This document shows, piece after piece, positions 1-64,000 of a DNA stretch of 64,000 nucleotides (the first letter of the stretch is position 1; each line of letters opens with the position of its first letter). A model generated the notes under the pieces. That model did no database searches. It saw only the letters and a list, made by a program, of their open reading frames with translations, and was not told the origin of the DNA. The position numbers and the translations under genes are program-made. This DNA comes from Candidatus Melainabacteria bacterium (lineage in GTDB: Bacteria > Cyanobacteriota > Vampirovibrionia > Obscuribacterales > Obscuribacteraceae): assembly GCA_027451745.1 (NCBI GenBank), contig DAIDIP010000003.1, positions 1-64,000 on the forward strand. The letters are read 5' to 3'.

Positions 1-82
1 GTAAAATCTCTATATGATTTTCCGGAGCCTACCGCCTAATTGCCTGTTTTTAAAAAGCTATTTTGCAGGATGGACTAATTAG
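1..82 (+). repeat. Right end of a diverged IS-like element (copy 1)
   Basis: These 82 bases align without gaps to 10245-10326, the right end of the insertion sequence further on, with 70 of 82 positions identical. Only one of the last 32 bases differs, so the terminal part is the best conserved. Most differences are transitions. The window therefore begins inside the 3' non-coding end of a second, related element, whose transposase would lie to the left of position 1. The terminal palindrome CTAATTAG at 75-82 contains the phosphoketolase stop codon. Confidence 0.7.
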
Positions 83-2468
83 GCCACTGCCAATTTTTTA
101 TTTCCGGCATATCATCACCATATGTGGTGATATAGGTTTTGTGATCAATTAATTTATCTCGCACAAATTGTTTGATTCGTCCGGCAATTTTTTCTAGTCT
201 CGGCACACGATCAACCACATCCGCCATAAGATGAAAACGATCCAGATCGTTCAACACAACCATATCAAATGCTGTCGTAGTTGTACCTTCTTCTTTATAG
301 CCCCTTACATGCATATTGGCATGGTTAGTACGTCTATAAGTGAGTCTGTGTATTAGCCACGGATAACCATGATAAGCAAAAATTATCGGCTTATCTTTAG
401 TGAATAAATCATCAAATTCTTTATCTCCTAGTCCATGCGGATGCTCTGAAGATGGTTGCAATGTCATAAGATCAACCACATTTATTACCCGTATTTTTAT
501 ATCCGGGATATGCTGACGCAACATATCTACTGCTGCCAATGTCTCTAGTGTAGGCACATCCCCAGCGCAAGCCATTACTACATCTGGCTCCTCATTTTGA
601 TCAGTGCTAGCCCAATCCCAAATACCAATGCCCGCAGTGCAATGCTTGATAGCAGCATCCATATCGAGCCATTGCAACTCAGGGTGTTTGCCTGCCACTA
701 TTACATTTATATAATTGCGGCTGCGCAAACAATGATCTGCCACAGATAAAAGCGTATTAGCATCCGGTGGCAAATATACTCTAATTATATTTGCTTTTTT
801 ATTTACTGCATGATCAATAAAGCCTGGATCTTGATGGCTAAAACCATTATGGTCTTGTCGCCAAACATGAGAAGTGAGCAAATAATTCAAGGAAGCAATT
901 GGTCTGCGCCAATTTATTTCTTTGCTCACTTTTAACCATTTTGCATGCTGATTAAACATAGAATCAATAATATGAATGAATGCTTCATAGCAGGAGAAAA
1001 CTCCATGCCTTCCGGTTAGTAAATAACCTTCCAGCCAGCCCTGACATATATGCTCACTTAAGATTTCCATGACCCTGCCGCTTCTAGCAATATGATCATC
1101 ATTGTCATAAATTTCGCCGGCAAAGACCCTGTTAGTCACTTCAAAAACAGCGCTCAATCTGTTGGAAGCTGTTTCATCGGGCCCCACTAGACGAAAATTA
1201 TTTGCATTAGCTTTGACCACATCACGAATCAAATCACCAAGCACTCTTGTTGATTCTGCGTATACTCTTCCTCGTTGTTTCACTTCGATGGCATATTTTC
1301 TAAAATCAGGCAAATGCAAATCTCTAAGCAGTAGCCCTCCATTTGCATGTGGGCTTGCGCTCATACGTCTATTGCCTTTTGGCGCTAATTCACGTAATTC
1401 TTTAATTAATTTGCCATTAGAATCAAAAAGCTCTTCTGGCTTGTAGCTTCGCATCCACTCTTCAAGTATTTTTATGTGCTCAGGCTTTGTTGCCATATCA
1501 GTTACCGGTACTTGATGGGACCGGAATGTTCCTTCAATCTGCAAGCCGTCAACTATTTTTGGACCGGTCCATCCTTTTGGCGTACGCAAAATTATCATTG
1601 GCCATATTGGCCGTTCTTCTATCAATCCTTTCTCAGCATCGTTTTTAATCCGCTTGATTTCTGAAATTATTATATCTAAAACACTTGCCATTTGTTCATG
1701 AACCAATTCAGGCTCACTTCCCTCAACAAAGTACGGTATGTAGCCATAGCCTTTAAACAAATCACTCAGTTCTTCTTTTGGAAGCCTTGCCAAAACTGTT
1801 GGATTCGCAATCTTATAACCATTAAGCTGCAATATAGGTAAGACCACCCCATCTGTTTTTAGATTGACAAATTTATTTGAATGCCAGCTTGCCGCTAAGG
1901 CACCCGTTTCTGCTTCACCGTCTCCCACCACACAACAAGCAATCAGATCAGGATTATCTAATATCGCTCCATAAGCATGTGCCAAAGAATATCCAAGCTC
2001 TCCGCCTTCGTGTATAGATCCTGGTGTTTCGGGCGCACAATGACTAGGAATACCGCCAGGAAAAGAAAATTGTTTAAAGAGCTGCTTCATTCCCTCTTCA
2101 TCTTCGGACACAGCTGGATAAAATTCACTATAAGTTGACTCAAGATAAGTATTAGCAACGATCCCTGGACCGCCATGTCCTGGACCACAAACGTAAATGA
2201 CATTCAAATCATGCTTCTTTATAACGCGATTCAAATGCACATAGATTAAATTGAGTCCTGGTGTAGTTCCCCAATGTCCAAGCAATCGCGGTTTGACATG
2301 TTCCAATTTCAGAGGTTCTTTTAGTAAAGGATTATCTAAAAGATAGATCTGACCCACAGAAAGATAATTAGCTGCTCGCCAATATGCATTTATAAGCTTC
2401 AATTCTTTCTGGCTTAGTTTTGGGGTTTGAGAAATTAATTCTTTGCTCTTTTCGCCTGCTAAAGTCAT
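75..2468 (-). CDS. xfp: Phosphoketolase (xylulose-5-phosphate/fructose-6-phosphate)
   Basis: This thiamine-diphosphate enzyme cleaves xylulose 5-phosphate or fructose 6-phosphate with phosphate to give acetyl phosphate plus a C3 or C4 sugar phosphate, feeding an acetate or acetyl-CoA bypass in the cytoplasm. The 797-residue length is normal for the family. Family signatures are visible: GPGHGGPG near residue 95, [15 protein letters not shown] near 153-167 and [11 protein letters not shown] near 182. The ATG at 2466-2468 is preceded by AGAGGGACGAA, a good ribosome binding site. The stop codon (75-77) lies inside the palindrome ending the upstream IS-like repeat. The C-terminus still ends in the usual MPEI-x-W-type tail, so the gene does not look truncated. 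The thiamine operon is encoded divergently nearby, which suits a ThDP enzyme, although this may be chance. Confidence 0.96.
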
Positions 2469-2634
2469 TTCGTCCCTCTCTTACTTAATGATGGCGGCAA
2501 TTTACCATGAAAAGGGTGAGTGAAGTATATAGTATGAACCAATTAGAACAGTAATTATTTGGCAGAAAACTTGCCATGGCGCTCTTTTTGCATTAAAATT
2601 TTCTTGGGTGGCAATTTTCTGAGTTCCAATACAA

Positions 2635-2946
2635 ATGGCATTAAAACTAAGAATCTTAAGTCACAGCGGAGAATTTGTTTCTGCTGCCAACAGCACCGAA
2701 GAACTTCTCAAAGTTTTGCTAGATGCACAAAATGGCACCCATATCCTTAGTCAAGAAGAAGAGGACAGTCTAAGAGGTTGGTTGCTCTTGCGCGCCCAGG
2801 ACTTAGATCAGGGCAAAATTGTTGGGCTAGAAGGACAGCCTACCGTTTGCATCGGCAAAACAGCAGACGGGCGTCCTTTTGTACGCGATAATCGCGGTGA
2901 TTGGCCCCCCATAAAGCCTGATTTCGACGGCGAACAACCATTTTAA
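2635..2946 (+). CDS. Small conserved-looking hypothetical protein
   Basis: I do not recognise this 103-residue soluble protein. It has no signal peptide or membrane segment. It is acidic, with a helical N-terminal half containing EELLKVLLDAQ, and a C-terminal half that looks like a small beta sheet ending in DNRGDWPPIKPDF. The ATG at 2635 lacks a strong Shine-Dalgarno sequence, which lowers confidence in the start. It stands alone between divergent xfp and the thiamine operon. A weak hairpin with a short T-run follows at 2987-3018. The coherent, non-repetitive composition makes it more likely a real gene than a chance ORF. Confidence 0.6.
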   Translation: MALKLRILSHSGEFVSAANSTEELLKVLLDAQNGTHILSQEEEDSLRGWLLLRAQDLDQGKIVGLEGQPTVCIGKTADGRPFVRDNRGDWPPIKPDFDGEQPF

Positions 2947-2986
2947 GCTCACAAAAGCCAGTCAAGCTGCCACCACATTTAGTGTC

Positions 2987-3018
2987 GTCTGGGCAACTCC
3001 GGACAGACTCCGATTTTT
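2987..3018 (+). terminator. Possible weak terminator
   Basis: GTCTGG (2987-2992) can pair with CCGGAC (2999-3004) with one G-U pair around a six-base loop. A run of five T follows nine bases later at 3014-3018. The distance between stem and T-run makes this only a tentative intrinsic terminator for the small upstream gene. Confidence 0.3.
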
Positions 3019-3053
3019 AACTTTTTCTTGTCTCTTCTTGCCTGTTCAGTCTA

Positions 3054-3082
3054 TTAACACAAGCAAGGCACTGACATATAAA
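3054..3082 (+). promoter_or_regulatory. Putative sigma70-type promoter of the thiamine operon
   Basis: TTAACA (3054-3059) and TATAAA (3077-3082) are separated by exactly 17 bases and lie about 95 bases before the thiC start. This would give a leader of roughly 85 bases. The leader contains none of the conserved TPP-riboswitch words (CTGAGA, ACCTGA) that usually precede thiC. Confidence 0.5.
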
Positions 3083-3147
3083 TACTGTCTTAATGTAGCT
3101 CCAGGCTGCCTTCTGTCTATGTTATCCTTTTAGATTACGTTATATAG

Positions 3148-5010
<1,863 letters not shown>

Positions 5011-5030
5011 ACACGGTTTGGAGATCAGAT

Positions 5031-6209
5031 ATGTCTTACCATGTTGTAATCATTGGTGCTGGACTAATTGGTCGATTGTTGGCATTGGAGCTTCATTTAG
5101 CAGGGGCTTCTGTTGCTCTACTCGATCGCGATAGCAAAGAAGGTAAGCATAGTTGTGCTTATACCGGTGCTGGCATGCTCGCTCCCTATGCTGAGCTTGA
5201 GATTTCAGAACCAATTATTGCTGCTCTTGGTATTGAATCTCTATCCCTGTGGCCACAAATTCTAAAAAAACTACCGCAGCCAGTTTTTTTTCAAGAGGAA
5301 GGCACTTTGGTTTTAGCTCACCCTCAGGATCAAGCCGAACTCATTCGTTTTAAAAGCTCGGTTCAATTCAGATTAGAAAATGGTGGCTGGCAGAAATTAG
5401 CCATTGCCCGATCTGACACTAATGTTATGTTTGATTGTAATCAACCAAGCATAATTGCTCTGGAAGCAGAGCTGCCGCGAATTTTCACAAATGGAATTTA
5501 TCTTCCTAATGAAGGACAAATAGATAATAAGCAGTTATTGGAAGCTCTTCGCACTGCTATAGAACAAGCCAATATTCCTTGGCACACCGACATTGATATA
5601 GCCAGCGTTTCTAATAGAGGTGTTGAATGTAAGCATCTAAGGCATCACAGTAAAAATGTTGTCGCTGAACTTAAGTCTTATGATTTCATTATCGATTGTC
5701 GTGGTTTAGGCAGCAAAAAGGATATTGCTCAATTGCGCGGCGTCCGTGGTGAATTATTACTCGTAGAAGCACCCGATGTGCGCTTGAAACGACCAATTAG
5801 ATTAATGCATCCACGTCATCCTATCTATATTGTTCCTCGAGAGAATAATAGATTTATCATTGGTGCTACCACAATAGAAAGCGAGGATATGCGTCCATTG
5901 ACTGTACAATCGGCTTTAGAATTGCTTTCTGCTGCTTGCACAGTTCATCCGGGTTTTGCTGAGGCTAGCATTTTAGAAAGCAGAGTAAATTGTAGGCCAG
6001 CTATGCCAAATAATTTACCAGCTATCATTTTGCCTGAATATACAGGTTCGCCTAAGATAATTGGAGTAAATGGACTTTATCGTCATGGCTTTCTAATAGC
6101 TCCTAAAATAGCTAATCTTGTGCTTGCTTATATAATGAACAAACCAATTGACGATTATGCCCAAAGCATCTTTCATAAAGGAGACCCTGTTCTTGCAATT
6201 AGTCATTAA
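5031..6209 (+). CDS. thiO: Glycine oxidase ThiO (FAD-dependent)
   Basis: ThiO oxidises glycine to the imine (dehydroglycine) used by ThiG to build the thiazole ring, the aerobic alternative to the ThiH radical route. The 392-residue protein starts with the FAD-binding Rossmann motif GAGLIGRLLALELHLAGA. It shows the typical glycine-oxidase features YTGAGMLAPYAE, RGVRGELLLVEAP and a C-terminal GLYRHGFLIAPKIA near the isoalloxazine. GGAG precedes the ATG. It overlaps the start of thiS by 17 bases. Its use implies that this organism makes thiazole in an oxygen-dependent way. Confidence 0.93.
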   Translation: MSYHVVIIGAGLIGRLLALELHLAGASVALLDRDSKEGKHSCAYTGAGMLAPYAELEISEPIIAALGIESLSLWPQILKKLPQPVFFQEEGTLVLAHPQDQAELIRFKSSVQFRLENGGWQKLAIARSDTNVMFDCNQPSIIALEAELPRIFTNGIYLPNEGQIDNKQLLEALRTAIEQANIPWHTDIDIASVSNRGVECKHLRHHSKNVVAELKSYDFIIDCRGLGSKKDIAQLRGVRGELLLVEAPDVRLKRPIRLMHPRHPIYIVPRENNRFIIGATTIESEDMRPLTVQSALELLSAACTVHPGFAEASILESRVNCRPAMPNNLPAIILPEYTGSPKIIGVNGLYRHGFLIAPKIANLVLAYIMNKPIDDYAQSIFHKGDPVLAISH

Positions 6210-6393
6210 CGGCGAAGAAAAAACAATTGAAGACATCGATACTATCAAAGATTTGTTAGTTAATCTTGGTTATGAAATAGACTCAGTAGCAGTAGCCTGT
6301 GGAGACACTTTTGTCTCGCGCAGCAAATACGCTCAATATAAAATTAAAAATGGCGAACAAATTGAAATATTGCAACCAATGCAAGGTGGATAG
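6193..6393 (+). CDS. thiS: Sulfur carrier protein ThiS
   Basis: ThiS is a small ubiquitin-like protein that carries sulfur as a C-terminal thiocarboxylate to ThiG. The 66-residue product begins LQLVINGEEKTIED and ends in the required diglycine (QPMQGG). I chose the TTG start at 6193 because AAAGGAG (6177-6183) lies nine bases upstream and the product then has the normal ThiS length. Longer in-frame starts near 6148 would add residues that read from the end of thiO. The adenylating enzyme ThiF is not in the window. Confidence 0.93.
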   Translation: MQLVINGEEKTIEDIDTIKDLLVNLGYEIDSVAVACGDTFVSRSKYAQYKIKNGEQIEILQPMQGG

Positions 6394-6396
6394 ATT

Positions 6397-7188
6397 ATGT
6401 GGCAATTAGCAGGTAAATCACTCAACAGTCGTCTTTTATGTGGCACAGCTCTATTTCCTTCGCCACAAATTATGCGTCAATCAATTATTGCTTCCAGAGC
6501 AGAAGTAGTCACTGTGTCTTTGCGCCGCCAAACACCTAGCAAAAATGGTGGTTCATCTTTTTGGGACTTTATTAAAAGTCTAAATGTACATGTTTTGCCT
6601 AATACTGCCGGTTGCCGTACAAGCAAAGAAGCAATAACTGTCGCTCAAATGGCCCGTGAACTTTTCAATACTAACTGGATCAAACTAGAAGTAACCGGTG
6701 ACGATTACACGTTACAGCCAGATCCATTCGCTTTAGTAGACGCAGCAAAAGCTCTTATAACTGATGGCTTTGAAGTGTTTCCATATACAACTTCAGATCT
6801 TATTGTTGCTCAGAAACTTGTTGATGTAGGCTGCAAAATCGTTATGCCCTGGGCGGCGCCAATTGGTTCTGGTCAAGGCATAATTGATCCACGCGCACTA
6901 CAAACTCTGCGCACCCGCTTACCCAATACTACTCTTATTGTAGATGCTGGCATAGGCAAGCCCTCTCATGCCACTCAAGTCATGGAAATGGGTTTCGATG
7001 CTGTACTTTTAACTTCTGCTATTGCTTTAACTAACGATCCTGAAAATATGGCTCGCGCCTTTGCTGGCGCTATAGAAAGCGGCCGTCTTGGATTTGAAAG
7101 TGGCTTTATGCCTGAAAGAAATATGGCTTCACCAAGTACTCCCACAATTGGCACCCCTTTTTGGCACAAAGAGGCAATCAGCAAATGA
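6397..7188 (+). CDS. thiG: Thiazole synthase ThiG
   Basis: ThiG is the TIM-barrel enzyme joining deoxyxylulose phosphate, ThiS-thiocarboxylate sulfur and dehydroglycine into thiazole phosphate. The 263-residue length is typical. Family motifs include [14 protein letters not shown] with the Schiff-base lysine, [14 protein letters not shown] and [17 protein letters not shown]. It starts three bases after the thiS stop, preceded by AGGTGG. Its TGA stop overlaps the ATG of thiDE, suggesting coupled translation. Confidence 0.96.
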
Positions 7189-8717
7189 CGCCTGTCGCTT
7201 GGACTATTGGCGGTTCTGATAGTGGTGGCGGCGCTGGCATACAAGCAGATATTAAAGCATTTAATGCTTTAGGCACACATGGTTGTTCAATTATTACCGC
7301 TCTGACAGCTCAAAACACTTTAGCTGTCAGCTCAATTGAAGCAGTCAGCATTCCTATGCTTCATGCTCAAGCAAAAGCGCTGTTGGAAGATCTGCCACCC
7401 AAAGCCATTAAAACTGGCATGCTATACAGTGCTGATATAATCAAAGAAACAGCCAAATTATTATCATCTATCAAAGCTTTTAAAATATGTGACCCTGTAA
7501 TGGTTGCCACAAGCGGCAGCTCGCTAACTTCCACAAACAACATAAAAGAAGCTTTTATAAAACATCTATTGCCGCAAATAGATTTGCTCACTCCTAATTT
7601 ACCTGAAGCACAAGCCTTATTAGGAATAAAAGCTTCTGATTCTCAAATACAGGAACAATCCTACATAGAAGGATTAGCAACTAAATTACGAAGCCTTGGC
7701 GCTAAGGCTGTACTAATAAAAGGTGGTCATAACAACGATCTTTTCTGTAATGATTATTTTGCTCAAGATGAAAATTCTTTCTGGTTAAGCGGTCCTCGGT
7801 TTGATACCAATTCTACTCACGGCACTGGCTGCACTTTATCTGCTGCTATTGCCGCATTAATAGCTCAAGACTATGAACTCAAAGATGCACTCGTAATTGC
7901 CAAGGCTTATATAAATCAAGGCTTACGCACCGCCAAAACCATTGGTAAAGGACACGGACCCATTGCCCATGGTTCTTGGCCAGAACATTTTTCTGACATA
8001 CCTATACTTATTTCAAACACAATGGCAAAACTTCCCATTGAAACATGGCAGAACTTAAAAGCTTTTCCTGATTGCGGTACTGAAAAGATCGGTGTTTACC
8101 CGATTGTAGATAGCTCAGTCTGGTTAGAAAAACTTTTGCCTCTAGGAATTTCTACCATACAATTGCGCATCAAAAATACTAATGATTCTGAGACTATAGA
8201 AAACGAAATCATCAAATCAATTGAAATCGCCAAACACTTTAACTGTCGACTCTTTATAAATGATTATTGGCAATTAGCAGTTAAATACGGTGCATACGGT
8301 GTTCATTTAGGACAAGAAGATTTGGACAGCACTGATATACACGCTCTTTCAAAAGCAAACATACACCTTGGCATAAGCACTCATGGCTACGCCGAAGTAG
8401 CACGTGCCTTGGCTTACAAATCATCTTATATTGCTATAGGGCCAATATTTCCCACCAGTAGTAAAAACTTGTCTTCTCAACCACAAGGTATTGAAAATCT
8501 CGCACGTTGGCGACGCACTTTGCCTTATCCGCTAGTAGCAATTGCTGGCATAAATTTAGATCGTCTTCCACAAGTAATTGCAGTCGGCACCGACGGCATA
8601 GCAGTAATTAGCGATATCCTCAACGACAAAAATCCTATTGCAAGAGCTGAACACTGGATCGAATCTTGGAAGCACCATGACCATTCGAACATGGCAGTTG
8701 CAAAGCCATTGCGCTAA
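7185..8717 (+). CDS. thiDE: ThiD-ThiE fusion: HMP-P kinase / thiamine-phosphate synthase
   Basis: This is a bifunctional protein of 510 residues. Residues about 1-270 are the ThiD kinase, with [18 protein letters not shown] at the N-terminus and [16 protein letters not shown] near its end; it phosphorylates HMP-P to HMP-PP. Residues about 295-495 are ThiE, with [45 protein letters not shown] and [12 protein letters not shown]; it couples HMP-PP to thiazole phosphate to make thiamine phosphate. The ATG at 7185 overlaps the thiG stop as ATGA. ThiD-ThiE fusions are known in several phyla. It is the last gene of the operon and is followed by a strong terminator at 8753-8779. Confidence 0.95.
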
Positions 8718-8752
8718 CTGCGCCAATTAATAACTCATTTTTTAATTAGTTC

Positions 8753-8779
8753 GCCCTGCAAAACAGGGCAATTTTTTTT
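8753..8779 (+). terminator. Intrinsic terminator after the thiamine operon, inside the IS left end
   Basis: GCCCTG (8753-8758) pairs perfectly with CAGGGC (8764-8769) around the loop CAAAA and is followed by AA and eight T (8772-8779). It would stop transcripts coming from thiDE before they enter the transposase gene. The left arm and loop coincide with the inverted repeat of the IS, so the element itself seems to carry this terminator. Confidence 0.85.
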
Positions 8780-8858
8780 GAATAAATGATGGGACAAAGA
8801 GAACTTTTTATTGGAAAATTTTGTTGTTAAAGCAGAATTACCCAAAGAGAGGTTTTCA

Positions 8859-10223
8859 ATGTCCCTAAAAGAAGTTTACCAACTAAATTTAAATTACGGA
8901 TTCTTGCCAACTATTTTAAGGCAAGATCATGAACTGGTGGTACTTTCAGAGAGAATAGATTGGGATGCAATGAGTGATGCTTTGCGGAGCAAGTTTAGTT
9001 TAAAAGGACGAAAAGCTAAGCGGCTCCGGTTAATGATTGGTCTTCATTTTCTAAAGCACATATACAATCTATCAGACGAGCGAGTTTGCTCTATGCTGGA
9101 GGATAGCCTTTACTTTAGATATTTTTGTGGTGTTGATTGTGACATGCAAGACTGGTTGAGCAAGAAGGTGCTTAATCCTTGCACGATGAGCAGATTTAGA
9201 AAGCGATTGGGTATAGACGGAATGCACTTGATAGAGAATGTTATTAAAGCCCAATTGTTTGAAGAAAAGCGCATTAGCACTAAATTACAGATAGTAGATA
9301 CATCGGCAATGGAGAAAAATATTGCCTATCCGGTGGATAGCCATCTATTAGCCAGAGGAATCGGTAAAATTGTTGGTTTAGTAAGCAAACTAAAGGAGAA
9401 GGGATTAAGTGTGGCGGTACGCAGCTTTAAGCGATTAGTGCGCAAAGAAGTTTTAAAAATCAACAAGTTAGGCAGAGGTCGCAGAGATCGAATAGCAGAG
9501 GGGACTAAAAAACTTATTGAGTATGCCAAGAAAGTAGCAAAAGAAGCTGATGTTGCAACTAGAGCACAGAAGAAAAAAGTAAAGGCAACAACATCAATGG
9601 TAATTGATGGTTTAAAGAAACAGCTTGAGCAAGGACTGGATTTATTAGGACGGGTTATTAATCAAGCAAAGAAGCGTCTTGAAGGCATTCATGTTAAAGG
9701 GAAGGTTTTAAGTTTGCACGAGCCAGATGTGACAGTAATTGCCAAAGGTAAACGAAGGAAGAGATATGAATATGGAGCTAAGGTAAGTTTTTCAGTAGAA
9801 AGAAATGGCTATATCGTAGGACACCAGGAATATCATCAAAATGTGGCTGACATCAACACATTAGACCCAGCACTTAATGATTGGGTGCAGACATTTGGAG
9901 AGTTACCAGATGAGCTGGGTGCGGATCGGGCTTACTGCACGTCAAATCCATCAGAAATTGTCAGTAAAGTAAGAAGGGCAGCAATACCCACCAGAGGAAG
10001 AAAAAGACATCCTGATGCTGACAAGGCGTACTTTAAAAGGATTCAGAAGAAGAGGAATTGTATTGAGCCATTGATTGGACATCTTAAAGCAGATCATCGA
10101 TTAGACCGGTGCCGTTATTCTGGCAAAGTTGGTGATACTTTGAATGTTGGCTTTGGTGCAACTGCCTGGAATCTAAAGAAATGGGCAAGAGAGATCAAAA
10201 ATGAAAATCAAAAGGCAGCCTAA
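8859..10223 (+). CDS. IS5-like DDE transposase
   Basis: This transposase catalyses movement of the surrounding element. The N-terminal part (about residues 10-110) resembles the DUF772 helical domain, with LKGRKAKRLRLMIGLHFLKH and CSMLEDSLYFRYFCG. A DDE catalytic core follows: D in QIVDTSAMEKNIAYP, D in ELGADRAYC and E in IEPLIGHLKADHRLDRC. A lysine/arginine-rich insert lies between the first two. ATG 8859 is preferred because GAGAGG lies six bases upstream; an in-frame TTG at 8811 would add 16 residues. The frame is intact over 454 codons, so the enzyme may be active. Confidence 0.92.
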   Translation: MSLKEVYQLNLNYGFLPTILRQDHELVVLSERIDWDAMSDALRSKFSLKGRKAKRLRLMIGLHFLKHIYNLSDERVCSMLEDSLYFRYFCGVDCDMQDWLSKKVLNPCTMSRFRKRLGIDGMHLIENVIKAQLFEEKRISTKLQIVDTSAMEKNIAYPVDSHLLARGIGKIVGLVSKLKEKGLSVAVRSFKRLVRKEVLKINKLGRGRRDRIAEGTKKLIEYAKKVAKEADVATRAQKKKVKATTSMVIDGLKKQLEQGLDLLGRVINQAKKRLEGIHVKGKVLSLHEPDVTVIAKGKRRKRYEYGAKVSFSVERNGYIVGHQEYHQNVADINTLDPALNDWVQTFGELPDELGADRAYCTSNPSEIVSKVRRAAIPTRGRKRHPDADKAYFKRIQKKRNCIEPLIGHLKADHRLDRCRYSGKVGDTLNVGFGATAWNLKKWAREIKNENQKAA

Positions 10224-10244
10224 AACTCAGCAGGCGAACTCAAT

Positions 10245-12975
<2,731 letters not shown>

Positions 12976-13052
12976 TTAATTGGCAGTGTCAGACTTTATC
13001 GCAAATTTAATGCTGGATAAAACTTTTTGCTGCAAATTAGAGCAAGTTTAAG

Positions 13053-13058
13053 TATAAT
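13053..13058 (+). promoter_or_regulatory. Candidate -10 box in the eno/zinc-ribbon divergent region
   Basis: A consensus TATAAT lies in the 250-base divergent gap between eno and the gene at 13199. I see no convincing -35 box at the standard distance (TTGCTG is about 20 bases upstream), so this is only a candidate for transcription toward 13199. Nothing else recognisable is present in the gap. Confidence 0.25.
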
Positions 13059-13198
13059 CCTGCCCATAGGATCATCCTTAATTAAAGGCTGGACTTTCTT
13101 TTAAACCAAGAAAATACCAGACAAATTAACAAAAAAACGTTACTACTTCACTACTTACTTGGTATCCATGTTCAAAAAACTAGAAAAGATGGCTAATT

Positions 13199-13564
13199 GT
13201 GAGACAAGTTCCAGGCGGAAGTTTTCAGGCTATACAGGAATACTTCCAACAAAAATCTTGCCGCTATTGTTCGAATTTATTTTCTGCCGAAGGCATTAAA
13301 TTACTTAGAGAAGAACCCGGTGTCTTCGTCGTTAGAGTTACCTGCCAATGCTGTGGACACCCTTTGGGTGTAGCAATTGTTGGCGCTGCTAATAATCAAA
13401 GCAAAAAAGAAAAGAAATTGCCTCCTGAATGGACGCGCAAAGATGCCAATCGCTTGAGCTCTTTGCCACCCATTTCATTTGATGATGTTTTAGCAGCACA
13501 TGAGTTCTTTTCACAATTGGATGCAGGTTGGCAACGCCATTTGCCGCAGCAAAACCAAGCTTAA
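13199..13564 (+). CDS. Small zinc-ribbon-like protein
   Basis: This 121-residue soluble protein of unknown function has two cysteine pairs in the N-terminal half, CRYC near residue 21 and CQCC near residue 49, the latter followed by GHPLGVAIVG. This spacing is typical of a small zinc ribbon. The C-terminal half contains LPPISFDDVLAAHEFFSQLDAGWQRHLP, which looks like a conserved helical module. The frame opens at a GTG at 13199, and no clear ribosome binding site supports it. It stands alone between divergent eno and the eIF2B-like gene. A role in nucleic-acid or protein binding is possible but not shown. Confidence 0.75.
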   Translation: MRQVPGGSFQAIQEYFQQKSCRYCSNLFSAEGIKLLREEPGVFVVRVTCQCCGHPLGVAIVGAANNQSKKEKKLPPEWTRKDANRLSSLPPISFDDVLAAHEFFSQLDAGWQRHLPQQNQA

Positions 13565-13767
13565 GAATGTCTACTGACAATTAACCCGCCAAAAATTGTT
13601 AAGGATGGGGCCGGCGCTCCAATTGCCAAGAACAAATAATATTTTTGTCTGGTCATATATGCAACTTTGAGTTAGCATAGTAGTAGAAATACTGTTGTTC
13701 TTGTAAGGCACAATAGGAATGTGAAACCTTCGTTTTTAAGCACAGTTCGCGTAAACGGAGATAGCTA

Positions 13768-14715
13768 ATGGTTTCAGATAAAAATATCGAAAAAGAAAAA
13801 TGGATTAAACAGCTGCTTAGCCCCATTCGGGAAGATCTATTATCAGGAGCGGCTGAGTTAGCTTTACAGGCGATTGTTGTATTTCAGACAATACTCGGTT
13901 CATCAAACACTACTAATGTATCTGTTTTAAAAGAAGAGCTTAGATTAACAGCTCAAGAACTGATAGACTCACAACCCGCAATGGCATCATTATTCAATTT
14001 GGCTAATGCCGTGTTAATAGCAGCAAATAAAGCAAATACTGTGGTTGATGTTAAAAACGAATGTCAAAAAGCATTGGATGATTTTGAAAGAATTTTGTGT
14101 GAAAGCGTAGCAAGAATAGCTGATATAGCGATAAATCTTATGCCACCCGGAGAAATGGTTTTTGCTTATTCTTTTAGTTCCACGGTGGTCAGCTGTCTTT
14201 TAAATGCCAGAGCCAAAGGTCGTTATTTCCGAGTAGCTTGTACTGAATCACGCCCCAGTTTAGAAGGGCGCAAGCTTGCCGCACGTTTAGCTGCCGGTGG
14301 CATAGAAGTAATTTCCACCTTTGATTCAGCAATGGCAATGCTTTTGCCAAATTGTGGGGTTGCCTTTATGGGTTGCGATAGTGTGGGACGTCCTGGCATA
14401 GTCAACAAATCCGGTTCATACCTGCTTGCTTTGGCTTGTCATGAAATGAAAATACCACTTTATGCTCTAAGCGATACAACAAAATTTGTTGACGATGAGC
14501 GAGTTTTTGAATTTGAGAATCATCAACGTCCTGAAGAAGAAGTGTGGGAAGACACGCCAACAGGCGTTACAATTTTGAATAGACAATTTGAACTAATTCC
14601 GTTTGAGCTAATAACAGGGTTAATTACCGAAAAAGGACTTTTTAACAAAAGTGATTTGGAAAAATATATTTCAGCGCTATCTATCCCAAAAGACTTACAA
14701 ACAGTCTCGTCTTAA
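13768..14715 (+). CDS. eIF2B/ribose-bisphosphate-isomerase-family protein
   Basis: The 315-residue protein belongs to the IF-2B superfamily (eIF2B alpha/beta/delta, ribose-1,5-bisphosphate isomerase and MtnA). The first 120 residues are helical. The Rossmann-like C-terminal domain has AYSFSSTVVSCLL, CTESRPSLEGRKLAARLA, FMGCDSV, VNKSGSYLLALACHEM and IPLYALSDTTKFVD. The order and spacing match the family, including the aspartate of the GAD-type motif and the NK pair. The exact substrate cannot be told. The alignment resembles eIF2B/R15P isomerases more than MtnA, whose THCNAG cysteine motif is replaced by AYSFSS. GGAG lies seven bases before the ATG. The following exported protein gene overlaps its 3' end. 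Confidence 0.8.
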   Translation: MVSDKNIEKEKWIKQLLSPIREDLLSGAAELALQAIVVFQTILGSSNTTNVSVLKEELRLTAQELIDSQPAMASLFNLANAVLIAANKANTVVDVKNECQKALDDFERILCESVARIADIAINLMPPGEMVFAYSFSSTVVSCLLNARAKGRYFRVACTESRPSLEGRKLAARLAAGGIEVISTFDSAMAMLLPNCGVAFMGCDSVGRPGIVNKSGSYLLALACHEMKIPLYALSDTTKFVDDERVFEFENHQRPEEEVWEDTPTGVTILNRQFELIPFELITGLITEKGLFNKSDLEKYISALSIPKDLQTVSS

Positions 14716-15259
14716 AAATTTTGTTTACAGTCTGGTAATCATATTAATGTTGCTAATCGTTCACACGTCTTTAGCATATGCAAAACTCGGCTTTGCACTT
14801 AGCACATTTACAGAAAAATTAGGAACCAGTTTTAAACTGATTGGGCAAGAGAAAAAAAACCAAAAGGTCTACTACCACTATAAAGTTGTGACTGACGACA
14901 AAATCAATAATGCCTCTCCTGGTTTTGGTGGTGGTCTAACAATTACCAGTGATAATGGCAAGATTTCAGGCGAGTCTCTTTTGGTTAAGCTTGGTAATGA
15001 CAGAGAGATTGGTCAAAGGCTTGCAGCAGTCTTGTGTCTAAACTTGGCTTATGAAGCTCTTGCAAAACCAATTCCAAAAGATTTGAAAGATCAAAATGCT
15101 GAGCTAGATTCTTATAAGCACGCTGTATCTGATGCGGCACTGGGAAAACCTGGTCGAATAAGTTACCCTGGCTTTTCTTCTCAGCTTATCTTTTCTATGA
15201 CAAATGATGGCAGTCTTTTATTTGTTATTAGCAATCCAATGCCAGGTCAACAGCACTGA
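14651..15259 (+). CDS. Exported protein of unknown function
   Basis: This protein of up to 202 residues has a hydrophobic N-terminal segment (FVYSLVIILMLLIVHTSLAYA) that looks like a signal peptide cleaved after AYA. The mature part is mixed alpha/beta, with FGGGLTITSDNGKISG and QLIFSMTNDGSLLFVISNP. I do not recognise a family. The start is uncertain: GTG 14651 opens the frame and overlaps the upstream gene by 65 bases, but a later in-frame start inside or just before the hydrophobic segment is possible. It ends seven bases before the convergent dehydrogenase gene. Confidence 0.65.
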   Translation: MIWKNIFQRYLSQKTYKQSRLKNFVYSLVIILMLLIVHTSLAYAKLGFALSTFTEKLGTSFKLIGQEKKNQKVYYHYKVVTDDKINNASPGFGGGLTITSDNGKISGESLLVKLGNDREIGQRLAAVLCLNLAYEALAKPIPKDLKDQNAELDSYKHAVSDAALGKPGRISYPGFSSQLIFSMTNDGSLLFVISNPMPGQQH

Positions 15260-15266
15260 AAAAATG

Positions 15267-16559
15267 CTATGGAAATAAGCCACGCAAACGTCTTGCCTCA
15301 ACGACTCGCAATAAAGCAATCTGCATAGCAGCATCACGCAAAGAAATTTTTTCTTTGTTAGCTAGAACAAAAACTCGATCGCAAGTATCAACTACCAATG
15401 TTTTGAGACGATCAAGAGTTTCTTCTTCCGACCACAAAAGTCTAATAATGCCTTGCACCCATTCATAATAAGCAATCGAAAGACCGGCAGCATTAGCCAA
15501 TATATCTGGAACCAACGGAATGTCTCGTTCTTGTAAAATATCATCAGCTTCAGGAGTAGTGGGGGCGTTGGCTCCTTCAACCACTAATTTACATTTTAAA
15601 TTCCGAGCATTCTTTTCATTGATCTGGTTGGGTGTAGCACAAGGAATAAGAATGTCACAAGGTTGTTCAAGAAGCTCCTCTCCGCGTAAATATTGTGCTT
15701 CGCGATATCCTTTTAGAAGCCCAGACTTTTCGTTTCTGTGGGTTAACTCTGGTATATCAATACCTGCTTTGTTATAAATTGCCCCCGTACTATCAGCAAT
15801 ACCAACAATTTTATAACCATGCTCATGCAGAATTTTTGCAGCAGCTGATCCAACACTGCCAAAACCTTGCAAAACAACGGTGGGACTATTGCCACCTATA
15901 TTCAATCTTTTTGCTGCATTCATTGCACATAAAGCAACTCCAAAACCTGTCGCTTCGTTCAGGCTAACGGAACCGCCTATTGATTTAGGCTTGCCAGTTA
16001 CAACCGAAGGCACCGTGTAACCAACATTCATACTGAATGTGTCCATTACCCAAGCCATAGTTTGTTCGTTTGTATTTAAATCAGGGCCAAGGATATCTTG
16101 GTTAGGACCAAGATAAGGAATCATTTCGGTCACATAGCGTCTGGTTAATCGCTCCTTCTCAGCCATGCTAAGCGCTTTGGCATCAACACGGATGCCACCA
16201 TGGGCACCACCAAAAGGTAAATTCATAAGAGCGCATTTCCAAGTCATGAGCATAGCCATAGCAGCTACTGAGCTTAAGCTAACTTCAGGGTGCATGCGTA
16301 TGCCACCTGCTCCAGGACCCAGAGCTAAATCATGATGAACTCTATAGCCCCAATAAGTCTTGACATCGCCATTATCCAAATGGATAGGAAGAACAACAAT
16401 CATCGAGCGCTTTGGTTGTTTTAATGGGCTTATTTCATGGTCTTCTAGTTTTAAGCGTCGAGCCGTATGGAGCAGTCTATGCTCAGCCATGGAAAAATCA
16501 TCATTTTCCCATTCATTAGCAATTGTGAGGACGCTTTCGCTTGCTTTTTTGTTTTTCAT
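15267..16559 (-). CDS. Glutamate-dehydrogenase-like protein with altered active site
   Basis: This 430-residue Glu/Leu/Phe/Val dehydrogenase-family protein has the expected architecture: a substrate domain (about 45-190) and a Rossmann domain with VVLQGFGSVGSAAAKIL (about 228-243). Compared with the well-known Clostridium symbiosum enzyme, the position of Lys89 (GPxKGG) is Ala84 here, the catalytic Lys125 (GGAKGG) is His120 (GGAHGG), and Ser380 is Ala363 (SIAYYEWVQ). Lys108, equivalent to Lys113, and the catalytic Asp160 are kept. It may therefore use another amino acid or be non-catalytic. It follows ftcD by two bases, so the pair is probably co-transcribed. Confidence 0.88.
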   Translation of the reverse strand: MKNKKASESVLTIANEWENDDFSMAEHRLLHTARRLKLEDHEISPLKQPKRSMIVVLPIHLDNGDVKTYWGYRVHHDLALGPGAGGIRMHPEVSLSSVAAMAMLMTWKCALMNLPFGGAHGGIRVDAKALSMAEKERLTRRYVTEMIPYLGPNQDILGPDLNTNEQTMAWVMDTFSMNVGYTVPSVVTGKPKSIGGSVSLNEATGFGVALCAMNAAKRLNIGGNSPTVVLQGFGSVGSAAAKILHEHGYKIVGIADSTGAIYNKAGIDIPELTHRNEKSGLLKGYREAQYLRGEELLEQPCDILIPCATPNQINEKNARNLKCKLVVEGANAPTTPEADDILQERDIPLVPDILANAAGLSIAYYEWVQGIIRLLWSEEETLDRLKTLVVDTCDRVFVLANKEKISLRDAAMQIALLRVVEARRLRGLFP

Positions 16560-16561
16560 GG

Positions 16562-17602
16562 CTAAATAGCGGAAGGAGAGACTAACAAACCAAATTGATT
16601 CAACTTGTATTCTAATACTTTTTCTGATGCTTTGAATAGAAAATGTTTGCTTAAATTGAGGAAAGTAATCGCTTCGCTTATAAGTCGATCGTCGCTAAAA
16701 GTCATTTTTTGGTTGTTTCCCTGACTAACAATAAATCTACCGGTGTCCAGCAAAGCTTGAAGAGGCACTAAACCAATAATTTCGCTGCTGATTACTTTCA
16801 CGCCGTGCAGACTTGCCAAGTTCTTTACGCCCAGAAAAGCTTGATGAAGAGAGGTTTGTTTATAGTCCAATAAATTTAAAGATATTTGGCAATTTCGATA
16901 CTCATCGATATACCATGCGATGGCCTGGCTTTCCTTCCAAGTTAATTGCTGGGCTTGATCTGTTTTTTGTTCATGCAACTGTCTTTGCTCGCGTATAGAT
17001 TGAGCAATTGTTTTAGCAATTTTTAGATCTTTAGTATCTAAATCTATGTTGTAAGCAATAAGCATTTTTCGGGCACCAATAGCGGTGGCACCAGATTTCC
17101 AGTTACAAACAACTGGTCCAAAATCAGGTTTAAATACTAATTCGTCTATGCGTAGAAATAAATTCTCATATTCTCCACCGCGAATATAAGAAAGCAAGCG
17201 TCTTTCAGGTGATTGCGCGGATTCACCGTATAAATAGGTGGGAATTCCGAGCTCATTTCCAACCCTAGAAGCAAGTCTTTTACTTAGCTCAACACACTCA
17301 GCCATTGTTATATTGCTTATTGGAATTAGAGGGCATACATCGGTGGCCCCAATGCGCGGGTGTGAGCCTTTATGATTGCGCATATCAATTAATTGACTGG
17401 TTTGTTCTATTACATTAAATGCTGCCTGTAAAACAGCTTCTGGGCCTCCAGCAAAAGTAATGACTGTTCGATTGGCACCCATACCAATATCTTTGTGTAG
17501 CAAATAGGCTCCGTCTACGCCAGTAACAGCGTTTAAGATGGCTTCAATTACTGCTACATCTCTTCCTTCGCTAATATTGGGTACACATTCAACTATTTGC
17601 AT
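16562..17602 (-). CDS. ftcD: Glutamate formimidoyltransferase
   Basis: This protein corresponds to the formiminotransferase part of FtcD, which moves the formimino group from N-formimino-glutamate to tetrahydrofolate, a late step in histidine breakdown. In 346 residues it has ECVPNISEGRD at the N-terminus and MRNHKGSHPRIGATDVCPLIP, which holds the catalytic histidine. The C-terminal subdomain begins near GPVVCNWKSGATAIGARKMLIAYN. The cyclodeaminase domain found in vertebrate FTCD is absent. No hut genes are nearby, so a different folate one-carbon role is possible. It precedes the dehydrogenase-like gene by two bases. Confidence 0.88.
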   Translation of the reverse strand: MQIVECVPNISEGRDVAVIEAILNAVTGVDGAYLLHKDIGMGANRTVITFAGGPEAVLQAAFNVIEQTSQLIDMRNHKGSHPRIGATDVCPLIPISNITMAECVELSKRLASRVGNELGIPTYLYGESAQSPERRLLSYIRGGEYENLFLRIDELVFKPDFGPVVCNWKSGATAIGARKMLIAYNIDLDTKDLKIAKTIAQSIREQRQLHEQKTDQAQQLTWKESQAIAWYIDEYRNCQISLNLLDYKQTSLHQAFLGVKNLASLHGVKVISSEIIGLVPLQALLDTGRFIVSQGNNQKMTFSDDRLISEAITFLNLSKHFLFKASEKVLEYKLNQFGLLVSPSAI

Positions 17603-17622
17603 AATATATTAGTACCAAAATG

Positions 17623-17657
17623 AAAAGACCCCTAACACATAGTATAGGAGTCCTTTT
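17623..17657 (-). terminator. Intrinsic terminator after the acetamidase gene
   Basis: GACCCCTA (17627-17634) and TAGGAGTC (17645-17652) form an eight-pair stem with one mismatch, flanked by AAAA on the left and TTTTT on the right. The hairpin is bidirectional in appearance. It lies directly downstream of the minus-strand gene ending at 17680 and upstream of ftcD, so it separates the two transcription units. Confidence 0.65.
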
Positions 17658-17679
17658 TAAAATAGCTTATTTGTGAAGG

Positions 17680-18954
17680 CTATTTAGTTTCAGGAAAATC
17701 TTTCTTCCTGATATGAGCATGTATGCCTTTTGTTTCATCAACAACTTGTGTGACTTCAAAATCTGTCGCACCGCTCATATAAGCAAGGGCTGTGGCTGGC
17801 TCCATACCCATTTTAGAGGTAAGAAAATTAAGCGCTGCACGCACTGTCTTTTTCATAGCCTCATTTAAATCCGGATCAAGTCCTATAGGTATCCAATATT
17901 CTGGAGTTTCAGCAAACGGTTCAGTAAATAATCCCTTTCCTGGGATACTTGGATCGCCGGCTTTGAGCACAGTAAGCTTTAATGTAGTTCTAAGCGAACC
18001 TTCTACAGCGGTGAGCGCCACTTCTCCATCTCCTTGAGCAAAGTGTGAATCGCCAAGGAAGAACATGCCGCCAGGTAATTGAATAGGCAAATACAAAGAA
18101 GCTCCAGGTGTTAGATCTTTAAGATCTAGATTGCCACCATAAGCAGCTGGCGGTATGGAATTAAGTCTGTTTGTTGTATCTGCTGCTACACCAATAATAC
18201 CCATAAAAGGATGAAGCGGGAAATGCACTTCTTGTCCTTTTGTATTATGTACAATACCACTCAATTTGCCATCAACATTTTTAATTGGCACAAAGGTAAA
18301 CACATTGCCAAATAATTCGGGGTGATGCTTATCCGCACCTGGCTCTGGCCCAGAGTTTTGAGGATATTCACCAGGTAGTGCACCCTTACCATGCCTGTTG
18401 CCAATTATGCCATAAGGGACTCTTGGAGTTAAGGAAACAACGTCTACCTTAAGGACATCTCCTGGTTGCGCTCCTTCTATTGCTACTGGTCCAATAATAA
18501 TATGAGGACCATCTTTAGCAATGTTATGAGGCAAATTAGAAGCACAAATTTCTACTGCGTCATCTAATACTTCGTCCTTATGAACGCCAAATTTTCCAAA
18601 GAATTTGATTGGATCACGCCCTTGATCCTCAACCATGCCTTCAGATGAAAGAGTATCAAAAGTTACTACGCTCTTAGAAGGTACTGTCAAGATTGCTTGT
18701 GATTCTTTATTAGGAAGATACCCCCAACGTATGGTAGAGAGTGTTGCAGGCACATAAAAGTTTCCATTGGCTAGTTTACAAGGACTCATATGTGTCCGTT
18801 GCAATATTTCAGTATTGTGAGTAGCCGGTAACTGTGTGCTTGCAATGCGAGTTGTCTCAGCTAAGCCAATGGTTGCTGGGAGCAGCCCCAGAGCCAGACT
18901 CAATAGAACATAGGTTGCAGTTTTCTTGATTGCAATAAAAGGTTTCTGCGTCAT
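17680..18954 (-). CDS. Exported acetamidase/formamidase-family protein
   Basis: This 424-residue protein has a clear signal peptide (IKKTATYVLLSLALGLLPATIGLAE) followed by an FmdA/AmdA-type beta-rich domain. Family features include GPVAIEGAQPGDVLKVDVVSL, PLHPFMGIIGVA, GGNLDLKDLTPGASLYLPI and GDSHFAQGDGEVALTAVE. The family hydrolyses formamide, acetamide or related short amides to ammonia and acid. The signal peptide suggests periplasmic action, perhaps nitrogen scavenging. ATG 18954 is preceded by GAGGAAG; upstream codons to 19047 lack a ribosome binding site and would bury the signal peptide. A terminator follows. Confidence 0.88.
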   Translation of the reverse strand: MTQKPFIAIKKTATYVLLSLALGLLPATIGLAETTRIASTQLPATHNTEILQRTHMSPCKLANGNFYVPATLSTIRWGYLPNKESQAILTVPSKSVVTFDTLSSEGMVEDQGRDPIKFFGKFGVHKDEVLDDAVEICASNLPHNIAKDGPHIIIGPVAIEGAQPGDVLKVDVVSLTPRVPYGIIGNRHGKGALPGEYPQNSGPEPGADKHHPELFGNVFTFVPIKNVDGKLSGIVHNTKGQEVHFPLHPFMGIIGVAADTTNRLNSIPPAAYGGNLDLKDLTPGASLYLPIQLPGGMFFLGDSHFAQGDGEVALTAVEGSLRTTLKLTVLKAGDPSIPGKGLFTEPFAETPEYWIPIGLDPDLNEAMKKTVRAALNFLTSKMGMEPATALAYMSGATDFEVTQVVDETKGIHAHIRKKDFPETK

Positions 18955-19202
18955 ACTAGATTCTTCCTCATAATATTTTTTGGATACTACTACTGATACC
19001 AGCTTGCAAACATGTTGATAATATTCTTTAAGACTAGACACTGGCAATTTTACCAGGACTCTACATGTCCTTAAGCGTCAAGAGGACTTTTTCGGGTTAA
19101 ATTTCAAAAGATAAAATCTATTGCTTGCTTAATTCGCTATAGTACGAATATCTTAGTTTGGCAAAGGTATATTCTTGCAGAGCTTTAATTACTATAGACA
19201 TT

Positions 19203-20108
19203 TTAGTCTAGAGCCTGCAGCAAATCAGCCAAGCCAGTATTGAGAAGATCTATAATGCCGCGCAAATCGAATAACATGGTGATTCTACTATTAATAAGCT
19301 TAATGGTTTCGCTCCACCAGCGGTGGCGCGGGCCCAGAACAGACACTTGTTCAATCGTTGACTGTTTTTTGATATTGATCGGAAGAACTTTAGCGTTTTT
19401 CCAATATTCAATTAATTGCTGTCTTCTTGTTAATAGATTTGTGGAGGTGTAATCTGGATTCACTGAATTCAAATAGGACCATAACATGGGTGGGAATTTT
19501 TCTTCGGCCGGAGGCTCTAATCCAAGGGGTTGCCCAAGCATATTTGGTGCAGTACCAGACCTTCTAAAACCACCGTGTTGCTCTGTTAAAGCTAGTAGTG
19601 CAAAACCCCCTACCATAAGCCCTGAAACAATGTTTAGTCTATTGCTATCACGATTATTAGTAGGATTGTGAGATTGCCCCAAAGGGCCATCGATAATTGT
19701 ACTTAAAATCCCTAATTGTAAGAAGTTGATATTATTTGTTGCTGCTACGGCAAAGTCTCGCTGCCTTGTAAGTTTATCTAATGCTTGCTGCTCAAAAGCG
19801 ATTTCTTTATCAAGCTTGGCTGACGTTGTGCGTAATTCTAAGCCGGCAGTCATAACTTTGCGAATTATAGTCAGCTGCAATTTTAGAGAATCACCATCTA
19901 GTGCATTTATTTTACCGCTGTTCTTAAGATCAATAAATCTATTTACTTGGCTTTCAAGACCCAGTAATTTCGCTGCTTCTTGCGCTTGCGGTGTTAATGT
20001 AATCGCGGTATCGGCAAATGCTCTTAGAGGGGAAGATAAGACTAACAAGCAGACAAAGATGCTTATTAAAAATCGTTGTTTAAGATCAGGCTGGCTCATA
20101 AATTGCAT
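19203..20108 (-). CDS. Exported protein with one copy of an unrecognised helical domain
   Basis: The 301-residue product starts with a signal sequence (FLISIFVCLLVLSSPLRAFA). One domain of about 250 residues follows that is repeated twice in the neighbouring upstream gene. The shared pattern is LGLxSQVxxFIxLK, then LELRTxSAKLDKEI, a charged coiled stretch, NINFLQLGIL, a glycine-rich hydrophobic segment (IVSGLMVGGFALLAL) that may be membrane-associated, TRRQQLIEYW, and a final long helix with NSRITMLFDL. The function is unknown. Its ATG overlaps the TAA of the upstream gene by one base (TAATG), indicating translational coupling. Confidence 0.8.
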   Translation of the reverse strand: MQFMSQPDLKQRFLISIFVCLLVLSSPLRAFADTAITLTPQAQEAAKLLGLESQVNRFIDLKNSGKINALDGDSLKLQLTIIRKVMTAGLELRTTSAKLDKEIAFEQQALDKLTRQRDFAVAATNNINFLQLGILSTIIDGPLGQSHNPTNNRDSNRLNIVSGLMVGGFALLALTEQHGGFRRSGTAPNMLGQPLGLEPPAEEKFPPMLWSYLNSVNPDYTSTNLLTRRQQLIEYWKNAKVLPINIKKQSTIEQVSVLGPRHRWWSETIKLINSRITMLFDLRGIIDLLNTGLADLLQALD

Positions 20109-21769
20109 TACTCTGTAGTCCGCAAAAGTTCCAGAACCTGAAACTGAAAAGATTCAAGCTCTTTTTTTAAGGAATGAAGTAGAACATTTCGGTTAGTTAC
20201 TATTTTAATTGTGTCCCATTTATGCGATGGCATGTCAGCAAGTGCCTCGCGTGTTTTAAAACGATCTAGATTCACTGTAGTGACGCGATTTTTTCTCCAA
20301 GCCTCGTTAAGTACCTCTCTTCTTGTTTTTCCATCTGTTGATCCTGGAGGAGGAGTATTGAGAAAGTTTGATACAAAAGGAGAGAAGCGGTATTGTTCAG
20401 CAGGGTTGAGATTCAAAGTTTCAGCAAGTGAATTTGGTTCTACATCTACTTTTCTCCAGAAACCATGCATTGCTAATATATTGAGCGTGGTTAATCCTGT
20501 ACCAATACCGCCAGAAATCACAAATTGTTTATCGCCAGCCCAGGACCAACGACTGAGATAAAGCCTTCCAGCAATTATGCCCATAATGCCCGACTGCAAG
20601 AAGTTTAAGTTATAAATCCATTGTTGCCATTTTGCACGGCTGGCAAGCAAGCTTGCAAGAATGACATGGTAGTTGTAGTTTAATTCGTCATCGACTTTAT
20701 CACTAGCCACCTGTAATTCTAGTGCGCCTTCTAGGGCTCTTTCTAGCACTAGTAAATTTAGCTCATCCCGTCTTTTGTCTTCAATATTACTTTGTTTTAG
20801 TTTGATCAGTTCTTCGACTTGTGACTGTATATTTAAAAGCCTCACCACTTCAAGCTCATCTGCATTGCATTCGCTTGATATTCTCTTACTGCTATATACA
20901 CCTGGAGCTTCTGCAGAGGTACCATTTACCATTTTGAGCAAGGCAAGCAAGTCATAATCAAAGTCTTGCACGCAAGTATGGAGAGACCACAATAATAAAA
21001 TCCGATTGCTGAGGAATCCAGTACTGGCTCTCTTTTTGTCTTTAATTGCACATAGATTTTTTTCTTTCGATGGATCGATATGATAATGTGTCTTCCACAT
21101 AGCAAATAGTTCTTCTCGGCGGGTTTGACTAGAACCTGGCACTTGTGAATCTAGGAATTTAGTAACGAGTGGAGGTAGATGTTTAGTGTCAACCGGCCAA
21201 CCATCAACAATGTCTGCCAATACTTTTGGTGGGGCGATATGATTGGCTTTAGCCATATGTCCATATAATTTTGATAAGGTGGCAAGCAAGGTACCAAGCG
21301 ATCCACTAGTGGTTGTGAATATGGCTGACATCACAAATTGATCGTGCTGACGAACAAAAGGTTCAAGAGTATAGAAAGTAGAGAGTTGAGCGAAGTTGGC
21401 CAAGTTGAAAAGCTCAAAAATGAAAGCTTCCCGTCGCTGCTCTTTTTGCATGATATCGTAGGTGTAAGCAAGCTCAAGATCAATTTTGTTGCATGCCTGA
21501 CGAACTTCAATCACTGCACAAAGTATTTTTCTCAATATCAGACTCTTGAGAAGCAGTTTTTCTTCGGATTGATTTTCTCGGCTTCCTGTTTCTGTTCGGA
21601 TAGCAAGCAAGTGATCTACATATGGTCGGATACCGATTATATCGGCTCCCTGCATTGCATCAGCTTGTCCAAGGTGAATAGGTTCAGGTTTTACATAAGC
21701 CAAACATTGCGGCGATAAAATGAGCCAACAAAGAAAAACCGAAAGAAAGCGATTTCGCACCGACACCAA
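20108..21769 (-). CDS. Exported protein with two tandem copies of the same unrecognised domain
   Basis: This 553-residue protein begins with a signal peptide (FLSVFLCWLILSPQCLA). It has two related halves, about residues 40-270 and 300-550. Both contain an E-(L/V)-R/Q...K-(I/V)-D-x-E-L heptad region, an N-(L/F)-x-F-x-Q turn, a hydrophobic glycine-rich stretch, a TRREELFxMW or TRREVLNEAW motif and a terminal NRxLLxSL helix. These match the single copy in the next gene. No known domain is recognised. The start is uncertain: there is no ATG, and TTG 21769, GTG 21766 and GTG 21760 are all possible with poor ribosome binding sites. Confidence 0.78.
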   Translation of the reverse strand: MVSVRNRFLSVFLCWLILSPQCLAYVKPEPIHLGQADAMQGADIIGIRPYVDHLLAIRTETGSRENQSEEKLLLKSLILRKILCAVIEVRQACNKIDLELAYTYDIMQKEQRREAFIFELFNLANFAQLSTFYTLEPFVRQHDQFVMSAIFTTTSGSLGTLLATLSKLYGHMAKANHIAPPKVLADIVDGWPVDTKHLPPLVTKFLDSQVPGSSQTRREELFAMWKTHYHIDPSKEKNLCAIKDKKRASTGFLSNRILLLWSLHTCVQDFDYDLLALLKMVNGTSAEAPGVYSSKRISSECNADELEVVRLLNIQSQVEELIKLKQSNIEDKRRDELNLLVLERALEGALELQVASDKVDDELNYNYHVILASLLASRAKWQQWIYNLNFLQSGIMGIIAGRLYLSRWSWAGDKQFVISGGIGTGLTTLNILAMHGFWRKVDVEPNSLAETLNLNPAEQYRFSPFVSNFLNTPPPGSTDGKTRREVLNEAWRKNRVTTVNLDRFKTREALADMPSHKWDTIKIVTNRNVLLHSLKKELESFQFQVLELLRTTE

Positions 21770-21934
21770 TTCTAATTACTTTCGCCCCTCAAATTATCGG
21801 CCGAAATACCCTATTCCCCAGAAGAATGGAAGACATAAAAAAATGCAGCAAATTCATTGTGACATATTGAAAACAGCTAACGATTCATCCCAAATGAAAG
21901 TAGCAAATTCAAACTTGATCTAAAAGTTAATTGG

Positions 21935-22024
21935 CGGAGAGGCAGGGATTTGAACCCTGGATACAGCTTTTGACCGTATAACTTCTTAGCAGGAAGCCGC
22001 TTTCGACCACTCAGCCACCTCTCC
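21935..22024 (-). tRNA. tRNA-Ser (GCT anticodon)
   Basis: The acceptor arms GGAGAGG and CCTCTCC pair perfectly. The anticodon loop CTGCTAA contains GCT, reading AGC/AGU serine codons. A long variable arm is present, as in serine tRNAs, and the T arm contains GGTTCAAATCC. The length is 90 nt. No CCA is encoded directly after the discriminator base. Confidence 0.95.
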
Positions 22025-22312
22025 ATTGACAATGGCCTATTAATTTTACCAGTTAGAAGCCAAATACGCCCGTTCATGTTACCAGGATGTTGACAATATT
22101 ATCTTGAAACATCAATTATCCAAAGCTTGGTTAGGCAACGGACTTTAAATGTATCTCTTTGCTAGGGGAAAAGCTGCCTAAATTCACAATAAACTATTCT
22201 GTCAATTTATCGGAAGGTTTAAAGGCAATAGGATTGAATGAAGCTTTCAATAGTAGAACAACGGATTTTAGTAATATATTACTGCTCCCAATAAAACGTG
22301 GTGGATTTTGAC

Positions 22313-23206
22313 TTAAAGCAATCCTAAGACAACCAAACAAATCCAATAATAAGAAATTGCTCCACCAAAAATTAGACTGTCTCCTCGGTCAAGAAATCCG
22401 CCATGTCCTGGAATAATTGAGCCTGAATCTTTTAGTCCAGCATCACGCTTCAATAATGACTCACAAAGATCGCCAAGCTGACAGGCTACAGAAACAACTG
22501 CACCCATAAGGGGAGCTTGCCACAAATTGTAGCGGAATGGATGGTTAGGGAAAAGCCAATAGTCGGAAAGATAAACAACGAGTGAAGCAAAGATTACTGC
22601 AGCAATCAGTCCACCAATAGCACCTTCTATTGTTTTTTTAGGGCTAATTTGGGGAAACAATAAATGTTTGCCAAACTTTTTACCAACATAATAAGCAAAA
22701 ACATCTGTAGCCCAGACAATAAATAAGCTAGCCCAGACGTATGCTACACCAGGTTGTAACAACGGGTTAGTTTCTTTTTCGAATCCCGGAGGACATATAT
22801 TGCGTAAAAGTACTAAATGAGCCGGCATCCATCCCACATAGATAAAACCAAGAATAGTTGTAGCGATATCAGCCATGGTGGCAGGTGGATGTTCATTTCT
22901 GAACAAAAGACGAAAGAAAGCAAAACACATTCCAACCGTGAGAACAATAGGAAAATGTTCCAGAGAAAAATTCCAAGATAGATTTAGCCCAGGAATGGCT
23001 GGCAATGCAGCAACAACAAAAAACGCCATCATCATGCCAAGAATCACTCGAACTGAAGGTTTAATGCCTTTGGCTCGAGCAATGGCTATATATTCTTTGC
23101 CTGCCATAAAACATGCCCCGCCAAGCAAAAAAGCAAAGAAAACTCCGCCGACCATAAAGCCGACTATAGCGATAGAAAACAATGTCCAGCCGTAAATAAC
23201 GCGCAT
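22313..23206 (-). CDS. cdsA: Phosphatidate cytidylyltransferase
   Basis: CdsA makes CDP-diacylglycerol from phosphatidic acid and CTP, the branch point for bacterial phospholipids. The 297-residue polytopic membrane protein has about seven or eight hydrophobic segments. The family signature near the C-terminus reads SLLKRDAGLKDSGSIIPGHG followed by GFLDRGDS, with the conserved K-D and D-R-x-D residues. The gene is flanked by 288 empty bases toward the tRNA, in which I see nothing convincing, and by 120 bases toward the YibE/F-like gene. It appears to stand alone. Confidence 0.95.
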   Translation of the reverse strand: MRVIYGWTLFSIAIVGFMVGGVFFAFLLGGACFMAGKEYIAIARAKGIKPSVRVILGMMMAFFVVAALPAIPGLNLSWNFSLEHFPIVLTVGMCFAFFRLLFRNEHPPATMADIATTILGFIYVGWMPAHLVLLRNICPPGFEKETNPLLQPGVAYVWASLFIVWATDVFAYYVGKKFGKHLLFPQISPKKTIEGAIGGLIAAVIFASLVVYLSDYWLFPNHPFRYNLWQAPLMGAVVSVACQLGDLCESLLKRDAGLKDSGSIIPGHGGFLDRGDSLIFGGAISYYWICLVVLGLL

Positions 23207-23326
23207 AGAATTGACTTACAAAAGAGACAACAAACAATTATAAGAATAACCGAAAGCGCTCTGTATTGGCACAATAAGTTAGAAAAAAATTCTGCTATAG
23301 ATCACTTGGCAGCTACTCTATAGCAA

Positions 23327-24493
23327 CTAATTGGTAGATTTGTTTTGCATAAGTTTAGCAGCGGCAAAAGCTGTTATTGGGATAGCGAGAATAAGGCCAA
23401 TACTTCCACTAAGAGCCGAAGCAATTTCTGTGGCTACAAGATCAAGATTGATCAGTTTGTTACAGGGCATTTGGCTAATAAGCAATAGCAAAGGAAGAGC
23501 ACCTCCAGCATAGGCCAGAATAAGCGTATTGGTCATTGTTCCCATTATGTCGCGACCTATGTTCATGCCTGAGGTATAGAGTTGAAAAACAGTATTATTT
23601 TTATTGGTCTTTGCTAATTCATATACAGAAGAAGCAATAGAAATAGCAACATCCATGATTACGCCAAGGGCACCAATGAGCATACCGGCGGCTAAAAGGC
23701 CACTATAAAAAACTGGAGGCTGTTTACCCAACAACATTGAGCCTCTCAATATTTGTGCTTCTTCGCTCGATAGACCTGTTAATGGAGCAAAGTGTATAAC
23801 CAGTGCAGCAGCTGTGCCTGCTGCTAATACACCAAATATAGTACCAATAATGGCTGCACTAGCTTTGCGACTAAAGCCACAAATAAAAAGCATACTAACA
23901 ACGGTAGCGACTAAACAAATAAAGATAGCAGTGATAAGTGGATAAATTCCGGCAACACTGCATGGTAGTAGAATATAAGCGATCAATAATACTGTAATGA
24001 TAAGACTCAGTAGGGCTTTAATGCCGGTTTTGCCACCGAGAAATAAAAACACTGCCAGAAAAACGCCCAGCAATATATATATAACTGGGGCTCTGTGATA
24101 GTCCGAAATATTGATCTCAGGCTTATTTTTATTGAAAATAGTTGGTGCCCCACCACTCACAACAGACAAAATAACTTCGCTGCCAGGTTTTATATTAATG
24201 TTATAGGCCGGATTGTCGGTAATGTCGTTGGCAATATCGGTCACTAGACCTTTATATTGCCCTTCACGAATTTCTACTTTTACTATCTGTTGCTTACTGA
24301 TAAGTCCTGCGCCTTGGAGAAGATTTTGATTGACCGCAGGAGTTGTTACTGCTAAGACTTTCCCCACAACGAAGTCTTCGTCTATCGAGGTATTAGCATT
24401 ACTGTCTGCTTTGACTTGAGCGTCGGCGAGGCTCGGAGAAAATAAATACAAAAGTATAGTTAAAGCCAATATGTATTTAATTGCTTTAGTCAC
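23327..24493 (-). CDS. YibE/F-like membrane protein
   Basis: This 388-residue protein has an N-terminal signal/anchor (YILALTILLYLFSPSLADA), an extracytoplasmic beta-rich region (about 40-130) with VKVEIREGQYKGL, and at least seven membrane segments. Conserved-looking loops include EEAQILRGSMLLGKQPPVF and SGMNIGRDIMGTMTNTLILAYAGGALPLLLL, which match the YibE/F family pattern. The biochemical role of this family is not established. The GTG start at 24493 has GAGG eight bases upstream. It follows ruvB by 23 bases on the same strand and may be co-transcribed. Confidence 0.85.
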   Translation of the reverse strand: MTKAIKYILALTILLYLFSPSLADAQVKADSNANTSIDEDFVVGKVLAVTTPAVNQNLLQGAGLISKQQIVKVEIREGQYKGLVTDIANDITDNPAYNINIKPGSEVILSVVSGGAPTIFNKNKPEINISDYHRAPVIYILLGVFLAVFLFLGGKTGIKALLSLIITVLLIAYILLPCSVAGIYPLITAIFICLVATVVSMLFICGFSRKASAAIIGTIFGVLAAGTAAALVIHFAPLTGLSSEEAQILRGSMLLGKQPPVFYSGLLAAGMLIGALGVIMDVAISIASSVYELAKTNKNNTVFQLYTSGMNIGRDIMGTMTNTLILAYAGGALPLLLLISQMPCNKLINLDLVATEIASALSGSIGLILAIPITAFAAAKLMQNKSTN

Positions 24494-24516
24494 TCAGAGT
24501 CCTCAAAACCATAGCT

Positions 24517-25686
24517 CTAATCCGAAGTATTCTCTTCATTATTCAAATAAGAGAAGAGAGACAATTCGGTACCTGCCAATTCGCGATTCAAGTGTTTATA
24601 TGCTAATGGAGTAGCGACACGTCCACGAGCAGTACGCTGCAAAAACCCCTGTTGGATAAGAAACGGTTCGCAAACTTCTTCCACGGTCGCACTGTCTTCG
24701 CCCAATGTGGCAGATAAAGTTTCCAGCCCCACTGGTCCGCCACCATATTGATCGATTAAAATTTCTAATAGCTTGCGATCTGTGTGGTCTAAACCTAATT
24801 GATCAACTTGGTAAATATTGAGTGCTTCTTCAGCAAGTTCAGCCGTTAAATTTGTATGACCTTTGTATTGAGCAAAATCACGAACTAATCGAATCAATCT
24901 ATTAGCTATGCGCGGTGTACCTCTAGCCCTAGCGGCAATTAACTGAATTGCAGAATCAGCAAGACTTAAATTCATTAGAGCGGCACTTCGAGCAATGATT
25001 TTGCCTAATTCATTGGGAGCATAAAAATCCAAACGACAAATGAAGCCGAATCGATCACGCAAAGCATTAGCAATAGAACCTGCTTTTGTAGTAGCACCAA
25101 TTAAAGTAAACTTTGGTAACGGCAAACGCATAGTTCTTGTTGAAGCACCTTTGCCAGCATTTAAATCGATAACAAAATCTTCTAAGGCTGGATAGAGCAA
25201 TTCTTCAGCAATACGGCTTAGTCGATGTATCTCATCTATAAAAAGAACATCATTTTGTTGCAATTGATGAACAAGTCCTAAAATATCTCTTGGACGCTCT
25301 AAGGCTGGGGCAGAGGTAGTATAAATTCGAGCCCCCATTTCATTAGCTATGACTCTAGCTAATGTGGTTTTGCCTAATCCTGGTGGTCCATAAAAAAGGA
25401 CGTGATCTAATGCTTCACCGCGCGCCTTGGCGGCTTTTATAGACACAGTCAACCATTCTTTTAGTTTTTCTTGACCTATATATTCATGCAATGCTTTAGG
25501 GCGTAGATTTGATTCGGCAGCCTGATCGCTAGGGTTTTCTTTAGCGCAAAGCACCGTTTGACGATTTCGCTTAGTCGGTTCGCCATCTGGATTAGATTTT
25601 GCTTCAGTATTTTTAGAAGCCGAATTCTGAACCTTATCTTGAGCTAATGCTTGGCTTTTGTTTTGTTCGTTGGGGACAATAGTCAT
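24517..25686 (-). CDS. ruvB: Holliday junction branch-migration helicase RuvB
   Basis: RuvB is the hexameric AAA+ motor that, with RuvA, drives branch migration of Holliday junctions. The Walker A motif is FYGPPGLGKTTLARVIA, the Walker B motif VLFIDEIHRLS, sensor 1 LIGATTKAGSI, and the arginine-finger region ALRDRFGF. A winged-helix domain sits at the C-terminus (GGGPVGLETLSATLGED, GFLQRTARGR). The protein has 389 residues, about 50 longer than usual, owing to a low-complexity polar N-terminal extension of about 60 residues. A later start would remove it, but no better ribosome binding site was noticed. Confidence 0.96.
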   Translation of the reverse strand: MTIVPNEQNKSQALAQDKVQNSASKNTEAKSNPDGEPTKRNRQTVLCAKENPSDQAAESNLRPKALHEYIGQEKLKEWLTVSIKAAKARGEALDHVLFYGPPGLGKTTLARVIANEMGARIYTTSAPALERPRDILGLVHQLQQNDVLFIDEIHRLSRIAEELLYPALEDFVIDLNAGKGASTRTMRLPLPKFTLIGATTKAGSIANALRDRFGFICRLDFYAPNELGKIIARSAALMNLSLADSAIQLIAARARGTPRIANRLIRLVRDFAQYKGHTNLTAELAEEALNIYQVDQLGLDHTDRKLLEILIDQYGGGPVGLETLSATLGEDSATVEEVCEPFLIQQGFLQRTARGRVATPLAYKHLNRELAGTELSLFSYLNNEENTSD

Positions 25687-25845
25687 GGGTACAATTATCT
25701 CAAGCTTTCAATATTTGGCGGTTTATTTGTTTGATGAAAAGAACTCAAGGTGCAATTACCAAATAATATTGCATAATGTTCTTTGCATCTTAGCGGTAGG
25801 CTTTGATTTAATAATAAAAATTCAAAGTAATTGAGGTTTGTAGAA

Positions 25846-26853
25846 TTGTCAGTCATAACCACTCCAGCCAAAGAAACTAAAGCTTATTCGGTTTTGAATC
25901 GAAGTCTTTCTGTTGTTATACCTGTTTATAACGAGCAAGACAATATAGAAGCCTTATGCAGTCGAACTATTTCTATTCTCAACGAGCTTGGTTATCCCTG
26001 GGAAATTATATTCATTGATGACGGCTCAACCGATTCTTCTTACAATAAATTAGCCAGAGTTGCTGCAAAACACAGCAATATCAAAGTAGTACAATTCGTC
26101 CGCAACTATGGTCAAACTGCAGCATTAGCAGCTGGCATCGATCACGCTCAGGGAGACATTATTATCCCCATGGATGCCGATTTGCAAAATGATCCTATTG
26201 ATATAGCTAATTTGCTTGCTAAACTGGATGAAGGATACGATGTAGTAAGCGGCTGGCGCAAAAATCGTCACGACGGATTTATAAACCGCCTTCTTCCTTC
26301 GTGGTTGGCAAATAAGCTTATTTCTACTATTAGTGGTGTCAAACTACATGATTATGGCTGCTCATTAAAAGCTTACAAACGCGAAGTTATTAAACAGGTT
26401 AAGCTTTACGGCGAAATGCACCGTTTTGTGCCCATATATGCCTCCTGGGAAGGAGCAAAAGTAACCGAAATACCGGTTACACACTATGCACGACGTTTTG
26501 GGAAGTCGAAATATGGCATTTCTCGAACTTTCAAAGTCATACTTGATCTACTAACTGTGAAATTTTTATCTACTTATTTCACCAAGCCTATATATGTATT
26601 TGGCATGGCTGGCTTTTCCTGCTTAGCACTTGCCTGCGCAGCATTTGCTTGGATGGTTATACTGAAGTATTTTTATCAGACTAGTTTTATTGAAACGCCT
26701 TTGCCTATACTTATAACAATGCTTTTAGTAGTAGGAATACAGTTCGTACTGATGGGACTTTTGGCTGAAATACTCATGCGAACCTATCATGAGTCACAAG
26801 ATAAAAGAATTTACAAAGTCAAATCTGCTCTCAATACAAATACTCCGGTATAG
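25846..26853 (+). CDS. Polyprenyl-phosphate-type glycosyltransferase, family 2
   Basis: The 335-residue protein combines a GT-A family 2 domain (SVVIPVYNEQDNIEALC, IFIDDGSTDSS, MDADLQNDP, and SLKAYKREV) with two C-terminal membrane helices (about residues 225-310). This is the architecture of DPM1/GtrB/ArnC-like enzymes, which transfer a sugar from a nucleotide to undecaprenyl phosphate for envelope glycan modification. The sugar is unknown. TTG 25846 is preferred because AGG lies nine bases upstream; TTG 25831 is an alternative giving five more residues. It is divergent from ruvB. Confidence 0.9.
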   Translation: MSVITTPAKETKAYSVLNRSLSVVIPVYNEQDNIEALCSRTISILNELGYPWEIIFIDDGSTDSSYNKLARVAAKHSNIKVVQFVRNYGQTAALAAGIDHAQGDIIIPMDADLQNDPIDIANLLAKLDEGYDVVSGWRKNRHDGFINRLLPSWLANKLISTISGVKLHDYGCSLKAYKREVIKQVKLYGEMHRFVPIYASWEGAKVTEIPVTHYARRFGKSKYGISRTFKVILDLLTVKFLSTYFTKPIYVFGMAGFSCLALACAAFAWMVILKYFYQTSFIETPLPILITMLLVVGIQFVLMGLLAEILMRTYHESQDKRIYKVKSALNTNTPV

Positions 26854-26920
26854 CATTTTATATATCCAAAACAGTTTAATTTAGGCTAGACTGGTCTTGT
26901 TGACCGTCAGAGACTAAAAA

Positions 26921-29059
26921 TTGACTGAATTAAATCCTCCCTTAAAATCACAAAGATCTAGCGCTTTCGCAGCCGAATGGGACGAAGATACTTTACCCTC
27001 AGGCAAACGATTATTCCTGTGGATATCGGTTTGTATTTTGGGAGTTAGTGGTTTAATTTTCACTTTTCTTAGTGAGCCTCTATTCTATCCAGAACTCAAA
27101 GTAGGGGACATTGCCTATCATGATTTAAGAACAAGGGTAAAAGGTGAAATTGAAGATACGTTTGCTACTGAGCAAGCACAATTGAAAGCAAGAAATTCTG
27201 TGGTTCCTGTTTTTAAAGCTAATAAAGTTCAATATGAACAGTTTGCAGAAAATATACAAAACGAATTAGCATTCATTAAGTCCTTGCAGAAAAAAATCTA
27301 TAGCGCTAAAAGTACTGACTCTACTATTGCAGATAAAAGTGCTATTAAAACACCAGAATATTATGAACTATACATAGCATCAGCTATATCACCCACACGT
27401 TTTGATGCTTTTTCTAGGGAATTAAGCCTTTGCGCCCAAAAGGTAAATAGAGCTTTACCAAGATTTTCGGTACAAGATAATACATTCTGGCAACCGGCAG
27501 TAGAAGAATTTTTGCCAGATAATTGGAGTCCCGATCTTAGAAAGCAATCAGCACTTCTTGTCTGTCGCTTATTAACGCCAAATCTTATGATTGATGAAGA
27601 TGCTACTTATGCTAAAGCTGAACAGCTAACTGCAGTTGTTAAGCCAGTAATGAGAGCCGTGCAGCCAGGTACTATTTTGTTGAAGAAAGGCGAAATAGTG
27701 ACCAAGAATAATATCAAACTTTTAGATGCAGCAGGCATTCGAGGACAGATACGTTGGCCGCTTATATTAACCTTGGTATTATCATTGGTGGCAAGCAGCA
27801 CTTTTGTTGGTATTTATCTTTATACTTATAAGCGTCAGTTTTTATTTTCGCTTCCCACACTCGGATTGATATTTACCACCAGCATAATTGCTTGTTCCAT
27901 TGCTTTTACTTTAAGCAATGGTTTTGAACAATTAATACCGCTGCCTGCTCTCGCTCTGATTTTAACAATATTTTTTGGGCGATCATTGGCGTTTATTGTT
28001 GCTTTACCACTGCTTGTTCTTCTAACTGTTGATGGGGCAGTTGGTGTCAATAATTTTATTGCTCTCAGCGCTGGGTGTTGCGCTGCTATTTTTGCTTATT
28101 CTAAACAAAGACATGACTTGGTATTAACTGGCTTGTTAATTGGTGTTTGTCAGTCTTTAGGTTTTCTAATTTCACTGGCGATTGCTCCCCAAGCGCTGGG
28201 AATAGCAGGATTAGGCAGAGTCATAGGATTTGAATTTCTAGGTGGCATTGTTTCAGCGATAGTTTCTATAGGCTGTTTACCCTTTTTAGAAAATATGTTT
28301 GGACTTTTAACACCATTCCGTCTTTCTGAATTAACTAATGCTGAACAGCCTCTGTTAAGAAAATTAGAAGAAAAAGCACCAGGGACTTATCAACATAGTC
28401 TTGCTGTGGCTAATTTGGCTGAAGCAGGAGCTAGAGCGATAGGGGCAGATGCTAATTTGGTAAGGGCAGGAGCACTTTATCATGATTTAGGCAAAGCAGC
28501 TGATCCAAAATATTTTATAGAAAATCAACTGGGAGATAAAAACCCTCACGATTCGATTTCGCCTGAAGAAAGCAGGGAAAAGGTTCTCAATCATGTTAAA
28601 GACGGGATAGATCTAGCAATAAAAAATAGCTTACCTAAAGCAATTCGTGACTTTATTCCTATGCATCAAGGTACTTCATTAATGGCTTATTTTTATCATA
28701 AAGCATGTTTGAGAGATGGTGCAGATAAAGTAGACTCGAATTTTTATCGTTACCCTGGTCCTAAGCCTAATTCCAAAGAAACTGCCATTGTGATGCTAGC
28801 AGATGTTTCTGAGGCTGTGACCCATAGTATGAATGATCCAAGTCAGGAAGAAATAGACGAAGCATTAGCTAAAGTTTTTGAGAATCGCTGGCAAGATGGT
28901 CAATTAAATCAGTCAACGCTCACATATAAAGAATTACAAGAAGTCAAATCTGCTTTTGTGAAAGTCTGGAGAGACTTACATCATGAGCGCCTAAAATATC
29001 CTACAACAACAACTGGACGTATGGCTGTGCCACCTCAATCAGTAGCACCTCATAGTTAA
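26921..29059 (+). CDS. 7TM-HD family phosphohydrolase (PgpH-like)
   Basis: The 712-residue protein matches the 7TMR-HD architecture of PgpH/YqfF, known in Firmicutes as a c-di-AMP phosphodiesterase. It has an N-terminal helix, an extracytoplasmic domain (about 60-270), six or seven membrane helices (about 275-465) and a cytoplasmic HD domain. The HD motifs are TYQHSLAVANLAE and AGALYHDLGKAADPKYF, with further histidines in PMHQGTS. The ligand is inferred only from the family. The frame starts with TTG 26921, preceded by CAGAGACT. It ends one base before the convergent rsmD. Confidence 0.92.
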   Translation: MTELNPPLKSQRSSAFAAEWDEDTLPSGKRLFLWISVCILGVSGLIFTFLSEPLFYPELKVGDIAYHDLRTRVKGEIEDTFATEQAQLKARNSVVPVFKANKVQYEQFAENIQNELAFIKSLQKKIYSAKSTDSTIADKSAIKTPEYYELYIASAISPTRFDAFSRELSLCAQKVNRALPRFSVQDNTFWQPAVEEFLPDNWSPDLRKQSALLVCRLLTPNLMIDEDATYAKAEQLTAVVKPVMRAVQPGTILLKKGEIVTKNNIKLLDAAGIRGQIRWPLILTLVLSLVASSTFVGIYLYTYKRQFLFSLPTLGLIFTTSIIACSIAFTLSNGFEQLIPLPALALILTIFFGRSLAFIVALPLLVLLTVDGAVGVNNFIALSAGCCAAIFAYSKQRHDLVLTGLLIGVCQSLGFLISLAIAPQALGIAGLGRVIGFEFLGGIVSAIVSIGCLPFLENMFGLLTPFRLSELTNAEQPLLRKLEEKAPGTYQHSLAVANLAEAGARAIGADANLVRAGALYHDLGKAADPKYFIENQLGDKNPHDSISPEESREKVLNHVKDGIDLAIKNSLPKAIRDFIPMHQGTSLMAYFYHKACLRDGADKVDSNFYRYPGPKPNSKETAIVMLADVSEAVTHSMNDPSQEEIDEALAKVFENRWQDGQLNQSTLTYKELQEVKSAFVKVWRDLHHERLKYPTTTTGRMAVPPQSVAPHS

Positions 29060-29060
29060 G

Positions 29061-29654
29061 CTATGTTCTGTTAATTTTAGATTCTGTTTTGTCAGGAGAA
29101 ATTTTGTTTTCAATAAAGAAAGAAAACGCCGATTGCCCATACGGACGGCATTCAAGGAGTCTTAATTCTTTTGTTTCAGGTTCGACAGACATATCTTTGC
29201 TATGTTCAACGACTAAAATACCTTTGGTTTTTAGCAACTTGAACTCTGCCACCATTTTTGGTACCAGCTTGCAATGATCGCTCATATAAGGCGGGTCGGC
29301 AAAAATGATATTGAACTGATCAGCATTTAGACTTTTCATTGCTTTACGAAAATCAGTGTGAATAACTTTTGTTTTCTTTTCGTATCCTAGTTTTTCTGCG
29401 CTCGCCCTTATTGCCTCGACACAAGCAATATTTTTCTCGACAGCAGTAAGAAAGCTTGCACCACGACTAAGTGCTTCAAAACCCATTAAACCACTACCGG
29501 CAAATAAATCTAGAAAGTGCGCATTCTCGACGAGCTTACCAAGGATATTGAATAATGCTTCGCGCATTTTCGATCCGGTTGGACGCACACCAGGATGTGA
29601 TGGTATGTCAATAATTCTTCCGCAGGACTCGCCACCAGTAATTTTCATAGTCAT
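29061..29654 (-). CDS. rsmD: 16S rRNA (guanine966-N2)-methyltransferase RsmD
   Basis: RsmD methylates G966 of 16S rRNA with SAM. The 197-residue product has the usual opening KITGGESCGRIIDIP, VRPTGSKMREALFNIL, the SAM-binding motif FLDLFAGSGLMGFEALSRGA and the catalytic loop IIFADPPY. The ATG at 29654 is followed by a second in-frame ATG two codons later, and either could be used. It is convergent with the 7TM-HD gene and divergent from nusB. Confidence 0.94.
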   Translation of the reverse strand: MTMKITGGESCGRIIDIPSHPGVRPTGSKMREALFNILGKLVENAHFLDLFAGSGLMGFEALSRGASFLTAVEKNIACVEAIRASAEKLGYEKKTKVIHTDFRKAMKSLNADQFNIIFADPPYMSDHCKLVPKMVAEFKLLKTKGILVVEHSKDMSVEPETKELRLLECRPYGQSAFSFFIENKISPDKTESKINRT

Positions 29655-29782
29655 TTTCTTTGGAACTCTAAATTGGCGCTATTAATTGAGCATTAAGCTT
29701 CCGCTTCTCAACCTATGCCCATGGTAACATGTGTGGGCAGGCATATAATGCTTCCTTTAACATTCCATATAGAAGGTGAAGA

Positions 29783-30466
29783 TTGAGCGCTAGACGAATA
29801 GCTCGTGAGCTGGCGGTAATAGTTCTACCGCAATTACCAAAAGACAAAAGCAAGTTGGAGAAAGTCGAATTAGAAGATCTCATTTCTAAGGCAGTAGCAA
29901 TGCTTTGTGACTATGCCAAAGAAAATTTAGCGGAAGTTAATGGGCTATTGAGTAAGACTTTTGATGAAGTTATCGATATTGAAGTCGAACACCCAAGCAA
30001 TGTAAGGTCTATAGCTAAGATATTGCCGGTGACCGTAAGTACAGAATTGGTCAAAGACCAATTAGTAAATCTTAGACAAGCATTTAATTTTGTTAGTGAA
30101 GCTCTTGATATACCAGCATTTTTATTGGTGAATCATTGTCAAACAAAGCCAGAAGCCAAGGATTTTTTATTAAGGCTTGTGAATACTTATTTGGAGCACA
30201 AAGAAGAAATTGACAACTTTATTAAACAAGCAAGTACAAAATGGGAAGTGCAACGTATGGTCAATATTGATCGGGACATTTTACGGCTTGCCTGCGCAGA
30301 AGCGTTCTATATGCCTGATATTCCTATTCCAGTGGTAATCAATGAAGCGGTAGAGCTTTGTCATCGTTTTGCCGATGAAAAAGCAGCAAAGTTTATCAAT
30401 GGCATATTGGCTGATTTAGGTGAAGAAGCCGACAAATTGAGAAAATGTGATGTCTCAGCAAAATGA
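29783..30466 (+). CDS. nusB: Transcription antitermination factor NusB
   Basis: NusB with NusE binds boxA RNA in rRNA antitermination. The protein has 227 residues, longer than E. coli NusB (about 140). The NusB fold is recognisable in the C-terminal part (about 120-222): TKWEVQRMVNIDRDILRLACAE, IPIPVVINEAVELCHRFAD and KAAKFINGIL. The N-terminus has the usual SARRIARELAVIVL. The extra residues lie in between. The TTG start at 29783 follows AAGGTGAAGA. The ftsY start overlaps its end by 17 bases, a nusB-ftsY pair also seen in cyanobacteria. Confidence 0.92.
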   Translation: MSARRIARELAVIVLPQLPKDKSKLEKVELEDLISKAVAMLCDYAKENLAEVNGLLSKTFDEVIDIEVEHPSNVRSIAKILPVTVSTELVKDQLVNLRQAFNFVSEALDIPAFLLVNHCQTKPEAKDFLLRLVNTYLEHKEEIDNFIKQASTKWEVQRMVNIDRDILRLACAEAFYMPDIPIPVVINEAVELCHRFADEKAAKFINGILADLGEEADKLRKCDVSAK

Positions 30467-31517
30467 TGCTAATCGTAAGGGCTTTTGGGGCACAACCTTT
30501 GGTCGACTAAAATCAGCTTTATCAAAAACACGCGAAGCTGTTGTGGATTCAGTTGTTGAAGTATCAGCAAGTGAAAACAATGAACGACAGGCTCCGCAAC
30601 TAACAGAAAATAATATGGCAAAAAGCAATTTGCCAGCGCAAGAAAAAATAGTCAGTGCTACTTCTGTCAGCAAAGAGATAGCTGAGCGGCAAGTGGCAAT
30701 TGATGATGATTACTTGGAAAATTTAGAAGATAAATTAATTAGGGCTGATCTTGGTTTGATGACTGTTGACACCCTTATGCAGCACTTACGGAAATACGCC
30801 AAGCCTAAAGATTGGACAAGCAAAGATATAAAAACTTTTCTCAAAGACGAATTTATAAAAATGCTGGCTAATGCACCCGATCACAGGCTAAGTATAAAAA
30901 ATGACGCTCTAAATATAATTCTTGTAGTGGGTGTAAATGGAACAGGCAAAACAACAAGCATTGGTAAATTGTGCAATCGTTTGCAATCTGAAGGCAAGAA
31001 AGTATTGATTGCTGCCGGCGACACTTTCAGAGCGGCCGCCGAGACACAATTAGAAATATGGGCGCAAAGAGCAAAATGTGATTTGGTGCGTTTGACTAGC
31101 GGAGCTGATCCAGGAGCAGTGGTCTATCAAGCAATCAAAAAAGCACATGAAGAGAAATATGATGTTCTAGTAATAGATACTGCCGGTCGTTTGCATAATA
31201 AAGCTAATTTGATGGCAGAACTAAGCAAAATTCAATCGGTAGTAGATAAAAATGCTAATGGAGCCCACTTTGAAGCCTTATTAGTTTTAGATGCCTCAAC
31301 CGGTCAAAATGGTGTGCAACAGGCACGTATATTCTCTGAAGTTTGCCCACTTACTGGAGTAGTCCTTACTAAGCTAGATGGTAGCGCCAAAGGCGGCATT
31401 ATTTTTAGCATTGCCAATGAGTTAAAAATTCCCGTAAAATTGATTGGCTTAGGCGAAAAAATTGATGATTTGCAAGATTTTGAACCCGAATTATTTATAG
31501 AGGCTTTATTTGAATAA
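30450..31517 (+). CDS. ftsY: Signal recognition particle receptor FtsY
   Basis: FtsY is the SRP receptor GTPase delivering ribosome-nascent chains to the Sec translocon. The NG domain is complete: VVGVNGTGKTTSIGKLCNRL, the insertion-box region AAGDTFRAAAETQLEIW, VIDTAGRLHNKANLMAEL, TKLDGSAKGG and GLGEKIDDLQDF. The N-terminal acidic A domain is short (about 90 residues). ATG 30450 follows a GTG at 30447, and either may start translation. It overlaps nusB by 17 bases, and the next gene overlaps it by 8. Confidence 0.96.
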   Translation: MSQQNDANRKGFWGTTFGRLKSALSKTREAVVDSVVEVSASENNERQAPQLTENNMAKSNLPAQEKIVSATSVSKEIAERQVAIDDDYLENLEDKLIRADLGLMTVDTLMQHLRKYAKPKDWTSKDIKTFLKDEFIKMLANAPDHRLSIKNDALNIILVVGVNGTGKTTSIGKLCNRLQSEGKKVLIAAGDTFRAAAETQLEIWAQRAKCDLVRLTSGADPGAVVYQAIKKAHEEKYDVLVIDTAGRLHNKANLMAELSKIQSVVDKNANGAHFEALLVLDASTGQNGVQQARIFSEVCPLTGVVLTKLDGSAKGGIIFSIANELKIPVKLIGLGEKIDDLQDFEPELFIEALFE

Positions 31518-31980
31518 AATGCGGCAATATTCTGTATTAGTTATATTGAGCTGCTTATTGGCTTTTGCCAGTTTATATGACAGTGCGGCGTGTGCTGGTC
31601 CTAATATCATCAATGGTAAGACCCCAGATGATATTGATGAAGCACCATGTTCGGAAAGCGAATTAATGGACTATGTTGAGAAGGCTAAAAAAGCTATTAC
31701 TAGCAAATGGTCGCCAGTAAAAGGATTTGAAGATAGGAATGCTGTAGCTGTTTTTACGGTGACACAAAATGGCAAAATTGAAAATTCCAAAATAGTAGAG
31801 AGCAGCGGTAGCCAAGCAGTAGATGCAAGTGCCCTTACTGCCCTTAAGGCAGCCTCTCCTCTTGCACCTTTACCAAAAGGAGCTCCTGAGTCTATACAGA
31901 TACGTTACGTTTTTTCATGGCATGTAACGCATAAATACAGCCGTACGGCTAGCCAAACAGAAACGAGCAGCGCTAAATAA
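31510..31980 (+). CDS. Exported TonB-C-like protein
   Basis: This 156-residue protein has a signal peptide (YSVLVILSCLLAFASLYDSAACA). A single domain resembling the C-terminal TonB/TolA fold follows: KAITSKWSPV, AVAVFTVTQNGKIENSKIVESSG, VDASALTALKAASPLAPLPKGAPESIQIRY. Unlike true TonB it has no membrane-spanning energy-transducing helix or proline spacer, so it is probably a periplasmic protein. TTG 31510 has TAGAGG six bases upstream and overlaps ftsY by eight bases; ATG 31519 is the alternative. A second protein of this kind is encoded at 44190-44756. Confidence 0.8.
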   Translation: MNKMRQYSVLVILSCLLAFASLYDSAACAGPNIINGKTPDDIDEAPCSESELMDYVEKAKKAITSKWSPVKGFEDRNAVAVFTVTQNGKIENSKIVESSGSQAVDASALTALKAASPLAPLPKGAPESIQIRYVFSWHVTHKYSRTASQTETSSAK

Positions 31981-32139
31981 GTCACATCAGCGCTAACGTT
32001 TGGCTTGTTTTTGAACAAGGTGCGCTTCAATGTGCATTTATATAATGTTAAAGCATTGGAAAGATGAGGAATTGCTTAGGCATACGGGTGATATACTGCA
32101 AGTTTGTCGTCAGAACATATTTTTCAAGAGAAATTAGTC

Positions 32140-32412
32140 GTGCCTAATATCAAATCCGCTATTAAAAGAGTTAAAGTTGCCGAGCGCAATAGAGAAAGTA
32201 ACCGCGCTTGGAGAACTTCGGTGCGCAGTGCAAGGACCGAAGTAGCCACCACCAGCACTAATAAAGAAGCATGTCAAAAAGCATTGAACAAAGCTTACAA
32301 AGTAATTGATATGGCTGTAAGCAAAGGTGTTCTTCATAAAAATGCCGCTGCTAGACGTAAATCTCGCTTAGCTTTAGTTGCTAATTCTGCTAAGACTTCA
32401 AAAAAGAAATAG
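32140..32412 (+). CDS. rpsT: 30S ribosomal protein S20
   Basis: S20 is a primary 16S rRNA-binding protein. The 90-residue, lysine- and arginine-rich helical product has the family hallmarks PNIKSAIKRVKVAERNRESN near the start and GVLHKNAAARRKSRLA near the end. GTG 32140 is chosen because it gives the normal N-terminus (VPNIKSA), with AGAG nine bases upstream. The in-frame extension to 32104 reads through leader sequence. Confidence 0.96.
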   Translation: MPNIKSAIKRVKVAERNRESNRAWRTSVRSARTEVATTSTNKEACQKALNKAYKVIDMAVSKGVLHKNAAARRKSRLALVANSAKTSKKK

Positions 32413-32454
32413 CGTTGTCTTAATTGCCTTTTAAGGTTATATTTATCTTGGATT

Positions 32455-33984
32455 ATGCCACAGAGGCTAGCATCCAAAGATATGACACACTTTAGTAGCA
32501 ATTCGGGGATAACATTGGAAACTAAAACAACTGCGATGGACAAAAAAGAAACCGTAGCAGGTGGACTAGAAAATGTTATCTGCGATTTAAACACAATAAA
32601 AGGCCGCCTCCATTTCATAGGCATTGGTGGGATAGGGATGTCGGCTTTAGCTCGACTAATTTTAGGTAGAGGGATTGCTGTTAGCGGTTCTGATAAGCAA
32701 GGCAACCCGATAACTGACGAACTAATTAAATTAGGAGCAAAAATAAATATTGGTCATGCAGCAAACAATGCTGAAGGTGCAGCCGGTGTAGCAATTTCTA
32801 CTGCCATTACTAAGGATAATGCCGAATTGAATTGGGCAAAGGGAAATAACATTCCTATTTGGCATCGTTCGCAAATCTTAGCAGCATTAACGCATGGACA
32901 AAAACTCGTTGCAGTTTCTGGTACGCATGGAAAAACCACTACAACAGCTATGATTGGAAAATTATTCATAGATGGTGGTTTGGATCCCAGCATTGTTTTA
33001 GGAGGGGTTTTACCCTTGCTGCAATCTAATTGTCGAGCAGGAAAAAGCAATTATTTTGTGGCGGAGGCTGATGAGAGCGACGGTACACACGCCACTCTAA
33101 AAGCAGAGTTTGCGGTAGTTACCAATATTGAAGCCGACCACTTAGAAAATTATCCTGCTGGCATGAAACAAATTCTTGATACTATGAAAATTTTTGCTAA
33201 TCAGGCCAATAATGTGGTTTTGTGCCTGGATGATAAAGGCTGTCAAAAAATTCTGCCTGATTTAAAAAGCAGAATTGTTGGCTATCGCCTTAAAACCAAA
33301 GATACAATAGACACAAATATTCAGACATTTTATGAATTCGAAGATATCTCCGATGCGAATAATACTCTTATGACTGTTTATAAGAACGGCAAATTGTTAG
33401 GCACTGTCAGCCTTGCTGTGCCAGGCATTCATAATCAATACAATGCTATAGCAACTATTGCTGTTGGACTAGAATCGGGTATAGATTTTGAAACGGCAGC
33501 TAAATCTATAGGCACATTTGCAGGCGTAGATAGACGCTTTCAGATTATAGGACATGTAAAAGATGTTCTCATAGTAGACGACTATGCTCATCATCCAACC
33601 GAAATAGTGGCAACGCTACAGGCTGCTCGGCAATATATAAAGCAGGGTAAGTTTGCCGGCAAACGTATTGTGGCTGTATTCCAACCTCATCAGCCCGGTA
33701 GATTGCGAGATTTCTGGAGTGAATTTTGTGACGCTTTCAGTGATTGCGATTTATTATTGATTGCCGATGTATACATTGCTCGCGGGGGTGCAATACCCGA
33801 TATCAATAGCGAGCGATTTTGCAAAGAAGTAAAGCAAAAAAATTGTCATCATTTGCCAGGACCCTCGCAAGAGTTGGCCGCAAAAATAAAAGGCTTTTTA
33901 CAACCTCATGATTTAGTGATCACTATTGGTGCTGGCGATATAACTAATGTTGGACCACAATTACTGCGATTGTTACAGACCTAA
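32455..33984 (+). CDS. murC: UDP-N-acetylmuramate--L-alanine ligase
   Basis: MurC adds L-alanine to UDP-MurNAc, the first amino acid of the peptidoglycan stem. The N-terminal Rossmann domain starts at LHFIGIGGIGMSALARLIL, the ATP loop is VSGTHGKTTTTAMIGKLF, and later motifs include FVAEADESDGT, GVDRRFQIIGH and DDYAHHPTEI. The protein has 509 residues if it starts at ATG 32455, some 40-50 longer than typical. ATG 32482 and ATG 32536 are in-frame alternatives, and none has a strong ribosome binding site, so the start is uncertain. murB begins two bases after its stop. Confidence 0.95.
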   Translation: MPQRLASKDMTHFSSNSGITLETKTTAMDKKETVAGGLENVICDLNTIKGRLHFIGIGGIGMSALARLILGRGIAVSGSDKQGNPITDELIKLGAKINIGHAANNAEGAAGVAISTAITKDNAELNWAKGNNIPIWHRSQILAALTHGQKLVAVSGTHGKTTTTAMIGKLFIDGGLDPSIVLGGVLPLLQSNCRAGKSNYFVAEADESDGTHATLKAEFAVVTNIEADHLENYPAGMKQILDTMKIFANQANNVVLCLDDKGCQKILPDLKSRIVGYRLKTKDTIDTNIQTFYEFEDISDANNTLMTVYKNGKLLGTVSLAVPGIHNQYNAIATIAVGLESGIDFETAAKSIGTFAGVDRRFQIIGHVKDVLIVDDYAHHPTEIVATLQAARQYIKQGKFAGKRIVAVFQPHQPGRLRDFWSEFCDAFSDCDLLLIADVYIARGGAIPDINSERFCKEVKQKNCHHLPGPSQELAAKIKGFLQPHDLVITIGAGDITNVGPQLLRLLQT

Positions 33985-33986
33985 GT

Positions 33987-34904
33987 ATGGAAGAACATAC
34001 TCACGAACCACTAGCTCGCTATACTACTTTGAGAATTGGCGGAGAGGCTCAGCGTCTTTTTCAACCAAAAACCACCGAAGAATTGATTTCGATAATCACT
34101 CGTCTAGATCAAATAAGTGAACCTTGGCATATTTTAGGTGGCGGCTCTAATTTACTTGTGTCCTCTAGTGGTGTAAAAGGCAGCGTTATAAGAACTGCGC
34201 AGATGCTCGACATAAAACAATTAGATACATATTTAATTGAAGCATCCGCAGGCGTGAGGCTACCTCATCTAGCTCGCTTTGCGGCTGGTTTAAACTTATC
34301 GGGACTCGAATTTTTAGTTGGCATTCCAGGCACTGTGGGCGGTGCAGTGGTAATGAATGCAGGCGCTCATGGTAGTTGTATGGCTGAATTAGTAGAGTCG
34401 GCTCTTATATACGATGTCAAACAAAATAAGCTTATTACTATGACAAAAGACGATTTGTCCTTTAGTTATCGTAAGTCTACTATTGATCTGGGGAGCCAAG
34501 TTGTTGTTTCAGCTCGCCTAAATTTACGTGCAGGCAAACAAAGTGAAATAGAAGCAAAAATAAAAGCAAACGAAGAATATCGATTGAAGACCCAACCAAT
34601 AGGTTTTCCAAATGCTGGCAGCACTTTTGTCAATCCCGAACCAAATCGTAGTGCAGGGTACTTAGTAGAACAAGCCGGCTTAAAAGGATTCACTTCTGGC
34701 CAAGCTGCTGTTTCACAATTACACGCAAATTTTGTCATTAATTTAGGTAACGCCACTTCAACAGATGCCACAGCATTAATAAGACATATGCAAAATAGCG
34801 TATACGAAAAATTCTCTATAAAAATGCGCCCAGAATGGAAAACGCTAGGAGAATTCACAGCAGAAGAATTAGAGCCGTGGAAAGTAAAGGTTCCAAATAG
34901 TTAA
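33987..34904 (+). CDS. murB: UDP-N-acetylenolpyruvoylglucosamine reductase
   Basis: MurB reduces UDP-GlcNAc-enolpyruvate to UDP-MurNAc with FAD and NADPH. In 305 residues it has YTTLRIGGEAQ, the FAD motif LGGGSNLLVSSSG, EFLVGIPGTVGGAVVMNAGA, FSYRKSTI, and NAGSTFVNPEP with the catalytic serine. The missing Tyr loop of the E. coli enzyme marks it as the shorter type-II form. It starts two bases after murC. The gene order murC-murB is shared with cyanobacteria and Firmicutes. Confidence 0.95.
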   Translation: MEEHTHEPLARYTTLRIGGEAQRLFQPKTTEELISIITRLDQISEPWHILGGGSNLLVSSSGVKGSVIRTAQMLDIKQLDTYLIEASAGVRLPHLARFAAGLNLSGLEFLVGIPGTVGGAVVMNAGAHGSCMAELVESALIYDVKQNKLITMTKDDLSFSYRKSTIDLGSQVVVSARLNLRAGKQSEIEAKIKANEEYRLKTQPIGFPNAGSTFVNPEPNRSAGYLVEQAGLKGFTSGQAAVSQLHANFVINLGNATSTDATALIRHMQNSVYEKFSIKMRPEWKTLGEFTAEELEPWKVKVPNS

Positions 34905-34909
34905 TCACT

Positions 34910-35689
34910 ATGCAAATCCCGATAGATAATTTAAATATCAATTTCCAAGTGTACGGGAGTGGGCAGCCAATTGTAGTTCTCCACGGTTGGGGCGATCGCT
35001 CAGATAACTGGTATCCTTTTGCTCAGCTGCTAGCAAATAAATACCAAATATTTTTAGTGGATTTGCCAGGCTTTGGCGGCAGTGATACACCACCTATTCC
35101 CTGGGGAGTCGAGGACTATAGCAAAGCAATAACAAAACTTATTCAAGAATTAGAAATCGAAAAACCAATATTGATGGGACATTCGCATGGAGGCAGAATC
35201 ATCTGCAAAATTGCTAATGATACTAACATTGCTCGCGCTTTAGTTTTTGTTAGTAGCGGTGGTGTAGATATGCCCAGTTTAGAAGTAAGACTAAAGATTC
35301 TTTGGTTCAAAACAATTAAATGGTTGGTGAAACCTCTTGGCAAAACTGGCGAAAATATCTTAGACAATTATCGTAAAAAGCTCGGTTCACGGGATTACCA
35401 AGAAGCTGGATCAATGCGGGACACAATGGTTAAAGTAGCAAATTACAAATTGTTCAAACTGCTGCCAAATATAAATTTGCCATCGATAATTATTTGGGGC
35501 AGTGAGGATAAAACACTATCTTTTGACCAATCCAAAATATTTGAAAAATTGATTCCTGATTCATATATAAAAATCATTTGGGGAGGAAGTCATCATTTAA
35601 ACCTAGACTCAGCACAAGAATTAGCTGAAATTGTTGATGACTTTGTTAGTAGCTTAGAATTGGATGCAAAAGTAGTGAGTGCTCATTAG
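34910..35689 (+). CDS. Alpha/beta hydrolase inside the mur cluster
   Basis: This 259-residue alpha/beta-hydrolase has the oxyanion region VVLHGWGDRSDNW, the nucleophile elbow MGHSHGGRI, an acidic residue in WGSEDKTLS and the late histidine in GGSHHLNLD, so the catalytic triad is complete. The substrate is unknown. It sits five bases after murB and two bases before the MurF-like gene, so it belongs to the cell-wall operon. A role in precursor, lipid-carrier or amide/ester chemistry of the wall is plausible but unproven. Confidence 0.88.
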   Translation: MQIPIDNLNINFQVYGSGQPIVVLHGWGDRSDNWYPFAQLLANKYQIFLVDLPGFGGSDTPPIPWGVEDYSKAITKLIQELEIEKPILMGHSHGGRIICKIANDTNIARALVFVSSGGVDMPSLEVRLKILWFKTIKWLVKPLGKTGENILDNYRKKLGSRDYQEAGSMRDTMVKVANYKLFKLLPNINLPSIIIWGSEDKTLSFDQSKIFEKLIPDSYIKIIWGGSHHLNLDSAQELAEIVDDFVSSLELDAKVVSAH

Positions 35690-35691
35690 CT

Positions 35692-37113
35692 ATGAATCTG
35701 AAGTATTACCTGCTAATTTTTCAACTAGAAGCCTACCGAGTTCTGCGCTTTTTAAACTGGATTGCTAAACACTATATTGGTTTTAAACCAGAAAATAAAG
35801 AACCTGTTTGGACAGTCAAAGCAAAACAATTGTATAGGCTATCTATTCTTATTTTTACAGTTTGTGCTCTGTATTTGTTCTTTACGCAAAATATTTTTAT
35901 AGCCTTGATTGCCACAGCTATTTTATGGCTCAACAGCTATGTCTTATTGATATTAGCTTTGGGTGTAATTAGGCCGTATGAAATTTTCAATCGTTTACGC
36001 GTTAAGCAGCTTATTAAAAACAAAATTCGTAATCTAAAAGAACAACATCATTTAACTGTAATTGGCATAACTGGCAGTTTTGGTAAAACATCAAGCAAAA
36101 TGGTAATTGGACAAGTGTTACCAAAATGCCATATAACACCTAAGTCATATAACACAATGTTTGGCATATTCAAAACAATAGATTATGAGCTGAATAAACG
36201 CTATAAATTTTTTGTGTGCGAAATGGGTGCCTATAAACGTGGGGACGTCAAAGAATTTTGTGAACTGGTCAGTCCGGATATTGGTGTTTTAACAGGAATA
36301 AACGAACAACATTTAGAAAGATTTGGTTCAATTGAAAACACAATTCAAGCCAAATTTGAAATTCTCACTACATTGAATAGTGGTGGTACAGGTATTGTTA
36401 ATCTAGATAATGACTTAGTCAGAGAAAATATAATTCGTTTTAAAGATAAGCTAGATCGCAAGCGTATTTATTTGATTGGTTATTCTCTTGGTGGTAAGAG
36501 TAGCGAATACTGCAAAGAGATTATTTCAATCAATAGTTGGCGCATTGAAAATAATAAATCGGTCTTCGAACTCTCTTATAAAGGGCAGACTTATAATTTA
36601 AATACAGCCCTTATTGGTAAAGGACATCTTTCTAATATTTTGGCTGCTATTGCGGTAGCTTTATCTTGCGGACAAAATATAAATGATGTTATTGATAGGG
36701 TCAGCAAAGTAAAACAAATTCCCCATAGACTTGAACTTCGAGTTAATCATGGCATCGCGATGCTAGACGACACCTATAGCAGCAATCCTACAGGATTTAG
36801 AGAGGCTTTAGAAACTCTAAAACAGTTCCAGGGCAATAAAGTGCTTATTACACCTGGCATTGTTGAACTTGGCGATAAAGCCTTGGCTATTCATAAAGAA
36901 GTGGGCGGTCTAGCAGCTAGTGTTTGCGATGAAATTGTTTTGGTTGGCAATTCTGCTAATTTACAGGCTATGAAAGAGGGCATTTTGTCTGCTGGATATG
37001 AAAGCCATAAAATTATGCAGTTGACAGGGCGAGCTAAAGTGCCAGAATATTTGCAAACAAAAAACAACTGCACTGTGTTAATGGAAAACGATTTACCAGA
37101 TCAGTATTTATAG
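35692..37113 (+). CDS. Membrane-anchored MurF-like ligase
   Basis: The 473-residue protein has a Mur-ligase central and C-terminal core: ATP loop VIGITGSFGKTSSKMV, FVCEMGAYKRGD, LTGINEQHLERFGS, HRLELRVNHG, DDTYSSNPTGFREAL and ITPGIVELGD. This fits MurF, the ligase adding D-Ala-D-Ala to UDP-MurNAc-tripeptide. The first 110 residues are not the usual MurF substrate-binding domain but contain two hydrophobic segments (about 48-95), so the enzyme is probably tethered to the membrane. Genes upstream are murC and murB. It could act on a different, perhaps lipid-linked, substrate. Confidence 0.85.
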   Translation: MNLKYYLLIFQLEAYRVLRFLNWIAKHYIGFKPENKEPVWTVKAKQLYRLSILIFTVCALYLFFTQNIFIALIATAILWLNSYVLLILALGVIRPYEIFNRLRVKQLIKNKIRNLKEQHHLTVIGITGSFGKTSSKMVIGQVLPKCHITPKSYNTMFGIFKTIDYELNKRYKFFVCEMGAYKRGDVKEFCELVSPDIGVLTGINEQHLERFGSIENTIQAKFEILTTLNSGGTGIVNLDNDLVRENIIRFKDKLDRKRIYLIGYSLGGKSSEYCKEIISINSWRIENNKSVFELSYKGQTYNLNTALIGKGHLSNILAAIAVALSCGQNINDVIDRVSKVKQIPHRLELRVNHGIAMLDDTYSSNPTGFREALETLKQFQGNKVLITPGIVELGDKALAIHKEVGGLAASVCDEIVLVGNSANLQAMKEGILSAGYESHKIMQLTGRAKVPEYLQTKNNCTVLMENDLPDQYL

Positions 37114-37214
37114 ATTCTATGTTTTAGGCATGTTTTAAAAAGAGATTCTAATAAATTACGGTTCTGCAGAAGCCATGGATTCAATTAATATACAAAGCAT
37201 TAAAGAAATATACT

Positions 37215-37523
37215 TTAATTGTTCACGGACTGAATTTCAAAGCAATTTTCTAAAACAATTTTTCTAAAATCAGGAGCAATTGCTGCCCAATCGATGACAT
37301 CAACTTTATACGGTAAGTCAGAAAGACTGAATTCATCACGTAAATAACCAAGCGTTTCAAATGGAATACGCTCATTACTTATTATGCATAAATCTAGATC
37401 TGATGTTTTTTTTGCTTTCCCGGTTACTCTAGAACCAAAAGCCGCAACCCGATAATCAGGAACATAACGTTTAAGTACGTCTCTAACGATTGCTAAATGA
37501 TCGGGGCGAACATCAAGTGGCAT
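37215..37523 (-). CDS. MNT-type minimal nucleotidyltransferase (antitoxin)
   Basis: The 102-residue protein is a minimal nucleotidyltransferase with the pol-beta motif AAFGSRVTGKAKKTSDLDLCI, giving the catalytic aspartates, and a third acidic residue in KVDVIDW. In HEPN/MNT toxin-antitoxin systems the MNT protein AMPylates the HEPN toxin. Its start overlaps the end of the HEPN gene by 11 bases, so they are translated together. It ends about 100 bases from murF, facing it. Because this pair is a mobile two-gene unit, it may have been inserted between murF and ddl. Confidence 0.88.
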   Translation of the reverse strand: MPLDVRPDHLAIVRDVLKRYVPDYRVAAFGSRVTGKAKKTSDLDLCIISNERIPFETLGYLRDEFSLSDLPYKVDVIDWAAIAPDFRKIVLENCFEIQSVNN

Positions 37524-37911
37524 GTCTTAATGACTCCAATAAAGCTATAGCGTCAGGCAAAAATACTTTGGCCTCTTCAGCCACCTTTTTAGCTACTTCA
37601 ACGTTATAGCTATGCGATGTCTCGTTGCGAGCTTCATAATGTCCGATCCAAGATCCGGCATCGGCAACCAATCTAAGTCTAGCTGCTTCGCGAAAAAGAT
37701 CTTTTTTTGTTCTTATACTAGCATCATCGATTTGAGCAATCACTTTTAGATATCGTTGCAACAATTTCCAGGAAAGATCCATACTATACTCAAAACGCTG
37801 GATAACTCCATCGCGTCGCAACTCATCATCAGGATTTAAATTCATTTGCTCTAAACCCTCCTCTAATTGTTTGAGTGCCTTTGCGAGCGGATCTAGATTT
37901 AATTCTTGCAT
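37513..37911 (-). CDS. HEPN-domain protein (HI0074-like) of a HEPN/MNT pair
   Basis: The 132-residue all-helical protein resembles the HI0074/HEPN family. It has FEYSMDLSWKLLQRYL in the middle, and ARNETSHSYN near residues 94-103 matches the R-X4-H-X-Y motif. In this motif R and H form the RNase site, and the tyrosine is the residue AMPylated by the MNT partner. A ribonuclease toxin controlled by the MNT antitoxin is the likely role. AAAGG lies before the ATG. The pair could also be a non-toxic nucleotidyltransferase complex, as first described for HI0073/HI0074. Confidence 0.88.
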   Translation of the reverse strand: MQELNLDPLAKALKQLEEGLEQMNLNPDDELRRDGVIQRFEYSMDLSWKLLQRYLKVIAQIDDASIRTKKDLFREAARLRLVADAGSWIGHYEARNETSHSYNVEVAKKVAEEAKVFLPDAIALLESLRHAT

Positions 37912-37938
37912 AGTAGCTACCTTTATTTAACTGATTAG

Positions 37939-38997
37939 TTAGGCTACAGCTTCTTGCTTAGTATTTACACCGTGCTCCATTAAAGCAAGCTCAATTAATT
38001 TATCAAAGAAAGCTGTAGGGCTCATACCCGCTTCAGCAGCTTGATGAAATACCATTGTTGAAGGGGTTACGCCCGGCAAAGTATTTGGCTCATTAATATA
38101 CAGTTTTCTTTCATTAGTATCCCAAAAACCATCGATGCGGGTATACACACGCAAATTCATAGCTCTATACGCTTTAACAAATTCGTCTTGCATTTTTTTG
38201 ACGTCTTCTTCTGGCACTCTTGGAGGAGTGATCATTTGCGCATCTCCAGGCAAGAATTTTTCTTCTAAAGTTAGAAATTCGCCTTTAAAAGGCGTCTCTG
38301 TTGGTAGAAGCGCAACTGGGTGCTCGTTGCCTAATACAACACAAGTGACTTCCATCATATTCATGAATTTTTCAGCCATGATAACGCGATCCCATTTCAT
38401 AGCTTCATGAATGGCAGCTTTTAACTGCGAGCGGTCATTTACTTTAGAAATACCAGTACTGCAGCCTTCACAAGATGGTTTTACAACACAAGGAAAACCA
38501 AGTTCCTTTTCTACTTTGTCTTCTACTTGAGAAAGATTTTCCAAATCGTCTTTGCGAATGACTACATGAGGAGCGTAATGCAAGCCGGCTGCTTTGAGTA
38601 ATTGTTTTTGAAAAACTTTATCCATACCGATTGCTGCACCGATAATTCTTGGTCCGTTATATGGTATTTGCAAAATTTCTAACAAGCCCTGCAAAGCGCC
38701 ATCTTCTACATATTTGCCATGCAAGCCAAGAAAGGCAAAATCAATGATATTTTTTAGATCTTCAAAATAAATTCTTTTAGCATCAGTCTCTAAACATTTT
38801 TCTATATCAGCAGTGGCATTCATCCACAAAAGACGTTCTGCTACTTCATAGAATTTCAAATCGTAACTTACATAGATAGGAATAATATGATATTTGCTAT
38901 TGTCTAAGCTGTTATATATATGCCGTCCACTTTCTAGAGAAATTTCTTTTTCTGACGAACAACCGCCAAAAAATACGCCTACTCTCATATTAGTCAT
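37939..38997 (-). CDS. ddl: D-alanine--D-alanine ligase paralog B (degenerate)
   Basis: The 352-residue protein is an ATP-grasp Ddl-family ligase. It keeps the N-terminal GGCSSEKEISL glutamate, the lysine and RxD of the ATP/metal region (RVYTRIDGFW) and the metal-site motif INEPNTLPGVTPST. It departs from the Ddl consensus where the catalytic serine loop would be GSSVG (here GCSTG), where the catalytic tyrosine in the F-Y-x-Y-E-x-K-Y segment is leucine (FLTLEEKF), and at HGxxGEDG (HGKYVEDG). Its ATG follows the TAA of paralog A with no gap. It may be inactive, regulatory, or active with another substrate or with paralog A. Confidence 0.85.
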   Translation of the reverse strand: MTNMRVGVFFGGCSSEKEISLESGRHIYNSLDNSKYHIIPIYVSYDLKFYEVAERLLWMNATADIEKCLETDAKRIYFEDLKNIIDFAFLGLHGKYVEDGALQGLLEILQIPYNGPRIIGAAIGMDKVFQKQLLKAAGLHYAPHVVIRKDDLENLSQVEDKVEKELGFPCVVKPSCEGCSTGISKVNDRSQLKAAIHEAMKWDRVIMAEKFMNMMEVTCVVLGNEHPVALLPTETPFKGEFLTLEEKFLPGDAQMITPPRVPEEDVKKMQDEFVKAYRAMNLRVYTRIDGFWDTNERKLYINEPNTLPGVTPSTMVFHQAAEAGMSPTAFFDKLIELALMEHGVNTKQEAVA

Positions 38998-40122
38998 TTA
39001 AGATACCCCCACTTTCTCTTCATGGGCCGCCATGCCGAGATCAATTATTGTAGAAATAAATGTGCGAGGATTGAACTTTGCTCCACCCTTGCTCTTCAGC
39101 CCGCCTTTACCCTTTAATAACATGTCTTGCAAGGACGCTTGTTGGAACACATAAGATGATGGAACCATAATTGTTCCAGTATGTGGCTCGCTGATATAGA
39201 CTGTTTCTTTGTTTTTCAAGAAACCATCTACACGTCCATAACCTTGGATATTGAGCATTTTATAGACTTTAACACCAATGTCCTGAATTTCTTTTATTTT
39301 TTCTTGCGGAGCTCTAATTGGCGTGTGATAAACAGCCTGTCCAGGCATATATTTGTTTTCATAAGTAAAAAAGTCACCGCTAAATTCCACTTCAGAAGGT
39401 TGCATGGCTACAGGCTCATCAGCACCAACAACGACACACATAAATTCTTGACCGACAATAAATTCTTCAATTAAGACTTCGTCGTCCCATTTTAATGCTT
39501 CTCTAAGAGCAGCATCTAGCCCTTTAGCGCTGCGCACACAAGAAACACCAATGCTAGAACCTTCAGCAACTGGTTTGACGATTACAGGGAAACCAAAACG
39601 TTCATTAATTTCTTTAACTATTGATTCGACTTTCTGTGACTTGCCATAATCGGTTCTATACACAGTAATGTCTTCGGCTACGGTAATACCGTTTGCTTTT
39701 AAAAAGCGCTTGTGGACACCTTTATGCATACAAACAGCTGAAGCCAATATACCTGAACCTGAATAAGGAACCTTAACCATCTCCAGTACCCCTTGGATGG
39801 CACCATCTTCACCGTATTTTCCTAAAAGAGCAATGAAAGCAAAATCTATTACACTGCTGAGGTCTTCAAAACGAATGTGCTTTGCAGAGGCTTCAAGTTT
39901 TTCTTCCACATCTTTTGTGGTATTTTGCAGCACCAATTTCGGTGGCAAGTGCCACAGTAATCCAGAATAGCTCATATACAGGGGAATGCCCTCGTACTTG
40001 GAGGAATCAAGAAGATTTAGGACATATCTTCCGGTTGCCAAAGAAACTTCTTTCTCAGCTGATTTACCGCCGAAAAGTACTCCGACACGAATCTTTTTTT
40101 GTGGATTTTGATTTTCGCTCAC
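38998..40122 (-). CDS. ddl: D-alanine--D-alanine ligase paralog A (degenerate metal site)
   Basis: The 374-residue Ddl-family protein keeps GGKSAEKEVSL (glutamate), KPVAEGSSIGVS (catalytic serine), the F-T-Y-E-N-K-Y tyrosine segment and GYGRVDGFL. The metal motif E-x-N-T-x-P-G is EPHTGTIMVPSS, so the conserved asparagine is histidine and the PG is lost. HGxxGEDG is LLGKYGEDG, with the histidine changed. The C-terminus has an insert rich in Lys and Gly (MLLKGKGGLKSKGGAKF). The GTG start at 40122 has AGGT upstream. It precedes paralog B directly, and the two damage patterns are complementary. Confidence 0.85.
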   Translation of the reverse strand: MSENQNPQKKIRVGVLFGGKSAEKEVSLATGRYVLNLLDSSKYEGIPLYMSYSGLLWHLPPKLVLQNTTKDVEEKLEASAKHIRFEDLSSVIDFAFIALLGKYGEDGAIQGVLEMVKVPYSGSGILASAVCMHKGVHKRFLKANGITVAEDITVYRTDYGKSQKVESIVKEINERFGFPVIVKPVAEGSSIGVSCVRSAKGLDAALREALKWDDEVLIEEFIVGQEFMCVVVGADEPVAMQPSEVEFSGDFFTYENKYMPGQAVYHTPIRAPQEKIKEIQDIGVKVYKMLNIQGYGRVDGFLKNKETVYISEPHTGTIMVPSSYVFQQASLQDMLLKGKGGLKSKGGAKFNPRTFISTIIDLGMAAHEEKVGVS

Positions 40123-40358
40123 TGTGATTACCTATTCGAAACTAGTCCCAGAGCGCTTCAATGTTGTCATGAAGCCCTATTTTAGTGCAGTTCTTATTTT
40201 ACGCGATTTTTAATAGAAGGCGGTAAGAAACCGGTAAAAATATATTCCACATGTCCTGAAGTCTTACATATATGTAAGAGATTCTGTCATCTTTTCGCTA
40301 ACGCCTAAAGCAAAATAGTGATGATAGCTAAGCATCGAACGTAAAGGAGTTATTAAAT

Positions 40359-40748
40359 ATGCAAGCAGTCTTTACAATAACCTTTTTGGCAATCTCGAAT
40401 ATTTTTATGACATTTGCCTGGTATGGCCATTTGCGTTTCAAGGAAACACCCATCTGGCAAGCAATATTAGCAAGCTGGTCAATAGCACTATTGGAGTATT
40501 GTTTTCAGGTGCCAGCCAATAGAGTAGGCAGCCTTCATTTTTCCACCGCCCAGCTTAAAATCATTCAAGAAGTTATTACCCTAACTGTTTTCGCATTCTT
40601 TTCTGTGCTTTATTTAAAAGAAGAATTCCGATGGAATTATTTAATAGCCTTTGTATTTATCATCGGCGCGGTATTTTTTGTTTTTACCCCCTTCAGGCTA
40701 GATATTGCAACCGGATTAACAAAACTTAGAACACTTTGTCAGTTATGA
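40359..40748 (+). CDS. DMT-superfamily small membrane protein (DUF486-like)
   Basis: This 129-residue protein has four hydrophobic helices and the DUF486/DMT pattern FMTFAWYGHLRFKE, SWSIALLEYCFQVPANRVG and LTVFAFFSVLYLKEEFRWNYL. Family members are small inner-membrane proteins of unproven transport function. AAAGGAG lies eight bases before the ATG. It stands alone, divergent from the ddl pair. Confidence 0.88.
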   Translation: MQAVFTITFLAISNIFMTFAWYGHLRFKETPIWQAILASWSIALLEYCFQVPANRVGSLHFSTAQLKIIQEVITLTVFAFFSVLYLKEEFRWNYLIAFVFIIGAVFFVFTPFRLDIATGLTKLRTLCQL

Positions 40749-40812
40749 TAGTCTGTTACTTTGCCTGAAAGAAACTCACAGTCAAATCATACCAGTCGAG
40801 GAAATTGATTAG

Positions 40813-42060
40813 ATGTCCAGCGTTCTTATACTAAGAGATCAGACAAATAGTGTATTAATCGAAATGCTGGAAAAATTGCAGCAAAAAGTTATTGACTCCT
40901 GCTCAGTCCACGAGGTACTAGAACAAATAAGATGCAACAACATTGATTTGATCTTTGTTGATCAACAAAAGACAGCCATTGATTCTTTGCGCGCTATTAA
41001 AGAGAAGCCATCTTTAAATTCAATACCGGTGGTGATCATTACTTCCCGAGCAAAAAGTGATGAAGTAATAGAGGCAATGAGATTGGGGGCATTCGATCAT
41101 TTGAACAAACCTTTAAGTTTCGTTGAATTAAGCTCAGTCTTAAATAAAATCCTCAGCAAGCCTAAAGAAAATAATTGTGTTGATCCCAATTTAGATATAA
41201 GCAGCGAATTAATAGGCACAAGTACGGTTATGCGACAAGTGGAAAAGCTGACCGGTATAGCAGCTGGCTGCGAAGCCACCGTATTAATTATTGGAGATAC
41301 AGGTACCGGCAAGGATACGGTTGCTCGTTTGATTCACAAACATAGTCGACATTCAAAAGAACCCTTGACTGTCATTGACTGTACAGCTGTACCGGAAGAC
41401 TACGACTCTTTTCAATCTTTATCTCCTGGCGGCATCGGAACAGTTATTCTTGATGAAATAGGGGATCTTAATCAGAAAATGCAGGCTATGTTAGTCCGGG
41501 CTCTAAAAGAATCTACCATAGAAGCACGTCTTGACTCGCTTGCCAAATTGCGCATCATTGCCACCACGCAATATGATTTGGTTAACATGGTAAGAGAAAA
41601 ATGCTTTCGCGAAGATCTATACTTCCGCTTGAATGTATTGCCTATTATTCTGCCGCCTTTGAAAGAGCGCGGAGCGGATGTTATTGCCTTAGCAGAATTA
41701 TTCCTAGCACAAGCCAATCCTCAAAAACCCAAACAACTTAGTGAGGCTGCAGCTAACGTGCTAACTAATTATGGTTGGACTGGCAATGTCAGGGAATTAC
41801 AAAACCTAATTTATCACTTAAACGCCACAGTACAGTCATTGACTATCGAGAAAAGTGATTTAGGCATGATCATACAAAAAGATAATTTATTAGATGATAG
41901 CGAATTAGATTATTACCACGCAACCGCAACTTTAGAGAAGCGCCTAATCATAAAAGCTTTAAAGGAGGCAAATGGAAGTAGAAGCGAAGCGGCTCGCATT
42001 CTTGGCATTAATAGACAACTTCTCTACAGTAAGTTAAAAACACATGGTCTTATGGATTAG
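40813..42060 (+). CDS. NtrC-like response regulator lacking the GAFTGA loop
   Basis: This 415-residue protein has a receiver-like domain (1-115) with Asp50 and Lys99, an AAA+ domain, and a C-terminal Fis-type helix-turn-helix (SEAARILGINRQLLYSKL). The AAA+ domain has Walker A IIGDTGTGKDTVARLI (about 159-174), Walker B VILDEIGDL, sensor I IIATTQYD and sensor II NVREL. Between Walker A and Walker B only about 46 residues occur, roughly 20 fewer than normal, and the GAFTGA sigma54-contact loop is absent. The first acidic residues of the receiver (normally DD) are reduced to RD. It may regulate sigma70 promoters or be non-activating. The next gene starts 15 bases later. Confidence 0.9.
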   Translation: MSSVLILRDQTNSVLIEMLEKLQQKVIDSCSVHEVLEQIRCNNIDLIFVDQQKTAIDSLRAIKEKPSLNSIPVVIITSRAKSDEVIEAMRLGAFDHLNKPLSFVELSSVLNKILSKPKENNCVDPNLDISSELIGTSTVMRQVEKLTGIAAGCEATVLIIGDTGTGKDTVARLIHKHSRHSKEPLTVIDCTAVPEDYDSFQSLSPGGIGTVILDEIGDLNQKMQAMLVRALKESTIEARLDSLAKLRIIATTQYDLVNMVREKCFREDLYFRLNVLPIILPPLKERGADVIALAELFLAQANPQKPKQLSEAAANVLTNYGWTGNVRELQNLIYHLNATVQSLTIEKSDLGMIIQKDNLLDDSELDYYHATATLEKRLIIKALKEANGSRSEAARILGINRQLLYSKLKTHGLMD

Positions 42061-42075
42061 TCCTGGAGGTAAAAG

Positions 42076-42576
42076 ATGACACCAGTACATAAAGGTCCTC
42101 ACAACGAAAAACCTTCAATTGGAAGGATTTTCAACACATCAGAAAACGCTCAAAAAGCAATTTTAGCTAGCAAAAATTGCTTGGCGTCTCTGAAGCCAGG
42201 AAAAGTTTGGAGGCATCATGGTCCACATGGTGAAATGGAAATAAAAGGTTCATTGTTATTAGGCGATATCCCGGTAGCTGTTTTACATTTTAGTCCAGAC
42301 GACGGCAGTCTTTTACCAAAAGGTCTACATGGATTCAGTAAGGGGAAAGAGGAAATTATAGACATTGTGCAAAAGAAGCTCAACGAAATTGCACCTCAGC
42401 TTTCGGTTTTAGATGGAGCTGAGTTTAGAGAGCCAGAATCGTGCTGGGCAGTGCCATTAACAAATACGGGCAGAATAGTAGGGCATCTTAAAGTAGCAGC
42501 AGATGGTAGCCAAATTTTGACAGAGAAAAAAGTTGCTGATGAAATTAGGCATATCGAGAAAAGCAAAGAAAAATAG
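42076..42576 (+). CDS. Hypothetical protein co-transcribed with the NtrC-like regulator
   Basis: I do not recognise this 166-residue soluble protein. It has WRHHGPHGEMEIKGSLLLGD and AVLHFSPDDGSLLPKGLHGF in the first half and VGHLKVAADGSQILTEKK near the end, which suggests a compact alpha/beta fold. It is not a transporter or a secreted protein, having no hydrophobic segment. GGAGG lies seven bases before the ATG. The 15-base spacing after the regulator suggests a shared transcript. Its stop is two bases from that of the convergent kinase. Confidence 0.75.
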   Translation: MTPVHKGPHNEKPSIGRIFNTSENAQKAILASKNCLASLKPGKVWRHHGPHGEMEIKGSLLLGDIPVAVLHFSPDDGSLLPKGLHGFSKGKEEIIDIVQKKLNEIAPQLSVLDGAEFREPESCWAVPLTNTGRIVGHLKVAADGSQILTEKKVADEIRHIEKSKEK

Positions 42577-42578
42577 AT

Positions 42579-43514
42579 CTATCGAGATGTTATTTTACCT
42601 AACAACGTCTGCCACCATTGACTCAGCATTGGTTGCTTAATATCTTTATTGTTAGTTTTTCGCCAATCCCCTAGCTTTGCTTCTTCTGGAATAACAAAAT
42701 CAGGATCTAATTCTTTATAGATATGATAAAGCTCATAGCGGACATACTGGGCTGAGGGCGGGCGATCCTCTGGAGAAGTAGCGGTCAATCGCGTCACTAA
42801 ATTATCTATGGCTGGCATAATTTCGGGGTTAGTTTTTGATGGAATAGAAGTGGAAAGCGGCTTTGGTTTTACACCGGTCAATAATTGTCCCATTGTTGCG
42901 CCTAGAGCATAGAGATCGCTGCGCAATTCGGGTTTACCATAATATTGTTCAGGTGGTGAATAACCTGTACTAACTACCCGCGTAGCAGCCATTGAATTTG
43001 GCATCAGGGCTCTAGCTATACCAAAATCTATGAAAATGATATAGCCTTCAGGAGTAAGCATCAAATTGCTAGGTTTGAGATCGCGATAAATAATAGGAGG
43101 ATTGCGTTTGTGCAAATATTCCAATACTTCGCAGCACTGAATGGCAATTTCTACAGTTGACTGGCAAGAGAATTTTCCTTTCAACCGGAGTAGTTCATCA
43201 AGACTTTTACCTTCTATATAGTCCATTACTAAGAAGTAATGACCATCTTCTGTGGCATGACTATCAATCAAGCGGACAATGCCTGGATGATTGAGAAATT
43301 TTAGGACTTCAGCTTCACGTCTGAACAGACGAACAAATTCATCATGTTCGTATTTGCTAGCAGGGCGAAGGATCAGTTGCTTAATTACACAAGAAGTATT
43401 TTGCTGTTCTTTATCTTCGGCTAAGTAAATAATGCCCATGCCACCTTGAGCCAAGATTTGGCGAAAAATGTAGCGCTGGCTCCAGTCGCCTGCTGCTTGA
43501 GGTCCTATGGACAA
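42579..43514 (-). CDS. Serine/threonine protein kinase
   Basis: This Hanks-type kinase of 311 residues contains the glycine loop LAQGGMGIIYLAED, the ATP lysine in CVIKQL, the catalytic loop IIYRDLKPSNLML, DFGIAR, and the substrate-region SPPEQYYGKPELRSDLYALG. All catalytic residues are present, so it is probably active. It has no membrane helix or extracellular sensor domain, unlike PknB-type kinases, and is likely cytoplasmic. The C-terminal tail of about 40 residues (LGDWRKTNNKD) is not a known domain. It is convergent with the preceding gene. Confidence 0.93.
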   Translation of the reverse strand: MSIGPQAAGDWSQRYIFRQILAQGGMGIIYLAEDKEQQNTSCVIKQLILRPASKYEHDEFVRLFRREAEVLKFLNHPGIVRLIDSHATEDGHYFLVMDYIEGKSLDELLRLKGKFSCQSTVEIAIQCCEVLEYLHKRNPPIIYRDLKPSNLMLTPEGYIIFIDFGIARALMPNSMAATRVVSTGYSPPEQYYGKPELRSDLYALGATMGQLLTGVKPKPLSTSIPSKTNPEIMPAIDNLVTRLTATSPEDRPPSAQYVRYELYHIYKELDPDFVIPEEAKLGDWRKTNNKDIKQPMLSQWWQTLLGKITSR

Positions 43515-43727
43515 TTTGTATACCTCTTTGGATGCTCAGCGCCAAAATTTCATTTTTGGGCCTTGACTTACGTATGTATGGTATGTTAGTCTGACTTCAT
43601 AAAGTATCGGGGTAATCATCCCTCATATCTCAAAATAATAAATCAAATTTGTCTTTTAAAGCTATAGGCAGGAGCTTTAAGGACGGCACCCCTTTGAGAA
43701 ATTGAGGATTGGAAAGTGAGGCAAAAA

Positions 43728-44258
43728 ATGAGTTTAGCCAATATATCAATAGTAGGTAATTTAGTTAAGCCACCTGAACAAATGCATTTTGTTAGCGGCA
43801 AAGTAAAAACAACTTTTACTGTTGCGGTAAATGCTTTTGGTAGACCTGCGCGCGGCGGCGATACGGCTGATTTTTATCGTGTGGAAACCTGGGGTAAATT
43901 AGCTGAACTAGCCGGCAAATATTTGGAGAAAGGCAATCAAATTGCTGTTTCAGGTAGATTGCTTTTTGATCGCTTTGTTGATCAACAAGGGAAAAATCGC
44001 GTTATTCCTGTAGTGGAAGCTAATCAGATGTCTTTGCCACCAAAACCAAAAACAAAAGAAATGGATCAAGGTGCAGCAATTGGTGGACAAATACTTATAG
44101 ATGATCAAATTGCTAATGAGCAGGATAAATCTATTGCAGAAATTTTTTCTGGTAGTACTGTTTCAGACCAAATAGATAATGATTTCAATTTACTTGAAAT
44201 CGATAATAAAGTTAAAGCCAAAAGCAAAAGACAGGAGAAAGTTGCTGCAGGCCAATAG
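43728..44258 (+). CDS. ssb: Single-stranded DNA-binding protein
   Basis: SSB protects single-stranded DNA in replication and repair. The OB fold is in residues 1-110: SLANISIVGNLVKPPEQ, TTFTVAVNAFGRP, DFYRVETWGKLAELAGKYL and GNQIAVSGRLLFDRFVD. The C-terminal region (about 110-176) is long and does not end in the usual acidic DDDIPF tip; instead it ends in a basic KAKSKRQEKVAAGQ. ATG 43728 has GAGG six bases upstream; a GTG at 43716 is an alternative. A 13-bp perfect hairpin terminator follows. Confidence 0.9.
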   Translation: MSLANISIVGNLVKPPEQMHFVSGKVKTTFTVAVNAFGRPARGGDTADFYRVETWGKLAELAGKYLEKGNQIAVSGRLLFDRFVDQQGKNRVIPVVEANQMSLPPKPKTKEMDQGAAIGGQILIDDQIANEQDKSIAEIFSGSTVSDQIDNDFNLLEIDNKVKAKSKRQEKVAAGQ

Positions 44259-44756
44259 TTTTTCTTGAATATGCTCAAGAGAAGTTAAAGAAAGGAGAGG
44301 TTGGGCCACCTCTCCTTTCTTTTTGTTTGAGTAAATTATTTCGGATGTGAATAGCCAAAGTCGATATTGAGGAAAAAAATCACTATCAAAATCAGCTTCT
44401 ACATCTACAAAATTTTGAGATGCTGGTGACTGAAAGGGAGCGCTAAAACTCACTGCATCTAGAACCGAAAAATTGGCTGCAGTATCAGATGCAGCATCAG
44501 TGAGTTCGCCCCAGCCAATACGTCCATCTTTAACGATCCGAAAAGCTACTGTCGCGTGTATTTTCTGTGCTCTAGCTGGTGTCCAGAAATGTTCTAAGCG
44601 TTGTTTGACACTATTTAAATAAGCAGCACTTGGAGGAAGATTTTGGCTTTGACTAATTTTGGGCTGAGGTTTAGAGGCATTGGACACCAGCATAGAGTTT
44701 GTATTAAGAAATGCTAGGGTCACAAAGACGAAGGCGAGGTTGTCTGGTTTTAGCAT
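44190..44756 (-). CDS. Exported TonB-C-like protein running into ssb
   Basis: This 188-residue protein has an N-terminal hydrophobic signal (LAFVFVTLAFLNTNSMLVSNAS). A TonB-C-like domain follows: YLNSVKQRLEHFWTPARAQ, ATVAFRIVKDGRIGWGELTDAA, FSVLDAVSFSAPFQSP. The frame continues through the ssb terminator hairpin and 69 bases into ssb on the opposite strand before a stop. The tail after about residue 130 (WLFTSEIIYSNKKKGE) looks unrelated to the domain, so a lost stop codon or a frameshift near 44350-44380 is possible. The start is also uncertain. It is a second member of the type encoded at 31510. Confidence 0.6.
   Translation of the reverse strand: MLKPDNLAFVFVTLAFLNTNSMLVSNASKPQPKISQSQNLPPSAAYLNSVKQRLEHFWTPARAQKIHATVAFRIVKDGRIGWGELTDAASDTAANFSVLDAVSFSAPFQSPASQNFVDVEADFDSDFFPQYRLWLFTSEIIYSNKKKGEVAQPLLSLTSLEHIQEKLLACSNFLLSFAFGFNFIIDFK
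44289..44324 (+). terminator. Strong intrinsic terminator after ssb
   Basis: AGAAAGGAGAGGT (44289-44301) is perfectly complementary to ACCTCTCCTTTCT (44308-44320), forming a 13-bp stem with a six-base loop. TTTT follows directly and another TTT after one G. It ends ssb transcription. Confidence 0.9.
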
Positions 44757-44858
44757 TCATAGTTCTTTATTTAGTAATCTTTGTCCCCGGTAAGCTTTGC
44801 AACCCATCCAAGAGGGATTCTGTTACCTGTATTTCCAGGCCGGACCTTTGTGAAAATA

Positions 44859-44932
44859 TACCCTCGGAGGGATTCGAACCCCCGACACCCGCCTTAGGAC
44901 GGCGGTGTTCTATCCAGCTGAACTACGAGGGC
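44859..44932 (-). tRNA. tRNA-Arg (CCT anticodon)
   Basis: The 74-nt gene has a seven-base acceptor stem (one G-U), the D arm TAGTTCAGCTGGATAGA, the anticodon arm CCGCC-GTCCTAA-GGCGG with CCT, and a T arm GGGGGTTCGAATCCCTC. The anticodon reads the arginine codon AGG. No CCA is encoded directly downstream. It lies just downstream of nuoN on the same strand. Confidence 0.95.
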
Positions 44933-44956
44933 TTATATTCATTGTATGCCTAAATA

Positions 44957-46552
44957 TTAGCGCGTGAGAGGAAGCGAAGGCAGAAGTTGCGGGACGCCAG
45001 TATTGTAGCTATTTAAGTCCGTACCAACAATTGGCTGTACTGATCTTTGTGAAAGAGCCATTAGAGGATCCACTAGTACTGTTCCTAAGCCAAGAATAAG
45101 AACAGAGCAAAATACTAAGGCTATTTGTGGACCAATTTGGCTAACTAATGTGTCTTCGCTTTCTTTAACAGATAAAGCGGCAACAGCTGAACTTGGTTCT
45201 TGAGCAATCATTTTTATCACTACACGTGTGTAATAAAAAATTGCTGGAATACTGGTAATTAAACCAATAATGACTAACATTGGCCCAACTGGCACACCAA
45301 AAGCATGCCATGAAGTAGAAAAACCCGCTGAGAAAATAAAGAATTTAGCTAAGAAGCCTGCTGGAGGAATAGGTAAACCGGCTAGATTTACTAAACAAAG
45401 CGAGAGAAGCAAAGCAAGTATTGGTCTCTTTTTAATCAGTCCAGCATAGTCATTAATAGAATCACTGCCTGTTTCATTACTGAAAAGAATAGCGCCAGCA
45501 AATGCTCCTAGGTTCATTACGCCATAAATAACAATATAAAAGATTATGGCACTCAGACCTTTTTGTACTTGTGTCCCTTCATCTACTTGTGTAGCAGCAA
45601 CTAAGCCAATAAGAATGTAACCCACATGGGCAATGGAAGAATAAGCAAGCATACGTTTGAATGAAGTTTGGGAGAGCGCAATCAAATTTCCAAGAATCAT
45701 GGATAGCACCGCCAGAGCCACCACAATTAAGCCCCAATCTTGGGCAGAACTTCTAAAAACTACCATCAATAAACGTAAAGCAACCACAACACCGCCTGCT
45801 TTTGAACCAATAGAAAGAAATGCGGTCACTGGAGTTGGAGCACCTTCGTAAACATCTGGAGCCCACATATGAAATGGTGCTGCAGCCAGTTTGAAGCCGA
45901 TGGCGCTCATTACAAGCACTATAAGAAACATTATCAATAGAGAAGTTGGTGGCAAGGACAAATAAGACATTTGATCGCGTATAACATTGAAATTAGTAGA
46001 ACCGGTCAAACCATAAATAAACGAAAGACCATATAGTAAGGTTGCAGTTGTAGCAGCGGTAGATAGTAAATATTTAAGCGATCCTTCGGAGCTCTTTTTG
46101 TCGCCTTTATGAAAGCCGGCCAAAATAACACAACATATTGTTAGTGTTTCTATGCCAACAAAAAGCATAATCAAGTCTGTAGCCCCGGCTAATAACATGA
46201 CTGCCAAAGTGGCTGTCAAGATTATTGCGTAAAATTCACCGACATTCCTTCCTAAGTGTTGCTCATAGCCGGAAGTCATAAAAATAACCACCATGGCTAC
46301 TATTAACGCTATTAGACTAAAGCAGATAGTTAAGTGATCTATAGTAAATAGTCCGCCAAATAAAACTTGGGGACTGCCTAAATCTTGTAAGAGCAAAGCG
46401 CAGAAAGCGATAATGCAGCCAATGAAACTAATGCAGGCATTAAAATATCGCAATTTTGGGAAGCACAAATTCCACAAACTGGCTATCAATATAGTAATCA
46501 CCAGAACTGTTTGTGGTAGCAACAATTGCCAAGCCGTCTGAAATCCCTGCAT
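44957..46552 (-). CDS. nuoN: NADH-quinone oxidoreductase subunit N
   Basis: This 531-residue antiporter-like membrane subunit of respiratory complex I/NDH-1 has about fourteen hydrophobic segments. NuoN/NdhB features include DLIMLFVGIETLTICCVILAG, GSLKYLLSTAATTATLLYG, the charged lysine region AAAPFHMWAPDVYEGAPTPV, LSQTSFKRMLAYSSIAHVGY and LVNLAGLPIPPAGFLAKF. It carries proton-pumping channel residues. No other nuo gene is in the window, so either the operon lies beyond or nuoN is separate here. Confidence 0.95.
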   Translation of the reverse strand: MQGFQTAWQLLLPQTVLVITILIASLWNLCFPKLRYFNACISFIGCIIAFCALLLQDLGSPQVLFGGLFTIDHLTICFSLIALIVAMVVIFMTSGYEQHLGRNVGEFYAIILTATLAVMLLAGATDLIMLFVGIETLTICCVILAGFHKGDKKSSEGSLKYLLSTAATTATLLYGLSFIYGLTGSTNFNVIRDQMSYLSLPPTSLLIMFLIVLVMSAIGFKLAAAPFHMWAPDVYEGAPTPVTAFLSIGSKAGGVVVALRLLMVVFRSSAQDWGLIVVALAVLSMILGNLIALSQTSFKRMLAYSSIAHVGYILIGLVAATQVDEGTQVQKGLSAIIFYIVIYGVMNLGAFAGAILFSNETGSDSINDYAGLIKKRPILALLLSLCLVNLAGLPIPPAGFLAKFFIFSAGFSTSWHAFGVPVGPMLVIIGLITSIPAIFYYTRVVIKMIAQEPSSAVAALSVKESEDTLVSQIGPQIALVFCSVLILGLGTVLVDPLMALSQRSVQPIVGTDLNSYNTGVPQLLPSLPLTR

Positions 46553-46711
46553 AGTGTCTATTTACCTTCGCTCATTTTTATCTAATCCCGTAAATATATT
46601 TTCCTAAAGACAATATATATTGTTGCTTTGTTCATTTTAACGAGGATTATTGTCGTACTATCTCAATTTAGTGCTTATTGATAATATACTTTGTTACATG
46701 AGGAAATTGCT

Positions 46712-47848
46712 TTGACCGAATTAGCAACTGGTATTTCGTCGCCATCTTTTGGCAAGAACGAAAAGAATATTGCTGTTTTAGCCCTTGAAGACGGCCGTTA
46801 CTTTCCTGGTTTTGGCTTTGGGGCAAAGGGTACTACCGTTGGCGAACTTGTTTTCAACACAAGTATGACTGGCTATCAAGAGATTATGACTGACCCCAGC
46901 TATGCTGGTCAGGTTGTAACACTTACATATCCAGAGATTGGCAATTATGGTGCTAATGAAGAGGATTTAGAGTCCAAAAAGATTTATGCGCGCGGACTTG
47001 TAATTAGACATTTGAGCCGCAGATATAGTTCTTGGCGTGCCAAATATTCCTTATCAGAATTTCTCGCCAAACAAAATATTGTTGGGATTAGCTCAGTTGA
47101 TACACGAGCAATAACCAAACATATACGTGATAAAGGTGCCATGCGCTGCGCTTTAAGTAATGAAGGTCTAAGCCCAGAAAAATTAATCGATATGGCCAAA
47201 AAATCGGCGGCTATGACTGGTGCAGATTTCACTAATGAAGTGACAACTAATAAGTCCTATCATATGGGTAGCGGTCAATTTAAAGTAGCTGTAATGGATT
47301 TTGGCATTAAAGCCAATATCCTTAATCAACTAGCTGATCATAATTTTTCTTTAGATGTATATCCATCGACTGCTACTGCAGCTGAAATTTTAGCTAAGCA
47401 CCCTGATGGGATTTTCTTATCTAATGGTCCAGGAGACCCAGCCGCTTGCAAAAACATTATTGAAGAAATGAAAAGATTAATTGCTTCAGAATTGCCAATT
47501 TTTGGCATTTGCTTAGGGCATCAACTTTTGTCTTTGGCTCTTGGTGCTAAAACATACAAATTGAAATTTGGTCATCGTGGCGGCAATCAACCTGTCAAAG
47601 ATTTGCTAACAGGAAAAGTTGAAATCACCTGTCAAAATCATGGTTTTGCTGTAGATGAGTCTACTTTGCCAGATTCACTGGCGCTTACTCATATAAATTT
47701 AAATGATAAGAGTGTAGAAGGATTTACACATCGAGCTTTACCAATTTTCGGTATTCAATATCATCCTGAATCCAGTCCAGGTCCTCATGATTCGAGATAT
47801 CTTTTTCAAAGATTTGCTGATTTTATTGCCGCCGGTAAGAATCGTTGA
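46712..47848 (+). CDS. carA: Carbamoyl-phosphate synthase small subunit
   Basis: CarA is the glutamine amidotransferase subunit supplying ammonia to CarB for pyrimidine and arginine synthesis. It has the N-terminal GDGRYFPG-like domain (LALEDGRYFPGFGFGAKG), FNTSMTGYQEIMTDPSYAGQ, SVDTRAITKHIRDKGAM and the class-I GATase nucleophile in FGICLGHQLLS. The triad histidine and glutamate lie in QYHPESSPGPHD. The TTG start at 46712 is favoured by GAGG eight bases upstream; an upstream in-frame TTG at 46691 lacks this. carB is not adjacent. Confidence 0.95.
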   Translation: MTELATGISSPSFGKNEKNIAVLALEDGRYFPGFGFGAKGTTVGELVFNTSMTGYQEIMTDPSYAGQVVTLTYPEIGNYGANEEDLESKKIYARGLVIRHLSRRYSSWRAKYSLSEFLAKQNIVGISSVDTRAITKHIRDKGAMRCALSNEGLSPEKLIDMAKKSAAMTGADFTNEVTTNKSYHMGSGQFKVAVMDFGIKANILNQLADHNFSLDVYPSTATAAEILAKHPDGIFLSNGPGDPAACKNIIEEMKRLIASELPIFGICLGHQLLSLALGAKTYKLKFGHRGGNQPVKDLLTGKVEITCQNHGFAVDESTLPDSLALTHINLNDKSVEGFTHRALPIFGIQYHPESSPGPHDSRYLFQRFADFIAAGKNR

Positions 47849-48047
47849 TCATTTTTTATTTCTCATCAAACTGAGCGTTTTTTCTTAAAACGAAGAATGA
47901 GATAATTGTCATTCTCAGGCAAAGGGCGATCTTTAGGCATCTAGTAAGTTGTCGTTATGATTTATTTTTGTTGACAATTGATTTTGGAGCATGTTGGCAA
48001 CTGAAATAACTCTGATATGATTAGCAAGGCTTTTGAGGGGAATCTAG

Positions 48048-48989
48048 ATGCCTCTGCGTATATTTGTTTTATTTCTTATGCTTTTTAATACTTGCTCTTT
48101 GAACGGGTATGGATTGCCTGCTTTGGCGTTGGAAAATTTGGAATCCGAGCAGTCAAAAAATAGTCCAACACCAACCTTATTGCTTAAGCCTGGACAACCA
48201 TTAGTTACCGGCATGCAAACTGAGGACATTGTCGCTACTTATGATGTAGCTTTAGCAAAACAGCAAGTAGCTGCATTTCCTGATAGTCCCGAGGCAAGTT
48301 TTGTCTTAGCTGTAGCACTAACAAGAACTAGTGATGTAGAAGATGCATTACATGAAGTGCGCCGAGCTCGCAAATTAGCCGAAGGAAAAGGTGGTCCAGC
48401 TTATTTTGATCATATGATTAGCGAATACGAAGAAATGCTTAAATCGTATCCTGATGATAATCGTGTTCGCTATGGTCTTGCCTGGGCTTATTACATGAAA
48501 GCTTATGTATTGACCCATTATGCAAAGCCCGTTATAAAAATGGCAAATAATGGTTCCAGCTCATCATCTGTCCAAGCTAAAACTGATTGGCATCAGACCT
48601 GGGTTCAATCATTATCTAAGCCAAATGACTCTATAGTATCGAGCAAAAGTTTACCAACTAGTCAGGCAGCTGGTCGCTGGGGCGGTTTGCCACCAGAGAT
48701 GGTGCCACAAGTTAAAAACTACTATGAATCAGCCCTACATAACCTTGATGATTTGTTAGCACGCGAACCAAAAGATATGTGGGCTCGCGCTTACAGAGCT
48801 TTTTTGTATGCTGATTACACAGGCGATATTAGCCAGTCAATGGATGCCTGGAAAGCCTGCCTTGCTCTAGCGCCAAATAACCCAGCTGCTTACTTTTTCT
48901 TAGGCGAGAGCTATTTACAGCAAGGCAATTTAAAAGAATGCATACATAATATTTCAAAGGCAGTGGCACTGAGGGGATTGCCTAATTAG
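48048..48989 (+). CDS. Exported TPR protein
   Basis: The 313-residue protein has a signal peptide (IFVLFLMLFNTCSLNGYGLPALA). Several helical repeats with TPR spacing follow, for example PEASFVLAVALTRTSDVEDALHEVRRARKL, and near the C-terminus NPAAYFFLGESYLQQGNLKECIHNISKAV. A Ser/Gln-rich linker (about 165-225) separates two groups of repeats. TPR proteins act as scaffolds, and no partner is evident. Its ATG follows GAGGGG. It precedes the Lpt genes with 69 bases between them and could belong to the same transcription unit. Confidence 0.8.
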   Translation: MPLRIFVLFLMLFNTCSLNGYGLPALALENLESEQSKNSPTPTLLLKPGQPLVTGMQTEDIVATYDVALAKQQVAAFPDSPEASFVLAVALTRTSDVEDALHEVRRARKLAEGKGGPAYFDHMISEYEEMLKSYPDDNRVRYGLAWAYYMKAYVLTHYAKPVIKMANNGSSSSSVQAKTDWHQTWVQSLSKPNDSIVSSKSLPTSQAAGRWGGLPPEMVPQVKNYYESALHNLDDLLAREPKDMWARAYRAFLYADYTGDISQSMDAWKACLALAPNNPAAYFFLGESYLQQGNLKECIHNISKAVALRGLPN

Positions 48990-49057
48990 TTGTACAAGTA
49001 TTGTTTTTACTGGTCCATTCCAGATTATTTGTTTGAGTTTTGAGGCAAGGGAACCTG

Positions 49058-49669
49058 GTGCTAGCACAATTTTTAGGTAAAAATTCTTCCAAGTTGATTG
49101 GCACTTTGGCTATTCCTACGGTTATTATTTCATTTTGGTTTTATGCTCAAAATGAAGCTAATCGACAAGTTAAAGAGTTCAACGAGGCACAAAAAGTTAA
49201 TCCAAATACTGATTCGACCATAATTGAAAATTACGAATTGAAAGAAGTTGATGATAGCAATCAAGTCCGTTGGCTATTGGCTGCAAAAGAAGGACGCATG
49301 GAGCCAATTTCACATGATGTTAATCTCAAGGATGTTCATGTTGATTATATGGATGGAAAAACTTTGAAAATGCGTTTGTCTGCACCTGCAGGTCATACAA
49401 ATGAAGTAACCAGACTTGTCAAACTATCCGGTACAGAAAAGCAACAGGTAGTGGCAATGGGTGAAGAAGGTAAAGTGAAGCTTGAGGCTGCACAAGTTGA
49501 ATTAGACAAAAAAAATCAGTTTCAAGCCACTGGCAATGTTAACATCATCTGGGCAAAGTTAGCCAGGGTGATTGGTGACATGGCTTCCGGCTCGCTTGCA
49601 AGCGAGAACTTAACTAATGTCAAGATTACGGGACATACTCGTGCTTTAATTGGGTCACTTGAGGAATAA
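49058..49669 (+). CDS. lptC: LptC-like LPS transport protein
   Basis: The 203-residue protein has one N-terminal membrane helix (LIGTLAIPTVIISFWFYA). A beta-jellyroll-type domain follows that matches the OstA-like LptC pattern: ENYELKEVDDSNQVRWLLAAKEGRME, LKDVHVDYMD, KMRLSAPAGHTNEVTRLVKLSG, QFQATGNVNIIWAKLA. LptC links the inner-membrane LptBFG complex to periplasmic LptA. GTG 49058 is preferred, as AAGGGA lies five bases upstream; TTG 49040 is the alternative. The lptA-like gene follows after 24 bases. Confidence 0.85.
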   Translation: MLAQFLGKNSSKLIGTLAIPTVIISFWFYAQNEANRQVKEFNEAQKVNPNTDSTIIENYELKEVDDSNQVRWLLAAKEGRMEPISHDVNLKDVHVDYMDGKTLKMRLSAPAGHTNEVTRLVKLSGTEKQQVVAMGEEGKVKLEAAQVELDKKNQFQATGNVNIIWAKLARVIGDMASGSLASENLTNVKITGHTRALIGSLEE

Positions 49670-49693
49670 TCAGAAGGCTTAGGCTGAAAGAAT

Positions 49694-51169
49694 ATGAATA
49701 AAATGAAAAAAGAGAAAAAAACTATATTGGCTAAGAATTCGGTAATCGGTAAGATGTTTTTCTTTGCCGGCAGTATTTGCCTCGGTTTTTTTCAGACTGT
49801 CATAGTTATAGATAGCTGCGCACAATCATCGGCAGTACCGCAAGCCACTGGACCAATCGACATTCAAGCTAATGAACAAGAATTTGGCGAAAATGTGGTT
49901 TTAGCAAAGGGCGATGTAACTGTTAGGTATAAAGACAGTATTGTAAAAGCGCCAGAGGCTAAATTATTTCGTGATAGTGCAGGACAGCCACAAAAAGCTA
50001 TATTTGTCGGACATCCTTATTTGACTCAAAACGAAAGCAAAATAAGTGCTGACACACTTGTTTTTGAAATAGCAAATTCTAGATTTATAGCCCAAGGCAA
50101 TGCCCATTCGGAAGTTATATCTTCTGGCAATGATACACAAGTAGATATGAAGGCAGGACCTGGACAAAAAGCAGCCAGTAAGCCAACATCTACTGGTGGT
50201 AATAAAGCCACAGTGGCAAGCAAAGGAAATGGCAAACAGCCTTTTGCCTGGCCACAAGCAAGTGATGATGAAAACAATCAACGGATAAAACCTGAGGCTA
50301 GCACACAACCTAGCACCATTGGTAGTGCTACAAAAAAAGCTGGATCGGGTAAACCAACAGAAGCATTAGAAAAAATCATTACTGATTCCGATTATCAGGA
50401 ATACGAAAAAGATTCAGGTAAGTTTGATGCTTCTGGCCACGTACATGTTATCCACGGGGCTATTTCAGTATTTGCTGACAAGTTAAAACTTGTATATGGT
50501 ACAGACAACAAACCTGAAACCGCTTTGTTTACTGGTCATGTCAACGCCTTCCAAGACGGAAACAACACTCAGGCTGAAATGATTACCTATTATCTTTCTA
50601 CTAAGCGCTTGCAAGCTACAGGAAATGTAAAATCAAGAATGATCCAACAAAAACCATTAGATAGCAGCAAGACCGCCGGAAATAAAAAGGTAATTAGTGC
50701 TAAGCCTAATGCTGGTGGGGTTACCGCAGCTCCAGCGACAGCAGGGGCTGGCAGCGATGATGATTCCATTATCGTTGTTTCAGATTCACAAGACATGAAC
50801 CAGAATACTGGCAGAATGTCGGCTGATGGTAATGTACGTGTTTACTATCAAGACATCGTTGGTGTAGGACCCAAAGTACTTCTATTGAGAAATGCCGATG
50901 GACGAGCAGAAAAGGTAATCTTTACTGAGCGCTCACAAATATCTCAACCAGGAAAACGTTGGATAGCCGATCGAATCACAATGGCTGTAGCTACCAAGAA
51001 GGTATTAGCAGAAGGCAATACAAAAGCGCTCATTATTCAAGGTTCACCGGGCGAACAAAAACGTGAACCCCAAAAAAGCAATAGTGCTTTAGCTTTCCGA
51101 GCCAAAAGTGGATCTAGTGGCAACACCGGCACCGCAATTGGTAGCAGTAGAATAGAAACAATCAGATGA
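49694..51169 (+). CDS. lptA: Expanded OstA/LptA-like protein with three OstA modules
   Basis: LptA carries LPS through the periplasm. This product has 491 residues, well over twice the usual size. After a signal segment (MFFFAGSICLGFFQTVIVIDSCAQ), three OstA-like modules can be seen, at about residues 50-145, 225-320 and 360-455. Each has a GxVxVxYxD-type and ADxL-type beta pattern (LAKGDVTVRYKDSIVKAPEAKL; SGHVHVIHGAISVFADKLKL; SADGNVRVYYQDIVGVGPKVLL). They are joined by linkers rich in Lys, Gly, Ser and Thr. A single longer filament could result. The start may be ATG 49694 or 49703. Its stop overlaps the lptB ATG (ATGA). Confidence 0.82.
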   Translation: MNKMKKEKKTILAKNSVIGKMFFFAGSICLGFFQTVIVIDSCAQSSAVPQATGPIDIQANEQEFGENVVLAKGDVTVRYKDSIVKAPEAKLFRDSAGQPQKAIFVGHPYLTQNESKISADTLVFEIANSRFIAQGNAHSEVISSGNDTQVDMKAGPGQKAASKPTSTGGNKATVASKGNGKQPFAWPQASDDENNQRIKPEASTQPSTIGSATKKAGSGKPTEALEKIITDSDYQEYEKDSGKFDASGHVHVIHGAISVFADKLKLVYGTDNKPETALFTGHVNAFQDGNNTQAEMITYYLSTKRLQATGNVKSRMIQQKPLDSSKTAGNKKVISAKPNAGGVTAAPATAGAGSDDDSIIVVSDSQDMNQNTGRMSADGNVRVYYQDIVGVGPKVLLLRNADGRAEKVIFTERSQISQPGKRWIADRITMAVATKKVLAEGNTKALIIQGSPGEQKREPQKSNSALAFRAKSGSSGNTGTAIGSSRIETIR

Positions 51170-51960
51170 ATTCCAGTATTAGCATGAAAACAAAAGAGCA
51201 TATTTCCAGAGTATCTGGTCATTCAACCGGAGACCAAAACACTTTATATATAGACGGCCTACAGAAGAGCTACGGCGGTCGTAAAGTTGTAGACAATGTC
51301 AGTTTTACTGTTTCGCGTGGTGAAGTAGTAGGTCTATTAGGACGTAACGGTGCAGGGAAAACTACGTCATTCGATATGGTTTTAGGACTTGTAAAACCAG
51401 AGAAGGGTCATATACGCTTCGGTCAACATGATCTGACAAAAATGGTTATCCATCAAAGATCACGTCTTGGTATCGCCTATTTGCCCCAAGAAGCTTCTAC
51501 TTTTAGAAAACTAACCGCTGGCGATAATATCCGTTTGATTTTACAAATGCTCAATTTATCTAAAAGAGAGCAAGACGAAAAAATCAAATATTTGCTCGAA
51601 CAGTTTGGCTTACAGTATTTGGAAAATACTTTATCTGTTCAATTATCCGGTGGTGAAAGACGGCGTTTGGAATTGGCTCGCTGTTTGGCAACAGAACCTA
51701 AGTTTATTCTTTTGGACGAACCATTTACCGGTATCGACCCAATATCGATTGCTGATATTCAGGGTTTAATTAGACGTTTAAGAGATGAATGGAATTTGGG
51801 AGTGCTTCTAACTGACCACAATCCAAGAGCCACTCTCAAGATTACTGATAGAGCTTATCTCATTGATCAAGGAAAAATTCTAGTCGCAGGATCTTCGCAA
51901 GAGGTGGCTGAAAATCCTGTAGCTCGAAGACAATATTTAGGTGAGGACTTTACCCTGTGA
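51166..51960 (+). CDS. lptB: LPS export ABC transporter ATPase LptB
   Basis: LptB powers extraction of LPS from the inner membrane with LptF and LptG. The ABC ATPase motifs are complete: Walker A LLGRNGAGKTTSFDMV, Q-loop YLPQEASTFRKLT, signature LSGGERRRLELAR, Walker B FILLDEPFTGIDP and switch histidine LLTDHNPR. The core is LptB-type, with FDMVLGLVKPEKGHI. A 25-residue extension precedes it. ATG 51166 overlaps the end of the lptA-like gene. The lptF start overlaps its own stop. Confidence 0.95.
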   Translation: MNSSISMKTKEHISRVSGHSTGDQNTLYIDGLQKSYGGRKVVDNVSFTVSRGEVVGLLGRNGAGKTTSFDMVLGLVKPEKGHIRFGQHDLTKMVIHQRSRLGIAYLPQEASTFRKLTAGDNIRLILQMLNLSKREQDEKIKYLLEQFGLQYLENTLSVQLSGGERRRLELARCLATEPKFILLDEPFTGIDPISIADIQGLIRRLRDEWNLGVLLTDHNPRATLKITDRAYLIDQGKILVAGSSQEVAENPVARRQYLGEDFTL

Positions 51961-53087
51961 TTAACCATTTGATTAACAATTTCAGCAATAATTTCAATCT
52001 CAAAATCATGGACACCTATATTGCCAATGAATTTTGGCAACCACTTTTGTTTGGTATTGGTGTTGTCACCGGTGTATGGTTTGGAGCTGATCAATTAAAG
52101 TCTATTTTCAATTTAGTCATGCGTTCTGGTGTGCCATGGAATATGGCTTTCACTATCATTGGCTTACACTTGCCTGAAATTATCGTTTTAACTATTCCAA
52201 TTGGTGTGTTGTTAGGAACTTTGATTGTTTTTAACAGACTGAGCGGAGACTCTGAAATCATCGCTCTTAGAACCAGCGGGATTAGTTTTTATCGCATTAT
52301 GGCTGCCCCACTTGCTTTTGGTTTGATGACTAGTATTGTCAGTTTTGGTATCAATGAGCTAGTAGTTCCTGCAGCCAACCGTACGGCAAAAAAATTAGAA
52401 TTCTTGGCTTTGTATAAATCGGAAATGCCTGGTGGTCAGGCTAATTTCACTTATATGGACAGGGGAAAAGATCTTTCCTTAAACAGAGTTTTTTATATTG
52501 GTTATTACAATGAAGCACAGCTGAGGAATGTAATCATTCTAGATTTCACACGCGATAAATTAGTGCAGATTATTTGTGCTGCCACAGGTCTGTGGAATCG
52601 TGGTGAATGGGTCTTAAATAAAGGCCGAACTTATGTAGTTTCAGGCGATAGTGACATCACCAGAATTATGCGTTTTGATAATTTGACAATTCCAGGTATT
52701 AAAAATGCTCAAAGAGCATTGAATAACGGTAATATTTCGCCAAAAGAAATGAATATGTTTGAGTTGGGCCGTTATGTGAATATCCTCAAAGAATCTCATG
52801 CTGTCACTAATGATTTGTTGGTGCGTTTCTATCAAAAAATGTCTCAACCATTAGCTTGTTTGATAGTTGCGCTAGCGGGAGCTCCTTTGGGATTGCTGGC
52901 TCGACGTTCGCGCAGTAATATTGGTCTTATATATAGCGCGGTTTTCGTTTTTCTCTATTATGTGTTACAGTCAAGTTCAGGTGCTCTTGGGGAAGCTGGG
53001 CGTATCCCAGCATTATTAGCGGCCTGGATGCCCAATTTAGTAATTGGTTGTTTAGGGGTGGTCATTCTTTATTTCAGAGGCAAATAA
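51957..53087 (+). CDS. lptF: LptF/LptG-family LPS permease
   Basis: This 376-residue permease of the YjgP/YjgQ family forms the channel with LptB. It has six hydrophobic segments in two groups around a periplasmic beta domain (about 120-270). The first group has PEIIVLTIPIGVLLGTLIVFNRLSGDSEIIALRTSG, with the coupling helix conserved. The last group has FYQKMSQPLACLIVALAGAPLGLLARR. GTG 51957 overlaps the lptB stop (GTGA). A second internal start at ATG 52008 gives a more typical N-terminus. Only one permease gene is here, so it may form a homodimer. Confidence 0.9.
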   Translation: MINHLINNFSNNFNLKIMDTYIANEFWQPLLFGIGVVTGVWFGADQLKSIFNLVMRSGVPWNMAFTIIGLHLPEIIVLTIPIGVLLGTLIVFNRLSGDSEIIALRTSGISFYRIMAAPLAFGLMTSIVSFGINELVVPAANRTAKKLEFLALYKSEMPGGQANFTYMDRGKDLSLNRVFYIGYYNEAQLRNVIILDFTRDKLVQIICAATGLWNRGEWVLNKGRTYVVSGDSDITRIMRFDNLTIPGIKNAQRALNNGNISPKEMNMFELGRYVNILKESHAVTNDLLVRFYQKMSQPLACLIVALAGAPLGLLARRSRSNIGLIYSAVFVFLYYVLQSSSGALGEAGRIPALLAAWMPNLVIGCLGVVILYFRGK

Positions 53088-53178
53088 ACTTTTCTGTCTC
53101 TGGGATAAAAGTATTAAGCCTAAACAAGTCTTGTATTTAGAATCTCTTGACTAGAGCCATATATTGCTTTAGTCTTAA

Positions 53179-54693
53179 ATGTCAAGCTACACCCTGCTGT
53201 ATTGGGAAAACTGCAATTTGCTTAGCAATAGCTCATCTTCAAAAAATCTTCCAAGGAGAGATGCTCGTCTCCTTTGGCTATCGCTATTGTTGCTATTGAC
53301 AGGTATATTCCTTTGGCTATTAAACAGCTCTTATTTTAGTAAAAAATCGCAAGAAGAGATTTCTCATTGCTGGCAACAAAATGCTTATGATGTTTTCAGG
53401 ACATGTCAAAATTATGTCGCCGGCATTTATTATTCTTTGACTAGATCAGCTATTTCAATTACACCACCTAAAAATACCGATATTGCTAACGTTTTGCCAA
53501 ATTCTTATCCGGTAATACCCAGCAATACAGTTGCCTGGCAACAAACTATGCAGTCTATCGCTGCTTTGAGCAAACAAATTGAAGAGAATCCCAATGATCC
53601 AGCATGTCGGAATCGTCTTGGAATTTTGTATGCTCAAATCGGAGATTTTTCGGCTGCTGCTAAACAATTTAATCAAGCCATTGGTTTATGTCGTCAACAA
53701 ATACAAGTTAAGACCACACAGATAAACAATGCCCAAGTAAATAAAAGTAATGTAGTTAAAGTGACCGAATTAGGACCCATAGAAAGATCTTCATTATATG
53801 TTCAATTAACTTGCGCCCACAGCAATCTTGCCAGAATTTACGATAAATTGGGCGATCATGATCGAGTGATAGCTCAATTACAAGAATTAAACTCTGATAT
53901 CGCCTTTGCCGGCGATACTCCATTTGTAAGCACTGCTTCTCAAAAAACTTTGGGTAATATAAATCAGTCAAACAAGTACAGCGATAGACTCTCTCCAGCT
54001 GAAGCACCCATTTTTGCCCGAGCAGAAGCATTAAGGCAGGTGGGACGATTATCTGAAGCTCAACAAGAATATACGAAGCTGATAAAAGCTAATCCAAAAC
54101 TAGCTATCGCTCATCAAAGGTTAGGGCTGGTTGGTGTGGCACAAAATAATTTATGGCTGGCAATAAATGAATTACAAAATGCTGCTCAGTTAGATGCTAA
54201 GGATCCTGATACTGAAAATGATCTTGGATTAGTTTATGAACAAATAGGTGACTATAAAGCAGCCCAGAATGCTTTTTCAATTGCACACAAGATCGATCCT
54301 AAACATTTAAGTGCCTCTATCAATCTTGCTAATTTAGTAGCTAATGAGGGTGATTGCCAATCTGGAATAAATATCATGCGCAAAGCAACAATTGATCACC
54401 CGTATTCAGCCACAGCCCATAATAATCTGGCGGCCCTTATTGCTCGCACTGGCAACCAGACCGAAGCAGCCAAAGCTTTTGTTAAAACAATTGCCCTTGA
54501 TCCTTCTTTGCCGTCTGCGCATTATGGACTTGGTTTGGCTTTACTCAAATTGAAATCATATCCAGCAGCAATAAAAGAATTTCAAACCGCTATGACACTA
54601 AATCCTGGCATCTTGGATCTACAAAATAAAATCGATCTTGCTTATCGATGTAATTTAAGGTCTTTAGCTTACACTCAAACGAATGTTCACTGA
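53179..54693 (+). CDS. Membrane-anchored TPR protein
   Basis: The 504-residue protein has one transmembrane helix (LLWLSLLLLLTGIFLWLL, about residues 36-53) and a long extracytoplasmic part with at least six TPR-like units. Examples are NPNDPACRNRLGILYAQIGDFSAAAKQF near 140, PDTENDLGLVYEQIGDYKAAQNAF near 340, and SAHYGLGLALLKLKSYPAAIKEFQTA near 450. A central stretch is less regular and rich in Asn and Ser. The function is unknown; scaffold roles in envelope assembly are common for such proteins. The start ATG 53179 lacks a clear ribosome binding site. It follows lptF after about 90 bases. Confidence 0.8.
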   Translation: MSSYTLLYWENCNLLSNSSSSKNLPRRDARLLWLSLLLLLTGIFLWLLNSSYFSKKSQEEISHCWQQNAYDVFRTCQNYVAGIYYSLTRSAISITPPKNTDIANVLPNSYPVIPSNTVAWQQTMQSIAALSKQIEENPNDPACRNRLGILYAQIGDFSAAAKQFNQAIGLCRQQIQVKTTQINNAQVNKSNVVKVTELGPIERSSLYVQLTCAHSNLARIYDKLGDHDRVIAQLQELNSDIAFAGDTPFVSTASQKTLGNINQSNKYSDRLSPAEAPIFARAEALRQVGRLSEAQQEYTKLIKANPKLAIAHQRLGLVGVAQNNLWLAINELQNAAQLDAKDPDTENDLGLVYEQIGDYKAAQNAFSIAHKIDPKHLSASINLANLVANEGDCQSGINIMRKATIDHPYSATAHNNLAALIARTGNQTEAAKAFVKTIALDPSLPSAHYGLGLALLKLKSYPAAIKEFQTAMTLNPGILDLQNKIDLAYRCNLRSLAYTQTNVH

Positions 54694-54796
54694 AGAGATA
54701 GACTTTTCATCTTTATAGTGAAATCCATTGCCAAGTATGCCACTGCCGACAGTGAATAGTTTATAATTTGAGTTCGGTCTATTAGGAGAACCTTTT

Positions 54797-55420
54797 GTGT
54801 CTGCTTCTCATGATGAATTAGTACTGCTACAAGCCCAAATGGAGGGGCTGGAGTCTATATTTTTTGAGCTCTATCCATTTGGAATTGAGCTGAAACGACA
54901 ACAAGTACAAGATTATTACAATCAACGATTTAATGCGGCTACAGAAGCGCAAGCTTCAGTAGCAAAAGGCGAATTAAGGCGCAACTTTAATACGCGAGCA
55001 AATCAAGTAAGAAATTTGGTGGACTCGGCTGAATCAATAGGAGAAGTCACAAATAAGCTCATCCTTGTTATCGCCGCTACTTGCCTACCTCAAGAAAGAA
55101 CTAGACAAATAGAGCCAACCGTTTTTGGTTTTTGTGAAGGTCTAATTTTCAAAAACAAAGTCGATCCTGCTGTTTTAGATAAATTGTTAGTCAACACTCG
55201 TTTAATACCTGCTGAAGCACGACTTTTACTTGCATGCGCAATGTTTTCTGGTATTAGCCAAGCATCTTGTGGCGAAACTACTATGTCGATTAAAGATTTA
55301 CTTGCTAGTCTTATTACTCTTGTAAAAACAAAAGAGCTCCTGGCGCGCAATGACCCATTTTATACTGAAGCGCTTTACTTTCTAGAAGGCATGTCAGAAG
55401 AAAACCATGCGGACAAATGA
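54797..55420 (+). CDS. Helical protein of unknown function
   Basis: The 207-residue protein is predicted soluble and helical, with an N-terminal coiled stretch (LQAQMEGLESIFFELYPFGIELKRQQ), an ELRRNFNTRANQVRNLVDSAESIG segment and a C-terminal half resembling repeated helices (LLLACAMFSGISQASCG). No family is recognised. AGGAG lies eight bases before GTG 54797. It stands alone. Confidence 0.72.
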   Translation: MSASHDELVLLQAQMEGLESIFFELYPFGIELKRQQVQDYYNQRFNAATEAQASVAKGELRRNFNTRANQVRNLVDSAESIGEVTNKLILVIAATCLPQERTRQIEPTVFGFCEGLIFKNKVDPAVLDKLLVNTRLIPAEARLLLACAMFSGISQASCGETTMSIKDLLASLITLVKTKELLARNDPFYTEALYFLEGMSEENHADK

Positions 55421-55654
55421 ATGATTGCAAAGGTATTTTCTTGGCAACTTCAAATTCGAGCCGTATACTGACAACTGATTTGCGCATAAGAATGACATTC
55501 CTCGTCCTATAAGTAGAAAGTATTTACAGGCTAATTACAAATTGTCCTCATATGCTCATTTGCTTGCTTCTCGCTAATATAATGACTTGGTAATGAAGGA
55601 TTAGATAAACAATTCAAATCGACGGATAGTAGATCTCTTACGGAAACTGATTAA

Positions 55655-56488
55655 GTGTTATTAGCAAAAGAAATTAGCAAATATAGCCATGCCAAAAAGG
55701 TCCCACTTTACTGGCTTTGTTTTTGTTTACTGGGCAATTTTTATATTAGCCCTTACGCTCAAGCTGGATTACTTAAAGCAAAGCCAAAAACAGTACAAGA
55801 AGCAAAGAAAAAAGAGACTGCTCCTAGCGAGGCGGTACCGCAAAACACTAATGTCAGCAATCAGTCACCCTACTCTGAAGAAGCTGTTAAGCACTACAAT
55901 CATGGCGTAGAACTACATCAGGCTGGTTTTTTAAATCAAGCAATAGGAGAATACAAAGCGGCAATAGAAGCCGATAGCAGAATGGAAGAAGCCTATAGCA
56001 ATATTGGCATTATTTATGCTGCACAGCGTAATTATCCACATGCCAAAGAGGCGTTCGAGCAAGCTTTAAAGCTAAGACCAAATCGTCCTACTACACTGAA
56101 TGGATTGGGCACAGTCTTATATGCTCAAGGACAAATTACCCAAGCAATGGAAAAGTGGAAAGAAGCATTAGCCGCCGATCCTAAATTCGGATCAGCCCTT
56201 TATAATATAGGAAATGCCTATGAGGGACAAAAAAATTATAAAGATGCTGAAGCATCGTATTTAAAAGCTGTTAGTGTTATGCCAAATATGGCAGATGCAT
56301 ATTTTCGTCTTGGGAATATTTTAATTCACGAACATCATTGGGCTCAAGCTGAAGTTCTTTTGAATAAAGCCATAGAGTTGTCCCCTGATGGAGAGTTTGT
56401 GCGAGAAGCCAAGCATTTACTGTCTATCATTGAAGCACGTTTTGAAAAGACCAAAGTCAAAGCACCTCAAACAGCACACAAAAAATAG
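55655..56488 (+). CDS. Exported TPR protein
   Basis: The 277-residue protein has a hydrophobic signal-like segment (VPLYWLCFCLLGNFYISPYAQAG) followed by a basic linker. Four or five canonical TPR units run from about residue 80 to 255: SEEAVKHYNHGVELHQAGFL, EEAYSNIGIIYAAQRNYPHAKEAF, RPTTLNGLGTVLYAQGQITQAMEKW, GSALYNIGNAYEGQKNYKDAEASY, and ADAYFRLGNILIHEHHWAQAEVLL. The GTG at 55655 is preceded by GGAA at about ten bases. Its function is unknown. Confidence 0.82.
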   Translation: MLLAKEISKYSHAKKVPLYWLCFCLLGNFYISPYAQAGLLKAKPKTVQEAKKKETAPSEAVPQNTNVSNQSPYSEEAVKHYNHGVELHQAGFLNQAIGEYKAAIEADSRMEEAYSNIGIIYAAQRNYPHAKEAFEQALKLRPNRPTTLNGLGTVLYAQGQITQAMEKWKEALAADPKFGSALYNIGNAYEGQKNYKDAEASYLKAVSVMPNMADAYFRLGNILIHEHHWAQAEVLLNKAIELSPDGEFVREAKHLLSIIEARFEKTKVKAPQTAHKK

Positions 56489-56504
56489 TCATTCCTGGAC
56501 GAAA

Positions 56505-57059
56505 ATGCCAGATATTGAAAAAAAATTGACCGCCCTAGCCCAATTATTAGAGGGAAAAGTGGTATCGAATAAGGTGGCAGTGCCTGTTTGCGTTAAAGGT
56601 ATTATTTCAGGATTTCCTGTTACAGTGCAAGCAGTGCAAAGCGCGTATCCGTTCGGTACGAGTTATTTCCTTGAGACAGATAGTTTCGCCAAATCAACTC
56701 ATGCATCATTTAAACTCACCATTCTGTCTAAATATGCGCGTGGTTGGTTATCGCAAATAACTCGCTTTTTATTTTTCGAAAGACGGGGACAAACAGTAGA
56801 TATACCGGCACTCGATTCAAGCATGGTTTTTAAATGCAACAATATTTTTTTAGCTAAAGAATTTCTGCATTGTCCTAATGTAGCAGACGATATTCTACAG
56901 CTTGCACAATTATCCAAATTTAGCGAAATGGTCATACAATCGGACGCTGGCTTATATTTGTCGCAACCAGTTTCGTTTGGTGAACTAGATCTAGATAATT
57001 GCCAGGTAATTCTTCAAACTATGGCTAAACTAGGACATGTACTCTTCCAAGCTTTTTAA
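56505..57059 (+). CDS. Hypothetical protein
   Basis: I do not recognise this 184-residue protein. It has no signal peptide. It contains TALAQLLEGKVVSNKVAVPV, an aromatic-rich ARGWLSQITRFLFFERRG and a C-terminal FGELDLDNCQVILQTMAKLG. ATG 56505 lies 16 bases after the upstream TPR gene's stop and gives a compact product; longer in-frame starts reach back into the TPR gene. The ribosome binding site is weak (GGAC). It may be co-transcribed with the TPR gene. Confidence 0.6.
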   Translation: MPDIEKKLTALAQLLEGKVVSNKVAVPVCVKGIISGFPVTVQAVQSAYPFGTSYFLETDSFAKSTHASFKLTILSKYARGWLSQITRFLFFERRGQTVDIPALDSSMVFKCNNIFLAKEFLHCPNVADDILQLAQLSKFSEMVIQSDAGLYLSQPVSFGELDLDNCQVILQTMAKLGHVLFQAF

Positions 57060-57147
57060 TGTTCAATATCTGTTAATAAATGAAGAGTAGTAGGCAGCTA
57101 AATAATGCAAAATCATAAGGAATTGACTAGGATAAGTCGTTATTTTG

Positions 57148-57175
57148 TTGTCATATGCTAGATTAAGGATAATAA
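57148..57175 (+). promoter_or_regulatory. Putative sigma70-type promoter for the iscA-like gene
   Basis: TTGTCA (57148-57153) and TAATAA (57170-57175) are separated by 16 bases, 60 bases upstream of the iscA-like start. The leader contains no recognisable operator such as an IscR or Fur box. Confidence 0.4.
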
Positions 57176-57234
57176 TTAGAGAAATGGGAAAGGCGAACTC
57201 CCATCAAAATAACAGCAAAAAATGAGGTAGAGAA

Positions 57235-57585
57235 ATGGCAGACACAAGCACACAAGCAAATGCAACAGTAGTGGGAGTTTCAGAAGCAGCTGCTCAAGAA
57301 ATTAAAAGACTACTTCCATCTGAAGTCGGCAAAAGCGGTCTTCGTCTAGAAATTAAAGGTGGCGGTTGCTCTGGTATGTCGTATGGACTCAGTTTTGACA
57401 ATGCTCGTGAAAATGATCAGATTGTAGACGCACATGAAGTAAAAGTTTTTGTTGATCCAAAGAGCGCTATTTATCTTAAGGGCTCAGTTTTAGATTTCCA
57501 GGGCGGCTTGGAAGGACACGGCTTCGTTATAAAGAACCCACAAGCTAAAGGGAGCTGTGGCTGCGGACAATCTTTTAACGTTTAA
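57235..57585 (+). CDS. A-type iron-sulfur carrier (IscA/ErpA-like)
   Basis: A-type carrier proteins accept and deliver Fe-S clusters to target enzymes. The 116-residue product has the three conserved cysteines in GGGCSGMSYG and SCGCGQSFNV and the usual LKGSVLDFQGGLEGHGFVI. GAGG precedes the ATG by six bases. The next gene, a YgfZ fusion, is functionally linked because YgfZ is involved in Fe-S enzyme maturation. Whether it is IscA, ErpA or SufA cannot be decided from sequence alone. Confidence 0.95.
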   Translation: MADTSTQANATVVGVSEAAAQEIKRLLPSEVGKSGLRLEIKGGGCSGMSYGLSFDNARENDQIVDAHEVKVFVDPKSAIYLKGSVLDFQGGLEGHGFVIKNPQAKGSCGCGQSFNV

Positions 57586-57623
57586 GATCAATTCCTTATC
57601 AATAGATGACATAATTTCTGTCT

Positions 57624-59375
57624 ATGACAGCAAGTGATATTAGCTTGGACAAAAATAGCCTGCCTGGATTATCAATATTGCAAACCCAGGCAGGCTACGC
57701 TTGTGATGGTCAGTATGCCTTAATAAAAGTTGCCGGCCAAGACAGTCGCGCATTTTTACAATCACAACTCAGTAATGATGTAAATGCACTAAAGCCTGGA
57801 CAAGGACAATTTACTTGCCTCTTAGACAGAAAAGCTCATGTAAAATCCTTTTTTCATCTGTATCGAGATTTTGATCCCGATGAAGAGCTGTTTTATATTC
57901 TTATTGAAAAGGAATATATTGCTAATCTTATCGACAACATTGAACAATATCGCTTTGCTGCTCAAGTCGACTTTGTTGATATTTGCAATACTGGAAAGTT
58001 TTTTGCTATTCAAGGTCCTAGAGTAAACCGTATATTTAACACTCTTAAAAGCAGTATCACATTTAATACTATTGCTAGTTCAGGTACATGCAAAATAGAT
58101 TTTGATAGTAATAGGGTGTATGTATTTCGCCATTCCATCACCGGCGAGAATGGATATTTCCTTTGGGTAAACAATGAAGACTTTCTTCAATTTAAAAACT
58201 CAATTGAAAAACATTGCCAGGAACTTGGTTTCATTGAACTGAATGACGGAATAATCAACCAAGCCCGTGTAGAAGCTGGGTTGCTCAAATATGGAATTGA
58301 TTTTGACGAGAATAATTTATTGCCGGAAACAGGCTTGGTAGATAAAACTGTTAGCTATACAAAAGGCTGCTTTGTAGGACAAGAAATTTTAGCCCGAGTA
58401 AAAAGTCACGGCGTGCCGGCTAAAGCAATAATTGGCATTGTTATTGACACTGATATGACTTTTTCAATTAATAGTCCTATCAAAATAGCTGGTGAAGAGA
58501 TTGGTACGGTGAAAAGCAATATCTTTTCACCCAAACTGAATAAATTAATTGCTTTGGCTTTGTTAAAGAAAGACTATCGTGTGCCAGACAAACATTTCAC
58601 AGCTGAAATAGAAGGATATTCTCTAAATGCAACAGTGAAATTACTGCCTTTTATAGAGGCTAGGTCGAATAAAGAACTAGCAGATACGCTTTATAAAAAA
58701 GCTGTGGAAAAATATGTGCACTTGCCTGAAAATATTGTGCCGACGGAATCTATTAATCTACTAAAAGAAGTACTCATTTTGGATCCATATTTGGAAGATG
58801 CGTTAGAGGCTTTAGCAGTAATGCTTTCTAAACACGGTGAAATTGAGCAAGCCATAGCCCTTATGAAAACTCTTGGTCATTCAAATCCAGATTCAGTTAT
58901 GGCACATACTAATTTATCAGTTTTCTATGTTCAACAAGGACTAAAAGAATTAGCAGAAGAAGAAAAAGCTATAGCTCTTAGTATAAGAATGCGATTAGCA
59001 GCTGCGCAAATGTCCAATAAACATAAAGAAGAAACGGACAACGAAAGAGTCGATCGACTGAGAAGAATGGAAATGTTTAGCCAAGTTCTTACTATTGATG
59101 CTGAAGATTTCTTTGCTAATGCTGGTATGGGAGAATGTCTAGTTCAAGAAAAAGAATTTGCAAAAGCAATTCCTTATTTAATAAAAGCAATAGAGCTAAA
59201 GCCCATACATCTGGCTGCTTATTTTGATCTAGCTACAGCTTATAAGGGCATTGGTAAGGTGTCTAGCGAAGTAAAAGATATTCTCAATGAAGGAATAGCA
59301 ATTGCCACAAAACGTGGCGATACAGCTGGATTACAAAAGTTACAAGACGAAATGGAGAGGCTGATTAGGAATTAG
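57624..59375 (+). CDS. YgfZ/GcvT-like folate-binding protein fused to TPR repeats
   Basis: Residues about 15-345 match the YgfZ/CAF17 family: SRAFLQSQLSNDV near the start, and the signature KGCFVGQEILARVKSHG (about 248-264) containing the invariant cysteine. YgfZ binds folate and helps Fe-S enzymes. The remaining 230 residues contain TPR-like helical repeats, for example YLEDALEALAVMLSKHGEIEQAIALM and FANAGMGECLVQEKEFAKAIPYLIKAIEL. Such fusions are uncommon and could add a protein docking role. It begins 38 bases after the iscA-like stop. The next gene overlaps its TAG by one base. Confidence 0.9.
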   Translation: MTASDISLDKNSLPGLSILQTQAGYACDGQYALIKVAGQDSRAFLQSQLSNDVNALKPGQGQFTCLLDRKAHVKSFFHLYRDFDPDEELFYILIEKEYIANLIDNIEQYRFAAQVDFVDICNTGKFFAIQGPRVNRIFNTLKSSITFNTIASSGTCKIDFDSNRVYVFRHSITGENGYFLWVNNEDFLQFKNSIEKHCQELGFIELNDGIINQARVEAGLLKYGIDFDENNLLPETGLVDKTVSYTKGCFVGQEILARVKSHGVPAKAIIGIVIDTDMTFSINSPIKIAGEEIGTVKSNIFSPKLNKLIALALLKKDYRVPDKHFTAEIEGYSLNATVKLLPFIEARSNKELADTLYKKAVEKYVHLPENIVPTESINLLKEVLILDPYLEDALEALAVMLSKHGEIEQAIALMKTLGHSNPDSVMAHTNLSVFYVQQGLKELAEEEKAIALSIRMRLAAAQMSNKHKEETDNERVDRLRRMEMFSQVLTIDAEDFFANAGMGECLVQEKEFAKAIPYLIKAIELKPIHLAAYFDLATAYKGIGKVSSEVKDILNEGIAIATKRGDTAGLQKLQDEMERLIRN

Positions 59376-59829
59376 TGATTAGAATTGATCCGTACAAAAC
59401 TGTAGATTTCTCAATTATTACTGACTTTGTTGAAGCAATTCAGGAACACGAACGTAATCAGGTTCCTGAGCTCAAATCTGGATCGTCAATTGGAAAAGCT
59501 TATGCAGAATCACTAATAGAGAAAGTTAATCAGCACAACGGAGTAATCTTAATTGCAAGCTCCCAACAACAAGCAATTGGCTTTATTTGTGGCTACGTTG
59601 ATGAAGATGATGACATGCTTATATTTCGGATATTTTTGTGGCTTCGGAGTGGCGACGCAAAGGTATTGCTTCTGATTTATTAGAATCATTCGAAAAAGAA
59701 ATGTCTCAGCGAGGCTGTCGGTATGTTCGTATTTGTTCTAAAGCAACGAATTTAATGTCTCTGAAATGTTATGAGTCTAGTGGTTATAATCCTTACGAAG
59801 TTATTTTTTGGAAAAAACTCAAACAATAA
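59375..59829 (+). pseudogene. Frameshifted GNAT N-acetyltransferase
   Basis: Two overlapping reading frames together form one GNAT protein. The first (from GTG 59375) ends with the core AIGFICGYVDEDDDML. The second frame continues ISDIFVASEWRRKGIASDLL, the acetyl-CoA-binding R-x-x-G-x-A motif, and YESSGYNPYEVIFWKK. They would join if one extra T lay near 59618-59622 (CTTATATT read as CTTTATATT). It is therefore either a recent one-base deletion or a sequencing or assembly error. As it stands, the product would lack the acetyl-CoA site. Confidence 0.8.
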
Positions 59830-59836
59830 ATCTGTA

Positions 59837-60820
59837 CTATTTCAAAGCTTTTAGAAGTTCGTAAGCATTAACAACATTTTGTTTGCCTTTAATTATCTGC
59901 TCACCTATAAATTTAAACTGAAAATTTTCTTTTGCTAATTGATATGTATTTTGATCAACAACAATTTTGCCCAACTCGTCATCAGCAATTAGTTTTTCTA
60001 AGCGAAAAGCAATATTTGCCGTATCTCCTAATAATGCCGGGTTGCCGCGCGATTTGCCTAAGGCTCCACTAGCAACAGTTCCCGAAGCAAGAGCTATGTC
60101 GAATACCAAAGGATGATTTGGGAATGGCCAAACTTTCTTATCAGCAGCAAGTTTATTACTAATTTGTTTTATCTGCAAAGCTGTAAGACAAGCTTTATAG
60201 CAACTCACAGCTGCATCAACTTCTTTTCCTTTACTGGACCAATAGGACATAATGGCATCGCCAGCAATTTTTTCTAATTGCCCTTGATTGTTTTCAATTT
60301 CTTGACTTAAGCGATTAAAAACTGTGCCGGCGGCTTCCATAACAATTGAAGGATCATGGGTGAATTCTTCCATTAACGTGGTGAAATGCTTTAGATCAGC
60401 AACCAGAATTGTGGCATTGATCAACTTTACTTGAAATTTTGTTTTATCTTGCTCCGGCTCCAAATTATCTTGGGATTGAGCAAAAAATTGATCCAGATCT
60501 ACCGGCAATGAAACCAAAAGAGTGTAGTTAGCAATGCCAACCACATCTTGATCTTTAAGCACATATTCTTTGCCAGGGCTTAAACTAACACCATTTATTG
60601 TTGTGCCGTTGGTACTGCCATTATCAACGATTGTCCAAATATTATTCGAACAACGTATCTCGGCATGTTTAGCCGAAACTTCTGGATATGGCAAAACCAG
60701 GCTATTGTCTTTACTTTCCGACTTTGCTTTGCGGCCAATATAAATTGTTTGCTCGTCATTAACAGCAACAGTAAAACTTTCTGCGGCGCCTGGCAAAGCA
60801 ATTATTGAACCAGCTACCAT
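59837..60820 (-). CDS. FHA domain-class III nucleotide cyclase
   Basis: The 327-residue protein has an FHA domain (about 25-100: IYIGRKAKS, YPEVSAKHAEIRC, DNGSTNGTTING), which binds phosphothreonine peptides. A class III adenylate/guanylate cyclase domain (about 130-325) follows. Cyclase landmarks are the metal aspartate in ATILVADLKHFTTLMEEF, KIAGDAIMSYW, and the transition-state residues in LLGDTANIAFRLE. The Ser/Thr kinase at 42.6 kb is a possible source of FHA ligands, but this is inference. It begins nine bases after metK on the same strand and is probably co-transcribed. It has no membrane segment. Confidence 0.9.
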   Translation of the reverse strand: MVAGSIIALPGAAESFTVAVNDEQTIYIGRKAKSESKDNSLVLPYPEVSAKHAEIRCSNNIWTIVDNGSTNGTTINGVSLSPGKEYVLKDQDVVGIANYTLLVSLPVDLDQFFAQSQDNLEPEQDKTKFQVKLINATILVADLKHFTTLMEEFTHDPSIVMEAAGTVFNRLSQEIENNQGQLEKIAGDAIMSYWSSKGKEVDAAVSCYKACLTALQIKQISNKLAADKKVWPFPNHPLVFDIALASGTVASGALGKSRGNPALLGDTANIAFRLEKLIADDELGKIVVDQNTYQLAKENFQFKFIGEQIIKGKQNVVNAYELLKALK

Positions 60821-60829
60821 AGCAGCAAA

Positions 60830-62086
60830 TTATGCTCTTGCAACTTTGGTTAACGCTGAAGACAATTCTTCAACTTTATCCAGAGCTTCCCAAGGCAAAT
60901 TGAGATCGCAACGACCGAAGTGTCCATATGAAGCAACTTTTTGATAAAATTGACCATTGTTTTTAGCTGGAAGATTGTTTAAGTCAAAGTGCTTGATTAT
61001 TGCAGCTGGTCTTAAATCGAAATGTCTTTGAACTAATTCACTAATTTTAGTGTCGGGTAATTTGCCAGTACCAAAAGTAGTGACATAAACAGAAACAGGC
61101 TTAGCTACGCCGATTGCATACGCGATTTGTACTTCACAAGCGGAAGCCAAACCAGCTGCTACTATATTTTTTGCTACATAACGAGCTGCATATGCTGCTG
61201 AACGATCAACTTTAGTTGGATCTTTTCCAGAGAACGACCCACCGCCATGTCTAGCGCAACCACCATAAGTATCGACAATTATTTTTCGGCCTGTTAAGCC
61301 AGAATCGCCTTGCGGTCCGCCAACAACAAAACGTCCAGATGGATTGATTAAATAACGAGTTTGCTCATCTGGTTTTATAGGCAAATCTTTAAACACTGGT
61401 ATTACAACATATGCCTTTAAATCGTTGGCGATCCGGTTTTGCATTTGCTCATTATCGTTTTCTCCGTCAATTGCTTCATCGTGTTGAGTGGAAATGACTA
61501 TTGAGTCAATACGTACCGGTAGATTATTTTGATACTCAACAGTAACTTGAGTTTTGCCATCTGGTCTTAAATATGGCAAAGTACCGTTCTTTCTTACCTC
61601 AGCTAGACGACGCGAGATGCGATGGGCGGCAGAAATTGACATAGGCATCATTTCTGGCGTTTCTTTACAAGCAAAGCCAAACATCATACCTTGATCGCCA
61701 GCTCCTGTACTATCTAAAGCTTCAGAAGATTTGGCAGCCCGCTTTTCAAAAGCGGAACTAACACCTTGTGCTATGTCAGGACTTTGTTTATCAATTGCAG
61801 TCAATATACCGCAAGAATGGGCATCAAAGCCGCCGCCTCGATTTTCCCTATAGCCAATTTCAGTAATTACACGGCGAGCTATCTCTTGCATATCAATAAC
61901 CGCATTGGTTGTAAGCTCACCAAAAATAAACAATAGACCAGTAGTAGCAGCGCATTCGACAGCTACTCGAGAAGACGGGTCTTTAGTAAGAAGCGCGTCC
62001 AAAATAGCATCTGCTATTTGATCACATACTTTATCTGGATGACCTTCGGTAACTGATTCCGACGTAAACAAATAAGAATTAGACAA
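60830..62086 (-). CDS. metK: S-adenosylmethionine synthetase
   Basis: MetK makes SAM from methionine and ATP. The 418-residue product has the family motifs [33 protein letters not shown] and [19 protein letters not shown]. The TTG start at 62086 is supported by AAAGGAG, spaced seven bases upstream. No SAM riboswitch is recognisable in the 154 bases upstream. The FHA-cyclase follows nine bases later, an unusual partner. Together with ahcY at 10-11 kb it covers two steps of the SAM cycle. Confidence 0.97.
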
Positions 62087-62240
62087 GTAACTTCTCCTTT
62101 ATATTTGAACAAGTTTTCCAGATTAAAATGACACATTGACATGATTCGATTTAAATCAAAACTTGCGATATGCTTGTATTCTTGCTTATTTTAGGGATAA
62201 AAGTCAATCAAAAGCCCATGCTTAAAGAAGAAATTAAATA

Positions 62241-63362
62241 GTGCATGAAGCCCATTCCAAAGAAATCAAAGTCTTAATCGCTCCCTCCGCATATAAGGGC
62301 AGTTTAAGTGCTTTTGAAATTGCCAAGGCAATAGGTTCTGGGTTGGCAACCAGGATAAGATCAGAACAAATCAAGAGCATGCCATTAGCCGATGGTGGGG
62401 ATGACACAATCGCTACTATTCATGCCTGTCTTGGCGGAATAATTAGACCACTGTCGGTAAGCGGTCCTCTTAACGAACCTGTAAATAGTTGCTGGTTAAA
62501 AACAAATGACTGCGCCGTAGTAGAATTAGCTTCATCTTGCGGGCTGGCGACAATAGAAGGACCGTTACAACCACTTTTAGCACACACTTATGGGTTGGGT
62601 GAAACAATACGTGATTGTCTATCAGAACCATGCAATAAGATTGTTATTGGGTTAGGTGGAAGCGCCTCTACAGACGGTGGCACTGGTGCATTAACTGCTC
62701 TAGGAATAAAGTTTTTAGATGCGCATAAAAATGCTTTACCATTTGGTGGTGGCTATCTTCGAGATCTTGCTTCTATAAATATGAGTGCATTGGATGTGCG
62801 CGTACTCGATAAAGAAATAGAAATACTAGCTGATGTAAGGTCGCCATTATTAGGGCAAAAGGGAGCTGCCTCAATATTTGGTCCACAAAAGGGAGCCACC
62901 AAAGAAGAAATTGAAATCTTAGAATTAGGGCTAAAACAATTAGCTAATAAAGTAGCAAAAATCACGCACACAGATCTTAGAAATGTTCCAGGTTGTGGTG
63001 CTGCTGGTGGCACAGCTTTTGGACTCGCTTCTCTACTTAATGGACATATTAAATCCGGTTTTGCCACTCTAGCAAAAATAATGGGACTAGAACAAGAAAT
63101 TAGTGATGCCGATATAGTCATTACGGCTGAAGGCAAGTTAGACACACAGTCCTTTCAAGGAAAAGCGACCGGTGAATTGGCAAAGCTTTGTAAAAATATT
63201 GGCAAACCATTACTAGTTTTGCCTGCTGTTTACGATGAAAATATAGATTGGCAAGCCTATGGACTTGCAGCGGTTTATAAAACTGCTGCAATCGGCCAAA
63301 ATGCTACTATTGAAAGCATCGCTCGGACAGCTGCAGGTTTACTTTTGCCCATCCAAGAATGA
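62241..63362 (+). CDS. Glycerate 2-kinase (GlxK/GarK type)
   Basis: This 373-residue kinase of the GlxK/GarK family phosphorylates D-glycerate to 2-phosphoglycerate, feeding enolase. Motifs visible are IAPSAYKGSLSAFEIAKAI, MPLADGGDDTI, IGLGGSASTDGGTGALTALG, GPQKGATKEEIE, PGCGAAGGTAFGL and TAEGKLDTQSFQGKATGELA. Its GTG start follows AAGAAG. It is divergent from metK. Its last 24 bases overlap the 3' end of the LysM gene on the opposite strand. Confidence 0.94.
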   Translation: MHEAHSKEIKVLIAPSAYKGSLSAFEIAKAIGSGLATRIRSEQIKSMPLADGGDDTIATIHACLGGIIRPLSVSGPLNEPVNSCWLKTNDCAVVELASSCGLATIEGPLQPLLAHTYGLGETIRDCLSEPCNKIVIGLGGSASTDGGTGALTALGIKFLDAHKNALPFGGGYLRDLASINMSALDVRVLDKEIEILADVRSPLLGQKGAASIFGPQKGATKEEIEILELGLKQLANKVAKITHTDLRNVPGCGAAGGTAFGLASLLNGHIKSGFATLAKIMGLEQEISDADIVITAEGKLDTQSFQGKATGELAKLCKNIGKPLLVLPAVYDENIDWQAYGLAAVYKTAAIGQNATIESIARTAAGLLLPIQE

Positions 63363-64000
63363 AAGATCAGGCGCTAGAGAAAATGAGACTACTGATTTAG
63401 ACTTGCTTACTATATTAGACGTAGCAGCTTTGTTCAAAGCAGAAGCATTAGTGCTTGTTTGGTTATTAGTAGCTGCCTGAGCTCCACCAGAACCAGATAA
63501 TATTTGTTCTGACGATTTATCCACTGCAAGCCCGTGAAAATGTGATTGTTGAGATGCTGTTGGCATTTTTGCCTCAGCTATAACTGGTTGGCTTTGTTTT
63601 ACAGCATTATGAGCAATAGTGTGAGATTCCACATGCGTAGGATTGTGAGCAACGGTATGAGCTTCTGTTTGTGCACTGTTATGAGCTAAAGTCGGGGCAG
63701 CATGATTAGCTGTCGATGCATGATGAGCTGGTTGTTCATGAACATGAGCAATAGCATGATGACTACTTGGTTGATGATGAGCTAATTGCTCAACACTTTG
63801 GACATGATGTTGGGGTTGGAGCACATCAGAACCTGGGCCAGCCAGAGCTAATTTTTGCCCAGAGAAAATCATATTAGGATTAGCACCTATTGTGCCGTTA
63901 TTTAACTTATATAGTTGTGTCCATTTTTCGCCACCGCCTAATACATTTTGAGATATTTTCCAAAGACTATCGCCTGATTTAACAGTGTAATAATTGGCTA
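63339..64000 (-). CDS. LysM protein with long histidine-rich tail (5' end beyond window)
   Basis: The frame is open to the window edge, so the N-terminus is missing. The first part reads YTVKSGDSLWKISQNVLGGG, WTQLYKLNNGTIGANPNMI and FSGQKLALAGPG, a complete LysM domain that binds peptidoglycan or related glycans. The next 75 residues are very rich in His and Ala (for example LAHHQPSSHHAIAHVHEQPAHH, and AHN triplets such as HTVAHNPTHVESHTIAHN). A Ser/Thr/Asn-rich end follows. A cell-wall-bound, metal-binding protein is plausible. It overlaps the glycerate kinase gene by 24 bases at the 3' end. Confidence 0.85.
   Translation of the reverse strand, partial: ANYYTVKSGDSLWKISQNVLGGGEKWTQLYKLNNGTIGANPNMIFSGQKLALAGPGSDVLQPQHHVQSVEQLAHHQPSSHHAIAHVHEQPAHHASTANHAAPTLAHNSAQTEAHTVAHNPTHVESHTIAHNAVKQSQPVIAEAKMPTASQQSHFHGLAVDKSSEQILSGSGGAQAATNNQTSTNASALNKAATSNIVSKSKSVVSFSLAPDLSFLDGQK

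Follow-up and report, generated by a model that had tools for sequence, protein, structure and literature searches.

Among described systems, SatP and UreI stand closest to the locus considered here, and a passage of Ovchinnikov et al. (PMC4602095) assigns both to a common fold, described as 'threefold pseudo-symmetric TMH hairpins'. UreI is portrayed in part of PMC12087780 as three two-helix hairpins with both termini periplasmic, and a passage of PMC13316224 gives the constriction of SatP as three hydrophobic residues (F, Y and L), with Leu131 named as a neck residue also in a section of PMC4602095. A parallel in gene order is offered by Methylophilus, whose fmdCABDEF cluster, according to a section of PMC10781810, brings the formamidase gene together with a channel for short amides; the channel component, FmdC, is described as a porin in passages of PMC5877670 and PMC10781810. 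In this work, we examine two coupled genes in a 64,000-nucleotide stretch of DNA from a Candidatus Melainabacteria bacterium (the window, meaning the whole stretch analysed), whose products carry three homologous domains and can be compared with these channels by predicted fold and by gene neighbourhood.

Two coupled genes and their three domains

The larger gene of the pair (positions 20108..21769, reverse strand) has a TTG start by the open-reading-frame rule and encodes a 553-aa protein that opens with an N-terminal signal sequence and contains domains 1 and 2. Domain 1 (20915..21673, reverse strand) was delimited by HMM domain borders and belongs to the D1 clade of the domain tree, and domain 2 (20111..20872, reverse strand) was assigned from HMM borders and the same tree. 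The smaller gene (19203..20108, reverse strand) starts with ATG and encodes a 301-aa protein that constitutes domain 3, falls in the D3 clade and has a signal sequence of its own. The two genes are coupled by a TAATG overlap, in which the start codon of the 301-aa gene shares bases with the stop codon of the 553-aa gene. A tRNA-Ser (gct) gene (window 21932-22024) lies just upstream of the 553-aa gene on the same strand.

When the own genome was searched as a whole with BLAST, the 301-aa protein hit both halves of the 553-aa protein, the second at E 1.2e-24 with 31% identity and the first at E 1.6e-13 with 28% identity. Compared directly with one another, these halves align at 26% identity, with an E value of 1e-18 that applies to the single comparison. 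Judged from these alignments, homology of the three domains is far beyond chance. An earlier note on this DNA had claimed three homologous copies in two coupled genes, and this claim is upheld by BLAST E values of 1e-13 to 1e-24, by the open reading frames at the positions given above and by the TAATG overlap. The ordered motif pattern that it described holds in part: by inspection, TRRxxLxxxW is present in domains 1, 2 and 3, whereas three others are each inexact in one domain, with E-L-x5-K-x-D-x-E exact in domains 2 and 3 and beginning E-V in domain 1, NxxFxQ exact in domains 2 and 3 and reduced to NFxQ in domain 1, and NRxxLL exact in domains 1 and 2 and represented by SRITML in domain 3. 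Likewise, the statement that all copies have signal sequences is right for each of the two proteins, whose signal-like N-terminal segments reach 19-residue hydropathy values of 1.86 and 2.14, but not for the middle domain, which has none of its own.

The family had also been called unrecognised, and it is indeed without a Pfam, NCBIfam or PDB-sequence match. Pfam and NCBIfam searches with the 553-aa and 301-aa proteins returned chance rows only (E > 0.05), and Pfam searches with 117 domain copies gave 51 scattered families, none of which, among the 25 of 51 listed, occurs in more than five of the 117 copies. Neither PF01184 (SatP/AceTr) nor PF02293 (UreI/AmiS) is among these 25 of 51 families, nor among the six of six for 11 joined-hairpin sequences. 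A PDB sequence search with the domain family found no similar sequence (one row at E 2.2), a PDB sequence search for a SatP/UreI relation of the hairpins found no match, and hhalign of the domain hairpins against SatP gave a probability of 0.2 on the tool's scale of 0-100. Plasmid and phage searches for the domain family produced no match. In the full-text literature on the order, on amidases or channels in it, on the evolution of the UreI/SatP fold and on expanded families without a name there, a scope that leaves out most subscription papers and all bioRxiv preprints, we found no paper on the domain family.

A search with the 301-aa protein found matches in 53 of 99 relatives (own genome counted), namely all 50 genomes of its own family and all three of a second family in the same order, Obscuribacterales; the domain family is absent from all 46 genomes of other families in the class. 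A profile of the domain alignment (A1, 117 rows), run against 292 genomes of the phylum, matched two, the own genome and G243, where the match is a 38-aa frame at E 0.0066 that was taken as chance. Within the searched genomes, the family is thus confined to Obscuribacterales, which are non-photosynthetic Cyanobacteriota. The relatives at 12 loci are Candidatus Obscuribacterales or Melainabacteria MAGs, some labelled only 'Cyanobacteria' or 'uncultured bacterium'. Domain matches number 2-16 per genome (53 genomes, a few fragments included), and the own genome holds seven copies, the window's three and four single-domain paralogs on other contigs. The A1 alignment derives from 122 copies (118 after thinning, 117 rows; three further near-identical copies were dropped), and an incomplete domain (L073:2-469) was excluded from it and from the trees. 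A domain match in G011 (L137, G011:C16), located in a '24,269-aa open frame', was rejected as an artefact, the frame being an assembly gap of N in which 3334 of the 3592 residues examined are X.

Split and fused layouts and neighbouring enzymes

An iterated HMM search of 41 stretches recovered 122 domain copies in 65 ORFs, and an HMM search of 101 stretches recovered 142 ORFs, comprising 84 with one domain, 15 with two (five of them apparently cut by contig ends) and 43 with three. In other genomes, the three domains make up one protein of ~830 aa. In a tree of 121 domains, each part of the window pair joins its counterpart in these fused proteins, the 301-aa protein grouping with third domains and the two halves of the larger protein with first and second ones, positions that mark the window pair as one three-part unit cut after domain 2. 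Where the unit is split, the two genes overlap by at most 4 bases or are separated by no more than 11, and the split or fused state changed at least four times on a tree of 33 second domains. Such repeated interchange is evidence of the Rosetta-stone type, so joint action of the three domains as a single unit is very likely. The recurrent fusion of both genes in relatives also backs the earlier suggestion that their products are made together, perhaps as a complex, and we infer physical contact between the 553-aa and 301-aa proteins.

Larger arrangements of three-domain genes were also observed. In one genome (L053, 6393-14222), three fused three-domain genes stand in tandem, placing nine domains side by side. 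An island recurring in several genomes (L054, 7400-17764; L055, L073-L076, L107, L109 and L112) comprises a divergent pair of three-domain genes, with an ABM-domain protein and a xanthine-dehydrogenase-like protein on one flank and, in many cases, a Vgb-lyase-like protein and a multicopper oxidase/FG-GAP protein on the other.

Beside the pair in the window, a gene at 17680..19047 (reverse strand; likely true start an ATG near 18954) encodes an exported acetamidase/formamidase-like protein (PF03069) with a signal sequence by inspection. Its product scores 95.9 bits against FmdA_AmdA (cut-off 27, E 3.1e-27) and 69.2 bits against the formamidase equivalog NF045496, below the latter's cut-off of 500, consistent with a divergent FmdA_AmdA member of putative activity. 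A PF03069 gene is carried by all 13 testable modules of the window's clade, directly adjoining on the same strand in 12, with a 90-aa ORF call on the opposite strand intervening in L050; in L039, the PF03069 gene lies upstream of the module. A module in G038 (L041) was excluded from the 13 because its contig ends just downstream. PF03069 genes occur in 14 of the 53 genomes, in 13 of them beside a module of the window's type and in G009 elsewhere, second PF03069 rows of one genome being pieces of the same gene. The neighbourhood survey that the earlier note had proposed ties the module to a gene for an exported acetamidase/formamidase-like protein. Around these genes, promoter- and terminator-like sites are no commoner than in shuffles, so co-transcription of the pair with 17680-19047 is unsupported. 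Downstream of the amidase-like gene, window 15267-17602 holds genes for glutamate formimidoyltransferase (FtcD, over cut-off) and glutamate dehydrogenase, which also belong to nitrogen metabolism; neither clustered with any protein from the other stretches compared.

A second, independent case of an exported-enzyme partner is 8-oxoguanine deaminase (NF006055, over the curated cut-off), which occurs in four of 53 genomes, in all four directly downstream of a three-domain gene; as judged by inspection, it carries a Tat-like leader. Near other family members lie guanine deaminases that have Sec-like leaders (L066 and L110, the two tested, are over cut-off), twin-arginine FAD oxidases and a xanthine-dehydrogenase-like protein, although counts for these neighbours are biased because the stretches were chosen for holding the family. 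A SatP gene is found in none of the 53 genomes, and an AmiS/UreI gene over cut-off in none, with one sub-threshold row in G008. Additionally, single-domain paralogs stand beside kdp K+-transporter genes in L059, L138, L140, L143, L146, L148, L154 and L155, with KdpC identified in L059 and the kdp neighbours at the other loci assigned by clustering; several of these paralogs also have a ~640-aa protein (cluster 17) nearby.

Predicted fold and hairpin chemistry

An AlphaFold2 model of the single domain, built from the 117-row A1 alignment, reached pLDDT 94.2 and pTM 0.86 and places helices at 40-111, 117-145 and 237-268 besides short ones, predicting a 72-residue helix that ends in a weakly hydrophobic helical hairpin. 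In the window, all on the reverse strand, the hairpins correspond to 21257..21433 in domain 1 (a weakly hydrophobic helix-loop-helix with an NFAQ motif), 20465..20641 in domain 2 (NFLQ motif) and 19575..19763 in the 301-aa protein (NFLQ motif; AlphaFold model). The fused relative L044 (824 aa) was modelled at pLDDT 85.2 and pTM 0.82, with a like helix set occurring three times. A difference in fold between the three segments would have spoken against the earlier note, and they share one predicted fold. In the fused protein, the three hairpins are predicted to pack into a six-helix bundle around a common axis.

Foldseek returned nothing at E <= 0.001 for either model, and SatP is not among its best 50 rows for the fused one. 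When Foldseek candidates were aligned with VIA-align, the fused model matched SatP at Z 15.1 (5ys3_B, rmsd 3.1 Å, 164 of 182 residues) and Z 14.8 (5ys8_A), with the next row at Z 7.4 and a stated background for helical bundles of Z ~13. The match runs over model residues 105-706 and takes in 164 of the 182 SatP residues, so all three domains contribute. For this one predicted model, SatP is the best solved match, far above others. The predicted SatP-like six-helix packing, the link to an exported acetamidase/formamidase-like gene and the confinement to one order among the searched genomes all go beyond the earlier note.

The chemistry of the hairpins bears on whether such a bundle would sit in a membrane. 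Across all four domain classes (117 sequences), charged residues make up a fraction of 0.28-0.34 in the long helix, which drops to 0.01-0.07 in either helix of the hairpin. Of these two, helix a, with a best 19-mer hydropathy of 0.71-1.06 against 0.46-0.93 in control helices of the same protein, is not more hydrophobic than the controls, and the E. coli SatP helices (1.11-2.39) lie above it; helix b is more hydrophobic, though most E. coli SatP helices surpass it as well. Positive charge is not enriched in the loop of the hairpin and the flanks are about equally or more positive, a pattern contrary to what the positive-inside rule would require of a protein in the inner membrane whose ends are periplasmic. 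Periplasmic termini are suggested by the signal sequences, but the charge pattern does not support them. We infer that the hairpin bundle may lie in a membrane, although some features count against this, and the hairpin features would be easier to reconcile with an outer-membrane location, or with insertion following export, than with ordinary co-translational insertion.

Of 117 domains, 112 have F at motif position 97, and 93 have Q two residues further along. The near-invariant F corresponds to F126 (hairpin 1) and F390 (hairpin 2) in the 553-aa protein, to F129 (hairpin 3) in the 301-aa protein and to F118, F381 and F654 in L044. The neck F and Y of SatP are presumably E. coli residues 17 and 72, and the letters at 17, 72 and 131 of the E. 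coli SatP sequence agree with F, Y and L. Equivalence of the hairpin phenylalanines with these pore-neck residues is suggestive only.

A candidate pore, its rivals and known systems

We give an even chance to the reading that the module is a SatP/UreI-like pore of three exported hairpin domains, which stands beside exported hydrolases and serves small nitrogen compounds or what is made from them. The two genes would yield one unit of three homologous exported domains, each a ~70-residue helix with a helical hairpin, and the three hairpins would form a SatP-shaped six-helix bundle. Lying in the inner or outer membrane, this bundle would act as a selective pore, possibly narrowed by a ring of three near-invariant phenylalanines (F126, F390 and F129), with the domain rods in the periplasm. 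For the window module, the cargo would be the substrate or products of the neighbouring exported acetamidase/formamidase-like enzyme, namely short amides, formate/acetate or ammonia. Other exported deaminases would have paralogous modules at their service, and the same pore could arise from single-domain paralogs as homotrimers. Counting against a pore, some paralogs stand beside oxidases or kdp genes, not hydrolases.

The main rival, unlikely yet to be taken seriously, is a non-conducting periplasmic and perhaps membrane-anchored pseudo-trimer scaffold, whose hairpins would be an assembly core holding exported enzymes (amidase, deaminases, FAD oxidases). The weak hydrophobicity of helix a, the lack of a positive-inside signal and the diversity of the exported partner enzymes all suit a scaffold, and geometry by itself could make three hairpins packed round an axis look like SatP; however, both hairpin helices are nearly charge-free across divergent sequences, which is unusual for the outward face of a soluble bundle, and the match to 164 of 182 SatP residues stands alone. 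The single-domain VIA-align rows (XaxA Z 7.5, MakA 7.0, SmhB 6.6 and AhlB 6.4, over 160-177 residues), together with MakA as the first Foldseek row, albeit at E 1.9, led us to consider a tripartite system of the XaxA/MakA/AhlB alpha-pore-forming-toxin kind, in which exported, hydrophobic-headed helical proteins insert into foreign membranes. We hold this very improbable: these Z values lie under the ~13 helical-bundle background, the fused model prefers SatP by far, no Pfam toxin family is recurrent among the 117 domain copies (25 of 51 families listed), and the domain family occurs in all 53 genomes of the order in 2-16 copies, beside metabolic enzymes. A slim chance is left for a sensor or regulator of neighbouring enzymes or transporters, as the position of some single-domain paralogs near histidine kinases or the kdp cluster might suggest, but three-domain modules adjoin enzymes, and family ORFs are about as long as domains plus leader, leaving little room for a fused signalling domain.

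If the pore reading is true, the small-molecule pores of a whole order of non-photosynthetic Cyanobacteriota would come from a family not described before, present in 2-16 domain copies per genome and linked with exported hydrolases of amide and purine nitrogen, while SatP and recognisable UreI/AmiS are lacking from these genomes. It would also supply a testable case of a three-fold hairpin channel assembled from separate subunits, in which single, paired, split and fused forms coexist. We regard as rather doubtful the further proposal of a SatP/UreI-shaped channel whose hairpins are still separate exported domains, so that single-domain genes would give homotrimers, split genes mixed trimers and fused genes pseudo-trimers. 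To our knowledge, the SatP/UreI fold is known only as one finished polypeptide, and separate hairpins would represent a living un-fused stage, or an independent reinvention, of that fold.

Compared with known systems, the module resembles the XaxA/MakA/AhlB alpha-pore-forming toxins in its exported helical rod with a hydrophobic hairpin and in a middling structural match, but that match stays within the helical-bundle background, and the module has a metabolic gene context and is present throughout one order. With Methylophilus fmdCABDEF, it shares the placing of a formamidase(-like) gene beside a (putative) channel gene, whereas FmdC is described as a porin and the module is an all-helical three-domain protein. 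UreI/AmiS (PF02293), by the literature of SatP fold with periplasmic termini, would be a logical partner for an amidase, but the module has no sequence match to it among the Pfam families listed; UreI is not among the VIA-align rows listed for the fused model, an absence that carries no weight. SatP/AceTr (Gpr1_Fun34_YaaH, PF01184) is alike in the six-helix bundle of three hairpins, predicted in the SatP arrangement by the model only, and perhaps in an aromatic or hydrophobic residue that each hairpin has at a broadly comparable position (the three L044 phenylalanines). It differs in showing no sequence similarity to the three-domain module, in the NPAPLGL motif at its helix 1, missing from the module hairpin sequences inspected, and in being one 188-aa protein, unlike three exported ~250-aa domains on one or two chains with signal sequences; SatP is further characterised by a hexameric assembly of six-helix protomers. 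Since the module departs from the SatP and UreI families in sequence and architecture, we keep it out of them, yet by predicted fold it would work like them.

Follow-up and report, generated by a model that had tools for sequence, protein, structure and literature searches.

D-Alanine–D-alanine ligase (Ddl), an essential enzyme of cell-wall synthesis, has been studied in depth as an antibiotic target (D-cycloserine), and the active sites of known Ddl enzymes are complete within one subunit. To our knowledge, every description of Ddl concerns one gene whose product has identical subunits. CarB of carbamoyl-phosphate synthetase is a tandem ATP-grasp duplication that forms one enzyme, with a different reaction. 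Natural fusions of Ddl also exist; however, in the Chlamydiae-like MurC–Ddl proteins, one of which was encountered here (G424), the partner is MurC and not a second Ddl, and the Ddl residues of the G424 protein are near-canonical. The VanA/VanB and VanC/VanG ligases belong to the same superfamily and have altered acceptor specificity. In lactic acid bacteria, Phe versus Tyr at one site was found experimentally to decide between depsipeptide (D-lactate) and dipeptide activity, the single-gene D-Ala-D-Lac ligases of Leuconostoc and Lactobacillus carrying Phe (Phe261 in LmDdl2; PMC5996685). In E. coli DdlB, the changes Y216F and S150A give rise to weak D-Ala-D-Lac activity (PMC7691350), and a structure of the Y216F mutant exists (1iow). 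That an unequal pair of paralogues can make up one enzyme is illustrated by the unrelated prozyme-type AdoMetDC of T. brucei, which has a dead paralogue (PMC5201418). No description of a tandem or fused double Ddl was found in the openly licensed literature, and the two adjacent paralogues described here, A and B, are a real, conserved two-part Ddl variant that is undescribed in that searchable literature.

The window, a stretch of 64,000 nucleotides from a Candidatus Melainabacteria genome (G000), carries the pair beside the following genes:

32455–33984, plus strand: murC, peptidoglycan context
33987–34904, plus strand: murB, peptidoglycan context
34910–35689, plus strand: alpha/beta hydrolase, adjoining the murF-like gene; the same neighbour occurs in the CALJRW01 genome described below (46% identity)
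35692–37113, plus strand: murF-like Mur ligase, the genome's sole MurF candidate; its linkage to the pair recurs in CALJRW01
37939–38997, minus strand: ddl paralogue B (B/C-type half), 352 amino acids, ATG start, complete ORF
38998–40122, minus strand: ddl paralogue A (A/N-type half), 374 amino acids, GTG start, complete ORF

As the preliminary description had stated, the two genes abut without a gap: the ORF coordinates place the TAA of A directly against the ATG of B, in the same frame. The two proteins are 44% identical (151/344). Both contain Dala_Dala_lig_N (PF01820) and Dala_Dala_lig_C (PF07478) above the cut-offs, and both pass NF002528 (A only just) and TIGR01205, for which B scores 266.9 bits and A, barely, 245.7 against a cut-off of 245.65. 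By domain content and family model, A and B are thus members of the D-Ala-D-Ala ligase family. By curated models they are not Van-type ligases, as both fall far below every Van-type NCBIfam cut-off (for example, 206–208 versus 495 bits for VanG); no van-type genes were present among the neighbours examined.

A and B were aligned with E. coli DdlB, the numbering of which is used throughout, and with S. aureus Ddl. They have the fold (as seen in the model of B), domains, ATP-site lysines, E15, R255 and D257 in common with canonical Ddl enzymes (E. coli DdlB and DdlA, S. aureus Ddl). In addition to E15, R255 and D257, A retains S150, K215, Y216, E270 and S281, and it carries the substitutions H63L, Y210F, N272H, P275T and G276I, so that its metal motif reads EPHTGTIM. 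B retains E15, H63, R255, D257, E270, N272 and G276, with the motif EPNTLPG, and carries G67V, S150C, Y210L, Y212L, Y216F and S281T. The metal triad D257/E270/N272 and the G276 oxyanion loop are therefore present in B but broken in A (N272H, G276I), whereas the E15–S150–Y216 triad is present in A but broken in B (S150C, Y216F). The alignment bears out the residue pattern originally proposed for A (Glu, GSS serine and Tyr kept, metal motif altered, HGxxGEDG histidine replaced by Leu) and the view that neither paralogue is canonical and that their losses are complementary. For B, the intact metal motif and the changes of Ser to Cys and Gly to Val hold, but the catalytic tyrosine had been misread as Leu: in the segment LTLEEKF, compared with the canonical YDYEAKY, Phe stands at Tyr216 and Leu at Tyr210 and Tyr212. 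It had also been considered that equivalent residues might be supplied from shifted positions; on reading the sequences, we found no displaced Asn, Tyr or His up to several residues away from any lost position in either protein, and hence no nearby stand-in at the sequence level. The AlphaFold model of B has the Ddl fold (TM of about 0.8 against S. aureus Ddl); that of A is poor (pTM 0.51) and too weak for interpretation.

The search for a third, canonical ddl elsewhere in the genome (3.0 Mb, 96.5% complete) yielded none: A and B are its only Ddl homologues, and the other ATP-grasp matches are AccC, PurK and a 1098-amino-acid, CarB-sized frame. MurC, MurD and MurE were found, together with the single murF-like candidate, the N terminus of which reads as hydrophobic and probably membrane-spanning, replacing the usual N-terminal domain. 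Given this set of enzymes, the terminus of the stem peptide, if the cell makes one, would have to come from the A–B pair. Elsewhere in the genome, a gene (L240; C11:39051-39770) encodes a MurT-like lipid II isoglutaminyl synthase subunit that scores below its NCBIfam cut-off. A second, very divergent RpoB homologue (approximately 1200 amino acids) occurs beside the normal RpoB in four Obscuribacteraceae-like genomes: G000 (C37:7995-9194), G001, G002 and G010.

Only one other genome was found in the genus, a Candidatus Melainabacteria MAG (G001; contig JABDBL010000032.1) that represents a second species. Both genes are present there, 84% and 85% identical to those of the window and carrying the same substitutions, and no further Ddl occurs, which answers the question of whether relatives retain the same pair. 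Between the two genomes, dN/dS is about 0.05 for both A and B, with dS near saturation, and the neighbouring murB and murC are less conserved (71% identity); both genes are under purifying selection, and neither copy is decaying. Directly downstream of B (window 37215-37911, minus strand) lies a gene pair encoding NTase_sub_bind and nucleotidyltransferase proteins, toxin–antitoxin-like (HEPN/MNT type), which has the same position in G001 (75% and 68% identity).

Among 382 genomes of the class, the B-type is confined to this genus, and each relative in the class from which a Ddl was read carries a single one, with complete or near-complete canonical residues. Seven family members (L038, L041, L042, L049, L056, L058 and L059) have a conserved hydrolase–murF (approximately 565 amino acids)–Ddl (approximately 410 amino acids) cluster in place of murB–ddl, and the Ddl of this cluster shows Tyr210 replaced by Leu, a shortened loop after PG and an insertion after KY. 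A tandem in G002 (L037, C9:135301-136918) was rejected as a different ATP-grasp pair, with no match to A and only 29 bits to B; its two genes score 72–80 bits to PF07478 and lie at or near background relative to A and B.

One scan of GTDB species genomes was performed for the pair outside the genus. CALJRW01 (G374), which RpoB placement puts outside Cyanobacteriota, contains two A–B pairs with the same residues (A 58–61% and B 71% identical by BLAST), although the duplication could also arise if the MAG mixes sequences of two strains or species; no other Ddl was found in it. In one of the copies (L084), the gene order is A–B–hydrolase–murF-like–Asp/Glu racemase, the hydrolase and murF-like proteins being 46% and 42% identical to their counterparts in the window. 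The presence of a related hydrolase and murF-like gene beside this pair suggests that the A–B pair belongs to a peptidoglycan precursor module and that it was probably transferred between phyla. The Asp/Glu racemase gene (L084 4687-5466) directly follows the murF-like gene in this operon.

In four genomes of the same phylum as CALJRW01, an A-type and a B-type sequence are fused in one ORF of 794–824 amino acids. In a second phylum, that of G422, with genomes of approximately 1 Mb, matches were obtained in 87 of 101 genomes; all of the fetched loci (52/52) are single ORFs of 728–874 amino acids, and the A-type half comes first in every fusion that could be cut and aligned (51/51). No other Ddl was found in 15 of 15 sampled genomes of this phylum; alone among the fused-type genomes sampled, G387 has one further Ddl-like gene. 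Except for matches at contig ends, no solo A-type or B-type gene was detected in the surveyed genomes: the two types always occur together, in the order A–B and with invariant signatures.

The asymmetry was assessed in 59 unique halves of each type (4 split, 4 fused from the CALJRW01 phylum and 51 fused from the G422 phylum). S150C, Y210L, Y216F and S281T are present in all 59 B/C-type halves, which likewise all retain E15, H63, K97, K215, R255, D257, E270, N272 and P275; K144 is kept as well, except in one half in which this residue is an unread X. Every one of the 59 A/N-type halves retains E15, K97, K144, S150, K215, Y216, R255 and D257 and has lost P275. Their metal loop carries E270D in the 55 fused forms and N272H and G276I, together with H63L, in the 4 split ones; G276 is retained in the fused A-type halves, as are, with few exceptions, H63 and N272. 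Single Ddl sequences in the same alignment have S150, Y216, E270, N272, P275 and G276 in 18 of 18 cases. The recurrence of the signature substitutions in all pairs and fusions places the pattern far from chance. In the phylogeny, paired and fused sequences are separated from single Ddl by one supported branch (97), the support of which is still 97 when the signature columns are removed. The B and C halves form one clade (support 91), and the AU test does not reject an A + N clade (p 0.43); both groupings are weak once the signature columns are removed, and only the split between paired or fused and single Ddl is firm. The simplest reading of the sequences, in which one ancient duplication preceded the fusion (or a fission), is thus likely but not proven.

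These observations suggest, with somewhat better than even confidence on our part, that A and B together form a single D-Ala-D-X ligase, obligately made of two unequal parts and the only Ddl of the cell, in which B is catalytic and A is an impaired partner. Canonical Ddl is one gene with identical subunits, whereas here two conserved unequal halves, neither of them canonical, occur in fixed order or fused. The existence of fusions and the strict pairing of the two types argue that the halves act together, and the natural fusions give indirect support to a putative physical A–B heterodimer. B is the likelier catalyst because it keeps the whole ATP and Mg machinery; it would bind ATP and Mg through normal residues and phosphorylate one D-Ala. 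Its acceptor pocket appears to have been rebuilt (S150C, Y216F, Y210L and S281T); D-Ala is therefore probably not the second unit, or not the sole one, and the product may differ from ordinary D-Ala-D-Ala. Leading candidates for the second unit are D-lactate and D-serine, although B has S150C and the studied change is S150A, which makes either product an extrapolation. The A half keeps the E15–S150–Y216 triad and the ATP-site lysines, but its second-metal/oxyanion loop is altered and the split form also lacks His63 and Gly276; A is therefore probably catalytically impaired and would be needed in a structural or regulatory role. In the fused relatives, where the metal-loop changes are mild (E270D, P275S), the A-type half may still be active. 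As the sole Ddl, the A–B ligase would supply its product to the adjacent, probably membrane-anchored MurF-like ligase. Of the earlier suggestion of a heterodimeric enzyme or a ligase plus regulatory subunit, one enzyme of two unequal subunits is well supported by the absence of another Ddl, the conserved substitutions, the fixed order and the fusions, with a ligase plus partner as the best fit; a version with a shared active site is not.

A different specificity for each paralogue had also been suggested, and for B this is partly upheld: Phe at the DdlB Tyr216 position, in B and in all 59 B/C-type halves, is the depsipeptide determinant of lactic acid bacteria (PMC5996685). B resembles a Phe-type D-Ala-D-Lac ligase and is a candidate for one, but it adds S150C, Y210L and S281T to the single-gene enzymes of those bacteria and always occurs with an A-type half. 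The contrast between Phe216 in B and Tyr216 in A, which fits the known depsipeptide/dipeptide switch, could mean that the two are independent active ligases that are neighbours by chance, A making D-Ala-D-Ala and B making D-Ala-D-Lac or D-Ala-D-Ser. The ATP-site lysines and R255, kept in both fused halves, along with the mostly kept N272 and G276, are compatible with two active enzymes; however, the split A-type lacks N272, G276 and H63, solo genes were seen only as contig-end matches, and independent enzymes would hardly be expected to become fused in two groups. We consider this explanation unlikely.

More doubtful still is a machine in which the two ATP-grasp sites act one after the other, like those of carbamoyl-phosphate synthetase, and which might, for instance, make a longer or unusual stem-peptide end. 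The tandem duplication of CarB is a precedent, and the ATP-site residues are invariant in both halves, as is the asymmetry across the 59 pairs, but the split-pair A-type looks metal-impaired and we saw no sign of a second substrate. The complementarity of the losses had led to the proposal that A and B together furnish one composite active site within a dimer, each providing what the other is missing. Known Ddl active sites lie within a single subunit, the metal and ATP site of B is complete, and G276 and, with few exceptions, H63 and N272 are still there in the fused A-type halves, so that neither half needs to be complemented. Because each half has an ATP site of its own and most of the losses seen in A are absent from the fused A-type halves, the composite site is unsupported and very improbable. 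Decay of one copy, which the non-canonical catalytic positions might bring to mind, is ruled out for practical purposes by the same substitutions across genera and phyla, a dN/dS of about 0.05 for both genes and conservation exceeding that of murB and murC.

We tentatively propose, with rather limited confidence, that the two-part ligase of unequal halves extends to a phylum-spanning 'double Ddl' class, split or fused, that acts as the sole stem-peptide ligase of its hosts. Its product would end in something different from D-Ala-D-Ala, and catalysis would fall to one half while the other, metal-impaired, would be indispensable as its partner. If true, this would be a natural case of subunit specialization in an ATP-grasp ligase on which some Melainabacteria-related and some small-genome bacteria depend as their only Ddl, and whole uncultured groups may have cell walls with unusual stem-peptide ends.
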